45,142 bases of DNA. Source: a bacterium (GTDB lineage: Bacteria; BMS3Abin14). Location: assembly GCA_020350725.1 (NCBI GenBank), contig CP070719.1, positions 1,647,965 to 1,693,106 on the forward strand, written 5' to 3'. Shown piece by piece: positions 1-45,142 of this stretch. The notes below the pieces were generated by a model. That model was not told the origin of the DNA, did not search any database, and worked only from the letters and a program-made list of their open reading frames with translations. Position numbers and translations under genes: made by a program. The number at the start of each line of letters is the position of its first letter. Position 1 is the stretch's first letter.

Positions 1-570
1 GATGACGGCACCCCCGACCTGACCGCCTATCAGGACGCCTACGGCAACGGCCTCTTCTGGGACGACGCCACCAACACCCTGACCGTCCAGGGCAACGTGG
101 TGATCACGGGCAGCCTGACCATCGGGGCCAACACCGGGCCCGACAAGCTGCAGGACATCGAGTACGTCGCCAGCGGTCCCGCCACCGCCGGCTCGCCGTC
201 CAATACCGATGCCGGCGCGACCCTGTTCGTGGGGGGCGACGTCACCATCAACGGGACCTTCGCCCCCACCGGCTCCGGCTACCTCAACCCGGGAAACGGC
301 ATCAACAGCCTGGGGGTGATATCGGCGGGCAACCTCACCTTCGACGGCAGGAACGGGGACATCTACACGGGGTTCTACTACGCCGAGGACCAGATCAACT
401 TCAACAAACAGTCGCACTTCGCCGGGACGGTCATCGGGGGCGTGGTCAACTGGGCCCAGGTGCCCAACGTCTACCAGGTCCCCAACCTCGCCAACTACCT
501 CCCCCGGGGCATGCCGGGCGGTTACGACCTCCTGCTGTTCACGACCCGGGAGTGGAGGAGGGTGTACTAG
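1..570 (+). CDS. C-terminal fragment of a pilus-cluster surface protein
   Basis: The frame is open from the first base, so the gene begins upstream of the window and only the last 189 residues are present. They are rich in Gly, Asn, Thr and Val, with alternating short strands (GNVVITGSLTIGA, LFVGGDVTINGTF, GNLTFDGRNGDIYTGFYYAED), which suggests a beta-helix or polymer-forming repeat. This resembles the C-terminal region of PilX-like or DUF7305-type proteins encoded with minor pilins in Deltaproteobacteria, and the pilMNOPQ genes follow. It would act outside the cell or at the pilus tip. The family call is inference from composition and context. The methionine at position 97 is internal, not the start. 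Confidence 0.6.
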   Translation, partial: DDGTPDLTAYQDAYGNGLFWDDATNTLTVQGNVVITGSLTIGANTGPDKLQDIEYVASGPATAGSPSNTDAGATLFVGGDVTINGTFAPTGSGYLNPGNGINSLGVISAGNLTFDGRNGDIYTGFYYAEDQINFNKQSHFAGTVIGGVVNWAQVPNVYQVPNLANYLPRGMPGGYDLLLFTTREWRRVY

Positions 571-584
571 GATCGAGGCTAGAG

Positions 585-616
585 GTTAAAGGGGAAAGGT
601 TAAAGGGTAAAGGGGG
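585..616. repeat. short purine-rich word repeat
   Basis: Degenerate tandem copies of GGTTAAAGGGGAAA follow the stop codon of the first gene. The same word occurs in reverse complement near 18112-18160, so this belongs to the dispersed word-repeat family found in several spacers of this window. Confidence 0.5.
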
Positions 617-659
617 GATGAACCATGGGGAGTCCGCCCGGGAAAAATTTTCGCGTATT

Positions 660-712
660 CCACATTTTATTGTGGTTTTGGGGTCATTTGAACACAAAAT
701 CTTGTGTTTTTT
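660..712 (+). terminator. two weak hairpins with T-runs
   Basis: Stem CCACA (660-664) pairs with TGTGG (671-675) and is followed by four Ts. Stem AACACAA (691-697) pairs with TTGTGTT (702-708) and is followed by four more Ts. Each stem is weak, but together they are plausible Rho-independent termination for the gene ending at 570. Confidence 0.4.
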
Positions 713-766
713 GTTGAAGTCCTTGCCGTAACCCCCTACAAAAAAAGAAAAAAACGAAAATAGTGC

Positions 767-838
767 TTGACAAGTGAGGGGTTATTTTACATAGTTTATT
801 CAAATTTTATGAAGTTTACATATAATTTTATAAAATTT
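767..838 (+). promoter_or_regulatory. sigma70-like promoter with AT-rich inverted repeat
   Basis: A consensus -35 TTGACA (767-772) is spaced 17 bases from CATAGT (790-795). Just downstream is a perfect 9-base inverted repeat, AAATTTTAT (802-810) and ATAAAATTT (830-838), in the expected position for an operator overlapping the start of transcription. The 650-840 stretch is far more AT-rich than its surroundings. It would drive the small regulator gene and the pilMNOPQ operon. The 75-codon XRE protein downstream is the obvious candidate to bind the inverted repeat; that is inference. Confidence 0.6.
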
Positions 839-855
839 ATCAGTCGAGGTTGGAC

Positions 856-1077
856 ATGAAGCGAGCTAAGAAAATGCGGCAGAGGACCAACAATGTCCGG
901 AGACTCAGGGAAGCGATGATGATCTCCAAGGCGGAACTTGCCCGCCGGGCGGAAGTGTCCATCCCCACCATCGACAGGGTGGAGAAGGGATACGCCTGCC
1001 GGATGGACACCAAGAGGAAGATCATCATCGCCCTGGGCATGAGCCTCGACGAACGGGACAAGGTGTTCCTCGAATAG
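856..1077 (+). CDS. small XRE-type helix-turn-helix regulator of the pil operon
   Basis: A 73-residue protein that is almost entirely one HTH_XRE domain. The motif ISKAELARRAEVSIPTIDRVEKG (about residues 24-46) holds the two DNA-contacting helices, preceded by a basic N-terminus (KRAKKMRQRTNNVRRLRE) and followed by the usual fourth helix and an LDERDKVFLE tail. ATG 856 is preferred because GAGG at 846-849 lies six bases upstream; the TTG at 850 would leave no spacing. It sits 12 bases before pilM and is probably cotranscribed, so it may autoregulate the operon through the inverted repeat at 802-838. Its target is not known from sequence. Confidence 0.8.
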   Translation: MKRAKKMRQRTNNVRRLREAMMISKAELARRAEVSIPTIDRVEKGYACRMDTKRKIIIALGMSLDERDKVFLE

Positions 1078-1089
1078 GGGAGGGTTCAC

Positions 1090-2148
1090 ATGGCGCTGTT
1101 CGGTGGTTCGAAATCCCTGGCCGGCCTGGACATCGGGTCCAGCTCCATCAAGGTCGTCCAGCTCAAGGAGACCGGGAAAGGTTACCGTCTGACAAACCTG
1201 GGCGTGAGGCCCCTGCCCCAGGAAGTCATTGTGGACGGGGCCATCATGGACGCGGGGGTGATCAGCGACACCCTGCGGGAGATGGTCAAGGACGTCAAGC
1301 TCAAGGGCAAGGATGTCGCCGTCTCCGTCTCCGGGCACTCGGTCATCATCAAGAAGATCAAGGTCCAGGAGATGACGGAGGATGAGCTGGAACGCAACCT
1401 TCCCTTCGAGGCCGAACAGTACGTTCCCTTCGACGCCTCGGAGGTCAACATGGATTTCGTCATCCTCGGCGGGGCGGGCGGCGACGGCAAGATGGACGTC
1501 CTCCTCGTCGTGGTCAAGAAGGACGTCATCAACGACCTGACCACCGTGGTCAGGGACGCAGGGCTGAACCCTGTGGTGGTGGACGTGGACGCCTTCGCCC
1601 TGGAGAATATGTACGAGACGAACTACGTCCTCGCCCCCGAAGAGGTGGTCGCCCTGGTCAACGTGGGGGCCTCGACCACGAACATCAACATCATCCGGGA
1701 CGGCATCTCCATCTTCACCAGGGACATCTCAGTGGGGGGGAACCAGTTCACCGAGGCGATCCAGAAACAGCTCCAGGTCAGCTTCGAGGAGGCCGAGCAG
1801 CTCAAGAAAGGGCGAGCGGCGGGGGACAAGGGTCCGGAGGAGGTCCAGTCCATCCTGGGCGTCATATCGGACAACCTCGGCCAGGAGATCCAGAGGTCGC
1901 TGGACTTCTTCAACTCCTCCAACCCCGATATCCAGATAAGCCGGGTCGCCCTCTGCGGCGGTGGCTCCTCCGTCCCGGGCCTGGTCCAGACCATCGAGCA
2001 GAGGCTGGGCACGCAGGCGGAGATCGTCAATCCCCTGGAGAGCATAAGCTACAACCGTAAGAAGTTCGATGAGTCCTATATCGAAGAGGTGGGGCCCATG
2101 CTGGGGATCGGTGTGGGACTGGCCATCAGAAAGGCGTTTGACCGATGA
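1090..2148 (+). CDS. pilM: type IV pilus inner-membrane platform protein PilM
   Basis: Actin-like cytoplasmic protein (FtsA/MreB fold) that binds the N-terminal tail of PilN and anchors the PilN-PilO-PilP alignment complex. It has 352 residues, the normal length. The phosphate-1 motif GLDIGSSSIKVVQL lies near residues 13-26, and the second nucleotide-binding region VALVNVGASTTNINI near 190-205. The PilM signature RNLPFEAEQYVPFD is present near residue 105, and CGGGSSVPGL near 295. A strong AGGGGAGGG site precedes the ATG. It overlaps pilN by four bases (ATGA), indicating translational coupling. Confidence 0.95.
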   Translation: MALFGGSKSLAGLDIGSSSIKVVQLKETGKGYRLTNLGVRPLPQEVIVDGAIMDAGVISDTLREMVKDVKLKGKDVAVSVSGHSVIIKKIKVQEMTEDELERNLPFEAEQYVPFDASEVNMDFVILGGAGGDGKMDVLLVVVKKDVINDLTTVVRDAGLNPVVVDVDAFALENMYETNYVLAPEEVVALVNVGASTTNINIIRDGISIFTRDISVGGNQFTEAIQKQLQVSFEEAEQLKKGRAAGDKGPEEVQSILGVISDNLGQEIQRSLDFFNSSNPDIQISRVALCGGGSSVPGLVQTIEQRLGTQAEIVNPLESISYNRKKFDESYIEEVGPMLGIGVGLAIRKAFDR

Positions 2149-2705
2149 TCAAGATAAATCTGCTCCCCGTCAGGGAGGAAAGGCGCAAGCTGGGCGCCCG
2201 TCAGGAAACGCTCCTCTTCTTCCTGGTCATTATCCTGATCTTCATCGGTGTATTCTACTGGCACACCACCACCAACAAGAAGATCAGAACGCTGCGGCGG
2301 GAGATCATCAGGGTGGACGGAGAGATCAAGCGTCTGGCCAAGGTGGTCGCGGAGGTGGAGAAGTTCAAGAAGGACAAGAAGACCCTCGAGGGCAAGATCG
2401 AGGTCATCGGCCAGCTCAAGCGGCACCGGCAGGCCCAGACCCACTTCATGGACGAGCTCAACAAGGCCCTCACGCCCCAGATCTGGCTGAAGACCTACCA
2501 GGAGAAGGGCGGCGGAGTGATCCTCAAGGGCAGGTCCCTGGCCACCGACGACATCGCCAACTTCATGCGGAACCTGGAGGCGTCCAGGTACTTCAATGAA
2601 GTGGAGCTCGAGGTGACGACCCAGAAGGAGGAGAAGGTGGGCCAGACGCCCCTGAAGATCAACGATTTCAGCATTCGATTCAAGACGACCGTCGCGCCCG
2701 AATAG
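2145..2705 (+). CDS. pilN: type IV pilus assembly protein PilN
   Basis: Bitopic inner-membrane protein of the pilus alignment complex. The N-terminus MIKINLLPVREERR is the conserved PilN motif that docks into PilM. One membrane helix follows at about residues 24-42 (LLFFLVIILIFIGVFYW), then a coiled coil (about 45-95), then a periplasmic ferredoxin-like domain that dimerises with PilO. The length of 186 residues is typical. Start ATG 2145 overlaps the pilM stop. Confidence 0.93.
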   Translation: MIKINLLPVREERRKLGARQETLLFFLVIILIFIGVFYWHTTTNKKIRTLRREIIRVDGEIKRLAKVVAEVEKFKKDKKTLEGKIEVIGQLKRHRQAQTHFMDELNKALTPQIWLKTYQEKGGGVILKGRSLATDDIANFMRNLEASRYFNEVELEVTTQKEEKVGQTPLKINDFSIRFKTTVAPE

Positions 2706-2742
2706 GGCGTCAGGCTGCGCATAACGTCAGGAGGACAGGATC

Positions 2743-3324
2743 ATGGCCATCGATGCCGAAACCATCGCCAACCTATCGCCCAAGAGGAAGGCCCTCATCA
2801 TTCTTGTCATCGCCGTCCTCATCCCGGGTCTCTACTGGTACACCACCTACCGTGGCAAGGCCAAGGTCATCGAGAGGCTCAGGCAGGAGTACAGCCAGAA
2901 GCAGGCGAAACTCAACGAGAACGAGGCCATAGCCAGAAACCTGCCCCGGTTCAAGGAGGAGGTCGGAAAGCTCAATAAAGAGCTCGCCAGGGTCGTCCAG
3001 GAATTGCCCAACAGCCGTGAGATCCCCAATCTCATCGAGACCATCAGCAACCTCGGCTCCCTCAACGGCCTTCAGATCGTGTACATCAAACCGCAAAGCG
3101 ACGTGAACAAAGGGTTTTACGCCGAGGTTCCCATCCAGATAAAGGCTGTAGGGGGATATCACGAGATGGGATTGTTCCTGGATTCCCTGTCAAAACTGCC
3201 GAGGATCATCAACGTGAGCAACATCAACCTCGGTAACGCTAGAGAGGACAAGCTTACGGGGGCGGTGGTCCTGAACATCAGCGCCCTGGCAACCACCTAC
3301 CGGTACATTGAAAAGGAGGGTTGA
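2743..3324 (+). CDS. pilO: type IV pilus assembly protein PilO
   Basis: Partner of PilN in the inner-membrane alignment complex. One membrane helix lies at about residues 16-34 (ALIILVIAVLIPGLYWY), followed by a coiled coil (about 40-85) and a periplasmic domain (GLNGLQIVYIKPQSD to GAVVLNISALATTYRYI). The length of 193 residues is normal. AGGAGGA at 2729-2735 precedes ATG 2743 by seven bases. The 37-base gap after pilN contains nothing beyond this site. Confidence 0.92.
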   Translation: MAIDAETIANLSPKRKALIILVIAVLIPGLYWYTTYRGKAKVIERLRQEYSQKQAKLNENEAIARNLPRFKEEVGKLNKELARVVQELPNSREIPNLIETISNLGSLNGLQIVYIKPQSDVNKGFYAEVPIQIKAVGGYHEMGLFLDSLSKLPRIINVSNINLGNAREDKLTGAVVLNISALATTYRYIEKEG

Positions 3325-3327
3325 TCC

Positions 3328-3876
3328 ATGCGCCCGGTTTCCAGAGGTGCCCCATACCTTGCCTGGCTGCTGATCCCGATCCTGGCGACGGTCCTCTCCA
3401 TCGGGGCGTGCAAGAAGTCACCGCCGGCCGAACAACAGGCCCCGGTGACCGTCAAGCCGCAGCCCAAACCCCAGCCAAAGGCTCCGCCCAAAGCCCAGAA
3501 GCCCAAAGAGCCGACGGTTTTCAGCTACTCACCGAAGGACTACCGGGACCCCTTCGCCTCCCTCGTCAAGCTGAAGGAGATCTCCGAGGAGATACCCGAA
3601 GAGGAGCTGACGCCCCTGCAGAGGGTCTCGGTGGCCGACATGCGGCTGAGCGGCATCATCATCATGGGTAGGAAGGTCGTAGCTCATGTTCTCACTCCGG
3701 ATGGCAAGGCCCATATCGTGTCGATAGGAACCCCCATGGGTCGAAACAGGGGTAAAGTGACCAAGATCACCTCTGAAACGGTCGTTGTCGAGGAGGAATT
3801 CAAGGACTATACGGGGCAGAAGGTCATTCAGGAAACGATCCTGAGGCTTCGTGAAGAAGAAGGGGAGAGTTCGTGA
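3328..3876 (+). CDS. pilP: type IV pilus lipoprotein PilP
   Basis: Lipoprotein that links PilN/PilO to the secretin. The signal peptide ends in a lipobox at Cys28 (SIGAC). A Pro/Lys/Gln-rich linker (about 35-62) follows, then the beta-sandwich domain with the typical entry SYSPKDYRDPFASLV and the strands LSGIIIMGRKVVAHVLTPDGKAHIV. It has 182 residues. AAAAGGAGGG lies seven bases upstream of ATG 3328. The stop codon abuts or overlaps the pilQ start. Confidence 0.93.
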   Translation: MRPVSRGAPYLAWLLIPILATVLSIGACKKSPPAEQQAPVTVKPQPKPQPKAPPKAQKPKEPTVFSYSPKDYRDPFASLVKLKEISEEIPEEELTPLQRVSVADMRLSGIIIMGRKVVAHVLTPDGKAHIVSIGTPMGRNRGKVTKITSETVVVEEEFKDYTGQKVIQETILRLREEEGESS

Positions 3877-6638
3877 TGAAGAGCATATTCAGCAAAATAC
3901 CGTGGGCACTGCTGGCCCTGATCCTGGTCGTAGGCGGCTGTGCCGGTCCCAGCGGCCAGATGAAGACCTCGGTCGAGGAGGCCGCGGTCACCAGGGTTCT
4001 TTCCGTCACCGGTGAGGATCTGCCCGACAGGGTCCGGCTGACCATCGAGGGGACGGCGCCCCTTGCCTACACGGTCTTTCGCCTTTCTGAGCCCCTTCGC
4101 CTGATCGTGGACCTGGCCGACACCGACGTGACGCCCCTGGGCGAGGAGATCCCGGTGGCCATAGGAAACGTCTCCTCGGTCAAGGCCATCCAGTTCGACG
4201 AGGAGGCCGGCAAGATCGGGCGGCTGGAAGTGGCTCTCGTCGAACTCTGGGATTATGAGACATCCAGGATGGACAACACGATCGTGGTCGACTTCGTCAA
4301 ACCCGTTCCCGCCGCCGAGATGGAAACGGCCGAACGAGAGCCAGCGGAGGCCGAGGCACCGCCCGCGGAGCCGGCCGCTCAGCCCGAGGTCGAGGTCGTT
4401 GAGCTGAGCCTCCCCGAGGCAGCACCCGAGGAAAAAACCCCCAAGGCCCAGGAGCCGCAGGAGGAGGCTGCCCTCGATCCGGCTACCACCATCAGCCGGG
4501 TCCTCTTCTACGAGGAGGACGGGCATTTCACCGTCGAATTCGTCGGCGACGGGTCCGTGCAGCGGTACGACGCCATGAACCTCACGGGGCCGACCCGGCT
4601 GGTCGTCGACATATGGGATGTGACCAAGGGCTTCAAGCCCCGCGTGATCCCCGTGGAGATGTCCGGCGTGAACCGGATCAGGGTCGGTGAGCATCGCCAG
4701 GAGGGCAAGCTGCGCTTCGTCCTGGACCTCCAGGGTGACGAAGTGCCGCCCTACAACATCGTTCGAAGGGGGGAGAAACTGGTGGTGACTCTGGGGGTCG
4801 AGGCGGCCCCGGCTATCGAGGTCACCGAAACGCCGGAAACCGTTCCGGCCGAGCCGGTACCCCGGGCGGCCATGGAGCCGCCTCCAGCCGCGCCGGCGGC
4901 CGTTGAGCGGAACGAGACCCCCGCGCCCGCCGCGCTCCCGGCCGGTCCGGCCGTCACGGACATACGTTACGTACGCTACGAGATGCCTTACCGGGACAGC
5001 GCCGTGCTCGTCCTGGCCGACGCTCCCGTGGACTTCACCGTCACTCAGGCGGATGCCACCCACATCCTCGTGGACCTCCAGGGGATCGTTCTTCCCAGGG
5101 ATCTCGTCCGGAGCCAGGACACCCGGGACCAAGGCGGTCCCCTCCAGGCCCTGAGCAGCTACAATCCCAAGGGGGCCGACGGAGCCCGGGTCAGCATGAC
5201 CGTCGAAAGGGGGACCCAGTATAAATCGGAGCTGGTCGGGAGCACCCTGACGATCGAACTGACCTCGCCGGAGCCCACCGCTCCCCCCATGGCGGCCGAG
5301 GCCCCTCCGGAGCCGGTGAGGGTCGAGGCAGCCGCCCCCGTTCAGCAGGCTGTCGATCGTCCCGTCCCGACCCGGGCAGCGGCCGTCCAGGAGGAGAAGG
5401 TCATCCGGGTCGATGATAAACCCAAGTACACCGGTGAGCTCATCACCATGGATTTCCAGAACGCCGATATCCTGAACGTCCTCAGACTGATCGCAGAGGT
5501 CAGCGGTCTGAACATCATCACCAGCGACAAGGTCAAGGGAAATGTCAGCATGAGGATGGTCAACGTCCCCTGGGATCAGGCCCTCGAGGTCATCCTGAAA
5601 ACCAAGGGTCTGGGACAGGTCCGTGAGGGCAACGTGGTCCGGATCGCACCCCAGGCGGACCTGGACAAGGAGCGGGCGGACGCCCTGAAGACGATGGAGA
5701 CGGAGGATGAATTCGAGGAGTTGATCCTGAAGATCGTGCCGTTGAGCTACGCCAAGGCCGATGAGATCAAAGGGCAGCTGACGCCGTTCCTCGGTCCCCG
5801 CGGCAGCATCAACATCGACAAGAGGACCAACGCCCTCATCGTCAAGGATATCGAGGGCAACATCGCCAAGATCGAGGAACTCATCGCGGAACTCGACATC
5901 CCGACCCCACAGGTGCGGATCGAGGCCCGGATCGTCATCGTCGACGAATCCTACACGAGGAACCTGGGCATTCAGTGGGGCGGCGTGTATGAGTCGGGCG
6001 ACCTCAGGGTCTTCGGCGACAGCGCCGCCGGAAACACCCTCGTCAACCTCCCTGCGGCCAATCCCATCACGGCCATAGGGTTCGATTTCGGCACCGTGGG
6101 CAACTTCACGGAGCTGGATCTGAGGCTCAGCGCCCTCGAGCAGATGAACAAGGGCCGGATCATATCCAGCCCCAGCTTCCTGGTCATCCAGAACGAGACG
6201 GCCCTCATCGAGGTCAACAACCCCTTCCCGGAGAACCGGACATCCACGGAGGTCACGGAGGAGGGTACCACGACCACGACGTCGGTGTCCTTCTCCGACA
6301 TCGTGACGAAGCTCGAGATAACGCCCCAGGTGACCAGCAACCGGGATATCTTCATGGAGGTCTTCGTGGAGAAGGACAGCAAGGGGCAGCAGGCGACCTT
6401 CGACAACAACATCTTCACGGGGGTGAACACCCACAAACTGGAGACGAAGATCATCGTGGAGGACACCGGGACGGCCGTCATCGGGGGCGTATATACCGAG
6501 TCCGAGAAGACGGGGAGGAGCAGCGTGCCCTTCTTCCACAAGATCCCCCTCCTGGGCTGGCTCTTCAAGAACAAGGCGAGAGAGACGAGCCGAGAGGAAC
6601 TCCTCATCTTCATCAACGCCACCATCGTCGAGGAATAG
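3876..6638 (+). CDS. pilQ: type IV pilus secretin PilQ with three AMIN domains
   Basis: Outer-membrane secretin channel for the pilus fibre, about 920 residues. Domains in order: signal peptide with a lipoprotein-like cleavage site at Cys22 (VVGGC); AMIN 1 (about 36-145); an acidic/proline linker; AMIN 2 (about 203-305); a linker; AMIN 3 (about 359-460); a linker; the STN/N0 domain (about 524-590); the secretin N1 domain (about 619-680); and the secretin beta-barrel from VRIEARIVIVDESYTRNLG to the end. AMIN domains bind peptidoglycan. ATG 3876 is preferred; GTG 3873 directly before it would add one residue. A strong terminator follows, so this ends the pil transcription unit. Confidence 0.95.
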   Translation: MKSIFSKIPWALLALILVVGGCAGPSGQMKTSVEEAAVTRVLSVTGEDLPDRVRLTIEGTAPLAYTVFRLSEPLRLIVDLADTDVTPLGEEIPVAIGNVSSVKAIQFDEEAGKIGRLEVALVELWDYETSRMDNTIVVDFVKPVPAAEMETAEREPAEAEAPPAEPAAQPEVEVVELSLPEAAPEEKTPKAQEPQEEAALDPATTISRVLFYEEDGHFTVEFVGDGSVQRYDAMNLTGPTRLVVDIWDVTKGFKPRVIPVEMSGVNRIRVGEHRQEGKLRFVLDLQGDEVPPYNIVRRGEKLVVTLGVEAAPAIEVTETPETVPAEPVPRAAMEPPPAAPAAVERNETPAPAALPAGPAVTDIRYVRYEMPYRDSAVLVLADAPVDFTVTQADATHILVDLQGIVLPRDLVRSQDTRDQGGPLQALSSYNPKGADGARVSMTVERGTQYKSELVGSTLTIELTSPEPTAPPMAAEAPPEPVRVEAAAPVQQAVDRPVPTRAAAVQEEKVIRVDDKPKYTGELITMDFQNADILNVLRLIAEVSGLNIITSDKVKGNVSMRMVNVPWDQALEVILKTKGLGQVREGNVVRIAPQADLDKERADALKTMETEDEFEELILKIVPLSYAKADEIKGQLTPFLGPRGSINIDKRTNALIVKDIEGNIAKIEELIAELDIPTPQVRIEARIVIVDESYTRNLGIQWGGVYESGDLRVFGDSAAGNTLVNLPAANPITAIGFDFGTVGNFTELDLRLSALEQMNKGRIISSPSFLVIQNETALIEVNNPFPENRTSTEVTEEGTTTTTSVSFSDIVTKLEITPQVTSNRDIFMEVFVEKDSKGQQATFDNNIFTGVNTHKLETKIIVEDTGTAVIGGVYTESEKTGRSSVPFFHKIPLLGWLFKNKARETSREELLIFINATIVEE

Positions 6639-6658
6639 GATCCCGACGGACATCACTG

Positions 6659-6693
6659 AACGCATCCGTCGTCGCGGCGGGTGCGTTTTTTTT
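6659..6693 (+). terminator. strong Rho-independent terminator after pilQ
   Basis: The arm at 6659-6671 pairs with 6675-6687 around a three-base loop (TCG), giving a stem of about 13 pairs with two G-T pairs. Eight Ts follow at 6686-6693. The aroC Shine-Dalgarno AGGAGGA (6694-6700) begins immediately after the T-run. Confidence 0.9.
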
Positions 6694-6707
6694 AGGAGGA
6701 CTTGATC

Positions 6708-7865
6708 ATGCTTCGCTTTCTCACCGGAGGGGAGTCGCACGGCATGGCCCTGACGGCCATCGTCGAGGGTCTGCCGGCCGGCCTCGGAGTTGATCAGGAG
6801 ATGATCAACAGGGACCTGGCCCGCCGCCAGATGGGATACGGCAGGGGTCAGAGGATGCAGATCGAGTCCGACCAGGTTCAGATCCTGTCGGGAGTCAGGG
6901 GAGGGAAAACACTGGGCAGCCCCATCACCATGCAGATAAGGAACAGGGACTGGGAGAACTGGAAGGAGGTCATGGCGGTGAAGGCTCCTGCGAACGAGGC
7001 AAGGGCCGTGACAAGACCGCGGCCGGGGCACGCGGACCTGGCCGGAGGCATCAAATACGACCACAAGGACTTCCGAAACGTCCTGGAGAGGGCCAGCGCC
7101 AGGGAGACCGCGGTCCGGGTCGCCGTGGGAGCCCTGGCCAAGGTACTCCTTCAGAGGTTCCATGTCTCGATCCTCGGCCACGTCCTCTCCATCGGCGGGT
7201 CCAGGCGAAGCCGGGTGGAGCTTGCCCGTTCCGAGGTCCAGCCCGCGGTGGAGGGTTCGCCGGTGAGATGTCTGGACGGGGAGGTGGAGAAGGATATCCT
7301 GGGGAGGATCGAAAAGGCCCAGGCTGTCGGAGAGACGCTGGGGGGGGTGTTCGAGGTCTGCGCTTTCGACGTTCCCGTGGGCCTGGGCAGCTACGTCCAC
7401 TGGGACAAAAGACTCGATGCAGACCTCGCCAGGGCGGTTATGAGCATCCCGGCTATAAAGGGTGTGGAGATCGGGCTGGGATTCGAGGCTGCTGAAAGAC
7501 CCGGTTCGGAGGCCCACGACGTGATCAATTACAGGCGCGATCGCGGATTCTTCAGGGAGACCAACCGAGCCGGCGGGATCGAGGGCGGCGTTTCGAACGG
7601 GGAGACGATCGTGGTGAGGGCGGCCATGAAACCCATACCCACACTGGGCTCGCCGCTGCGCTCGATCCACATTATCAGCAAGAGGGAATCGGAAGCAGCT
7701 GTCGAGAGGTCTGACGTGACAGCTGTACCGTCGGCCTGCGTCATCGCGGAAGCGGCTGTGGCCATCGTCCTGGCGGGGCACATGATCCAGAAATTCGGAG
7801 GGGACTCCATCGAGGAGATGCAGCGCAACTATCAGGGATACATCTCCCAGGTGAAGAGCCTCTGA
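6708..7865 (+). CDS. aroC: chorismate synthase
   Basis: Converts 5-enolpyruvylshikimate 3-phosphate to chorismate, the last step of the shikimate pathway, using reduced FMN. It has 385 residues. Family signatures visible are LTGGESHG at the N-terminus, RRQMGYGRGQRMQIESD, the central RPGHADLAGGIKYDH and RASARETAVRVAVGA, GGVSNGE, and the C-terminal AAVAIVLAGHMIQKFGGDS. ATG 6708 is chosen because AGGAGGA ends seven bases before it; an in-frame TTG at 6702 is too close. It follows the pilQ terminator directly, so it depends on readthrough or on a promoter inside pilQ. Confidence 0.96.
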   Translation: MLRFLTGGESHGMALTAIVEGLPAGLGVDQEMINRDLARRQMGYGRGQRMQIESDQVQILSGVRGGKTLGSPITMQIRNRDWENWKEVMAVKAPANEARAVTRPRPGHADLAGGIKYDHKDFRNVLERASARETAVRVAVGALAKVLLQRFHVSILGHVLSIGGSRRSRVELARSEVQPAVEGSPVRCLDGEVEKDILGRIEKAQAVGETLGGVFEVCAFDVPVGLGSYVHWDKRLDADLARAVMSIPAIKGVEIGLGFEAAERPGSEAHDVINYRRDRGFFRETNRAGGIEGGVSNGETIVVRAAMKPIPTLGSPLRSIHIISKRESEAAVERSDVTAVPSACVIAEAAVAIVLAGHMIQKFGGDSIEEMQRNYQGYISQVKSL

Positions 7866-7976
7866 CAGGCATAGATCCTATCCGGACCCCGGGACCGGCT
7901 TGGACTGCGATGGCACGACTCCCCCCGGGCGCGCGGCAGGAGAGGCCGCAGGATTAATCTTGAATTCGGAGCGGCA

Positions 7977-9056
7977 GTGGAACGGATCGAGGTCGACCTC
8001 AAGGATCGTTCGTACACCATCCACATCGGCGATAATGCCTGGCAGCTGCTGCCGGAGTTCCTCGGGGATCCGGGGAGGGGCGGCAAGATCATGGTGGTGA
8101 CCGATGATCGGGTGGGCGGTCTCTACGCGGAACGCCTCATGAACTACCTGTCCGGCCACGGTGCGGAGGCGTGCTTCCACAGCATCCCGGAGGGGGAAGC
8201 GAGCAAATCGTTCTCCCACCTCGAGGGGCTGTGCCGGAGGATGGCCGAACAAGCCCTCGACAGGGATTGCCTCGTCCTGGCGATGGGAGGGGGCGTCGTC
8301 GGCGACCTGGCCGGTCTGGCCGCCTCCGTCTACCTCAGGGGCGTCCATTTCGTACAACTTCCCACCTCCCTCCTGGCCATGGTCGACAGCAGCGTGGGCG
8401 GAAAGACGGGGATCAACATCCCGGAGGGAAAGAATCTGGTCGGGACCTTCCACCAGCCTACAGCCGTTTTCATCGACACCTCCGTCCTGCCGACACTCAG
8501 CGCCAGGGACTGGTACGCGGGAATGGCGGAGGTCCTGAAGATCGCCCTCACTCTGGATCCCTCCCTTTTCGGGTATCTGGAGGAGGTCCGAGATCTGGGG
8601 CCGTCGGGTGGCGTCGATCCGGTCAGGATCGTCTCCGCGGCCTGCAGGAGAAAGGCGGAGATCGTCCGGGAGGATGAGAGAGAATCCGGGCTGAGGCGGG
8701 TGCTCAATTTCGGACATACCGCCGCCCACGCCCTGGAGGCGTCATTGGGCTACGGGGTCATCCGCCACGGAGAGGCGGTGGTCCTCGGCATGATGGCGGC
8801 CCTGGAGCTGTCCCGGAGGCTGTGCGGTCTGCCGGATGGCGGACACCGGCGGGCAATGGAGGTCCTTTCCCGGGTCCCCGTCCCCGTGACCGCTCTGCCG
8901 GAGGAGGCGGCAGGTTTTCTCTCCCGGGACAAGAAGAGCCGGCAGGGAGAGGTGACGGCCGTCCTCCTTGAGGATATCGGGAAGGTCGCCCTGGTGCCTT
9001 TGGACCGGCCTGAAGATCTGGTCGACGCCCTCAGGGATGCTCTGGACAGGCGGTGA
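7977..9056 (+). CDS. aroB: 3-dehydroquinate synthase
   Basis: Second enzyme of the shikimate pathway: NAD- and metal-dependent conversion of DAHP to 3-dehydroquinate. It has 359 residues. Signatures are the NAD-binding GGGVVGDLAGLAASVYLRG, the PTSLLAMVDSSVGGKTGIN stretch with the catalytic lysines, and the metal-binding histidines in LNFGHTAAHALE and IRHGEAVVLG. The GTG start at 7977 is supported by GGAG at 7968-7971. The 111-base gap after aroC holds no gene; the shikimate kinase gene often found between them in related genomes is absent. Confidence 0.95.
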   Translation: MERIEVDLKDRSYTIHIGDNAWQLLPEFLGDPGRGGKIMVVTDDRVGGLYAERLMNYLSGHGAEACFHSIPEGEASKSFSHLEGLCRRMAEQALDRDCLVLAMGGGVVGDLAGLAASVYLRGVHFVQLPTSLLAMVDSSVGGKTGINIPEGKNLVGTFHQPTAVFIDTSVLPTLSARDWYAGMAEVLKIALTLDPSLFGYLEEVRDLGPSGGVDPVRIVSAACRRKAEIVREDERESGLRRVLNFGHTAAHALEASLGYGVIRHGEAVVLGMMAALELSRRLCGLPDGGHRRAMEVLSRVPVPVTALPEEAAGFLSRDKKSRQGEVTAVLLEDIGKVALVPLDRPEDLVDALRDALDRR

Positions 9057-9450
9057 TCACCGGTTCCCGGATGATGGGATGCTTTTCAATTCGGATCGGC
9101 TTTGCTCTTCAGACGGGTAAATGAACCGGCGCCGGCAGGACCGGAGGGAAATTGTCTCTCGAGCACCCCCTTTTCCGGTGTCCTTTTACCTGCCGGACGC
9201 CCGGAACTGCCGGGCAGAGAGACCTCTTTTTAACCGGGAGCGGGAAGCTGAAAACGGGAAACCTGCCCTCAGGGCATTGGTCATTGACTTGGTAGCGAGT
9301 TTCCAATAGCATCAACAGGTTATAAGCTGTCCGTCCCCGGGGAAGGGGTGCATCGAAGCCGCTCCATACCGGACCTCTGGGAGGGGTCCGGGCTTTGGGA
9401 AGGGGCTTGGACGGCTGCCCGTTGCCCGGTTGCAACCGGCGGAGGATCCG
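9057..9450. other. 394-base spacer between aroB and the TPR gene
   Basis: No convincing gene. A 6-bp hairpin GCCCGG/CCGGGC (9199-9215) followed ten bases later by five Ts may be a weak terminator for aroB. The promoter at 9284-9312 lies in its second half, leaving a transcribed leader of about 130 bases before the next start. Confidence 0.5.
9284..9312 (+). promoter_or_regulatory. candidate sigma70 promoter
   Basis: TTGACT (9284-9289), a 17-base spacer and TAGCAT (9307-9312). It would start a transcription unit running through the TPR, roadblock, AroQ-like, efp and acc genes, all of which are closely spaced. Confidence 0.45.
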
Positions 9451-10743
9451 ATGAACGACCAAGACATCCAGCGTTACGAACAGATGCTGTCGGATGATCC
9501 GAACTCCAGGGCCTTCGCCCCCCTGGCGGACGCCTACAGGAAAGCCGGTAAGCTGGAAGACGCCATCCGGGTGGCGGAGTCGGGAGTCCGACGACATCCC
9601 CACTACAGCGGAGGCCTGGTCGTCCTCGGACGGGCCCTTCTCGAGGCGGGAGAGATGGGAAAGGCCATGGAGATCATGGAGAGGGCCGTCCAGGAGGCCC
9701 CCGAGAACTACCTGGCCCAGAAGACCCTGGGAAAGATCGCCAAGGTGAAGGGAGAAAATGAGAGAGCCGTGAAGGCCTATAAGGCGGCCCTCCTGCTGAG
9801 CCCGGAGGACAAGGAGATCGAGGGTGAGCTCAGGGCCCTGGAGGGAAAAGTATACAGGCCCAACGGCCTCGATTTCGTCCCGGAGGTCCCGGACGCCGGC
9901 GGTCCGGAACCGGTGAAACCCGCCGGACCCGCCCCCTCACCGGCCGACTCTGCCATTGAACCCCTCGGTGATGGTGCGACCGAAGACCTACCCGAGGTAT
10001 CACCGTCGGAGGTCGTTGAGAAAAAAGGGGAACCGGGAGCCGATCTTCCCGAACATCTGGCACCCCTCACGGAGGGGATCGGTTGGGGCCAGGACGACGA
10101 GGACCCTGAGGTCTACTACCAGCGGACCCCTCTCGCCCAAGGTGTCGACGAGGAGGACGTTCCGGATTTTATCCGGGAACTTACCGGCATTGGTCCGGAG
10201 CCTGAGCAGGATCTACCCACCCGACCCGGGACCGAGGCGGCGGTCGTCACGCCGCCTGACGCAGCCGGTGAGGGCATACCCGAAACTCCCACCGAACAGC
10301 ACCCACCGGAGGAGGCAGCCGCTGCTGTTTCGACGGGGGCCGTGACCGTCGGGGAGACCGTCGGCGCCGGCGGCGGCGATGCGGTCGAGGATCGGGCGGG
10401 GACCGGGAAGAGAGCCGAGCCGCCGCCGGCTGAGAAATCCCCTTCCCCGGGTGAAGGGGATGATCCGGCGGAACCCGGGGAAGAGGGAGTCTCCACCGAG
10501 ACGCTGGCCGATCTCTATGCGGAACAGGGACTGACCGACCAGGCGGTGGCGATCTATCGGAGGCTGCTGGAGGCAAAACCGGACGACGCCGCACTGGTCG
10601 AGAAGATCCGGGCAGCGGAAGAACGGCAGGAGAGAACGGCACCGGAGCCTGCCGTGCAGGCGCCGGCACGCCCCGGAAGCGAAGATGTGGTGGCGGTCCT
10701 GGAAAAGTGGTTGGAGAATGTAGAAAGGATGAGACGGCGATGA
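9451..10743 (+). CDS. TPR protein with acidic proline-rich linker
   Basis: A cytoplasmic scaffold-type protein of 430 residues with no signal peptide. The N-terminal block (about residues 1-135) contains three to four TPR units, for example SRAFAPLADAYRKAGKLEDAI and AQKTLGKIAKVKGENERAV. A long Pro/Glu/Ala/Gly-rich disordered linker follows (about 140-340), then one C-terminal TPR (TLADLYAEQGLTDQAVAIYRRL, about 350-395) and a terminal helix (VVAVLEKWLENVERMRRR). GGAGG at 9441-9445 supports ATG 9451. Its stop overlaps the roadblock gene start (ATGA), so the two proteins are probably made together and may interact. Specific function unknown. Confidence 0.85.
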   Translation: MNDQDIQRYEQMLSDDPNSRAFAPLADAYRKAGKLEDAIRVAESGVRRHPHYSGGLVVLGRALLEAGEMGKAMEIMERAVQEAPENYLAQKTLGKIAKVKGENERAVKAYKAALLLSPEDKEIEGELRALEGKVYRPNGLDFVPEVPDAGGPEPVKPAGPAPSPADSAIEPLGDGATEDLPEVSPSEVVEKKGEPGADLPEHLAPLTEGIGWGQDDEDPEVYYQRTPLAQGVDEEDVPDFIRELTGIGPEPEQDLPTRPGTEAAVVTPPDAAGEGIPETPTEQHPPEEAAAAVSTGAVTVGETVGAGGGDAVEDRAGTGKRAEPPPAEKSPSPGEGDDPAEPGEEGVSTETLADLYAEQGLTDQAVAIYRRLLEAKPDDAALVEKIRAAEERQERTAPEPAVQAPARPGSEDVVAVLEKWLENVERMRRR

Positions 10744-11099
10744 TCTTCCAGGAAACCCTCAGGGAAATCGTGGAACGCGCCGATGGCGTTCAGGGAGCGG
10801 TCATCATGGGGATGGACGGCATCGCCATCGGGGAGCACATTGTCGATCCTGCCTGCAGCATCCAGACCGTGGGGATCGAGTACGCCAGCGCCATCAAGAG
10901 CATTCAGAAGGCCGCGCACTCACTGGAGGCCGGGGACGTCCAGGAGGTGATCATCAACACGTCGAGCAGCGTGACCATCCTCCGGCTCATTACCCGCGAA
11001 TACTTTATCGCCCTATCCCTCCTGCCGGACGGCAATCACGGAAGGGCGAGATATCTCCTGAGACTGGCCGTACCCAGGCTGTCCGGAGAGTTCCTGTGA
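10740..11099 (+). CDS. roadblock/LC7 domain protein
   Basis: A single roadblock/LC7 domain of 119 residues: helix (FQETLREIVERADGVQG), strand (AVIMGMDGIAIG), the long helix (IEYASAIKSIQKAAHSL), then strands (VQEVIINTSSSVTILRLI, YFIALSLL) and a last helix. Relatives such as MglB act as partners or GTPase-activating proteins of small Ras-like GTPases in polarity and motility. No GTPase gene lies in this window. ATG 10740 overlaps the upstream TPR stop by four bases. The end overlaps the next gene as GTGA. The MglB-like role is inference; the fold assignment is good. Confidence 0.88.
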   Translation: MIFQETLREIVERADGVQGAVIMGMDGIAIGEHIVDPACSIQTVGIEYASAIKSIQKAAHSLEAGDVQEVIINTSSSVTILRLITREYFIALSLLPDGNHGRARYLLRLAVPRLSGEFL

Positions 11100-11425
11100 A
11101 CAAGGTTCTCGACGTCCAGAAGCCCAACCTGAGCCCCCCGGGCTGTCCGGATAGGGACGGCCACGGGTCCGTGGCCGTTGAGCTGGCCCACGGCACTCCC
11201 CGGGAGGATGGAAAGGACGCGGGTGTCGGGATCGACACCGCCCGGTCCTCCCGGGAGAGGGGGGTGGCAGCCACCATTATCATTCCCGCCGGCTATTCAC
11301 TCACCAACCTGGCCATAACGGACGCCCCGTGGGCAGTCGACCTGCCCGGCATTGAGGTCCCCGCGTCGAACATCCTCGCCCTTGAGGGGATCCGCGATAT
11401 GGTCAGGCCCGAATCGCCGGAATAG
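11096..11425 (+). CDS. degenerate AroQ-like protein lacking catalytic residues
   Basis: 109 residues that align along most of a type II 3-dehydroquinate dehydratase (normally about 145). KVLDVQKPNLSPPG matches the KILVLHGPNLNLLG opening. ATIIIPAGYSLTNLAITDA matches the IIINPGAYTHTSVALRDA core. AVDLPGIEVPASNILALEG matches the AVDLPVIEVHLSNIHAREE region. The catalytic residues are gone: the core Asn is Pro64, the THTS His is Leu69, the EVH His is Pro89, and the REPxxYG loop is not recognisable. The C-terminal 30 or so residues are missing. GTG 11096 has a good ribosome site (GGAGAG) and is coupled to the roadblock stop. It sits at the position before efp where related genomes keep aroQ. It is probably a pseudoenzyme or decaying gene and cannot supply dehydroquinase activity. 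Confidence 0.7.
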   Translation: MNKVLDVQKPNLSPPGCPDRDGHGSVAVELAHGTPREDGKDAGVGIDTARSSRERGVAATIIIPAGYSLTNLAITDAPWAVDLPGIEVPASNILALEGIRDMVRPESPE

Positions 11426-11438
11426 GAGGGAACTCGTT

Positions 11439-11999
11439 TTGATTGCCACGAATCAGTTCAGGAGAGGACTGAAGGTTGAACTCGACGGCGAACCCTATGC
11501 GATAGTGGAGTTTCAGCATGTCAAGCCCGGCAAAGGGGGAGCCTTCGTGAGGACAAAGCTCAAAAGCCTCGTGTCCGGCAACGTGATCGACCGGACCTTC
11601 CGGTCCGGGGAAAAGGTCAAGCGTCCGGATTTCGAGGAGAAGGAAATGCAGTATCTCTACGGTGACGAGAACGGTTACCATTTTATGGATCTGGTCAGCT
11701 ACGAGCAGATCCAGGTCTCCCCCGATGACCTGGGAGACTCCATCGGTTTCCTGCAGGAGCAGGTCAACGTTTCGGTCCAGCTCTACAACGGGAAACCCAT
11801 CGGAGTCGAACTTCCCATTTTCGTCGAACTGAAAGTGGTCAAATCGGAACCGGGGGTCAAGGGGGACACCGCTTCCGGTGCCACCAAGCCGGCCGAGCTG
11901 GAAACCGGTGCCGTTATTCAGGTCCCCCTTTTCGTTGAAGAAGGTGAGGTGGTCAAGATCGACACCCGGACCGGGGATTATGTCGAGAGGGTCAAATGA
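11439..11999 (+). CDS. efp: translation elongation factor P
   Basis: Relieves ribosome stalling at proline runs. It has 186 residues, close to the usual 185-188, with the three beta-barrel domains. The tip loop VKPGKGGAFVRTKL carries Lys32, the residue that is beta-lysylated in EpmA-type organisms. The C-terminal domain shows the family signature region GAVIQVPLFVEEGEVVKIDTRTGDYVERV. The start is TTG 11439, eight bases after AGGAGGG (11424-11430); the longer upstream frame has no ribosome site. It follows the AroQ-like gene by 13 bases and precedes accB by ten, matching the aroQ-efp-accB-accC order of relatives. Confidence 0.95.
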   Translation: MIATNQFRRGLKVELDGEPYAIVEFQHVKPGKGGAFVRTKLKSLVSGNVIDRTFRSGEKVKRPDFEEKEMQYLYGDENGYHFMDLVSYEQIQVSPDDLGDSIGFLQEQVNVSVQLYNGKPIGVELPIFVELKVVKSEPGVKGDTASGATKPAELETGAVIQVPLFVEEGEVVKIDTRTGDYVERVK

Positions 12000-12009
12000 G
12001 GATGGAAAC

Positions 12010-12480
12010 ATGGAGATGAAAGAGATCAGGGAAATTCTGAAACTGCTGGAGAAACACGATATCACGGATTTCACCCTTCAGAGGGGAGACCACAGAATAA
12101 GGGTGCGGCGGGGAGGAGCCGTCTTCGAGCGGGAGGTGGCGGTTCCGGTGAAAACGGCCCCGTCTCCCGGAATGGTGCCCCCCCCATCCCCTGTTGAAGC
12201 CCCGGCCGCTCAGCCGGAAACCCTGGCCGTCGGCGAGAAACAGTTTGTGGTCACCTCGCCCATCGTGGGAACCTTCTACAGGGCGCCGTCCCCGGAGTCA
12301 CCGCCCTATGTCGATGTCGGTCAGACGGTGAGCAAGGGTACGGTCCTGTGTATCGTCGAGGCCATGAAGATCATGAACGAGATCGAGAGTGAGGTGAACG
12401 GCAAGATCTCCGCCATCCTTGTGGAGAACGCCCAGCCCGTCGAATACGGTGAACCTCTCTTCATCATCGATCTGGCCTGA
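12010..12480 (+). CDS. accB: biotin carboxyl carrier protein of acetyl-CoA carboxylase
   Basis: Carries the biotin that shuttles carboxyl groups in the first step of fatty acid synthesis. It has 156 residues, the same as in E. coli. Residues 1-40 are the helical oligomerisation segment ([20 protein letters not shown]), followed by a Pro/Ala linker (about 50-78) and the biotinyl domain. The biotin attachment motif [10 protein letters not shown] puts the modified lysine at position 120. ATG 12010 follows GAGG (11998-12001) by eight bases. The accC start is two bases after the stop, so the pair is cotranscribed. Confidence 0.96.
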
Positions 12481-12482
12481 TA

Positions 12483-13826
12483 ATGTCCAGACTTTTTTCC
12501 AAAATCCTCATCGCCAACAGGGGTGAGATCGCTCTCAGGGTCATAAGGGCCTGCAGGGAACTGGGCATCAAGACAGTGGCTCTTTTTTCCGAGGCCGACC
12601 GGGATTCCCTCCATGCGCGCTTCGCGGACGAGAGCATCTGCATCGGCCCTCCCAACAGCCAGCAGAGCTATCTGAATATTCCGGCAGGTATCAGCGCCGC
12701 CGAGATCTCCGATGCCGAGGCGATCCATCCCGGCTACGGGTTCCTTGCTGAGAACCCTGAATTCGCTGAGGTCTGCGAGGCGAGTGGGATCACCTTTATC
12801 GGGCCCCAGTCCGCCCACATCAAGCTCATGGGCAACAAGATCCAGGCCCGTAAACTCGCCGTTCGGGCCGGCGTCCCCATTCCCGGCGGCCTTGACGGCC
12901 TCGACGATCCCGAGGAGGCGCTGCACGGAGCCAAGAAACTCGGCTTTCCCGTCATCATCAAGGCTGCCGCCGGAGGAGGGGGGCGGGGGATCCGGGTCGT
13001 CCATTCCGAGGCATCCTTCCGGACCGCCTTCTCCATGGCTCAATCCGAGGCCGGTTCCTCTTTCGGCAACCCGGAGGTCTACGTGGAGAGGTTCATCGAA
13101 TCGCCCCGGCACGTGGAGATCCAGATACTCGCCGACCACCATGGCAATATCGTTCACCTGGGGGAAAGGGAGTGCAGCATACAGAGGAGATATCAGAAGC
13201 TCATCGAGGAGTCACCGTCGCCCGCGTTGGACGAAAAACTGAGACGAAAGATGGGTGAGGCGGCTGTCGCCTTGACCAGGGAGGCCGGATATGTCAACGC
13301 CGGTACCGTGGAATTCCTCCTGGACGGTGATGGAAACTTCTTCTTCATGGAGATGAATACCAGGATCCAGGTCGAACATCCCGTGACGGAGATGGTGACG
13401 GGCGTGGACCTCGTCAAGGAGCAGATCAGGATCAGCGCGAACATGCCCCTCGATATCAGGCAGGAGGACGTTGTCCTCAGGGGCCACGCCATCGAGTGCC
13501 GGATCAACGCCGAGGACCCCGAGAAATTCACACCGAACCCCGGTACCATCAGTTTTTACTATGCTCCGGGGGGACCGGGGATCAGGGTGGATTCGGCGGC
13601 TTTCGAGTCCTATTACATACCGCCCTACTACGATTCCATGGTGGCGAAGCTCATCGCTCACGGTCGTGACCGTGAGGAGGCCCTGTCCAGGATGCAGAGG
13701 GCCCTGGAGGAATTCGTGATCGAGGGGGTCAAGACGACCCTGCCCCTTCACCTGCGCATCCTCGGAAAGATGAAGTTCAGGAAGGGAGAATACGGCACCG
13801 ACTTTCTCGATAAGATGCTGTCGTAG
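12483..13826 (+). CDS. accC: biotin carboxylase subunit of acetyl-CoA carboxylase
   Basis: ATP-dependent carboxylation of biotin on AccB. It has 447 residues, the usual length. The N-terminal domain begins [28 protein letters not shown]. The ATP-grasp domain shows the glycine-rich loop [13 protein letters not shown] (about 160-172), ERECSIQRR and the [19 protein letters not shown] catalytic segment (about 286-305). The C-terminal domain ([13 protein letters not shown] onward) is complete. The ribosome site is weak, consistent with translational coupling to accB. No terminator is evident after it. Confidence 0.96.
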
Positions 13827-13920
13827 GTTCGTCCCGGAGGGGAGTTCCTGAAAAGAAAAATTTCTGTTATGGTGTTAGATTAATTCAATTTCAACCGAAG
13901 GACATTTGCGGGAATCGTTA

Positions 13921-16821
13921 ATGGCGGACAAGGGAAAACTGCTTCAGCAGGCACAGAAACACCTTGCCAAGGGGAACCTGGACAAGGCCATCAGGGTCTT
14001 TCAACAGCTGGTCGATGCGGATCCGCGGGATTACAGGCTCCTCCTTCGCCTCGCCGACCTCCAGGCGCGGGCCGGCCGCAAGAAGGAAGCCATCGTCAAC
14101 TATGAGAAGATAGCCCAGATCCACATCCGCGACGAATTCTTCCCCAAGGCCATTGCGGTCTACAAGACCATCCTCCGGCTCAGCCCGGACTATCTCCTCG
14201 CCTATGAAAAGCTGGCCGATCTGTACAAGAAGCAGGGTCTCGAGGGTGAGGCCATCTCCCAGCTCCAGATACTTTACGAGGTTCACGAGAAAAAGCAGAG
14301 CATCGACAGGATGATCGACGTCCTGCGCCTCATGTCCGAGACCGACCCGGAGAATCTCGGCTTCCAGGTCAGGTTGGGCGAGACCCTGGCCAAGAAAGGC
14401 AATAAGAAGGAAGCGGCGGAGGCGTTCGCCAAGGCGGCGATGACCCTGAGCCGGAGAGGGTTCCACGACCGGGCATCAGAGCTTTTCAACAAGATCATCG
14501 TTCTCAACCCTGAAAACGTCGCCGTCCGCAAGGAGCTCTGCTCCCATTACCTCGAAAGCGGTCATTTCGAGGAGGCCAGGGGCGAGATCGAGGCCATCCT
14601 GGAGGCTGAACCGGATGATCCCAGAATGGTCCTTCTCCTGGGCCGGATCCTGTTCAAAGTGGGCGACTTTTCCGGCGGGACGGAAAACGTATTCCGGTCC
14701 ATCGAGATGTTTCAGCAGCAGGGGGATCTGGATAGGGTGATGAAAGAATTTCTCTTCGTCGCCCAGGTCCACCTGAAAAACGGTGAACTGGACGAGGCGG
14801 AAGCCTTCTACGGTGCGATCGAGCGCGCCGCCCCCGGCAGGGTCGAGGCCATCAGGGGATTGATCTCCGTCGGAGAGAGCCGGGGCGATTCTTCCATGAA
14901 GGGCCCCCTGCTGACCGCCCTCGGCAACGCTCTGGCCGCCGATGGAGACCTGGAAGGGGCCAGGGAAGCCTTCGAGCGAGTCCTCCAGCTGGACCCGCAC
15001 GATGAAGAGGCCAGGTCGCTACTGGAATCCCTGCCCGAGAGGGCTGAGGAGGCCGCCGCGACGCCCGAACCTCTCGATATTTCGGATATCAACGATGTGC
15101 TGGAATCCACGGCCCACATAGAGGACTCCGATGAGGTGGAGGAGTCCGTAGCTCTCACCGGGGCCGAGGTGGAAATGGAGGACATCCAGGAACTGGCCGA
15201 CATGATCTCCGTATCCGAGGACGAGGACGGGGAAGAGGAAATTTGGGACGACCGTCCCGGTGAGGCGGATGCCGGCGAGTTCCAGGTTGACGACAGTGAA
15301 ATGGACGACGAATTACTCGAATTCGTCGTCGAGTCGCCGGACGACGGGTATCCGACCGAGACCTCCGACAGCGAAGCACTGGAGGGGATCGGATTCCCGG
15401 ACGTTGCCTCCGAGACGTCTCTGGAGGACGGACTCCTCGAGATCGACGTGTACAGGAAGTACGGTCTCATGGACAAGGTGATGGATATTCTTGCCGATCT
15501 CGAGGCCCGTTTTCCCGGTGACAGGGGAGTCCTCGCGAAGGGGCTTGAAGTCTACACCGAAGCGGGAAGCGTCAGGGCGGCCGAGGTCGGCGCAGACCTG
15601 GTCCGGGCCCTTCTGGACAGTGAAGAGACCGGGGAGGCAAGGGAGGTCTACCGGGAGATCTCTCGATCGTTCCCCGATGCGCCCGGGGTGTCAGCCCTCG
15701 CCGATCTCTTTCCGCAGGACACCGGCTCGGCATCCGGGACGGAGGGTCCCGGTGTGGAACTGGCGGACGTTATCGCCCGGGAGACCCTGGGTGCGGATCC
15801 TTCGGGCGAGGGCGATGCCGTCCCTCGGGCCGATGGGGATCCCTACACCGAGGAGATGGAAGAGGCGGACTTCTTCCTCTCGCAGGACCTCCTCGAGGAT
15901 GCCGAGGGAATATACAACGATATTCTTCTGAAGGATCCCGATCACCATGGTGCCCGGGTCGCCCTGACCAGGCTCAATGCAAAATCGTCCCCTTCCCCCC
16001 AGCCCCCGGCGGTTCCCCACCGGCCCGACGCGCCGGTCACGAAACCGGCTCCCGCGGTTGAGGCAGGGGAAGCGACATCCACCGTTGAGGTCAAGGGGAT
16101 CCTTACCGTGAAGGACTCCTCGCCCGAGACGGACGGCTTCCTGGATCTTGCCGACGAGCTCAGGACGGAACTCGGCAAGGAATTCGACGCGGAACCACCC
16201 GCCAGGAAGCCTCAGGAGGGACCGGTTACCTTCGAAGAGATCTTTGCCCAGTTCAAAAAGGGCATCGAGGAAACCCTGGGGGAACAGGAGTACGAGACCC
16301 ACTACAATCTGGGGATTGCCTACAAGGACATGGGCCTTGTCGATGACGCGATAAGGGAACTGGAGATCTCGTCGAGGGATCCCCACCTCCTTCACGAGAG
16401 CCTCAGCCTGATGGCGATGTGTTTCATGGAGAAGAGCGATCACGACTCGGCGGTGAAGACTCTCCTGAAAGCCATGGAATCGGCGAGACAGGAGCACCTG
16501 GCTGGTCTGAATTTCCAGCTGGGACAGGCCTACGAGGCGAAGAGAGAGTGGGGGCTGTCCCTTCAGGCATATGAAAAAGTCAGGGATCTGGACGGTTCCA
16601 TGGAGGGTATCGGCGAGGCGGTTGACAGGGTTCGGGATCGTATGACCGGCCCTCAGGAAGAGCCTCCCTCGACCCAGCCGGAGGAGGACAGTCTCGACAG
16701 CATGCTATCGGACCTCATCAGGGAGGTGGAGGAGATCTCCCGGGAGAGTAAGGATGATCCCCCGTCCGACGACGACGATCCCTCCCCCAAGGCCAAAAAA
16801 GACAGGGTCTCATATCTGTAA
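13921..16821 (+). CDS. large TPR protein with acidic central region
   Basis: 966 residues, no signal peptide or membrane segment. Residues 1 to about 375 form a long TPR array (for example NLDKAIRVFQQLVDADPRDY, FPKAIAVYKTILRLSPDYLLAYEKLADLYKKQG, LEGAREAFERVLQLDPHDEEA). About 385-500 is strongly acidic and probably disordered, with many Asp/Glu runs. More TPR-like segments follow, and about 770-900 is a conserved C-terminal TPR block (FEEIFAQFKKGIEETLGEQ, THYNLGIAYKDMGLVDDAI). The tail is acidic with a short basic end. ATG 13921 is preferred, seven bases after GGGA; the TTG at 13906 has poor spacing. It precedes the ExeA-like ATPase by 12 bases. Function unknown; a scaffold for secretion or pilus assembly is a guess. 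Confidence 0.85.
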   Translation: MADKGKLLQQAQKHLAKGNLDKAIRVFQQLVDADPRDYRLLLRLADLQARAGRKKEAIVNYEKIAQIHIRDEFFPKAIAVYKTILRLSPDYLLAYEKLADLYKKQGLEGEAISQLQILYEVHEKKQSIDRMIDVLRLMSETDPENLGFQVRLGETLAKKGNKKEAAEAFAKAAMTLSRRGFHDRASELFNKIIVLNPENVAVRKELCSHYLESGHFEEARGEIEAILEAEPDDPRMVLLLGRILFKVGDFSGGTENVFRSIEMFQQQGDLDRVMKEFLFVAQVHLKNGELDEAEAFYGAIERAAPGRVEAIRGLISVGESRGDSSMKGPLLTALGNALAADGDLEGAREAFERVLQLDPHDEEARSLLESLPERAEEAAATPEPLDISDINDVLESTAHIEDSDEVEESVALTGAEVEMEDIQELADMISVSEDEDGEEEIWDDRPGEADAGEFQVDDSEMDDELLEFVVESPDDGYPTETSDSEALEGIGFPDVASETSLEDGLLEIDVYRKYGLMDKVMDILADLEARFPGDRGVLAKGLEVYTEAGSVRAAEVGADLVRALLDSEETGEAREVYREISRSFPDAPGVSALADLFPQDTGSASGTEGPGVELADVIARETLGADPSGEGDAVPRADGDPYTEEMEEADFFLSQDLLEDAEGIYNDILLKDPDHHGARVALTRLNAKSSPSPQPPAVPHRPDAPVTKPAPAVEAGEATSTVEVKGILTVKDSSPETDGFLDLADELRTELGKEFDAEPPARKPQEGPVTFEEIFAQFKKGIEETLGEQEYETHYNLGIAYKDMGLVDDAIRELEISSRDPHLLHESLSLMAMCFMEKSDHDSAVKTLLKAMESARQEHLAGLNFQLGQAYEAKREWGLSLQAYEKVRDLDGSMEGIGEAVDRVRDRMTGPQEEPPSTQPEEDSLDSMLSDLIREVEEISRESKDDPPSDDDDPSPKAKKDRVSYL

Positions 16822-16833
16822 GAGGACCGATCC

Positions 16834-17907
16834 TTGAGCTATCTGGATTTTTTCCGGCTACAGGCCGAACCCTTCAGTAACGCCCCCAACGAGCGGTTCT
16901 ACTATAACAGCGCCCAGCACGCCAGAGCTCTGACCCGGATCATGTACAGCGCCGAGACGATGAAGGGTCTGGCCGTTGTAGTGGGCGATATCGGGACCGG
17001 CAAGACGACCCTGGCGAGAAAGGTCCTGGACAGTCTCCCCGACGAGGTCTACGAATCGGCCCTGCTCATCATCCTGCATTCCGAGATCTCGCCCGGTTGG
17101 CTGCTCCGGAAAATCGCCACACAGCTCGGCGTCGAACAGCCGGCGCAGGACAAGATCCAGATCATCGGACAGCTGTACCGGAGACTCCTCCAGCTCCACG
17201 AAAGGGGAAAACGTGCCGTCGTCCTCATCGACGAGGCGCAGATGCTCAATTCCAGGGAACTGATGGAGGAGTTCCGCGGCCTGCTGAACCTCGAGGTCAC
17301 AGCGCACAAACTGATCACCTTCATCTTTTTCGGACTGCCGGACATCGAGGAGAACCTCCAACTGGACCCCCCCCTGCTGCAGCGGGTGGCCATGAAGATA
17401 AGGTTGTCAACCCTCACCGAGGAGGCCACCCGCGCCTACGTCACCCACAGGCTGGCGGTTGCCGGCATCCGTGATGAGATCTTCACAGAGGACGCACTCG
17501 AGAAGATCTACAGCTACTCCGCAGGCTTTCCCCGGAAGATCAACGTCCTTTGCGATAATGCCCTTTTCCAGGGGTTCCTGATGAGGAAGCACAGGGTTGA
17601 CGGCGAGATCGTACAGGAGATGGCCTTCGATCTCGGGTTCGAGGCCACCTCGAGTACGGTGGACGAGATCTCGTCCCTGGATGTTCCCGCTCAGTGGATT
17701 CCCGAAAAGCCCCCCGCCGGGTCTGCGGTCCATGCGCCGTTACCCGATGAAGCGGCACCTCCGGCCGCGGTGTCTCCCGTCGCGATGCCGGATACTCCCG
17801 GCCCGGCGGTTGCGGGCAATGAGGAACCTCCATCCCAGGTGGAGTCCGATGACATCGATGCCCAGTTCGATGAGTTTTTCAAGGAGACCTTCAAGGGGGA
17901 GGAATAG
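16834..17907 (+). CDS. ExeA/GspA-like AAA ATPase
   Basis: 357 residues. The N-terminus YLDFFRLQAEPFSNAPNERFYY is the standard opening of ExeA-type ATPases that help secretins assemble across peptidoglycan. Walker A is GDIGTGKTT (residues 51-59) and Walker B is VVLIDEAQ (129-136). Sensor and arginine regions follow (LLQRVAMKIRLSTLTEEATRAYV, YSAGFPRKINVLCDNAL). After residue 265 comes a Pro/Ala-rich tail ending in an acidic patch with no peptidoglycan-binding domain or membrane helix visible, unlike full ExeA. The TTG start at 16834 has AGAGGA seven bases upstream. Pairing with the large TPR protein suggests a joint role, perhaps with the pilus secretin. Confidence 0.88.
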   Translation: MSYLDFFRLQAEPFSNAPNERFYYNSAQHARALTRIMYSAETMKGLAVVVGDIGTGKTTLARKVLDSLPDEVYESALLIILHSEISPGWLLRKIATQLGVEQPAQDKIQIIGQLYRRLLQLHERGKRAVVLIDEAQMLNSRELMEEFRGLLNLEVTAHKLITFIFFGLPDIEENLQLDPPLLQRVAMKIRLSTLTEEATRAYVTHRLAVAGIRDEIFTEDALEKIYSYSAGFPRKINVLCDNALFQGFLMRKHRVDGEIVQEMAFDLGFEATSSTVDEISSLDVPAQWIPEKPPAGSAVHAPLPDEAAPPAAVSPVAMPDTPGPAVAGNEEPPSQVESDDIDAQFDEFFKETFKGEE

Positions 17908-18195
17908 GTAAGCAGTGCTGAGTGCTAGGTGCTAAGTGCCAAGAACTAAGAACTAACTTGACCTGACGGTTGCAGCTATCATCGCGAAAAGCGCCGACTT
18001 GTGATCCCCGATAGGGGGAGATCGATCTGTTTCCCGGTCCGGTAGTCTCATCCGGTTCCACTCCATAGTGCCGGGGCATGCAAAGCCGGGTAATACCGGT
18101 CCCGTCACGTTCCCCTTTCACCCTTCTCCTTTAACCTTTCCCCCTTTTCCCTTTTACCAGCCGTTTAATCCTCCTCGCGCGATCCAGGTTCTCCG
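17908..18195. repeat. low-complexity word-repeat spacer
   Basis: No gene. The start carries degenerate words (GCTGAGTGCTAGGTGCTAAG, AAGAACTAAGAACTAACTTG). The end (18110-18165) is a pyrimidine-rich run of CCTTTCCC-type words whose reverse complement matches the repeat at 585-616. The sequence between these is ordinary. Confidence 0.55.
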
Positions 18196-18196
18196 C

Positions 18197-18225
18197 TTTA
18201 CAAAGGCTGGTACTTGAATTAATAT
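18197..18225 (+). promoter_or_regulatory. promoter of tRNA-Gly(CCC)
   Basis: TTTACA (18197-18202), a 17-base spacer and TAATAT (18220-18225). The tRNA begins ten bases downstream, as expected for a tRNA promoter. Confidence 0.6.
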
Positions 18226-18235
18226 TGCCCTCGCG

Positions 18236-18311
18236 GCGGGCATAACTCAGTTGGTAGAGTGTCAGCTTCCCAAGCTGAAAGTCGCGGGTTCGAATCCCGT
18301 TGCCCGCTCCA
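18236..18311 (+). tRNA. tRNA-Gly (anticodon CCC)
   Basis: Full cloverleaf of 76 bases. The acceptor stem GCGGGCA pairs with TGCCCGC, the anticodon stem TCAGC/GCTGA encloses loop TTCCCAA, and the T arm GCGGGTTCGAATCCCGT is regular. CCA is encoded. The anticodon CCC reads GGG. It stands alone, between the ExeA-like ATPase gene and the PHP phosphatase gene. Confidence 0.96.
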
Positions 18312-18433
18312 GAAACGAACGGCCCGGCGGCTCTCGCCAGATGAGCTGTCGGGTCTTTTATTGCCTCCTGTGGCGGACACCTTGAAATGGGGCCATGGCG
18401 GTGGTAGGGTCTTTCTGGACCAAGAGGAGCCGA

Positions 18434-19147
18434 ATGCTGATCGATCTGCACGCCCACATACTCCCGAAGGTAGACGACGGCCCCCAGAAAATGGACGATG
18501 CCCTGGACATCGTCAGGGCCCTGTCCAGATTGGGTTTCACCCACCTTTTCGCCACCCCCCACTATCGTCACGGCAACTGGGCGGGCCTCGAAACAGGGGT
18601 CGTGATCGAGGGTGTCAGGAAACTCAGGCAATCGGTGGCGGAGGCCGGCCTCCGGACTGAGATATATCCGGGGATGGAGTACGACCTGGACCATGACCTC
18701 GAGGAACAGGCGGCCGCCCGCCCGGATGGAGCCGGGCATGTTCTCGTCGATCCGGGGTTTTACCACGTGTCTCCCAATATGACTTCCGTGCTTACCCCTC
18801 TCGTCGAAAACGGCCTCAAGGTGATCCTCGTTCATCCCGAGAGAAACGGTCATCTGACCCGGAACGGGGAGATCCTCACATCCCTGGTAAATCTGGGCAT
18901 CCGTTTCCTCGGCAACATCGGCAGCCTGGGGGGCATGTACGGCAGAACAGTGAAGAGAAACATGATGAAACTGCTCGAAAGGGACCTTTACTGGGGGATG
19001 GCCACGGATATCCACTTCGCGAACCAGGTGTTTCTGATCGAGGCCGGTATGAATGAACTCGAACAGACTTTCGGATCGGCTGCTACGGACACGTTCTTCA
19101 GGACCAATCCCAGGGAGATCGTCGAAAAGATGGAGGCAAACCCTTGA
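18434..19147 (+). CDS. PHP-domain phosphatase of the CpsB/CapC/YwqE family
   Basis: 237 residues. The metal-binding motifs of PHP-type protein tyrosine phosphatases occur in order: DLHAHILPKVDDGP at the N-terminus, FATPHYRHG (about 38-46), YPGMEYDLD (about 78-86), VILVHPERNGHL (about 133-144) and GMATDIHFA near 190. Relatives dephosphorylate tyrosine kinases that control capsule or exopolysaccharide export; no polysaccharide genes are in this window. ATG 18434 has GAGGAG (18424-18429) just upstream. The stop overlaps the argS start (TTGA). Confidence 0.88.
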   Translation: MLIDLHAHILPKVDDGPQKMDDALDIVRALSRLGFTHLFATPHYRHGNWAGLETGVVIEGVRKLRQSVAEAGLRTEIYPGMEYDLDHDLEEQAAARPDGAGHVLVDPGFYHVSPNMTSVLTPLVENGLKVILVHPERNGHLTRNGEILTSLVNLGIRFLGNIGSLGGMYGRTVKRNMMKLLERDLYWGMATDIHFANQVFLIEAGMNELEQTFGSAATDTFFRTNPREIVEKMEANP

Positions 19148-20814
19148 AGGGCACACTGACTGAGATCATCAACGCGGCCCTCGAGGAGGCAAGGAAAGAT
19201 GGTCTCGTACCGGCCGGAGAACTTCCCGCGCCCATCATCGAACTGACCAGAGACCGCAAATACGGGGACTACGCCACGAACGTGGCAATGGTGCTGGCTT
19301 CGCGGTCTGCAGGCAATCCCAGGAAGATAGCCGAGATAATCGCCAAGAAGATCCTGGATGTGGACAGGGAGGAGAATATCGACCGTGTGGAGACAGCAGG
19401 CCCCGGATTTATCAACCTGACCATGAAGGGTCGGTTCTGGGAGAGGGCCGTCAAGACCGTCCTCCAGGAGGGCGGTGACTACGCCAAAGGCGCCGTCGGC
19501 CTCGGCCGGCGGATCCAGGTGGAGTTCGTCAGCGCCAATCCCACCGGACCCCTCCACGTCGGCCACGGTCGGGGAGCCGCCATCGGGGACGCTTTGGCAA
19601 ATGTGCTGGCGGCGGCCGGCTACGAGGTGGAGAGGGAGTACTACATCAACGACGCCGGCAACCAGATACAGACACTGGGCAGGTCGGTCTTCGCCCGTTA
19701 TCTGGAACTGTTTGGAAAATCAGCCCCGTTTCCGGAAGACGGCTATCAGGGTGAATACATTATCAGGATCGCCGAAAACCTCAGGGAGGAATTCGGAGAC
19801 AGGTACCTTGAAGGGGACCGGGAAGAGTCAATGGACGAGATCGCCCGCTACGCTGCGAACGAGATCCTCAGGGACATCAGGGATGATCTGGAGGATTTCG
19901 GAGTCCGATTTGACGTGTGGTTCTCCGAGTCCGCCCTTGTCAGGAGCGATGAGGTATCCCTGGCCCTCGATGAACTCGGGAGGGCTGGCCACCTCTACCG
20001 TGAGGGGGGAGCGGTCTGGTTCAGAAGCACGGCAATGGATGACGACAAGGACCGAGTGGTCGTCAAGGCGGACGGATCCCTGACCTATTTCGCCTCCGAC
20101 ATCGCCTACCACCGGAACAAATTCTCCCGTGGGTTTGACCGGATAATCAACATCTGGGGTGCCGACCATCACGGTTACGTGGCCCGTATGAAGGCGGGAG
20201 TCATGGCCCTGGGCCGCAACCGCGAAGACCTGGCTGTCCTCCTTGTCCAACTGGTCAATCTCAAGAGGCATGGTCAGCCTGTGGCCATGTCCACCCGGGC
20301 GGGTGAATTCGTGACCCTGAAAGAAGTGAGGGAGGAAGTGGGCAGGGATGCGGCCAGGTTTATCTTTCTGACCCGCAAGGCCGACAGCAAGCTCGACTTC
20401 GATCTCGACCTCGCCAAGGAGCAGAGCAACGATAACCCGGTATTCTACGTTCAATATGCCCATGCGAGGATCTGCAGCATTATCAGAAATGCCGAACAGC
20501 AGGGTATCCCCGTTCCGGGGGTCGAGAGTGTCGACCTGTCCAGGCTGACGCTGCCCGAGGAAAGGGAGCTTGTCAGGCATCTGGCGTCCCTTCCCGATGT
20601 CGTCGAGGGTGCAGCCCTGGCGATGGAGCCTCACCGCATTTCCATCTTCCTCAGAGAGATCTCCACCACACTGCACAATTACTATTACCATCACCGGGTG
20701 CTGGCCGACGATCGGGAACTGACGGCGGCCAGGCTGGCCCTCATGATCGCTGTGAGGACGGCCGTTGCGAAAGCTCTTTCCCTTCTCGGGGTGTCGGCTC
20801 CGGAAAGGATGTAG
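19144..20814 (+). CDS. argS: arginyl-tRNA synthetase
   Basis: Class I synthetase charging tRNA-Arg, 556 residues. The N-terminal additional domain is present (GDYATNVAMVLA). The HIGH-type signature is ANPTGPLHVGHGRGA (about 126-140). The YYINDAGNQIQTLGRS, WGADHHGY and MSTRAGEFVTL segments are typical, and the C-terminal anticodon-binding helical domain is complete (NYYYHHRVL). The start is TTG 19144, with GGAGG about eight bases upstream, overlapping the phosphatase stop. The SPOR gene begins at the next base after the stop. Confidence 0.96.
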   Translation: MKGTLTEIINAALEEARKDGLVPAGELPAPIIELTRDRKYGDYATNVAMVLASRSAGNPRKIAEIIAKKILDVDREENIDRVETAGPGFINLTMKGRFWERAVKTVLQEGGDYAKGAVGLGRRIQVEFVSANPTGPLHVGHGRGAAIGDALANVLAAAGYEVEREYYINDAGNQIQTLGRSVFARYLELFGKSAPFPEDGYQGEYIIRIAENLREEFGDRYLEGDREESMDEIARYAANEILRDIRDDLEDFGVRFDVWFSESALVRSDEVSLALDELGRAGHLYREGGAVWFRSTAMDDDKDRVVVKADGSLTYFASDIAYHRNKFSRGFDRIINIWGADHHGYVARMKAGVMALGRNREDLAVLLVQLVNLKRHGQPVAMSTRAGEFVTLKEVREEVGRDAARFIFLTRKADSKLDFDLDLAKEQSNDNPVFYVQYAHARICSIIRNAEQQGIPVPGVESVDLSRLTLPEERELVRHLASLPDVVEGAALAMEPHRISIFLREISTTLHNYYYHHRVLADDRELTAARLALMIAVRTAVAKALSLLGVSAPERM

Positions 20815-21438
20815 ATGGCGAAGGGATCAAAAAAGGCCGAGCCGAGGGAACTCGTCCGGCTTTCCCCACGGCAGTTCAGTGCGGCGGTGGCCCTTGTCGT
20901 CCTCCTGATCAGCGGCGCTTTTGTCCTCGGGTATCAAAGGGGAAAGAAGCCCGCCACCCGGGCTCCCTCGCCCGCTGTCGAGACCGAAGCCGGCGCCGCG
21001 CCGGCCGACCAGGGGGTTGAAACAGTCGAAAGCGGCTCCTCTCCCGACAGAACTCCGACTATCACATTCTACTCAGAACTGACGGAGGTGAAGACCAGCA
21101 GACCCTCCATCGGCCGTCCCCGTTCGGGGAAATCCGGATCCGGGGAAGACGCCAGGTCGGCGGAGCCCCCATCGGCGCCCTCCGAGGTTCAGCCTCCTGG
21201 AGATGCCGGAGACATTATGATCCAGGTCGGGTCCTACCGAACGTACGACGGGGCAAAGGAGCTCCTCCAGGGCCTGACCGCCTCCGGATACAACGGCACG
21301 GTGATCCGCGCGGAGTTGGGACCAAGGGGAGTATGGTACCGAGTGAGGCTCGGGCCTTACGTCAGCAGCGTAGAAGCCAAGGACGCTCTTGATGTCCTGG
21401 AGTCGAAGATGTCGATCAAGGGTTTCCTGGTTCGCTGA
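20815..21438 (+). CDS. SPOR-domain membrane protein
   Basis: 207 residues: a basic N-terminus, one membrane helix at about residues 20-42 (FSAAVALVVLLISGAFVLGYQ), a disordered Pro/Ser/Glu-rich periplasmic linker (about 45-130), and a C-terminal SPOR domain (about 136-207) with IMIQVGSYRTYDGAKELLQGL and YRVRLGPYVSSVEAKDALD. SPOR domains bind denuded peptidoglycan at division sites. Pairing of argS with a SPOR gene is common in Deltaproteobacteria. ATG 20815 is immediately after the argS stop. Confidence 0.92.
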   Translation: MAKGSKKAEPRELVRLSPRQFSAAVALVVLLISGAFVLGYQRGKKPATRAPSPAVETEAGAAPADQGVETVESGSSPDRTPTITFYSELTEVKTSRPSIGRPRSGKSGSGEDARSAEPPSAPSEVQPPGDAGDIMIQVGSYRTYDGAKELLQGLTASGYNGTVIRAELGPRGVWYRVRLGPYVSSVEAKDALDVLESKMSIKGFLVR

Positions 21439-21462
21439 ACGCTTTTCCCGAGTTGCCGGGTC

Positions 21463-22200
21463 CCCGTTACCTGTTCACCGTTCACAGTCCCCTGTTCACA
21501 GTTCACAGCCTGCCCTGAGCCTGCCGAAGGGTTGGGAAAAAGCCGTGATTGGTGACTTGTGATTCGTGATCAGTAAAGTCCAGTTCACGGTTCACAGCTA
21601 GATTGCTTCACCCGGGTATCGGTTCGCAATGACAACCGCTTTTTTCTCTCCGCGTCCCCGTGTCCCCACGTCCGCTTCTCGCCCCCTCGCCCCATCTCCC
21701 CCTCTCCCCCTCGCAATTACTGTGGTCCTCTGTGGCGGCGTCTCCAGGGACGCCTCCGTGGCCCTCTGTGTTTAATCGCTTTTTTCCAGAGATCGCTTCG
21801 CGCTAATCTCCTGCTCGCGATGACAACACCTGTCACTGCGAGGCTGTTTCAGGACCGAAGCAGTCTCAGCCATCGGGATTGCCTCACCCGGGTATCGGTT
21901 CGCAATGACAACCGCTTTTTTCTCACCATGCCTCCGCACTGGATATCCGAGTTCCAGGTACCGTGTCTCGGGTACCATGTCTCACAGGCCCTTTTGGATT
22001 TTGGACTTTGGATTTTGGACTCATTTCCCCCCGCGTCTGTCTCTCGCCCCATCTCCCTGTCGCCCCATCTCCCTGTCGCCCTATCTCCCATTCGCCCCCT
22101 CGCCTCTGCGCCCCCTCTGGACGCTGGCCTCTGGACTCTGGACCTATTCCTCTCCGCGTCCCCGCGTCTGTCCACCGTCTTTTCCGTTAAGGAGTTACTT
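21463..22200. repeat. spacer built of word-like dispersed repeats
   Basis: No credible gene in more than 730 bases. It contains runs such as GTTCACAGTTCACAG and GGATTTTGGACTTTGGA, CTCTGGACTCTGGAC, strings of CTCCCC/CGCCCC words, and a CCTGAGCCTGCCGAAGG word seen widely in bacterial spacers. A module of about 50 bp occurs twice (21601-21648 and 21878-21925). The block 21721-21770 matches 32362-32411 at all but three of 50 positions. The block 21875-22028 is a diverged copy of 32476-32628. Small open frames here are by-products of the repeats. Confidence 0.85.
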
Positions 22201-22208
22201 TAGTTAAC

Positions 22209-22237
22209 TTGACAGAACCTATTGAACTATCTATATT
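22209..22237 (+). promoter_or_regulatory. near-consensus sigma70 promoter
   Basis: TTGACA (22209-22214), exactly 17 bases, then TATATT (22232-22237). Transcription would start near 22244, only about nine bases before the ATG of the small coiled-coil gene, giving an almost leaderless message. Confidence 0.75.
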
Positions 22238-22252
22238 TTGTTGGAATCTACC

Positions 22253-22468
22253 ATGAGCGAGGGTGACCTGAAAAGAATACTGGATGAACTCGAAGACGCC
22301 GTCGAGGGGCTCCTCGGCCGCCTCGAAGGGGTGTCCGGCAGAGACGGCAAAGGGGACAGACCAGCCCCCGAACGGGAATCGAAGGCCCCTCTCCATCGCG
22401 GCACGCCTGCGGGGGAGGAGGCGGCTGAGCTCATAAAGAGGGCCATCAAGAGGCTCAGATCTATCTAG
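22253..22468 (+). CDS. small coiled-coil protein upstream of zapA
   Basis: 71 residues, charged, with a helical N-terminal half (DLKRILDELEDAVEGLLGRLE), a glycine/proline-rich middle and a basic C-terminal helix (AAELIKRAIKRLRSI). No domain recognised. Its position before zapA is where related genomes often carry a ZapB-like division protein, and the helical pattern would fit, but similarity is not evident. ATG 22253 lies about nine bases after the predicted start of transcription with only a weak ribosome site. Confidence 0.6.
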   Translation: MSEGDLKRILDELEDAVEGLLGRLEGVSGRDGKGDRPAPERESKAPLHRGTPAGEEAAELIKRAIKRLRSI

Positions 22469-22517
22469 TGGTCCGTCCGGCGGGTCGGGTCCTCTACGGC
22501 AAACGGAGGAAAATGCA

Positions 22518-22796
22518 TTGCCCGGAAGAGTTGATGTGGAGATTTTCGGGAAGGTCTACACCGTCAGCGGTGACAAGGACCCCGAGTACGTTCGCATGGT
22601 CGCCGAGTATGTGGACCGGAAGATGCGGGAGATATCCCAGATGACGGAGACGGTCTCGACCTCCAGGATCGCCATCCTGGCGTCCCTGAATATAGCCGAT
22701 GAACTGTTCTCTCTGACCGATGAGTCCGAGGACATGAAAACCAGGATGAGACAATTGACCGGCAGGATCAGAAAAGCGATCGAGGCGAATCCCTGA
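22518..22796 (+). CDS. zapA: cell division protein ZapA
   Basis: Promotes FtsZ filament bundling at mid-cell. It has 92 residues. VDVEIFGKVYTVSGDKDPEYVRMVAEYVDRKMREI is the ZapA globular head, followed by the NIADELFSLTDE coiled-coil region. The start is TTG 22518, seven bases after GGAGGA (22505-22510). The nearby ATG at 22513 is out of frame. The 6S RNA follows, the arrangement seen in many Proteobacteria. Confidence 0.93.
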   Translation: MPGRVDVEIFGKVYTVSGDKDPEYVRMVAEYVDRKMREISQMTETVSTSRIAILASLNIADELFSLTDESEDMKTRMRQLTGRIRKAIEANP

Positions 22797-22838
22797 CGAA
22801 GGGCGTGTTCGGCGACCCCTTTCCTCTACCGTATGGGC

Positions 22839-22867
22839 TTGAAGGGAGATGGGTAATCTGATAGATT
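22839..22867 (+). promoter_or_regulatory. promoter of 6S RNA
   Basis: TTGAAG (22839-22844), 17 bases, TAGATT (22862-22867). The predicted start near 22874 coincides with the first base of the 6S closing stem. Confidence 0.6.
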
Positions 22868-22873
22868 ATTAGT

Positions 22874-23055
22874 ACCCCTGCTCTGCTCGTGGAGGCCTGT
22901 TACTTTTGAGCCAACACTCGAAGTGAGGGACCCCTATCGAGAACATGGTGAGCAGGTTCGCCGTGGAGCGAAAAGCCTAAAGTGTTCCATGGGGGGCCCA
23001 CTTGGTCAAACAGGTTCAAAAGCTGAACTTGACCACGGCAACGGGCGGGGGCCTG
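22874..23055 (+). ncRNA. ssrS: 6S RNA
   Basis: Small RNA that binds the sigma70 holoenzyme by mimicking an open promoter. The 5' arm CCCCTGCTC (22875-22883) pairs over nine positions with GGGCGGGGG (23043-23051). Next, CGTGG (22888-22892) pairs with CCACG (23033-23037). The conserved elements GAGCCAACAC and AAAAGCCTAAA appear in order. An inner hairpin GGTTCA-AAAGC-TGAAC resembles the corresponding E. coli 6S hairpin. The location between zapA and the 5-formyl-THF cyclo-ligase gene is the classic one. The length of about 182 bases is normal. End points are estimates. Confidence 0.85.
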
Positions 23056-23062
23056 AGGATAT

Positions 23063-23093
23063 CTGGACCGGTGAGTGAAGCCGATGTGTCCAG
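23063..23093 (+). other. hairpin just after 6S RNA
   Basis: CTGGAC (23063-23068) pairs with GTCCAG (23088-23093) around a 19-base loop. It may help define the 6S 3' end, or be part of the structured leader that continues to the next gene. No T-run follows. Confidence 0.4.
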
Positions 23094-23112
23094 TTCGATA
23101 TAAAACTTGAAG

Positions 23113-23165
23113 ATCTCACCTTAGTGCTTCATGAAGGAAAAAGGGCTTTTTGAGCCCTGTGAGAT
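23113..23165 (+). ncRNA. putative three-way-junction RNA element
   Basis: ATCTCAC (23113-23119) pairs perfectly with GTGAGAT (23159-23165). Inside lie the palindrome CTTCATGAAG and a second hairpin GGGCT/AGCCC. Two enclosed hairpins under a 7-bp closing stem make a compact junction. No known riboswitch class is recognised. It lies in the leader between 6S RNA and the folate enzyme gene. Confidence 0.4.
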
Positions 23166-23290
23166 ACAACAGAACACAGTTCGACCCTTAATGTTTCTGC
23201 TTCTCCCGCGGCGGGAATGCAGATTTATACCCCCCGGGGTGTTCGAGGCGGCGAAGCCTCCTTCAAGTTAAGGACTGGTACCTTCCAGGG

Positions 23291-23342
23291 CCTCACCGGT
23301 TCGGTTCCAGAGTTTTCATCGGGAACCAGGTGAGGTTTTTTT
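23291..23342 (+). terminator. terminator-like hairpin containing the next gene's ribosome site
   Basis: CCTCACC (23291-23297) pairs with GGTGAGG (23329-23335), and GGTTCC (23303-23308) pairs with GGAACC (23322-23327). Seven Ts follow (23336-23342). GGTGAGG is also the only Shine-Dalgarno for the TTG start at 23341, and the last Ts are the first two bases of that codon. In the folded state both elongation and initiation would be blocked, so this is either a 6S terminator with readthrough or a regulated expression platform. Confidence 0.7.
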
Positions 23343-23976
23343 GTCCAGAGCCATATCACAGGAAAAGCTTGCCATCCGGGAGATGATGAAGGCCATGCGC
23401 CAGGGGCTCTCCCCGGAGGAGGTCGGCCATAGCGGCCAGGCTGTGTCCCGGATGACCATGTCTCAGCCGGAGGCAAACAGCGCCGGTTCGTTCTGCGTGT
23501 ACGCTTCCGTCGGAAAGGAAGTGGCGACCGGAACCCTTATCCTGGAATTGCTCGAGTCAGGAAAGACCGTTGTCGTCCCCGACTGGGAGGGCTGGAAACA
23601 GGGATGCGGTCTCAGGGTGGCCAGGATCCAGGACCCGGGGGATCTGCTGGTCGAGAACCGCGTCGTCCCTCAGCCGAGAAATGTTCCGGAGAGGATCATG
23701 CCCATCGACAGGGTGGAGGTGTTTCTCATTCCGGGTGTCGCATATGACATGTATTGCAACAGAATTGGAATGGGAGGCGGCTATTACGACCGGCTCCTGG
23801 CCCTTTCCTCGCCGAAAGCTACCCTGATCGGTCTCGCGTATGATTTCCAGATCATGCACTCGCTGCCGGTGGACGATCACGATGTGCCCGTCCACAAGAT
23901 CGTCACTCCAAGCCAATGCGTGACCGCTCAGGATCAACATAAAAGGAGGGTTACTGAAGATGCTACTCGGTCATAA
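23341..23976 (+). CDS. 5-formyltetrahydrofolate cyclo-ligase
   Basis: ATP-dependent conversion of 5-formyl-THF to 5,10-methenyl-THF (Fau/YgfA/MTHFS family). It has 211 residues. The N-terminal [20 protein letters not shown], the substrate-binding [13 protein letters not shown], the nucleotide-binding [14 protein letters not shown] (about 143-156) and [17 protein letters not shown] (about 180-196) are the family signatures. The TTG start at 23341 abuts the hairpin described above. It overlaps the RNase Y gene by 17 bases, which is longer than the usual coupling overlap. The zapA-6S-cyclo-ligase order is conserved across Proteobacteria. Confidence 0.93.
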
Positions 23977-25522
23977 CATACTCACGCTGGTCGCTGTAAT
24001 CGTTGGAGGCATCATTGTCGGATATGCAATCAGGATCGCCATTCAGGCCTTGACCCTGAAGACCGGCAGCCGCCGGGCGGACAATATCCTTGAGGAGGCC
24101 AGAAAACAGGCTGAAAACATTCGCAAGGAAGCGGAGATCGAGGCCAAGGAGATCCTCTTCCAGTCAAGGTCCCGTTTCGAGGAGGAGACGAAAGAGGAAA
24201 AGAGGGAATTTCAGAGGATAGAGAAAAGGCTCCAGCAGAGGGAAGAGAACCTCGACAGAAAATTCGAAACCCTGGACACCAAGGAAAAGGAACTGATCAA
24301 CCGGGAAAAATCTGTGGCCGGTCAGCAGAGAGCCCTCGCGGAAAGGGAGAAGGAGTACAACCAGCTCCTCGAGGAGGAGCGCTCGAAGCTCGAGGACATC
24401 TCCGGGATGACCGCCGACCAGGCCAAGGAGGAACTCAAGCTGCTCATGGTGGAGGAAGCCCGCTACGATGCCGCCAAGGAGATCAAGAGGATCGAGGAGG
24501 AGACAAAGGAGACGGCCGATAAAAAGGCGCGGGAGATCATCAGCCTTGCCGTCCAGCGCTATTCAGGCGATTACATCGCCGAGAAAGCGGTCACCGTCGT
24601 CAATCTGCCGAACGACGAGATGAAAGGTCGCATTATCGGTCGGGAGGGGCGCAACATAAGATCCTTCGAGAGCGCCACAGGAGTGGACCTCATCGTCGAT
24701 GACACCCCTGAGGCGGTCGTGCTGTCGGTCTTCGACCCCATTCGGAGGGAGATCGCCCGCATCGCCCTGGAGAGGCTGGTGGTCGACGGCAGGATCCATC
24801 CTGCCCGCATCGAGGAGGTGGTCAAGAAAGTATCAACAGACATGGAGACAGCCATCAAGGAAGAAGGCGAGAAGGCGGCCTTTGACATCGGTGTCCATGG
24901 AATCCATCAGGAGCTCATCCGGCTCATGGGAAAGCTGAAGTACAGGACAAGTTACGCCCAGAACGTCCTGAACCATTCGCTCGAGGTCGCCTTTCTCTGC
25001 GGCAGCATGGCAAGTGAGCTGGGACTCAATATAAAGGACGCGAAGAGGATAGGTTTTCTTCACGACGTGGGCAAGGCCGTCGACCACGAGGTCGAGGGCT
25101 CCCATGCCCTCATCGGGGCCGAACTGGCGAAAAAGTACGGTGAATCCCAGAAGGTGGTCAACGCCATCGCCTCTCACCATGATGAGGTCAAACCCGGCTC
25201 CGTTGAGGCCATTCTGGTCCAGGCCGCCGATGCCCTGTCTGCTGCCCGGCCCGGTGCCCGGCGGGAAATGCTGGAGACCTACATCAAGAGGCTCGAGGAC
25301 CTGGAGAAGATCGCCAATTCCATAAAGGGTGTCGATAAGAGCTACGCCATCCAGGCGGGCCGTGAGGTCCGGATCCTGGTGGAGTCGGAGAGGATAAGCG
25401 ACGAAGAGGCTTCGGTGGTCGCCAGGGATATCGCTCGGAGAATAGAGGAGGATCTGAGCTATCCCGGCCAGATCAAGGTCACCGTCATTCGGGAGACCCG
25501 GGCGGTGGATTACGCGAGATAA
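23960..25522 (+). CDS. rny: ribonuclease Y
   Basis: Membrane-anchored endoribonuclease that initiates mRNA decay, 520 residues. There is one N-terminal membrane helix (about 5-27), then a long coiled coil (about 40-190). The KH domain contains [28 protein letters not shown] (about 216-243), and the HD domain has [13 protein letters not shown] (about 364-376) and [11 protein letters not shown]. The C-terminal [14 protein letters not shown] is typical. AAAGGAGGG lies about nine bases before ATG 23960. YmdB follows, as in Firmicutes and many Deltaproteobacteria. Confidence 0.96.
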
Positions 25523-25731
25523 CCTGACCCTCCGGTCCAGAGTATCGGAAGTCGGAGATTGGAGATTAGAGATTGGAGAGGGGAATAAGACCCTGGACAT
25601 CGGCTTATCCGAGCCGCAGATAGTTGGGGTGTTAAGCGTTCAACATCAGATGCTCCAATATCCGGTATTCCCTTATTCGATGTGCTATTATCTGATGGTC
25701 CAATCTCCCACGATCGAGAAGCGAGGTCTCA
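25523..25731. repeat. spacer with ATTGGAGATTAGAG words
   Basis: No gene. The stretch 25552-25582 carries degenerate GATTGGAGATTAGAGATTGG words, the same family as 39568-39640 and, inverted, 33660-33700. Related ATCAGATGCTCCAATATC and ATCTGATGGTCCAATCTC words lie at 25644-25710. The ribosome site GAGG for the next gene is at 25723-25726. Confidence 0.5.
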
Positions 25732-26559
25732 TTGAGCGGTAAGACACCCGATTCCAGGGTTACCATCCTCTTCATCGGCGATATTGTCGGAAAGCCCGGA
25801 AGAATGGCCGTCCGCGACCTGCTCGACGGGTTGGTGGACAGATACAGCATCGATCTGGTGGCGGCCAACGCAGAGAATGCCGCCGGTGGTTTCGGTATCA
25901 CCTCTGATACGGCCCAGGATCTTTTTGACTCGGGTGTCCATGTTCTGACCACGGGCAACCACGTCTGGGACAAGAAAGAGTCTCTCGCCCTCCTGGAGGA
26001 GTCGGATCACATCCTGAGACCCGCCAACTATCCTCCCGGCACGCCGGGAAAGGGAGTCTGCACGGTGACCACTCCCGGCGGCACCGATGTCGCCATCATC
26101 AACCTCTCGGGCCGGATCTTCATGGACTGCGTCGACTGTCCCTTCAGGAAGGCCGATGAACTCCTGGATGGCCTCCCTGAATCAGTCCGGTGCGTCCTCG
26201 TCGATTTCCACGCCGAGGCCACCTCGGAGAAAAGAGCTTTCTCACTCTATCTCGACGGAAGGGCCGGCGCCGTTGTGGGAACCCACACCCACATCCCGAC
26301 GGCGGACGAGAGGATCCTGCCCTACGGCACGGCCTATATAACGGACGTGGGCATGACCGGCAACGAGGACGGCTCGGTGATCGGTATCGATTACGGGGCC
26401 GCCCGGTACCGTTTCCTGACTCAGATGCCGGTGAGGTTTGACCTCGCCAAGGGGGTACCTGTCCTGAACGGGGCCCTCATAGAGCTCCTGGCCGACACGG
26501 GTAAAGCCGTCGGCATTCAGAGGGTCAGCCTGTCCCTGGACCGAACCGTCTCCCCATAG
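25732..26559 (+). CDS. YmdB-family metallophosphoesterase
   Basis: 275 residues. Family members hydrolyse 2',3'-cyclic AMP and influence mRNA stability and surface behaviour. The metal ligands are visible in ILFIGDIVGKPGR, ANAENAAGGFGI, TTGNHVWDKKE, VDFHAEATSEK, VVGTHTHIPTADERILP and ITDVGMTG. The TTG start at 25732 has GAGG five bases upstream. It lies downstream of the RNase Y gene, the usual partner. The C-terminal end is 19 bases from the xseA start. Confidence 0.92.
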   Translation: MSGKTPDSRVTILFIGDIVGKPGRMAVRDLLDGLVDRYSIDLVAANAENAAGGFGITSDTAQDLFDSGVHVLTTGNHVWDKKESLALLEESDHILRPANYPPGTPGKGVCTVTTPGGTDVAIINLSGRIFMDCVDCPFRKADELLDGLPESVRCVLVDFHAEATSEKRAFSLYLDGRAGAVVGTHTHIPTADERILPYGTAYITDVGMTGNEDGSVIGIDYGAARYRFLTQMPVRFDLAKGVPVLNGALIELLADTGKAVGIQRVSLSLDRTVSP

Positions 26560-26578
26560 GGGCATAGAGGTAGAGCGC

Positions 26579-27811
26579 CTGACAGTCTTCACCGTCTCAC
26601 AGCTCACGAAGCTGATAAAGACCGCCCTCGAACAGGCGTTTCCGTCCCTCTGGGTCGAAGGTGAGATATCCGATTTCCGGGAATACGCCAGCGGCCATTG
26701 CTATTTTAATCTCAAGGACTCCGAATCGCAGATAAGCGCCGTCATGTTCCGACGCGAGGCGTCTCGATTGCCGTTTCGTCCCGATGACGGCATGCACGTC
26801 CTCGTCCTCGGCCGGGTGACGGTCTATGAGAAGCGGGGTATCTATCAGATCCTCGTCGAGGATGTGGAGCCGAGGGGCATCGGTGCCATTCATGCCGCCC
26901 TCGAGAAACTGAGGGCCAGGCTCGAAGCTGAGGGGCTTTTTGACCCCGAAAGGAAGAGAAGCCTTCCCCGCCGGCCCGCTCGCGTCGGGATCGTGACCAG
27001 CCCGAGCGGAGCGGCGATCCAGGATATTCTCAAGGTTTTCCGGAAGGAGCGGACGCCTGTCCACGTCATCCTCTCACCCGCCTTCGTTCAGGGCGCTGAG
27101 GCTCCGCGGTCCATTGTGGATGCCCTCAGGGATCTCGAAGAGTTGGATGAACTGGATCTGATCATGGTCGGGAGGGGAGGGGGATCCTTCGAGGATCTGC
27201 TTGCCTTCTCCGACGAGGAAGTGGTCCGGGCGGTCTCCGCCTGCCGTGTCCCGGTGATCTCGGCGGTCGGCCATGAGATCGACGTCACCCTGACCGACCT
27301 GGCGGCCGACATCCGGGCGGCGACTCCTACGGCGGGGGCTCAAATCGTGGCCTCGGCCCACGCCCTTCTGGGGGAGGAACTGACCGGGATCGAACTCCGG
27401 CTTGTGTCCTCGATACGGGAGATCCTGGATGACACCGCCGGCCGGCTGCGGTCCGCCGAGGGCCGCCTGGTCCATCCCCGTCACATTCTGGACCAGGGAC
27501 GAATGCGGCTGGACGACCTTTCCTTCCGGATCAGCGCCTTCATCCAGAGCGGAATGGAGAGAAGGAAAGCCGACCTTGACAGGCTGGCGGCGGTGCTTGC
27601 CTCCCTCGGCCCCCAGGCTGTTCTTGACCGCGGCTATGCCGTTGTCCAGCGGATGGACGGAACCGTCGTTCGGCGCTCGGCACAGGTGGAGGTGAAAGAA
27701 GAGCTGTCCGTCAGGCTGGCCAGTGGAGACATCAGCGTGGAAGTGACCGGGAAAGGGAAAGGGGGGCAGGAGACAGGAGACAGGAGTCAGGAGTCGGGAG
27801 GAAAGGCCTGA
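26579..27811 (+). CDS. xseA: exonuclease VII large subunit, probably CTG-initiated
   Basis: Degrades single-stranded DNA; about 410 residues. The N-terminal OB-fold is complete only if translation begins at or near 26579: TVFTVSQLTKLIKTALEQAF and VEGEISDFREYASGHCYFNLKD are clear family sequence, yet no in-frame ATG, GTG or TTG exists before 26744. CTG 26579 lies eight bases after GAGG (26567-26570); ATA 26564 is a less likely alternative. Catalytic-domain signatures are VGIVTSPSGAAIQDI, GRGGGSFEDLLAF, SAVGHEIDVTLTDLAAD and RAATPTAGAQ. The last residues (GGQETGDRSQESGGKA) are encoded by a spacer-type word repeat. No xseB follows. Confidence 0.9.
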   Translation: MTVFTVSQLTKLIKTALEQAFPSLWVEGEISDFREYASGHCYFNLKDSESQISAVMFRREASRLPFRPDDGMHVLVLGRVTVYEKRGIYQILVEDVEPRGIGAIHAALEKLRARLEAEGLFDPERKRSLPRRPARVGIVTSPSGAAIQDILKVFRKERTPVHVILSPAFVQGAEAPRSIVDALRDLEELDELDLIMVGRGGGSFEDLLAFSDEEVVRAVSACRVPVISAVGHEIDVTLTDLAADIRAATPTAGAQIVASAHALLGEELTGIELRLVSSIREILDDTAGRLRSAEGRLVHPRHILDQGRMRLDDLSFRISAFIQSGMERRKADLDRLAAVLASLGPQAVLDRGYAVVQRMDGTVVRRSAQVEVKEELSVRLASGDISVEVTGKGKGGQETGDRSQESGGKA

Positions 27812-28155
27812 ACCAAGCAGGGCATGGAGAATACACCGGGCCGCCACGGAGGACACGGGGGAAGTCCGATCGGTCAGGCTAAATCGGAAAAGCCTTAAAG
27901 CAGAGTTCCGCAGCGGCGGCTTTTTCCATGTCGCACCGCAATGGAACGCTGAGAAATAACGAGAACCGGGGTCCGGTGGATGGAGGACCCGGTAAAACAC
28001 CTCCCAGCGTTGAACCGCAGGGTGACGCAGATGAGATCGGCACTTACGGGATGAAGCGCTCTGCTTCGCGAAACCCGGCTTCGCATCTCACTTCACCCGT
28101 AAGGCCAAGATTCTGCCAACTGTGGAATTTGGTATCTGAAATCTGGAATAAAAAA
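27812..28155. other. 344-base spacer with two long imperfect hairpins
   Basis: No credible gene. AACGCTG (27945-27951) pairs with CAGCGTT (28005-28011) and encloses ACCGGG-G-TCC (27965-27974) paired with GGACCCGGT (27985-27993). A second structure pairs 28043-28056 with 28091-28103 with one bulge. A short CCGC/GCGG hairpin followed by five Ts (27908-27925) could weakly terminate xseA. The structures could be repetitive palindromic elements. Confidence 0.5.
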
Positions 28156-28181
28156 AGCGGGCTGAAAGCCCGCTTCTTTTT

Positions 28182-28183
<2 letters not shown>
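28156..28183 (-). terminator. groEL terminator, bidirectional
   Basis: A perfect 8-bp stem AGCGGGCT (28156-28163) and AGCCCGCT (28167-28174) with loop GAA lies between an A-run on the left and a T-run on the right. It can therefore stop transcription from both strands. On the - strand it directly follows the groEL stop. Confidence 0.9.
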
Positions 28184-29831
<1,648 letters not shown>

Positions 29832-29855
29832 TTAGTGAAAAACCGGTAGATAGGA

Positions 29856-30149
29856 TCACTTCTTCTCGATCACGCCGAGGACGTCGTCCTCGCGCATGAT
29901 GAGATAATCTTCATCTTCGATCTTTACGTCCGTGCCGGCGTATTTCCCGAAGAGGATCCTGTCGCCGGCCTTGACATCCAACGCTCGCTGACTGCCGTCC
30001 TCGAGGACTCTCCCCTTACCAACGGCGACGACTTCACCTTCCTGGGGTTTCTCCTTGGCCGTGTCAGGAATGATGATCCCGCCCTTGGTCCGGGCGGTCT
30101 CCTCGAGCCTTCTGACAAGAATGCGGTCCTGAAGTGGTCTGATCTTCAT
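29856..30149 (-). CDS. groES: co-chaperonin GroES
   Basis: Lid of the GroEL chamber, 97 residues from [17 protein letters not shown]. The mobile loop [18 protein letters not shown] that docks on GroEL is intact, as are [25 protein letters not shown] and the C-terminal [16 protein letters not shown]. The start is fixed by GGAGGAG about nine bases upstream; the reading frame continues upstream without another credible start. Confidence 0.97.
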
Positions 30150-30259
30150 CTTTTCAACTCCTCCTTCGTAATATAGATGACATTGGATCCCGAAGACTGT
30201 GTGCCTTACAAACCTGCCGAGGACAGGGCCGGGACTCCTTCTGTACGCAAAAGACCCCT

Positions 30260-30286
30260 CTGGCACTCTAAAGCGGAGACTGCTAA
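30260..30286 (-). promoter_or_regulatory. CIRCE-like HrcA operator
   Basis: Read on the - strand: TTAGCAGTC, nine bases, GAGTGCCAG. It matches the CIRCE consensus (TTAGCACTC, nine bases, GAGTGCTAA) at 15 of 18 positions with correct spacing. It lies just downstream of the groES promoter, where HrcA repressor binding would block heat-shock gene expression. The hrcA gene is not in the window. Confidence 0.8.
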
Positions 30287-30295
30287 CAAGTGGGC

Positions 30296-30323
30296 AATAT
30301 AACCAACAGCAGATAAAAATCAA
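30296..30323 (-). promoter_or_regulatory. groESL promoter
   Basis: On the - strand, TTGATT (30318-30323), 16 bases, TATATT (30296-30301). The -10 element directly abuts the CIRCE-like operator, the usual layout for HrcA-controlled groE operons. Confidence 0.75.
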
Positions 30324-30709
30324 GGGGGATAAACGAAAAAAAAAGAAAAAGGCCCTTTGGAAAGCCAGGATCCTGCAGCCGCCTGTTTCGTGCAGGTCCG
30401 ACAAAGGCACAGAGATGCCTCATTCCTTCCGCTTGCCAACGTTTCTCTTATTCCGATAGAATGGCCCATCGTAGGAGGAAGGGATCGCGCAGGGCCTTGT
30501 TCAGGCAGGATGGCCGATCAGGAGAGTGGGGCCGCGGGTGGGGATACCGACATTCCTTATGCCGACAAACGTGATCTGGGCCCGAAGACGGACGGAACGA
30601 GGGAGCATGAAGGCTCCAATGCTCCGATGATCCGGTGTCATAAGGGTCGAATATCCTCTTCATCATTTCCCGTTCTCCCTGAGGGGGTCGGTCTGCGAGG
30701 TTGCCGGAA
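30324..30709. other. 386-base divergent spacer with leader of the DUF502 gene
   Basis: Contains an A-rich run (about 30334-30350) behind the groESL promoter and the + strand promoter at 30433-30462. The remaining 240 or so bases form a long leader. One short frame, 30510-30722 (70 codons, starting MADQESGAAGG, ending in CRKCIC), overlaps the next gene's start. It has a poor ribosome site and no recognisable similarity, so I do not call it a gene. Confidence 0.45.
30433..30462 (+). promoter_or_regulatory. promoter of DUF502-PAP2 unit
   Basis: TTGCCA (30433-30438), 18 bases, TAGAAT (30457-30462); each hexamer matches the consensus at five of six positions. It is divergent from the groESL promoter. 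Confidence 0.6.
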
Positions 30710-31411
30710 GTGCATCTGTTAAGGACGATTATCCGGAAATATGTGCTGACGGGCATCCTGGTGCTCATCCCCCTTTTCCTGACGGGCTGGGTCCTGCGGA
30801 CCCTCGTCCGTTTCACCGACAGGGCTCTGGCCCTCATACCCCTTTCCTACCGTCCCGAGGCGTTCATCGGTTTTCCCATTCCGGGGCTCGGACTGATCCT
30901 GTCCCTTCTGATCGTATTCGTCATCGGTGCCCTGGTGGCCAATGTCATCGGACGAGGGGTTCTTGTGCTGGGGGAAAGGATCCTCGAGAAGATCCCGCTT
31001 CTCAGGTGGTTCTACTTCTCCTCCAAGCAGATGCTCGAGGCCATCTTCGTTCAGGGTCATGACAGTTTCCGTCGGGTTGTCCTCGTTCAGTACCCACGCA
31101 TGGGCCTTTACAGCATCGGCTTCGTCACCGGTGAATCCAGAGGTGACCTGAAGGAAAAGATACCCGGCCGATCCTTCACCGTTTTCATCCCCACCACACC
31201 CAATCCCACCTCCGGGTTTCTATATATTATCCCCGAGGAAGAGACCGTTGCTCTGGATTGGAGCGTGGATGAGGCCTTCCGTATGGTCATCTCCGCCGGC
31301 GTTCTCCTGCCCCATGAGAAGGTGCCGAACGCTCTGAACCTCAAAGGGAAGAGCCTGGGCAATTTGCTGAATGAGGCGATCAAGAAGGATGAGGATGCTG
31401 ATGCGGTTTAA
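30710..31411 (+). CDS. DUF502 family membrane protein
   Basis: 233 residues. The N-terminal half has two membrane segments (YVLTGILVLIPLFLTGWVL, about 10-28, and GLILSLLIVFVIGALVANVIG, about 60-80). A conserved loop (ERILEKIPLLRWFYFSSKQMLEAI) and a soluble C-terminal domain (VVLVQYPRMGLYSIGFVTGE, FIPTTPNPTSGFLYIIPEEE) follow. This is the standard DUF502 layout; function is unknown. GTG 30710 is chosen because GAGG (30697-30700) is nine bases upstream; a TTG at 30701 directly after that site is less likely. It overlaps the PAP2-like gene. Confidence 0.85.
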   Translation: MHLLRTIIRKYVLTGILVLIPLFLTGWVLRTLVRFTDRALALIPLSYRPEAFIGFPIPGLGLILSLLIVFVIGALVANVIGRGVLVLGERILEKIPLLRWFYFSSKQMLEAIFVQGHDSFRRVVLVQYPRMGLYSIGFVTGESRGDLKEKIPGRSFTVFIPTTPNPTSGFLYIIPEEETVALDWSVDEAFRMVISAGVLLPHEKVPNALNLKGKSLGNLLNEAIKKDEDADAV

Positions 31412-32249
31412 GGTCCTTTTTCTCGCCCTGTCCCTGGTTGTGGCCCCTTCGGCCCTCTGGGCCGACGAGGCGAAGAATGATACCAGAGTTCTTACTGTCC
31501 TCGAGCCCGAGGTCGAGCATGTCAGTCTGGATCCCGCTTTCGAGATGGTCATGGCCAAGGTCGATAAGGATCTTCACTATCTGCTGTCATCCCCTTTTCG
31601 CTTGACTCCGAAGGGGACGGCTCTGGTAGGACTTACGCTGATAACGACCCTGTATCTGATCGATAATGACGAGAAATATCTTGATGACATATCGGGAGGC
31701 AGTGACGATCGCTACAGGAAGATCTACGAACCGCTTCAGGATCTGGATCGATACCTGCTCGAGGCAACGGCCGGTATCTATCTCCTGGGCTACATTAGGG
31801 ATGACAGGGGCATGAAATCGGACGCTCTCCTCGGCCTTGAATCAGCCGGATTATCGGCCCTTTTCACCGGAGTGCCCGCCTTCATCATCGGGAGGTCGGC
31901 CCCTGAGGACTCGGGAGGCCCTGAGGAATACAAGCCCTTTAAGAAACTCGGGTCCCTCCCTGACGTCGGGTCGTCCATAGTCTTTTCCATCGCAGGCGCT
32001 CTCTCCCGCGGACGCGGCGTCGCTCACTCTATATTCTGGTACAGCCTTGCCACCGGAGTGGGTTTGAGCAGAGTCTACGGTGGAGATGCCTGGCCTTCGG
32101 ACGTATTCCTCGGTGCGGCGATAGGAACGGTTATCGGGAGAACAGTCGCCGGTCTCTCCCAGGAGAACTCCGAAGCCGGCCTCACCCTTGCACCGGTGGT
32201 CACCGCCTCGTCCTCGGCCTACGGCCTCGGTGTCAGGTTGGAGTTCTGA
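31401..32249 (+). CDS. PAP2-fold protein without catalytic residues
   Basis: 282 residues: a signal peptide (about 1-21, MRFKVLFLALSLVVAPSALWA), then a helical membrane domain resembling type 2 phosphatidic acid phosphatases. The three motifs can be aligned but are broken. The RP of motif 1 reads AP (GRSAPED, about 164-170). The PSGH of motif 2 reads PDVG (187-190). In motif 3, SRVYGGDAWPSDV (223-235), the nucleophilic His is Ala230. Spacing and flanking sequence are otherwise as expected, so it is probably a non-hydrolytic member. Starts at 31389 or 31395 are also possible. It overlaps the DUF502 stop and is likely cotranscribed. Confidence 0.75.
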   Translation: MRFKVLFLALSLVVAPSALWADEAKNDTRVLTVLEPEVEHVSLDPAFEMVMAKVDKDLHYLLSSPFRLTPKGTALVGLTLITTLYLIDNDEKYLDDISGGSDDRYRKIYEPLQDLDRYLLEATAGIYLLGYIRDDRGMKSDALLGLESAGLSALFTGVPAFIIGRSAPEDSGGPEEYKPFKKLGSLPDVGSSIVFSIAGALSRGRGVAHSIFWYSLATGVGLSRVYGGDAWPSDVFLGAAIGTVIGRTVAGLSQENSEAGLTLAPVVTASSSAYGLGVRLEF

Positions 32250-32791
32250 TAGGTCAGTTCACGGTTCACAGTTGAAAACCGTCGTGACTGGTGACTCGTG
32301 ATTCGTGATTAGGTATCGAATCCAAAATCCAAAATCCAAAGTCCAAAACCTAGAAAATCTCTGTGGCCCTCTGTGGCGGCGTCTCAAGGGACGCCTCCGT
32401 GGTCCTCTGTGGTAAATTCTTTCTCCTGAATTCTGGCTCCTTTTTCAAAGGCGAGTCCCCGCGTCCGCATTTCACGGGATTGCTTCACGCAGTTCCCTGT
32501 TCGCAATGACAACCGCTTTTTCCCACCATGTCTCCGCACTGGCTATCCAAGTTCCAAGTACCGTGTCTCAGGTTCCATGTCTCACAGACCCTTTTGGATT
32601 TTGGACTTTGGGTTTTGGACCCATTTCCTCCCCCATCTCCGCGTCCCATGTCTCCGGTTCCATGTTCCATGTTCCGGGTATTGCCTGTGATCTGGGAACT
32701 GTGAACCGGGAACCATCTTCTTCGCCCCCTCTGGACTCTGGCCCCTGGACTCTGGACTCCTTTCTCTCCTCGCCCCCTCCCCATCGTTGCC
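32250..32791. repeat. second long word-repeat spacer
   Basis: No gene. The order of modules mirrors part of 21463-22200: GTTCACGGTTCACAG words, GTGACTCGTGATTCGTGATTA words, AAATCCAAAATCCAAAGTCC words, the 50-bp block 32362-32411 (copy of 21721-21770), the block 32476-32628 (copy of 21875-22028), then CTCTGGACTCTGGCC-type words. Differences are mostly point substitutions. Confidence 0.85.
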
Positions 32792-33442
32792 TTACTTCAC
32801 CGGCAATCCTCTGGTCAATCTGTCGGCGAGGCGGGTCGGTTCCGGCAGGCGATATCCCCTCAGACACATCACTGTGCCCCTCAGCGCCTCCTCGGGATCC
32901 AGGAGATGTCCCGGCGACACGAAGATAGGCCTGCAGGACCGTTTTGATCTCAGGACAAAACCAGCGGGATGTCCCGACACGGTGAGAGGTTCCCTTGCTC
33001 CCGCTTCTGCAGAGGGATCCGTGTATTCGCCGATGAGCCTTCTCTTGGCGCAACCGATGGTGGGGAGGCCTGTTATCAGCCCGATATGCGACGCCAGACC
33101 GACACCCCTGGGGTGGGCGATCCCGTGTCCGTCGACGATGATGAGATCGGGCGCCGGCACCTTTTCCAGAAGGGGGAGGAGAGGCGGGATCTCCCGAAAC
33201 GACAGGAGGCCGGGCACGTAGGGAAAGGCGGTTTCCCCCTTCCGCGTCCATGACCCGACCGGCTCCATGGTCGGGAAGCTGAGCAGGACCACCGACGCCC
33301 TGAAACTGCCCGACGATCGACAGTAGGAGACATCGCAGCCGAGCACCGTTCTCACCCGGGGCAGAGAGCCTCCCCGGATCCGGGCGGCCAGAACGCCCTG
33401 AAGAGCAGCGGCCTCCCGGGACGAAAGGTCCCAACTATGCAT
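32792..33442 (-). CDS. nfi: endonuclease V
   Basis: Cleaves DNA near deoxyinosine; 216 residues from MHSWDLSSREAA. Catalytic and substrate motifs are present: GCDVSY (first metal Asp), the wedge YVPGLLSFREIPPLL with its Glu, IIVDGHGIAHPRGVGLASHIG with the third metal ligand, and the C-terminal IGCAKRRLIGEY. An upstream TTG at 33457 would add five residues; neither start has a strong ribosome site. It is the only - strand gene besides groESL and stands alone between repeat spacers. Confidence 0.93.
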   Translation of the reverse strand: MHSWDLSSREAAALQGVLAARIRGGSLPRVRTVLGCDVSYCRSSGSFRASVVLLSFPTMEPVGSWTRKGETAFPYVPGLLSFREIPPLLPLLEKVPAPDLIIVDGHGIAHPRGVGLASHIGLITGLPTIGCAKRRLIGEYTDPSAEAGAREPLTVSGHPAGFVLRSKRSCRPIFVSPGHLLDPEEALRGTVMCLRGYRLPEPTRLADRLTRGLPVK

Positions 33443-33793
33443 TTCTCTCAGCTTCAAAGGTTCTCTTATTCAGTGCCGGGGCAGAGCACCCTCCTCCACC
33501 GCGGGAGGCAAGGGGCCGCATCAGGTTATCATTCCGGTGGTACAGGGGGCAAAATGATTTTCGGACCCCAAGAATGGTGGAGACCCCTAACCACCAGCTC
33601 CCGACCCTTCGACTCAGGACCCCACCCTCCCTGTCGCCCCCGTGACCTCCCATCCCCGATCTCTAATGTCCAATACTCTAATGTCTAATCTCTCCCTCTC
33701 CATCCCCTCTTTCCCCTTTTTATACTTGACTTAAAAGCTGTAAAAAAATAACCTCATCAGGGAAGAAAAAACTACAAAAGGGGGAAAATTGCC
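33443..33793. other. 351-base divergent spacer
   Basis: No gene. Bases 33655-33720 hold TCTAATGTCCAATACTCTAA-type words, the inverse of the words at 39568-39640, followed by pyrimidine-rich CCCTCTCC words. The Rrf2 promoter follows at 33726-33754. Confidence 0.5.
33726..33754 (+). promoter_or_regulatory. candidate promoter of the Rrf2 gene
   Basis: TTGACT (33726-33731), 17 bases, and a poor -10 TAACCT (33749-33754) in an A-rich setting. The weak -10 fits a promoter subject to activation or self-control by the Rrf2 protein, which is inference. Confidence 0.4.
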
Positions 33794-34261
33794 TTGGCCA
33801 TGAGACTCTCGACGAAAAGCCGTTATGGAGTGAGAGCGCTGTTCGACATCGCGTACCATTCAGTGGGACTTCCTACCCAGATCAAGGACATCTCGCGCCG
33901 GCAGCAGATCAGTCCCAGGTATCTCGAACAGATCTTTCAGAAGCTGAAGAAGGCTGGGTTGTTGGGGAGCAAAAGAGGACCGAGCGGGGGATACTTCCTT
34001 CTCAGGGAACCGTCTGAAATTACCCTCGGAGATATCATCAGAGCCACGGAGGGTCCGTTTGAACTGGTTTTCTGCGTCAGTGAGAACCCGCGCAAGATAT
34101 GTCCGCGCAAAGACGATTGCGTGGCCTCCGAGATGTGGACGGACATAAGCCGCAAGCTGGGCGATTTCTTCGATTCCATTTCCATCGCCCAGCTATGTGA
34201 GCAGGCACGTGAGGTGGGTGTCGAAAGGGAGTACAACCACCCGTACACCTACCACATCTAA
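33794..34261 (+). CDS. Rrf2/IscR-type regulator with cysteine triad
   Basis: 155 residues. The winged HTH begins MRLSTKSRYGVRALFDIAYH. The recognition region QISPRYLEQIFQKLKKAGLLGSKRGPSGGYFLLREP is the family signature. Three cysteines follow in CVSENPRKICPRKDDC (spacing 8 and 5), the pattern that holds a 2Fe-2S cluster in IscR-like sensors. TTG 33794 is nine bases after GGGGG; an ATG at 33800 gives the more usual N-terminus but has poor spacing. No isc genes follow; instead a LarE-like gene lies 49 bases downstream. Confidence 0.9.
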   Translation: MAMRLSTKSRYGVRALFDIAYHSVGLPTQIKDISRRQQISPRYLEQIFQKLKKAGLLGSKRGPSGGYFLLREPSEITLGDIIRATEGPFELVFCVSENPRKICPRKDDCVASEMWTDISRKLGDFFDSISIAQLCEQAREVGVEREYNHPYTYHI

Positions 34262-34310
34262 GGGATCTTTGTCCTTTAACCCGTACCCCCTGCGTCGGGC
34301 AGGTGAGACA

Positions 34311-35162
34311 ATGACCAAGAGCAGCCAGTCAGCCAGCATCTCCAAGGGAGCTCCGGTTTCAAGTCTGAGCCGGTTGAGATCCATCCTCAATGAGATGGGG
34401 TCCGTCCTGATCGCCTTTTCAGGAGGAGTTGACAGCACCTTCCTGCTGATGTTCGCCACCGAGGTCCTCGGCCCGGGGGCGGTCTGGGCTGTGACCGTCG
34501 ACACCCCCCTCCTGCCGGAGGGCGAAGTATCGGAGGCCGTCCATCTGGCCCAGAAGCAGAGTATCAGGATCAGGACGGTGAAGATGGACCCTCTGGCGGT
34601 TCCTGAAGTGGCAGGCAATCAGCCCGATCGATGTTATGTCTGCAAGAAGATGATTTTCACCCGGCTGATGTCCATGGCGGAGGGGATGGGGATACCCTGG
34701 GTCCTTGAGGGCACGAATGCGGATGACACCGTAGGGTACCGGCCCGGGATCAGGGCCCTGGAGGAAATGGGCATCCGCAGCCCTCTCCGGGAGGCAGGTC
34801 TCACCAAGGAGGACATCAGGGCAGAGAGCCGCAGGATGGGACTTGCCACGTGGGACCGGCCCTCGAGCCCCTGTCTGGCGACCAGGTTCCCCTACGGTGA
34901 ACCGCTTGTCGCAGACCACCTCAAGCAGGTCGACAGGGGTGAACGGCTGCTCAGGGATCTGGGATTCGAGACGGTGAGGTTAAGAAAGCACGGAGATGTG
35001 GCAAGGATCGAGGTCCCGGCCGACCGCATCGGCGATCTCATGGCCGAGAAACAGCGGGTGGTCATTGTTTCATTCCTCAGAGATCTGGGGTTTTCGTACG
35101 TTACCGTCGATATCGAGGGATTTCGCTCCGGCAGCATGGATGAGAAGATCGACACCGGATGA
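34311..35162 (+). CDS. larE: LarE-type ATP-dependent sulfur transferase
   Basis: 283 residues. The PP-loop pyrophosphatase motif is SGGVDS (37-42). Further family markers are CYVCKKMIF (Cys108, Cys111), EGTNADD (133-139), SPLREAGLTKEDIR and the conserved RPSSPCLATRFPYG with Cys188. LarE makes the thio groups of the nickel-pincer cofactor of lactate racemase. The CxxC plus a third cysteine corresponds to the variant that uses a 4Fe-4S cluster rather than sacrificing its own cysteine. No larA, larB or larC is in the window, so the substrate may differ. ATG 34311 has AGGTGA just upstream. Confidence 0.88.
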   Translation: MTKSSQSASISKGAPVSSLSRLRSILNEMGSVLIAFSGGVDSTFLLMFATEVLGPGAVWAVTVDTPLLPEGEVSEAVHLAQKQSIRIRTVKMDPLAVPEVAGNQPDRCYVCKKMIFTRLMSMAEGMGIPWVLEGTNADDTVGYRPGIRALEEMGIRSPLREAGLTKEDIRAESRRMGLATWDRPSSPCLATRFPYGEPLVADHLKQVDRGERLLRDLGFETVRLRKHGDVARIEVPADRIGDLMAEKQRVVIVSFLRDLGFSYVTVDIEGFRSGSMDEKIDTG

Positions 35163-35220
35163 TTTCTTCCTGGCACTCTTTCGTTGACGCACCCCGAGGG
35201 GTGGAAAGGGAGACCAATTC

Positions 35221-35619
35221 ATGAGAGAGATACTGGGCAGTCGTATCGGCAATCTGATCGTCTGGTACCTGGTAACGGCTTTTGCCGGCGTATTCACAGT
35301 TCCCGCTGTCGCCAAGGCCGCCTTCATCCCGAATGCCGGCAGGTACGTTGACGGGAACGCGGACGGCATCGATCAATTGAAGCAGGTGCTGGAAAACGAA
35401 CTTCTCCGCGGTAAACTCAGCGGACTGGGCCTTTCCCAAGAGGAGATAGCGGGACGCATCGATTCTCTCACCGCGCAGGAACGCCGGGCCGTCCTGGCCG
35501 ACCTGGACAGGATCCAGGCGGGAGGCGACGGTCTGGGAACCGTGCTCACTGTCGCCCTCATCGTTCTGGTCGTCGTCCTCATTCTCAAACTGCTCGATAA
35601 AGAAATCGTCATAAAGTGA
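35221..35619 (+). CDS. PA2779-family membrane protein
   Basis: 132 residues. The N-terminal hydrophobic segment is a signal peptide or anchor (about 9-33). The soluble part has LKQVLENELLRGKLSGLGLSQEEIAGRIDSLTAQER (a helical pair typical of PA2779). A GGDGLGTVLTVALIVLVVVLILKLL membrane helix (about 101-125) comes near the end. Function unknown; homologues are found next to PA2778-type peptidases, as here. AAAGGGAG about eight bases before ATG 35221 supports the start. It overlaps the next gene (GTGA). Confidence 0.85.
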   Translation: MREILGSRIGNLIVWYLVTAFAGVFTVPAVAKAAFIPNAGRYVDGNADGIDQLKQVLENELLRGKLSGLGLSQEEIAGRIDSLTAQERRAVLADLDRIQAGGDGLGTVLTVALIVLVVVLILKLLDKEIVIK

Positions 35620-36176
35620 GGACCTGGTCCCGACTCATCCCGGCGGCTGCATTCCTTCTCTCCCTGGCAGGGACCTCCTGCACTTTTCGTCTGACCGATA
35701 CGAGGTATTTCCCCGAACCGGCGGTCAGGCTTGCCGTGGAGTCCTACACTCAGGAACCGAACCGATGTGGCCCTTATGCCCTGGCTGCGGTCCTGAATTT
35801 TCTTAACTTCGGTTCAGACCCGGAAGATCTAGCCGAAAGGCTGTACATCCCCGAGATCGAGGGAACGCTCACCATGGATCTCTTTCTGGAGGCCGTCAGG
35901 GTGGGAGCGGACGCCGAGCAGATGAGGGGCTCGACCGAACGTCTCACGGGGGACCTGGAGAGGGGCCTGCCTGTGATCATCCTCCTCCGGTACGGCTCCC
36001 TTTTGCCGGGGGCGGGACATTTCGTCGTCATCACGGGGTACTCGCTCGAACCCCGGGGATTCTTCCTCGAATGGGGCGACGGAAAGGCGTCGTGGGTCGC
36101 CGGAGACGATCTGGACAGGATGTGGGCCCGTTCAGATCACTGGATGCTGTCTTTGGCCGGAGGTCTGGGATCGTGA
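35616..36176 (+). CDS. PA2778-family C39-like cysteine peptidase
   Basis: 186 residues. A signal sequence ends in a weak lipobox at Cys22 (LAGTSC). The papain-like core shows the catalytic Cys51 in QEPNRCGPYALAAVLNF and the His in GAGHFVVITGYSLEP (near 134), with a following Asp-rich stretch (EWGDGKASW). The DLDRMWARSDHWML tail is characteristic. It would act in the periplasm. In the family the peptidase domain is often fused to C-terminal TPRs; here the TPR part is the separate next gene. The GTG start is coupled to the PA2779-like stop. Confidence 0.85.
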   Translation: MRTWSRLIPAAAFLLSLAGTSCTFRLTDTRYFPEPAVRLAVESYTQEPNRCGPYALAAVLNFLNFGSDPEDLAERLYIPEIEGTLTMDLFLEAVRVGADAEQMRGSTERLTGDLERGLPVIILLRYGSLLPGAGHFVVITGYSLEPRGFFLEWGDGKASWVAGDDLDRMWARSDHWMLSLAGGLGS

Positions 36177-36754
36177 AGGATATCTGGAGGATGGTCGCCC
36201 TTGCCGCCCTCCTCTCCGCGGTGGGATGCATCACTGTGGATCAGCAACGGGTCACGGGCATGCCCTATCCTGACCTTTTGAAGCTGGCCTCCATCTACAT
36301 TCAGGAAGGCAACAACCCAAACGCGGAAATGGTCCTGGAGGATGCCGTGAAATCGGAGCCGGACCGCCCCGAGGCCTACGCGATGCTGGGGGATATCTTC
36401 TACAGCAAGGATGACCTGCCGGAAGCCGCCCTGTACTACCTGAAGGCCCTGGAGAGGAACGGCGAGGATACCGTCGTCCTGAACAATCTGGCCTGGGTGG
36501 AGATGGGACAGGAGAATTACAGTTCGGCATTGGCTTACATCGAACGCGCCGTGGAGATGGCTCCCCAGCCCCTTTATCCCTACCTTGACACCCGCGCCCG
36601 CATCTTCAGGGCCATGGGGGACTTGGACAAGGCTCTTTCCAGCGCCAGGATCGCACTCTCCCTGACCCCTGAACATGAGGTCGAGATGCGGGCCGACCTG
36701 ATCAAACTGATTCGATCCATTGAGAACGGGGTCGAAGAGGATGTCCTTTATTAG
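36173..36754 (+). CDS. TPR lipoprotein
   Basis: 193 residues. The N-terminal signal ends in a lipobox (LLSAVGC, Cys19). Then four to five TPR units follow, for example PDLLKLASIYIQEGNNPNAEMVLEDAVKSEPD, AYAMLGDIFYSKDDLPEAALYYLKALERNGED and VLNNLAWVEMGQENYSSALAYIERAVEMAP. GTG 36173 overlaps the peptidase stop and has GGAGG eight bases upstream. It probably supplies the TPR half of a split PA2778-type protein. Confidence 0.85.
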   Translation: MKDIWRMVALAALLSAVGCITVDQQRVTGMPYPDLLKLASIYIQEGNNPNAEMVLEDAVKSEPDRPEAYAMLGDIFYSKDDLPEAALYYLKALERNGEDTVVLNNLAWVEMGQENYSSALAYIERAVEMAPQPLYPYLDTRARIFRAMGDLDKALSSARIALSLTPEHEVEMRADLIKLIRSIENGVEEDVLY

Positions 36755-36767
36755 GGGACCCAGCGAG

Positions 36768-37934
36768 ATGTCCATAGGTGATGATCTGAGGATCTTCATG
36801 AACCGGCTCACAGTGGACTCCCCCGATCGGTTCATCGGGAGCAGGGGGCACCGGAGGGCCTTCTCCTATATCAAAGGCCTGGTGAGGTCATGGGGATACT
36901 GGTCCCAGGTCCACCCGTTCTCGGTCGATCTCACAGTCCCCCTGCGCTGGTCTCTTCAGATAGACCTCGGAAAGGGTTTTGAAGAGGTCGAATCCCTCCC
37001 CGGTATCGGTTCGCCTTCCACAGACCTCCTGGAAGGGGACATCCGGCCGGTGGGCTATGCCAGGGAGGAAGATTACTCCTCGCTTGACAGCGTGGAGGGT
37101 TCGGTTCACCTGGCCAAACTCTGGAAAAGCCATGAGACAGTCAAGATCCAGGAGGCCGCCCGTCAGGGAGCTCGGGCTCTTATCTGGTACAACGAGTACT
37201 TCGATGAGATCTATTCCGGCGCCTGCGATTACAGTCTGGCCCCCGTCCCCGGATTCTCCATCAGGAAATCGGTGGCCGAAAGGATCACGGAGGCGGGTGG
37301 TGCGAGAGTGCGGATAAGACTCAAATCGAAGAGAAGGAGAATTCGCTGTCGGAACATTGAAGCGGGAACAGGTCCGACGGACGGGCGGTACGCCCTCCTG
37401 ACGGCTCACTACGACTCCAGGCCCAGAACCCCGGGGGCCAGCGACGATGCGTCCGGCATTGCCGTCATGCTGGCCTTCATGAAAGGGGGCTATGAAAAAG
37501 ATCTGTCCTTTCCCATGAGGTACCTCTTCGCCGATTGTGAGGAGGTGGGATGCGTTGGGGCCGAGCACCACGCCGCAGAGCTCTATCGGACAAACCGCCT
37601 CAAGGACATTTCATCGGTGGTCAACCTGGATGCCGTCGGATGGCCGAATCTCTGCGTCATCACCCGGGACAGGGAAGCTGTCATGGACGAGGGACTCTCA
37701 CACCTGGCGTGTGATACTCTAAGCGACATGGGCTATCAGGCCGAGAGGGTCAGATCCAAGACGGGGAAAAGCAACCACACCCCCTTCGCCATGCGGGGTA
37801 TCCCCTGTCTGTGGTTGTCCGATTACCCGAACTACATCAGGCACTCGGCCATCGACAATGCCTTCAATATCGACTATCCGACAATGACAATGGTGACGGA
37901 GGCATTGAAGAACTTCTACGGAAAGCTAGATTGA
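36768..37934 (+). CDS. M28-family zinc aminopeptidase-like protein
   Basis: 388 residues, no signal peptide. An N-terminal cap (about 1-200) includes a PA-type inserted domain (VHLAKLWKSHETVKIQEAARQGARALIWYN). The M28 catalytic domain follows. The zinc ligands and catalytic residues are visible in TAHYDSRPRTPGASDDASG, the Glu pair of FADCEEVGCVGAEH, the Asp of NLDAVGW and the His of IRHSAIDNAFN. ATG 36768 is chosen from the AGGGGA nine bases upstream; an in-frame ATG at 36741 overlaps the previous gene. It is the fourth gene of the tight unit starting at 35221. Confidence 0.85.
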   Translation: MSIGDDLRIFMNRLTVDSPDRFIGSRGHRRAFSYIKGLVRSWGYWSQVHPFSVDLTVPLRWSLQIDLGKGFEEVESLPGIGSPSTDLLEGDIRPVGYAREEDYSSLDSVEGSVHLAKLWKSHETVKIQEAARQGARALIWYNEYFDEIYSGACDYSLAPVPGFSIRKSVAERITEAGGARVRIRLKSKRRRIRCRNIEAGTGPTDGRYALLTAHYDSRPRTPGASDDASGIAVMLAFMKGGYEKDLSFPMRYLFADCEEVGCVGAEHHAAELYRTNRLKDISSVVNLDAVGWPNLCVITRDREAVMDEGLSHLACDTLSDMGYQAERVRSKTGKSNHTPFAMRGIPCLWLSDYPNYIRHSAIDNAFNIDYPTMTMVTEALKNFYGKLD

Positions 37935-37935
37935 G

Positions 37936-39546
37936 ATGGTATCTTTCGGCCCCTTAGCCGTTCAGAGGTTCGTTCTCAGGCTCTTCTTTACCTGTGGTGT
38001 TCTGCTCTGGAGCTATTTCAGCGGCAACCTGAGCGCGCTGATCGTCTCCATGGTTTTCGTCATCTATGCGATGGCGGTCCTCATATACAGTTATCGGCGC
38101 GAACAGACCGGTGACGAAGCGGTCCCCTTCATTTTTGCCGACATAGCCTTTGTCGGGCTGCTCATCGGGATGTCCGGTGGGTGGACGAGCGAATTTCACC
38201 TGCTCCTCTATTTTATCGTGGCCCTGAGAGCCCCCTATCGATCCTGGGCGTTGACCCTGGCCATCCCGGCGGCGTGCTCCCTTGCCTACGCCATCCCCGC
38301 CTGGAAATCGATCGTGGAAATTGAGAGTCTTTTCTGGTTCACGTTTCTGACCCGGATCAGTCTCCTTTGGTTCCTTGCTCCGCTGCTCAGGATCATCGGC
38401 TTGAGATCCCGGGAGGAACGGGAACGGGCAGAGCGCCTGACCCTGGAGCTCTCATCGACCCACGACGAGGTGCGAAGGTATACAGCCGCTCTGGAGAAAG
38501 CCAACGCACAGGGTGAAAAGCGGCTGATGGAAATAACCCTCCTCCATCAGTTCGTCACGGAAGTGAGAGCGGCGAAGGGATACGAGGATGTGTACCAGAC
38601 GGTCCTGAAGTATGTCAGCCAGGCAAGCGAGGCGCCGTGGATCTTCCTCGCCCATTCCAGAGAAAGGGAAAGTGGAACTTCCGAGATAAGGTCCTTCGGA
38701 GATCCTCCCGAGGAGATATCCAGGCGGGCGACCGAGGCCATCTCGGTCCCGAGGAGCGACGGCCAGGAGCCGGCCGAGGAGTGGACATTCCCGGGTCAGG
38801 GGACATGTGCCGCCTACTTCCTCGACTGCTGCCAGGGGCATTTGAAGACCGTAACCCTTCTGTTGATCTTTCCTCCCAATACCGTGCGGATGGAGGAGGA
38901 TCAGGTTGAGGTGTTGAATGCCTTTCTGGAAAGCCTGGAAATGGAACTCGAGCTCCTCAGGCTCCAGAGCGATCTCAGGCATTCCAACGAGAGGCTGAGG
39001 GTGAGCAACCATCATCTGATGAGGCTTCACGAACTCCAGAACGAACTGAGCCGGGCGTTTCTGGCGAGCGGTGAGATGGACGGGGTTGTTCAGGCTGCCC
39101 AGGAGATCATGGCCAAGGAGCTCTTCGAACTGGACCGCCTGAATCTTTTCCTGCCGAACTGGGACAAGAAAATGCTCCAGTGCCGCACCTCGGTCGGAAT
39201 AGAGGGTGTCCAGGCCGAGGAGGTCTCCGTTCCCATGGATGAAAGGGGAGGGGCGATCTCAAAGGCCTTCCGGGAGGGCAAGACGATCTTCTTCGACGGC
39301 GGAACCGCTGTACCCCCCGAACTGAGGGTGGCGGATCCTTTCTCCCGGATGCAGGCGATCCGATCCAGGATCTTCGTCATCGTTCCTCTCCTCGACCACC
39401 GCGGGGAAGTCCTGGGTGTGATCGGTGCAGACAGAAAACGCACTCACCGACCCATCCCCCAGGAGACTATCGCCATGCTCGAATTTTTCGCCAGGCATCT
39501 GGCCATGGTCCTGTCCCTTCAGGAAAAGAGGGATGACAGGCCATGA
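37936..39546 (+). CDS. membrane GAF sensor lacking an output domain
   Basis: 536 residues. About six membrane helices lie within residues 10-155, ending in LTRISLLWFLAPLLRIIGL. A coiled coil (about 158-205), a first GAF domain (about 205-345), a second coiled coil (about 340-375) and a second GAF domain (about 380-530: AQEIMAKELFELDRLNLFLP, SVPMDERGGAISKAFREGKTI, VIVPLLDHRGEVLGVIGADR) follow. The protein stops at LSLQEKRDDRP with no HisKA, ATPase, GGDEF or PP2C domain. It starts one base after the M28 stop. It is a probable receptor whose output is supplied by a partner, or a truncated kinase. Confidence 0.85.
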   Translation: MVSFGPLAVQRFVLRLFFTCGVLLWSYFSGNLSALIVSMVFVIYAMAVLIYSYRREQTGDEAVPFIFADIAFVGLLIGMSGGWTSEFHLLLYFIVALRAPYRSWALTLAIPAACSLAYAIPAWKSIVEIESLFWFTFLTRISLLWFLAPLLRIIGLRSREERERAERLTLELSSTHDEVRRYTAALEKANAQGEKRLMEITLLHQFVTEVRAAKGYEDVYQTVLKYVSQASEAPWIFLAHSRERESGTSEIRSFGDPPEEISRRATEAISVPRSDGQEPAEEWTFPGQGTCAAYFLDCCQGHLKTVTLLLIFPPNTVRMEEDQVEVLNAFLESLEMELELLRLQSDLRHSNERLRVSNHHLMRLHELQNELSRAFLASGEMDGVVQAAQEIMAKELFELDRLNLFLPNWDKKMLQCRTSVGIEGVQAEEVSVPMDERGGAISKAFREGKTIFFDGGTAVPPELRVADPFSRMQAIRSRIFVIVPLLDHRGEVLGVIGADRKRTHRPIPQETIAMLEFFARHLAMVLSLQEKRDDRP

Positions 39547-39568
39547 TCAGGGTGATGGGAATAGAGAT

Positions 39569-39624
39569 TAGACATTGGACATTGGAGATCAGAGAATAGA
39601 CATTGGACATTGGAGATCAGAGAT
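39569..39624. repeat. 28-bp tandem repeat, two copies
   Basis: Units 39569-39596 and 39597-39624 start TAGACATTGGACATTGGAGA and differ at one position. The same words appear inverted near 33660-33700 and as variants near 25552-25582. Confidence 0.8.
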
Positions 39625-39675
39625 TGGAAATTAGACACTCTATACGTGTTGATATGACTGAATCGAGATCCGTTC

Positions 39676-40686
39676 ATGACCGGTAAAGTCAAAGACAGCG
39701 GCGCCCCTGACGAGATCTACCTCCTCAAGGAGATCACGGAACGGAGGACGAAGCAGGGAAAGCCCTATCTTGCAGTTGTCCTGGGGACACCCGATGGTGA
39801 TGTGGAAGGTCGCATCTGGGACATGGAACTGAAGTCGCTGCCCGCCATGGTTCCAGGTGATCCTGTTCTGGCCAGCGGAAAAGCAGGCGTGTACCAGGAC
39901 AGGAAACAGCTGGTCATTGACCGTATTGAGAAGGTCAGCCGGGAGGTGGACCCCCGACAGCTTTATCCCTCCTCGGAGATTTCAGAGGGTCAACTCCGTA
40001 AGGATTACGCCGGCCTTGTCTCCACCCTGAGAGAGCCCGCCCTGATACAGCTGTTCAACGTTTTGGACCAGGACGCCCCCTTCATGGATGCCTTCTTCAC
40101 CTCACCGGCCGCTGTCAGCATGCACCATGCGCGTATTGGGGGACTTGCCGAGCACAGCCTGGCCGTCTGCCGCCTTGCCGTGGCTCTGGGGACTCTATAC
40201 CCATGGTTGAGGACGGACCTTTTGGTTGCCGGAGGACTCCTCCATGATGTGGGGAAGACGAAGGAGTATGAGGTCTCAGGGGATTTCCGCTATTCGAGGG
40301 AGGGCAAGCTGATCGGGCATATCACACTGGGCGTCGGGATGGTCAGTGGATGGATCGATCACGTGGCCGGATTTCCCGAGGATCTGGCTCTCCAGATCCT
40401 CCACATCGTTCTCAGTCACCATGGGCAGTTGGAGCACGGTTCGCCCCGGACTCCGGCGACACCGGAGGCCCTTGTGATCCATTATGCAGACGACCTTGAC
40501 GCGAAGCTCGACATGCTGCGGTCGGCCTCCGCCGATCCGGACGCTGCCGAAGCCTTTGTCAGGGGACTGAGGCGGACTTTCCTTTTCGCCCCGGAGGGGC
40601 CCGGGGAGGAGGACAGCGAAGCCGTCAGGACGGAAGACCGGGGCCCGGACACCTCAGGGAGCAGTGACCAGGGGGAGCTTTTTTGA
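39676..40686 (+). CDS. YhaM-like OB-fold/HD-domain nuclease
   Basis: 336 residues. An N-terminal OB-fold (about 10-90: LLKEITERRTKQGKPYLAVVLGTPDGDVEGRIWD) is followed by an HD domain. Metal-binding and active-site motifs are MHHARIGGLAEHSLAV (about 150-165), GGLLHDVGKTKEY, VLSHHGQLEHGS and IHYADDLDAKLDM. This is the arrangement of YhaM 3'-5' exoribonucleases. The C-terminal tail is acidic and variable. It is preceded by the tandem word repeat. Confidence 0.88.
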   Translation: MTGKVKDSGAPDEIYLLKEITERRTKQGKPYLAVVLGTPDGDVEGRIWDMELKSLPAMVPGDPVLASGKAGVYQDRKQLVIDRIEKVSREVDPRQLYPSSEISEGQLRKDYAGLVSTLREPALIQLFNVLDQDAPFMDAFFTSPAAVSMHHARIGGLAEHSLAVCRLAVALGTLYPWLRTDLLVAGGLLHDVGKTKEYEVSGDFRYSREGKLIGHITLGVGMVSGWIDHVAGFPEDLALQILHIVLSHHGQLEHGSPRTPATPEALVIHYADDLDAKLDMLRSASADPDAAEAFVRGLRRTFLFAPEGPGEEDSEAVRTEDRGPDTSGSSDQGELF

Positions 40687-40828
40687 TGGATGCAGGAGAC
40701 CCCGTCCAGGGTCTTACAGCCAAAGTCCGGGGAGATATGGGCCTCAGGGATCTAAAACATGTTGATGGATCCACCCTGGGTGTCGGACCCCGGAGATGGA
40801 ACGATCCGGGATCCTCGGAGCGGGTATC

Positions 40829-41536
40829 ATGAGGGGCCGGGTTCAAACCCTTGTCCCGGCAGCCGGCTCCGCCGTGCGGATGGGGCTGGGGTACAGTAAG
40901 GCCTATCTGGAGCTCGACGGCAGGCCTCTGCTGGTCCGGACCATCGAGTCCCTTCTGAGGTGCCGGGCCATCGATCGGGTGATCACCGCGGTGCGGCCGG
41001 AAGAGGTGGAACTGTGCCGGAAGGAGATTGTTCAGAAATACGGACTGCAGGATCAGGTCGAGGTCATCGGCGGCGGTCCGGAGAGGGATCACACTGTGTG
41101 GGAGCTGCTCGGCAAGGTGCCTGCCGACAGAGATCTGGTTCTGATCCATGACGGCGCACGCCCCTTCGTATCGGAGGAGATCGTCAATGGGGTTCTGTCT
41201 GCGGCCGAGCAGTGGGGAGCGGCCCTCGCAGCCGTCCCCGTCACCGACACCGTCAAGATCTCGGAGGACGGCGGTGAAACGGTGTCGGGCACTTTCGATC
41301 GCGACAAGATCTGGCTGGCCCAGACGCCTCAGGCCTTTAACCGCGACCTGATCCTGGCGGCCCACCGCAGTGCGAGGAAGGCAGACTTTTCGGTGACGGA
41401 TGATACCACACTGGTGGAACGCTCCGGACATCCCGTGAGGATCGTGAAGGGCGACCCGTGGAACATCAAGATCACGACGCTTGAGGATCTCGAGCTGGCC
41501 CGTTGGATAGTGGAACGCCGGAGAGAACCGAGATGA
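40829..41536 (+). CDS. ispD: 2-C-methyl-D-erythritol 4-phosphate cytidylyltransferase
   Basis: Third step of the MEP isoprenoid pathway: forms CDP-methylerythritol from MEP and CTP. It has 235 residues. Signatures are the CTP-binding LVPAAGSAVRMGLGYSKAYLELDGRPLL (about 7-34), VIGGGPERDHTV, LVLIHDGARPFVSEE (about 104-118), AAVPVTDTVK and FSVTDDTTLVERSG. ATG 40829 has GGAG eight bases upstream; the upstream frame lacks family sequence. The 142 bases before it contain no gene. Confidence 0.94.
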   Translation: MRGRVQTLVPAAGSAVRMGLGYSKAYLELDGRPLLVRTIESLLRCRAIDRVITAVRPEEVELCRKEIVQKYGLQDQVEVIGGGPERDHTVWELLGKVPADRDLVLIHDGARPFVSEEIVNGVLSAAEQWGAALAAVPVTDTVKISEDGGETVSGTFDRDKIWLAQTPQAFNRDLILAAHRSARKADFSVTDDTTLVERSGHPVRIVKGDPWNIKITTLEDLELARWIVERRREPR

Positions 41537-41585
41537 CGGTCAGGTGTGGGTCGTGGAGCATGACGCGTGGCGGAGGACCGTTACC

Positions 41586-42074
41586 TTGACCGCCTCTGCC
41601 CTCAGGGTCGGTATCGGGTATGATTCCCACCGTCTGGTCGAAGGTCGTCCCCTGATCCTCGGTGGAGTCGAGATCCCCCACGGAATGGGTCTTCACGGCC
41701 ACTCCGACGCAGATGTGCTGACCCATGCCCTCATCGATGCCCTGCTCGGAGCAGCAGGCCTCGGGGACATCGGCAGGCATTTCCCGGACACGGATGAAAG
41801 ATTTCGAGGAGCGGACAGCATCGAGCTCCTCAGGGTGGTCCTTTATCTCCTCAGCGAGAAGGGATGGGAGACGGTCAACGCCGATATCACCCTCCTCGCG
41901 GAGAAGCCCAGGATCGCAGGACATGTACCCGACATGATCTCCCGGCTGGAGGCAGCCGGGATGGTGGAAGGATCCGTCAACATCAAGGCGACGAGGGGTG
42001 AGGGAATGGGGTTCGTCGGGCGGGGTGAGGGGATGGCAGCGATGGCGGTGGTCCTCATCGGCCGGCGAAAATAG
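41586..42074 (+). CDS. ispF: 2-C-methyl-D-erythritol 2,4-cyclodiphosphate synthase
   Basis: Cyclises CDP-ME 2-phosphate in the MEP pathway. It has 162 residues, close to the usual 157-160. Zinc ligands are in the RVGIGYDSHRLV opening and HGHSDADVLTHALIDALLGA. The family pattern continues with GDIGRHFPDTDERFRGADS, NADITLLAEKPRI and the final NIKATRGEGMGFVGRGEGMAAMA. TTG 41586 is eight bases after GGAGGA (41572-41577); the longer frame from 41544 would add non-family residues. It is directly downstream of ispD. Confidence 0.95.
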   Translation: MTASALRVGIGYDSHRLVEGRPLILGGVEIPHGMGLHGHSDADVLTHALIDALLGAAGLGDIGRHFPDTDERFRGADSIELLRVVLYLLSEKGWETVNADITLLAEKPRIAGHVPDMISRLEAAGMVEGSVNIKATRGEGMGFVGRGEGMAAMAVVLIGRRK

Positions 42075-42112
42075 GTGGAGGCATCCGTTTTCCGGTGGGG
42101 AAGGACGACATA

Positions 42113-42150
42113 TTGACCCTGACCGGTCGCTTTGACCCTGACCGGTCGCT
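42113..42150. repeat. perfect 19-bp tandem duplication upstream of cysS
   Basis: The unit TTGACCCTGACCGGTCGCT occurs at 42113-42131 and, identical, at 42132-42150. Each unit contains the 8-bp palindrome GACCGGTC. It lies 42 bases before the cysS start. It may be a paired protein-binding site or a recent slippage duplication. Confidence 0.9.
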
Positions 42151-42191
42151 CGGCTCATTAGAACGCAACCCTGATCTGGGAGGATCTGCTG

Positions 42192-43652
42192 ATGGCCCTT
42201 AGAGTCTACAACACCCTGACGGGTAAAAAGGAGGAGTTCGTTCCCATCCACCCCCCCAAGGTGGGTCTTTACGCCTGCGGCGTCACAGTTTACGACTACT
42301 GCCACATCGGGCACGCCCGGGCAGCGGTCGCGTTCGACGTCATCGCCAGGTACCTCCGCTCCAGCGGCTATGACGTCACCTACGTCCGTAACTACACCGA
42401 CATCGACGACAAGATCATCAACAGGAGCAACGAAGAGGGTATCGACTGGAGGGAACTGGCCGAGAAGTTCATCGAGGCCCATGACGCGGACATGGGAGCC
42501 CTGGGGGTCCAGCGGGCCGATGTCGAGCCGAGGGCCACCGAACACGTCGACGACATCATACGTCTGGTCAAGAGCCTGCAGGACCGGGGGTTCGCCTACG
42601 AAGTCGACGGAGACGTCTATTTCGAGGTGGCCAGATTCAAGGGCTACGGAAAACTGTCGGGGAGAAATCCCGAGGAGATGCGGGCGGGGGCACGCATCGA
42701 GGTTGACGAGCGCAAGAGGGATCCCCTCGACTTCGCCCTGTGGAAGAGTTCCAAGGAGGGAGAGCCCTGGTGGGACAGCCCCTGGGGAAAGGGGCGTCCA
42801 GGTTGGCACATCGAGTGCTCGGCCATGTCGGCTGCCATCCTCGGTCAGCCCCTCGACATCCACGGCGGCGGCAAGGATCTTATCTTCCCCCACCACGAGA
42901 ACGAGATCGCCCAATCGGAGGCGGAGGCCGGTAGGGAGTTCTCCCGCTACTGGCTGCACAACGGCTTCGTCAACATAGACAGTGAGAAGATGTCCAAATC
43001 CCTGGGAAACTTCTTCACCATCCGGGAGGTCCTTGAGCGCTATCGGCCGGAGGTCATAAGGTTTTTTCTCCTTTCGACGCACTACCGCAGTCCCCTGGAT
43101 TTTTCCGACCAGGCCCTGGACGAGGCCAGGATCCGCTACGAGCGGTTCATGAACCTCTTCGCCCGGGTCCACCGCACTCTGGCCGAAGACAGGCAGATGA
43201 ATGAGGTTGAGTCCCGATCGCTCCGGGCTCTCTCCGAGGAGTTGGAGCCGGCATTCCGGCAGGCCATGGATGACGATTTCAACACGGCAGCAGCCCTCGG
43301 CCATCTCTTCACGGCCCTGGGGACGCTGAACGGCGTCCTCGACGGTGTCGAGGCCGTCGCCGGCAAGATCTCGGGCCACTGGAAGAAAGGCGTGGACGGA
43401 TTCTTTCGTCAGGTCGGCGGTAGCCTGGGGTTCTTCGATGACGGTATCGAGGGGGGACCCGCCTACTTCGCCGCCTCACGTTCCGGTGACGACGAGGCCG
43501 AGGGCAAAGCTCAGGTCCTGGCGGAGGAAAGAGAGGACGCACGAAAGGCCAAGGACTGGGCGCGTGCCGACGAGCTTAGGGACCGGATCCTGGAGCTCGG
43601 TTTCACCGTTCAGGACACGCCGCAGGGGCCGGTGCTGGCGGCGAAGAAATGA
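42192..43652 (+). CDS. cysS: cysteinyl-tRNA synthetase
   Basis: Class I synthetase, 486 residues. The zinc/HIGH region is YACGVTVYDYCHIGHARAAVAFD (about 28-50). ARIEVDERKRDPLDFALWKSSKEGEPWWDSPWG and HIECSAMSAAILGQPLDIHGGG with HHENEIAQSEA carry the remaining zinc ligands. KMSKSLGNFFTI is near 268. The C-terminal DALR/anticodon region ends LAAKK. GGGAGGA (42178-42184) lies seven bases before the ATG. Confidence 0.97.
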   Translation: MALRVYNTLTGKKEEFVPIHPPKVGLYACGVTVYDYCHIGHARAAVAFDVIARYLRSSGYDVTYVRNYTDIDDKIINRSNEEGIDWRELAEKFIEAHDADMGALGVQRADVEPRATEHVDDIIRLVKSLQDRGFAYEVDGDVYFEVARFKGYGKLSGRNPEEMRAGARIEVDERKRDPLDFALWKSSKEGEPWWDSPWGKGRPGWHIECSAMSAAILGQPLDIHGGGKDLIFPHHENEIAQSEAEAGREFSRYWLHNGFVNIDSEKMSKSLGNFFTIREVLERYRPEVIRFFLLSTHYRSPLDFSDQALDEARIRYERFMNLFARVHRTLAEDRQMNEVESRSLRALSEELEPAFRQAMDDDFNTAAALGHLFTALGTLNGVLDGVEAVAGKISGHWKKGVDGFFRQVGGSLGFFDDGIEGGPAYFAASRSGDDEAEGKAQVLAEEREDARKAKDWARADELRDRILELGFTVQDTPQGPVLAAKK

Positions 43653-43768
43653 CCGACCGCAAGAAAGAGAACAGGACCCGGGAGGAACTTCGCCCCTTCC
43701 GATCTCCTGCCGCAATGGACCGTCCCTCTCTCCCGGCTCCCGGCTCCTGAGTCCTGTTACCTGATATC
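43653..43768. other. spacer with GGCTCCCGGCTCCTGAGTCC words
   Basis: No gene. Bases 43724-43760 contain the reverse complement of the AGGAGTCAGGAGTCGGGAGG words found at the 3' end of xseA (27772-27801). Confidence 0.5.
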
Positions 43769-44551
43769 GTGCGAAACGAAAACGACCTCCAGATTCTCAC
43801 CGGCCATCAATGCGTCCTTCAGGCTCTCCGGCATCGGCGAAGACCGCTCTACCGCCTGTGGCTCTCCCGCAGGGCGGGAGATGAGGAGTTGATCGGGGCG
43901 GCCAGGGACCTTGGCATCGATGTCCGGAAGGTCGCCTCGGAAGATCTAACCCGGATCGCGGGGAACGCCAAACATCAGGGAGTGGCCCTCGAGTGCGGCC
44001 CGCTCCCCGTTCACGCCCTCGATGAGATCCTGCGGTTCCAGCCGCCTGACGGTGAGGACCTCCTGGTGTTCCTCACAGGTGTCGAAGACCCCAGAAACCT
44101 CGGCGCCGCGGCGCGGTGCTGTTCCTTTCTGGGGGCGAGGGCCGTTATCCTTCCGGGGAAGGGGGCGGCGCCCCTGAGCCCGACGGCATCGCGGACATCG
44201 GCAGGTGCCCTTGAAAGTCTTCCGGTATCGGTGGTCCCCGGTTCCGTTTCGGCCTGCGGGGAGCTTAGGTCGGCCGGATTTCAACTGGTGGGATTGGAAC
44301 TGGGCGGTGACAGCCTGTGGGATTGGCAGGACGTCGGAGGCAGGATCGTCCTCGTAGTGGGCGGTGAGGACAGAGGACTGGGACGGCGGATACGGGCGGC
44401 CTGTGACCGGATTGTCACCGTCCCCGGCCGGGGTCCCGTCGAGTCCCTGAACGTATCCGTCGCCACCGGTATCGCTCTTTTTCACATACAGGCGAGGCGC
44501 CGCTTCGAGGGCTCCGAAAAAACACTTGACAAAAAAGACTCGAATCACTAA
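43769..44551 (+). CDS. rlmB: SpoU/TrmH-family RNA 2'-O-methyltransferase, RlmB-like
   Basis: 260 residues. The N-terminal substrate-binding domain (LTGHQCVLQALRHRRRPLYRLWLSRR to KHQGVALECGPL) precedes the SPOUT domain. Its three motifs are present: LTGVEDPRNLGAAARCC, VLVVGGEDRGLGRRIRAACD and VPGRGPVESLNVSVATGIALF, which form the trefoil knot and bind SAM. The target is probably 23S rRNA G2251; a different rRNA or tRNA site cannot be excluded. GTG 43769 has a poor ribosome site. It is followed by a tRNA cluster as in many Deltaproteobacteria. Confidence 0.9.
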   Translation: MRNENDLQILTGHQCVLQALRHRRRPLYRLWLSRRAGDEELIGAARDLGIDVRKVASEDLTRIAGNAKHQGVALECGPLPVHALDEILRFQPPDGEDLLVFLTGVEDPRNLGAAARCCSFLGARAVILPGKGAAPLSPTASRTSAGALESLPVSVVPGSVSACGELRSAGFQLVGLELGGDSLWDWQDVGGRIVLVVGGEDRGLGRRIRAACDRIVTVPGRGPVESLNVSVATGIALFHIQARRRFEGSEKTLDKKDSNH

Positions 44552-44554
44552 ATA
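44526..44554 (+). promoter_or_regulatory. upstream promoter candidate of the tRNA cluster
   Basis: Consensus TTGACA (44526-44531) inside the end of rlmB, 17 bases, then a weak TAAATA (44549-44554) at the rlmB stop. Confidence 0.4.
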
Positions 44555-44584
44555 AGCGTGTTATTCTTTTACAGCGGGGATGGA

Positions 44585-44613
44585 TCCGCAAAAAGACGTT
44601 CCCGTTGTATGAT
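44585..44613 (+). promoter_or_regulatory. tRNA cluster promoter candidate
   Basis: A good -10 TATGAT (44608-44613) with a poor -35 TCCGCA 17 bases upstream. Transcription would begin about 44620, nine bases before tRNA-Thr. Confidence 0.45.
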
Positions 44614-44628
44614 TTGGTGCGCAATTTT

Positions 44629-44704
44629 GCTGGCGTAGCTCAATCGGTAGAGCAGCGCACTTGTAATGCGCAGGTTGCGGGTTCGAGTCCCATCGCCAGC
44701 TCCA
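44629..44704 (+). tRNA. tRNA-Thr (anticodon TGT)
   Basis: 76 bases. The acceptor GCTGGCG pairs with CGCCAGC. The anticodon stem GCGCA/TGCGC encloses CTTGTAA, so the anticodon is TGT. The T arm GCGGGTTCGAGTCCCAT is regular and CCA is encoded. First of four tRNAs in a row. Confidence 0.97.
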
Positions 44705-44747
44705 TTGAAGTCAAAAAGTTCTATAAATTAAGCATTTTAGTGATTTG

Positions 44748-44832
44748 GGGGAGGTGCCCGAGTGGCTAAAGGGGACGGGCTGTAAACCCGTTGGCGCTGC
44801 CTACAGTGGTTCGAATCCACTCCTCCCCACCA
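44748..44832 (+). tRNA. tRNA-Tyr (anticodon GTA)
   Basis: 85 bases with the long variable arm of a class II tRNA. The acceptor GGGGAGG pairs with CCTCCCC. The anticodon stem ACGGG/CCCGT encloses CTGTAAA, so the anticodon is GTA. CCA is encoded. Confidence 0.97.
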
Positions 44833-44915
44833 CGAAAAATGCGGCGAGAACGGCTCCTCCACAATATGATCACCTGCGTTCCGCGCAGTCATCCAGGTTC
44901 CTGGACGGTGTCCCG

Positions 44916-44952
44916 CGGCAGGGGTCGGGTCCCGCTGCCGGTTTGTTTTATT
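44916..44952 (+). terminator. terminator-like hairpin inside the tRNA cluster
   Basis: CGGCAG (44916-44921) pairs with CTGCCG (44935-44940), with a further GGG/CCC inside, followed by GTTTGTTTTATT. It lies between tRNA-Tyr and tRNA-Gly and could terminate or attenuate transcription, or serve as a processing site. Confidence 0.5.
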
Positions 44953-44956
44953 ATGA

Positions 44957-45033
44957 GCGGGAATAGCTCAGTTGGCTAGAGCGTCAGCCTTCCAAGCTGA
45001 GGGTCGCGGGTTCGAGTCCCGTTTCCCGCTCCA
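44957..45033 (+). tRNA. tRNA-Gly (anticodon TCC)
   Basis: 77 bases. The acceptor GCGGGAA pairs with TTCCCGC. The anticodon stem TCAGC/GCTGA encloses CTTCCAA, so the anticodon is TCC. CCA is encoded. It shares the anticodon and T arms almost exactly with tRNA-Gly(CCC) at 18236. Confidence 0.97.
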
Positions 45034-45047
45034 ATTGCACGGTTCAC

Positions 45048-45122
<75 letters not shown>

Positions 45123-45142
45123 CAGTATCTTCCAGGACTTAC

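Follow-up and report, generated by a model that had tools for sequence, protein, structure and literature searches.

A split PA2779/PA2778 cassette beside M28 peptidase and GAF receptor genes in a conserved gene string

The closest described relatives of the genes studied here are the paired families PA2779 and PA2778 (NCBI models NF033919 and NF033920), in which a small membrane protein is followed by a C39 peptidase and a TPR domain. Our locus holds the same families in the same order, but C39 and TPR come from two genes (as also seen in a second phylum), the scores against NF033920 fall below its cut-off, and the flanking genes are phylum-specific. The literature on PA2778 and PA2779 yielded incidental mentions, with no function described in any paper that we found. 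Cleavage at double glycines is a known trait of C39 peptidases. Those of bacteriocin-exporting ABC transporters share the family and the double-glycine cleavage motif with our locus, but here the peptidase is a predicted exported lipoprotein with no transporter, and the motif lies near the C-terminus, before a transmembrane segment, instead of at the end of a leader. The GlyGly-CTERM/rhombosortase system of Vibrio (PMC3237569, PMC6219818) is similar on paper by its glycine motif, membrane helix, charged tail, and many substrates per enzyme. However, its protease is a rhomboid and not a C39 lipoprotein, which makes this a functional analogy only, and GlyGly-CTERM is a tail on diverse enzymes, whereas PA2779 is a small dedicated protein with a putative cleavage site.

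Gene order and spacing at the locus

The window (i.e., the whole stretch of 45,142 nucleotides that was analysed) contains five confirmed open reading frames on the same (+) strand at 35221 to 39546, encoding PA2779, C39, TPR, M28, and GAF proteins in this order. They are listed here with their nearest neighbours:

33794..34261, + strand: Rrf2-family regulator, upstream neighbour (PF02082; conserved synteny)
34317..35162, + strand: LarE, upstream neighbour (TIGR00268, 315 bits; conserved synteny; start codon picked by homology)
35221..35619, + strand: PA2779-family (DUF6627) small membrane protein, 132 aa (NF033919, PF20332)
35616..36176, + strand: C39 cysteine peptidase, 186 aa, predicted lipoprotein (PF13529/PF03412; NF033920 positions 5-143)
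36173..36754, + strand: TPR lipoprotein, 193 aa (TPR models; NF033920 positions 160-255)
36741..37934, + strand: M28 aminopeptidase, 397 aa, YwaD/2ek8-like (PF04389, 2ek8_A profile)
37936..39546, + strand: membrane GAF receptor, 536 aa (PF01590, AlphaFold model, Foldseek)
39676..40686, + strand: YhaM-like HD/OB exoribonuclease, downstream neighbour (NF010007, 167 bits, below the cut-off of 460; conserved synteny)

Matches to Pfam and NCBIfam models (DUF6627/PA2779, C39, TPR, M28, and GAF) agree with the families that an earlier note on this DNA had given to the five genes. The note had also stressed their tight spacing, and the junctions from gene 1 to gene 5 (-4, -4, -14, and +1 bases) are indeed as claimed. 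Such tightness is nevertheless ordinary here: by a hand-made gene list, 16 of the 33 same-strand pairs in the window have junctions of 13 bases or less. Nor are the overlaps conserved in relatives, where the orthologous TPR-M28 and M28-GAF junctions are widened to around 140-190 bases. The limits of a five-gene operon are arbitrary because Rrf2 and LarE come upstream at gaps of 55-58 bases and YhaM-IspD-IspF-CysS continue downstream in the same direction; this order is conserved throughout the window's phylum. LarE is possibly part of the same transcript.

A tandem heptamer-based repeat with the 28-base unit AGAGATTAGACATTGGACATTGGAGATC occupies positions 39562-39637 of the window, between the GAF and YhaM genes, and around 45 similar matches to this unit are found across the genome. 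Other heptamer repeats (TTTTGGA, CTCTGGA, and CAGGAGT) are located at 21.9-22.1 kb, 27.7 kb, and 32.3-32.8 kb. They are reminiscent of cyanobacterial STRR sequences.

The M28 and GAF genes and the question of a joint module

The M28 protein (PF04389, 101 bits) is similar over nearly its full length to YwaD/2ek8 aminopeptidases, which are M28 enzymes with a PA domain (2ek8_A profile, E 1e-27 over residues 21-351, including the PA-domain insert), and it shares all of their metal residues. Its metal ligands and catalytic glutamate are complete and invariant (H223, D235, E267, E268, D297, and H368; 9/9). Unlike YwaD/2ek8, it is not predicted to be secreted: hydropathy and start position revealed no signal peptide in the window or in eight relatives with a visible start. 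Because of this lack, the enzyme is probably cytoplasmic and not located in the envelope, and as a YwaD-type aminopeptidase it would trim peptides there. A comparison with phage families gave only a generic peptidase match, for this protein. Outside the phylum, the best profile matches (G315 and G202) stand in unrelated contexts and were rejected as orthologues.

The GAF protein combines around six predicted membrane helices with a long signalling helix and tandem GAF domains, the first of them degenerate (PF01590, AlphaFold model). Foldseek matched the model to 3oov_A and to the tandem-GAF proteins PDE2A and CyaB2, with which it shares the tandem GAF architecture in its predicted fold, but it differs from all of them by its six-helix membrane N-terminus and the lack of an output domain. 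The length is the same in nine orthologues, and all nine end after the second GAF domain with no output domain (kinase, GGDEF, or HD). Such a receptor would have to signal through a partner protein. The best match outside the phylum (G158) covers only the second GAF domain and was dismissed as a different receptor. Two assembly irregularities concern the GAF gene: the G001 assembly breaks inside it, and at around 11050-11150 of locus L048 a run of N connects it with an unrelated, oppositely oriented gene, which looks like a scaffolding join in CP070682.

The earlier note had looked to Desulfobacterota for comparison and had suggested that the genes may act together as one periplasmic module for peptide processing and sensing. 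The window genome is not evidently a member of Desulfobacterota, and a search across its own phylum found only 12 species, all of one family. In every relative having all five genes, they are neighbours in conserved order, as had been anticipated. The M28 orthologue is present in 10 of the 12 species, and the other two are without the locus; these (G008 and G010) were rejected as counterexamples since both also lack YhaM, so that incomplete assemblies probably explain the missing locus. Among the genomes searched, orthologues of M28 and GAF are confined to this phylum, in 10/10 genomes having the locus, and in the loci examined from outside it they were never found beside a PA2779-C39 cassette.

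As far as the contigs reach, members of the phylum share one gene order from GroEL to RlmB, except that PA2779-C39 is lacking in three genomes (G003, G009, and G007; 98-100% complete), where both families are absent genome-wide. Every genome in which the locus is contiguous has TPR, M28, and GAF side by side, and this includes the clade without PA2779-C39. A tree of neighbouring genes places these three genomes together with G005 in one clade at 98% support, so that a single loss or gain of PA2779-C39 explains the pattern.

One integrated module of all five genes would account for their overlaps on the same strand and for their conserved order, but these observations speak against it: the M28 enzyme has no signal peptide, TPR-M28-GAF stays in place where PA2779 and C39 are gone, M28 and GAF do not accompany the cassette in loci examined from other phyla, and overlaps are common in the window and not kept in relatives. 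We therefore regard it as very improbable. That TPR, M28, and GAF are kept together in phylum genomes with the locus permits a functional link of genes 3 to 5, and these could form a phylum-specific unit beside which PA2779-C39 was gained or lost as an accessory. Their adjacency in all contiguous loci, also in the well-supported clade lacking PA2779-C39, points in this direction, but the entire string from GroEL to RlmB is retained in these genomes, which makes adjacency alone a weak argument, and a direct partnership of a TPR lipoprotein with a probably cytoplasmic M28 enzyme is hard to see; we consider such a unit unlikely. The five genes are thus probably not one new system, and their appearance as a module is mostly a neighbourhood effect, with little support for a joint one. 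The M28 and GAF genes would be vertically inherited neighbours limited to the window's phylum, whose adjacency may reflect the long conserved co-directional string Rrf2-LarE-...-YhaM-IspD-IspF-CysS and not a joint pathway.

A split form of the PA2779/PA2778 pair

NF033920, the NCBI model of PA2778, comprises a C39 and a TPR domain over 255 positions and has a cut-off of 150 bits. Gene 2 covers positions 5-143 (86.9 bits) and gene 3 positions 160-255 (36.9 bits), both below the cut-off. For gene 2, this is as expected of a split gene because the TPR half lies in the next gene; the match of gene 3, taken alone, could be generic TPR similarity. Judged from these alignments, the N-terminal half of PA2778 is represented by the C39 gene, and the TPR gene is most likely its detached second half instead of an extra element. 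Of 40 loci from a second phylum (that of genome G271, at a guess Nitrospirota), most have PA2779, C39, and TPR as three separate genes side by side, and C39-TPR is a single open reading frame in several other lineages. On an annotated Azoarcus plasmid, the pair appears under the names PA2779 and PA2778 among unrelated neighbours.

In the C39 peptidase, catalytic Cys51 and His135 are kept in 39/39 homologues and the oxyanion Gln46 in 34/39, and the third catalytic residue is Asp155 in the window protein and its relatives, a position not conserved across homologues. The C39 N termini of relatives are lipobox-like, and a PDB sequence search with the C39 protein gave no match. The TPR protein has the lipobox LSAVGC, with an invariant Cys19.

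Gene 1 belongs to the PA2779 family with 62.8 bits against NF033919 (curated cut-off 40) and 34.2 bits against PF20332. The protein is laid out as a cleavable signal peptide, an exported helical domain of around 65 residues, a G101-G102-D103 loop, a C-terminal transmembrane segment (105-126), and a short charged tail. A low-confidence model (pLDDT 62) predicts helices at 47-68, 73-82, and 85-99, so that the G-G-D loop falls between the last of these and the transmembrane segment. In an alignment of 67 homologues, Ala33 at the expected signal-peptidase site is invariant (67/67), G101 is Gly in 62/67 and Ala in the others, G102 is Gly in 57/67, and D103 is Asp in 54/67, which makes the membrane-side glycine loop one of the best-conserved stretches. 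By family membership and order, genes 1 to 3 are the widespread, functionally unstudied envelope protease cassette PA2779/PA2778 in split form.

PA2779 as a candidate substrate of the C39 peptidase

PA2779 was found in 18 of 337 diverse genomes, and 18/18 of these also encode a PA2778-like C39 protein (hypergeometric p ~1e-25, with relatedness ignored), adjacent to it in nearly all cases; in G096 the pair is split over contig ends. Together with the joint absence from three relatives, this confirms that the two families travel together. C39-like matches without PA2779 were seen in G124, G261, G064, and G239 and, more weakly, in G320. In genus g329, no locus examined links PA2779 to C39, yet both are present in 8/8 of its genomes; the genus was rejected as a case of PA2779 without C39, which is found elsewhere in the genome. 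In these g329 loci, PA2779 adjoins a TPR gene (L225 and L229) or lies at a contig end (L219), and the loop reads AGD instead of GGD. The class of G148, looked at for more PA2779, yielded only one genome.

Where PA2779 is present in several copies and C39 has a match (n = 20), a single C39 is present for at least two PA2779 copies in 19/20 genomes, the exception being G366 with two C39 for five PA2779 copies. The range otherwise is 2-5 copies per C39, with the counts of G357, G367, and G376 including weak extra matches below the family cut-off. One multi-copy but incomplete genome (G427) gave no C39 match. Three genomes related to that of the window also carry a second PA2779 copy (L115:6179-6640, L116:7098-7499, and L117:441-854), with the glycine motif kept and no C39 adjoining, and at L198:2648-3960 three tandem PA2779 genes precede one C39 and one TPR gene.

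Tight co-occurrence, several PA2779 copies per C39, and the Gly-Gly-Asp loop before the membrane anchor together suggest that PA2779 is a substrate of the C39 peptidase. Given the known preference of C39 enzymes and the position of G101-G102, we infer that cleavage would take place in this loop. Our confidence in this site is moderate because the motif is not strict, with variants (for example AG, GA, GK, and GQ) adjoining intact C39 genes. The variable position of Asp155 across C39 homologues and the weakness of the PA2779 model also count against the substrate reading. In this reading, PA2779 would be exported and trimmed by signal peptidase behind Ala33, and its C-terminal helix would keep it anchored in the inner membrane. 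Assisted by the TPR lipoprotein, which would act as a partner or as a substrate receptor, the C39 lipoprotein would then cleave PA2779 in the G-G-D loop close to the outer surface of this membrane and so release a small helical domain into the periplasm.

PA2779 might instead be a membrane anchor, activator, or inhibitor of C39. Any obligate partner would give the same co-occurrence and joint absence, and the exceptions to the Gly-Gly motif fit this role as well, but 2-5 copies per peptidase, some of them unlinked, look more like substrates, and the membrane-side glycine loop is among the best-conserved segments of the protein. We find this role rather unlikely. A split PA2779/PA2778 cassette, in which C39 cuts PA2779, next to separate, vertically inherited M28 and GAF neighbours is the account of the locus as a whole that we favour, with some reservation. 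More tentatively, and by analogy, PA2779/PA2778 may be a widespread periplasmic release system in which a C39 lipoprotein and its TPR partner cut small PA2779 proteins at a membrane-side glycine loop, with several substrates for each protease.

For two families that so far had a name but no function, there is now a concrete substrate hypothesis and, since PA2778/PA2779 occurs in genetically tractable Pseudomonas, the idea is directly testable.
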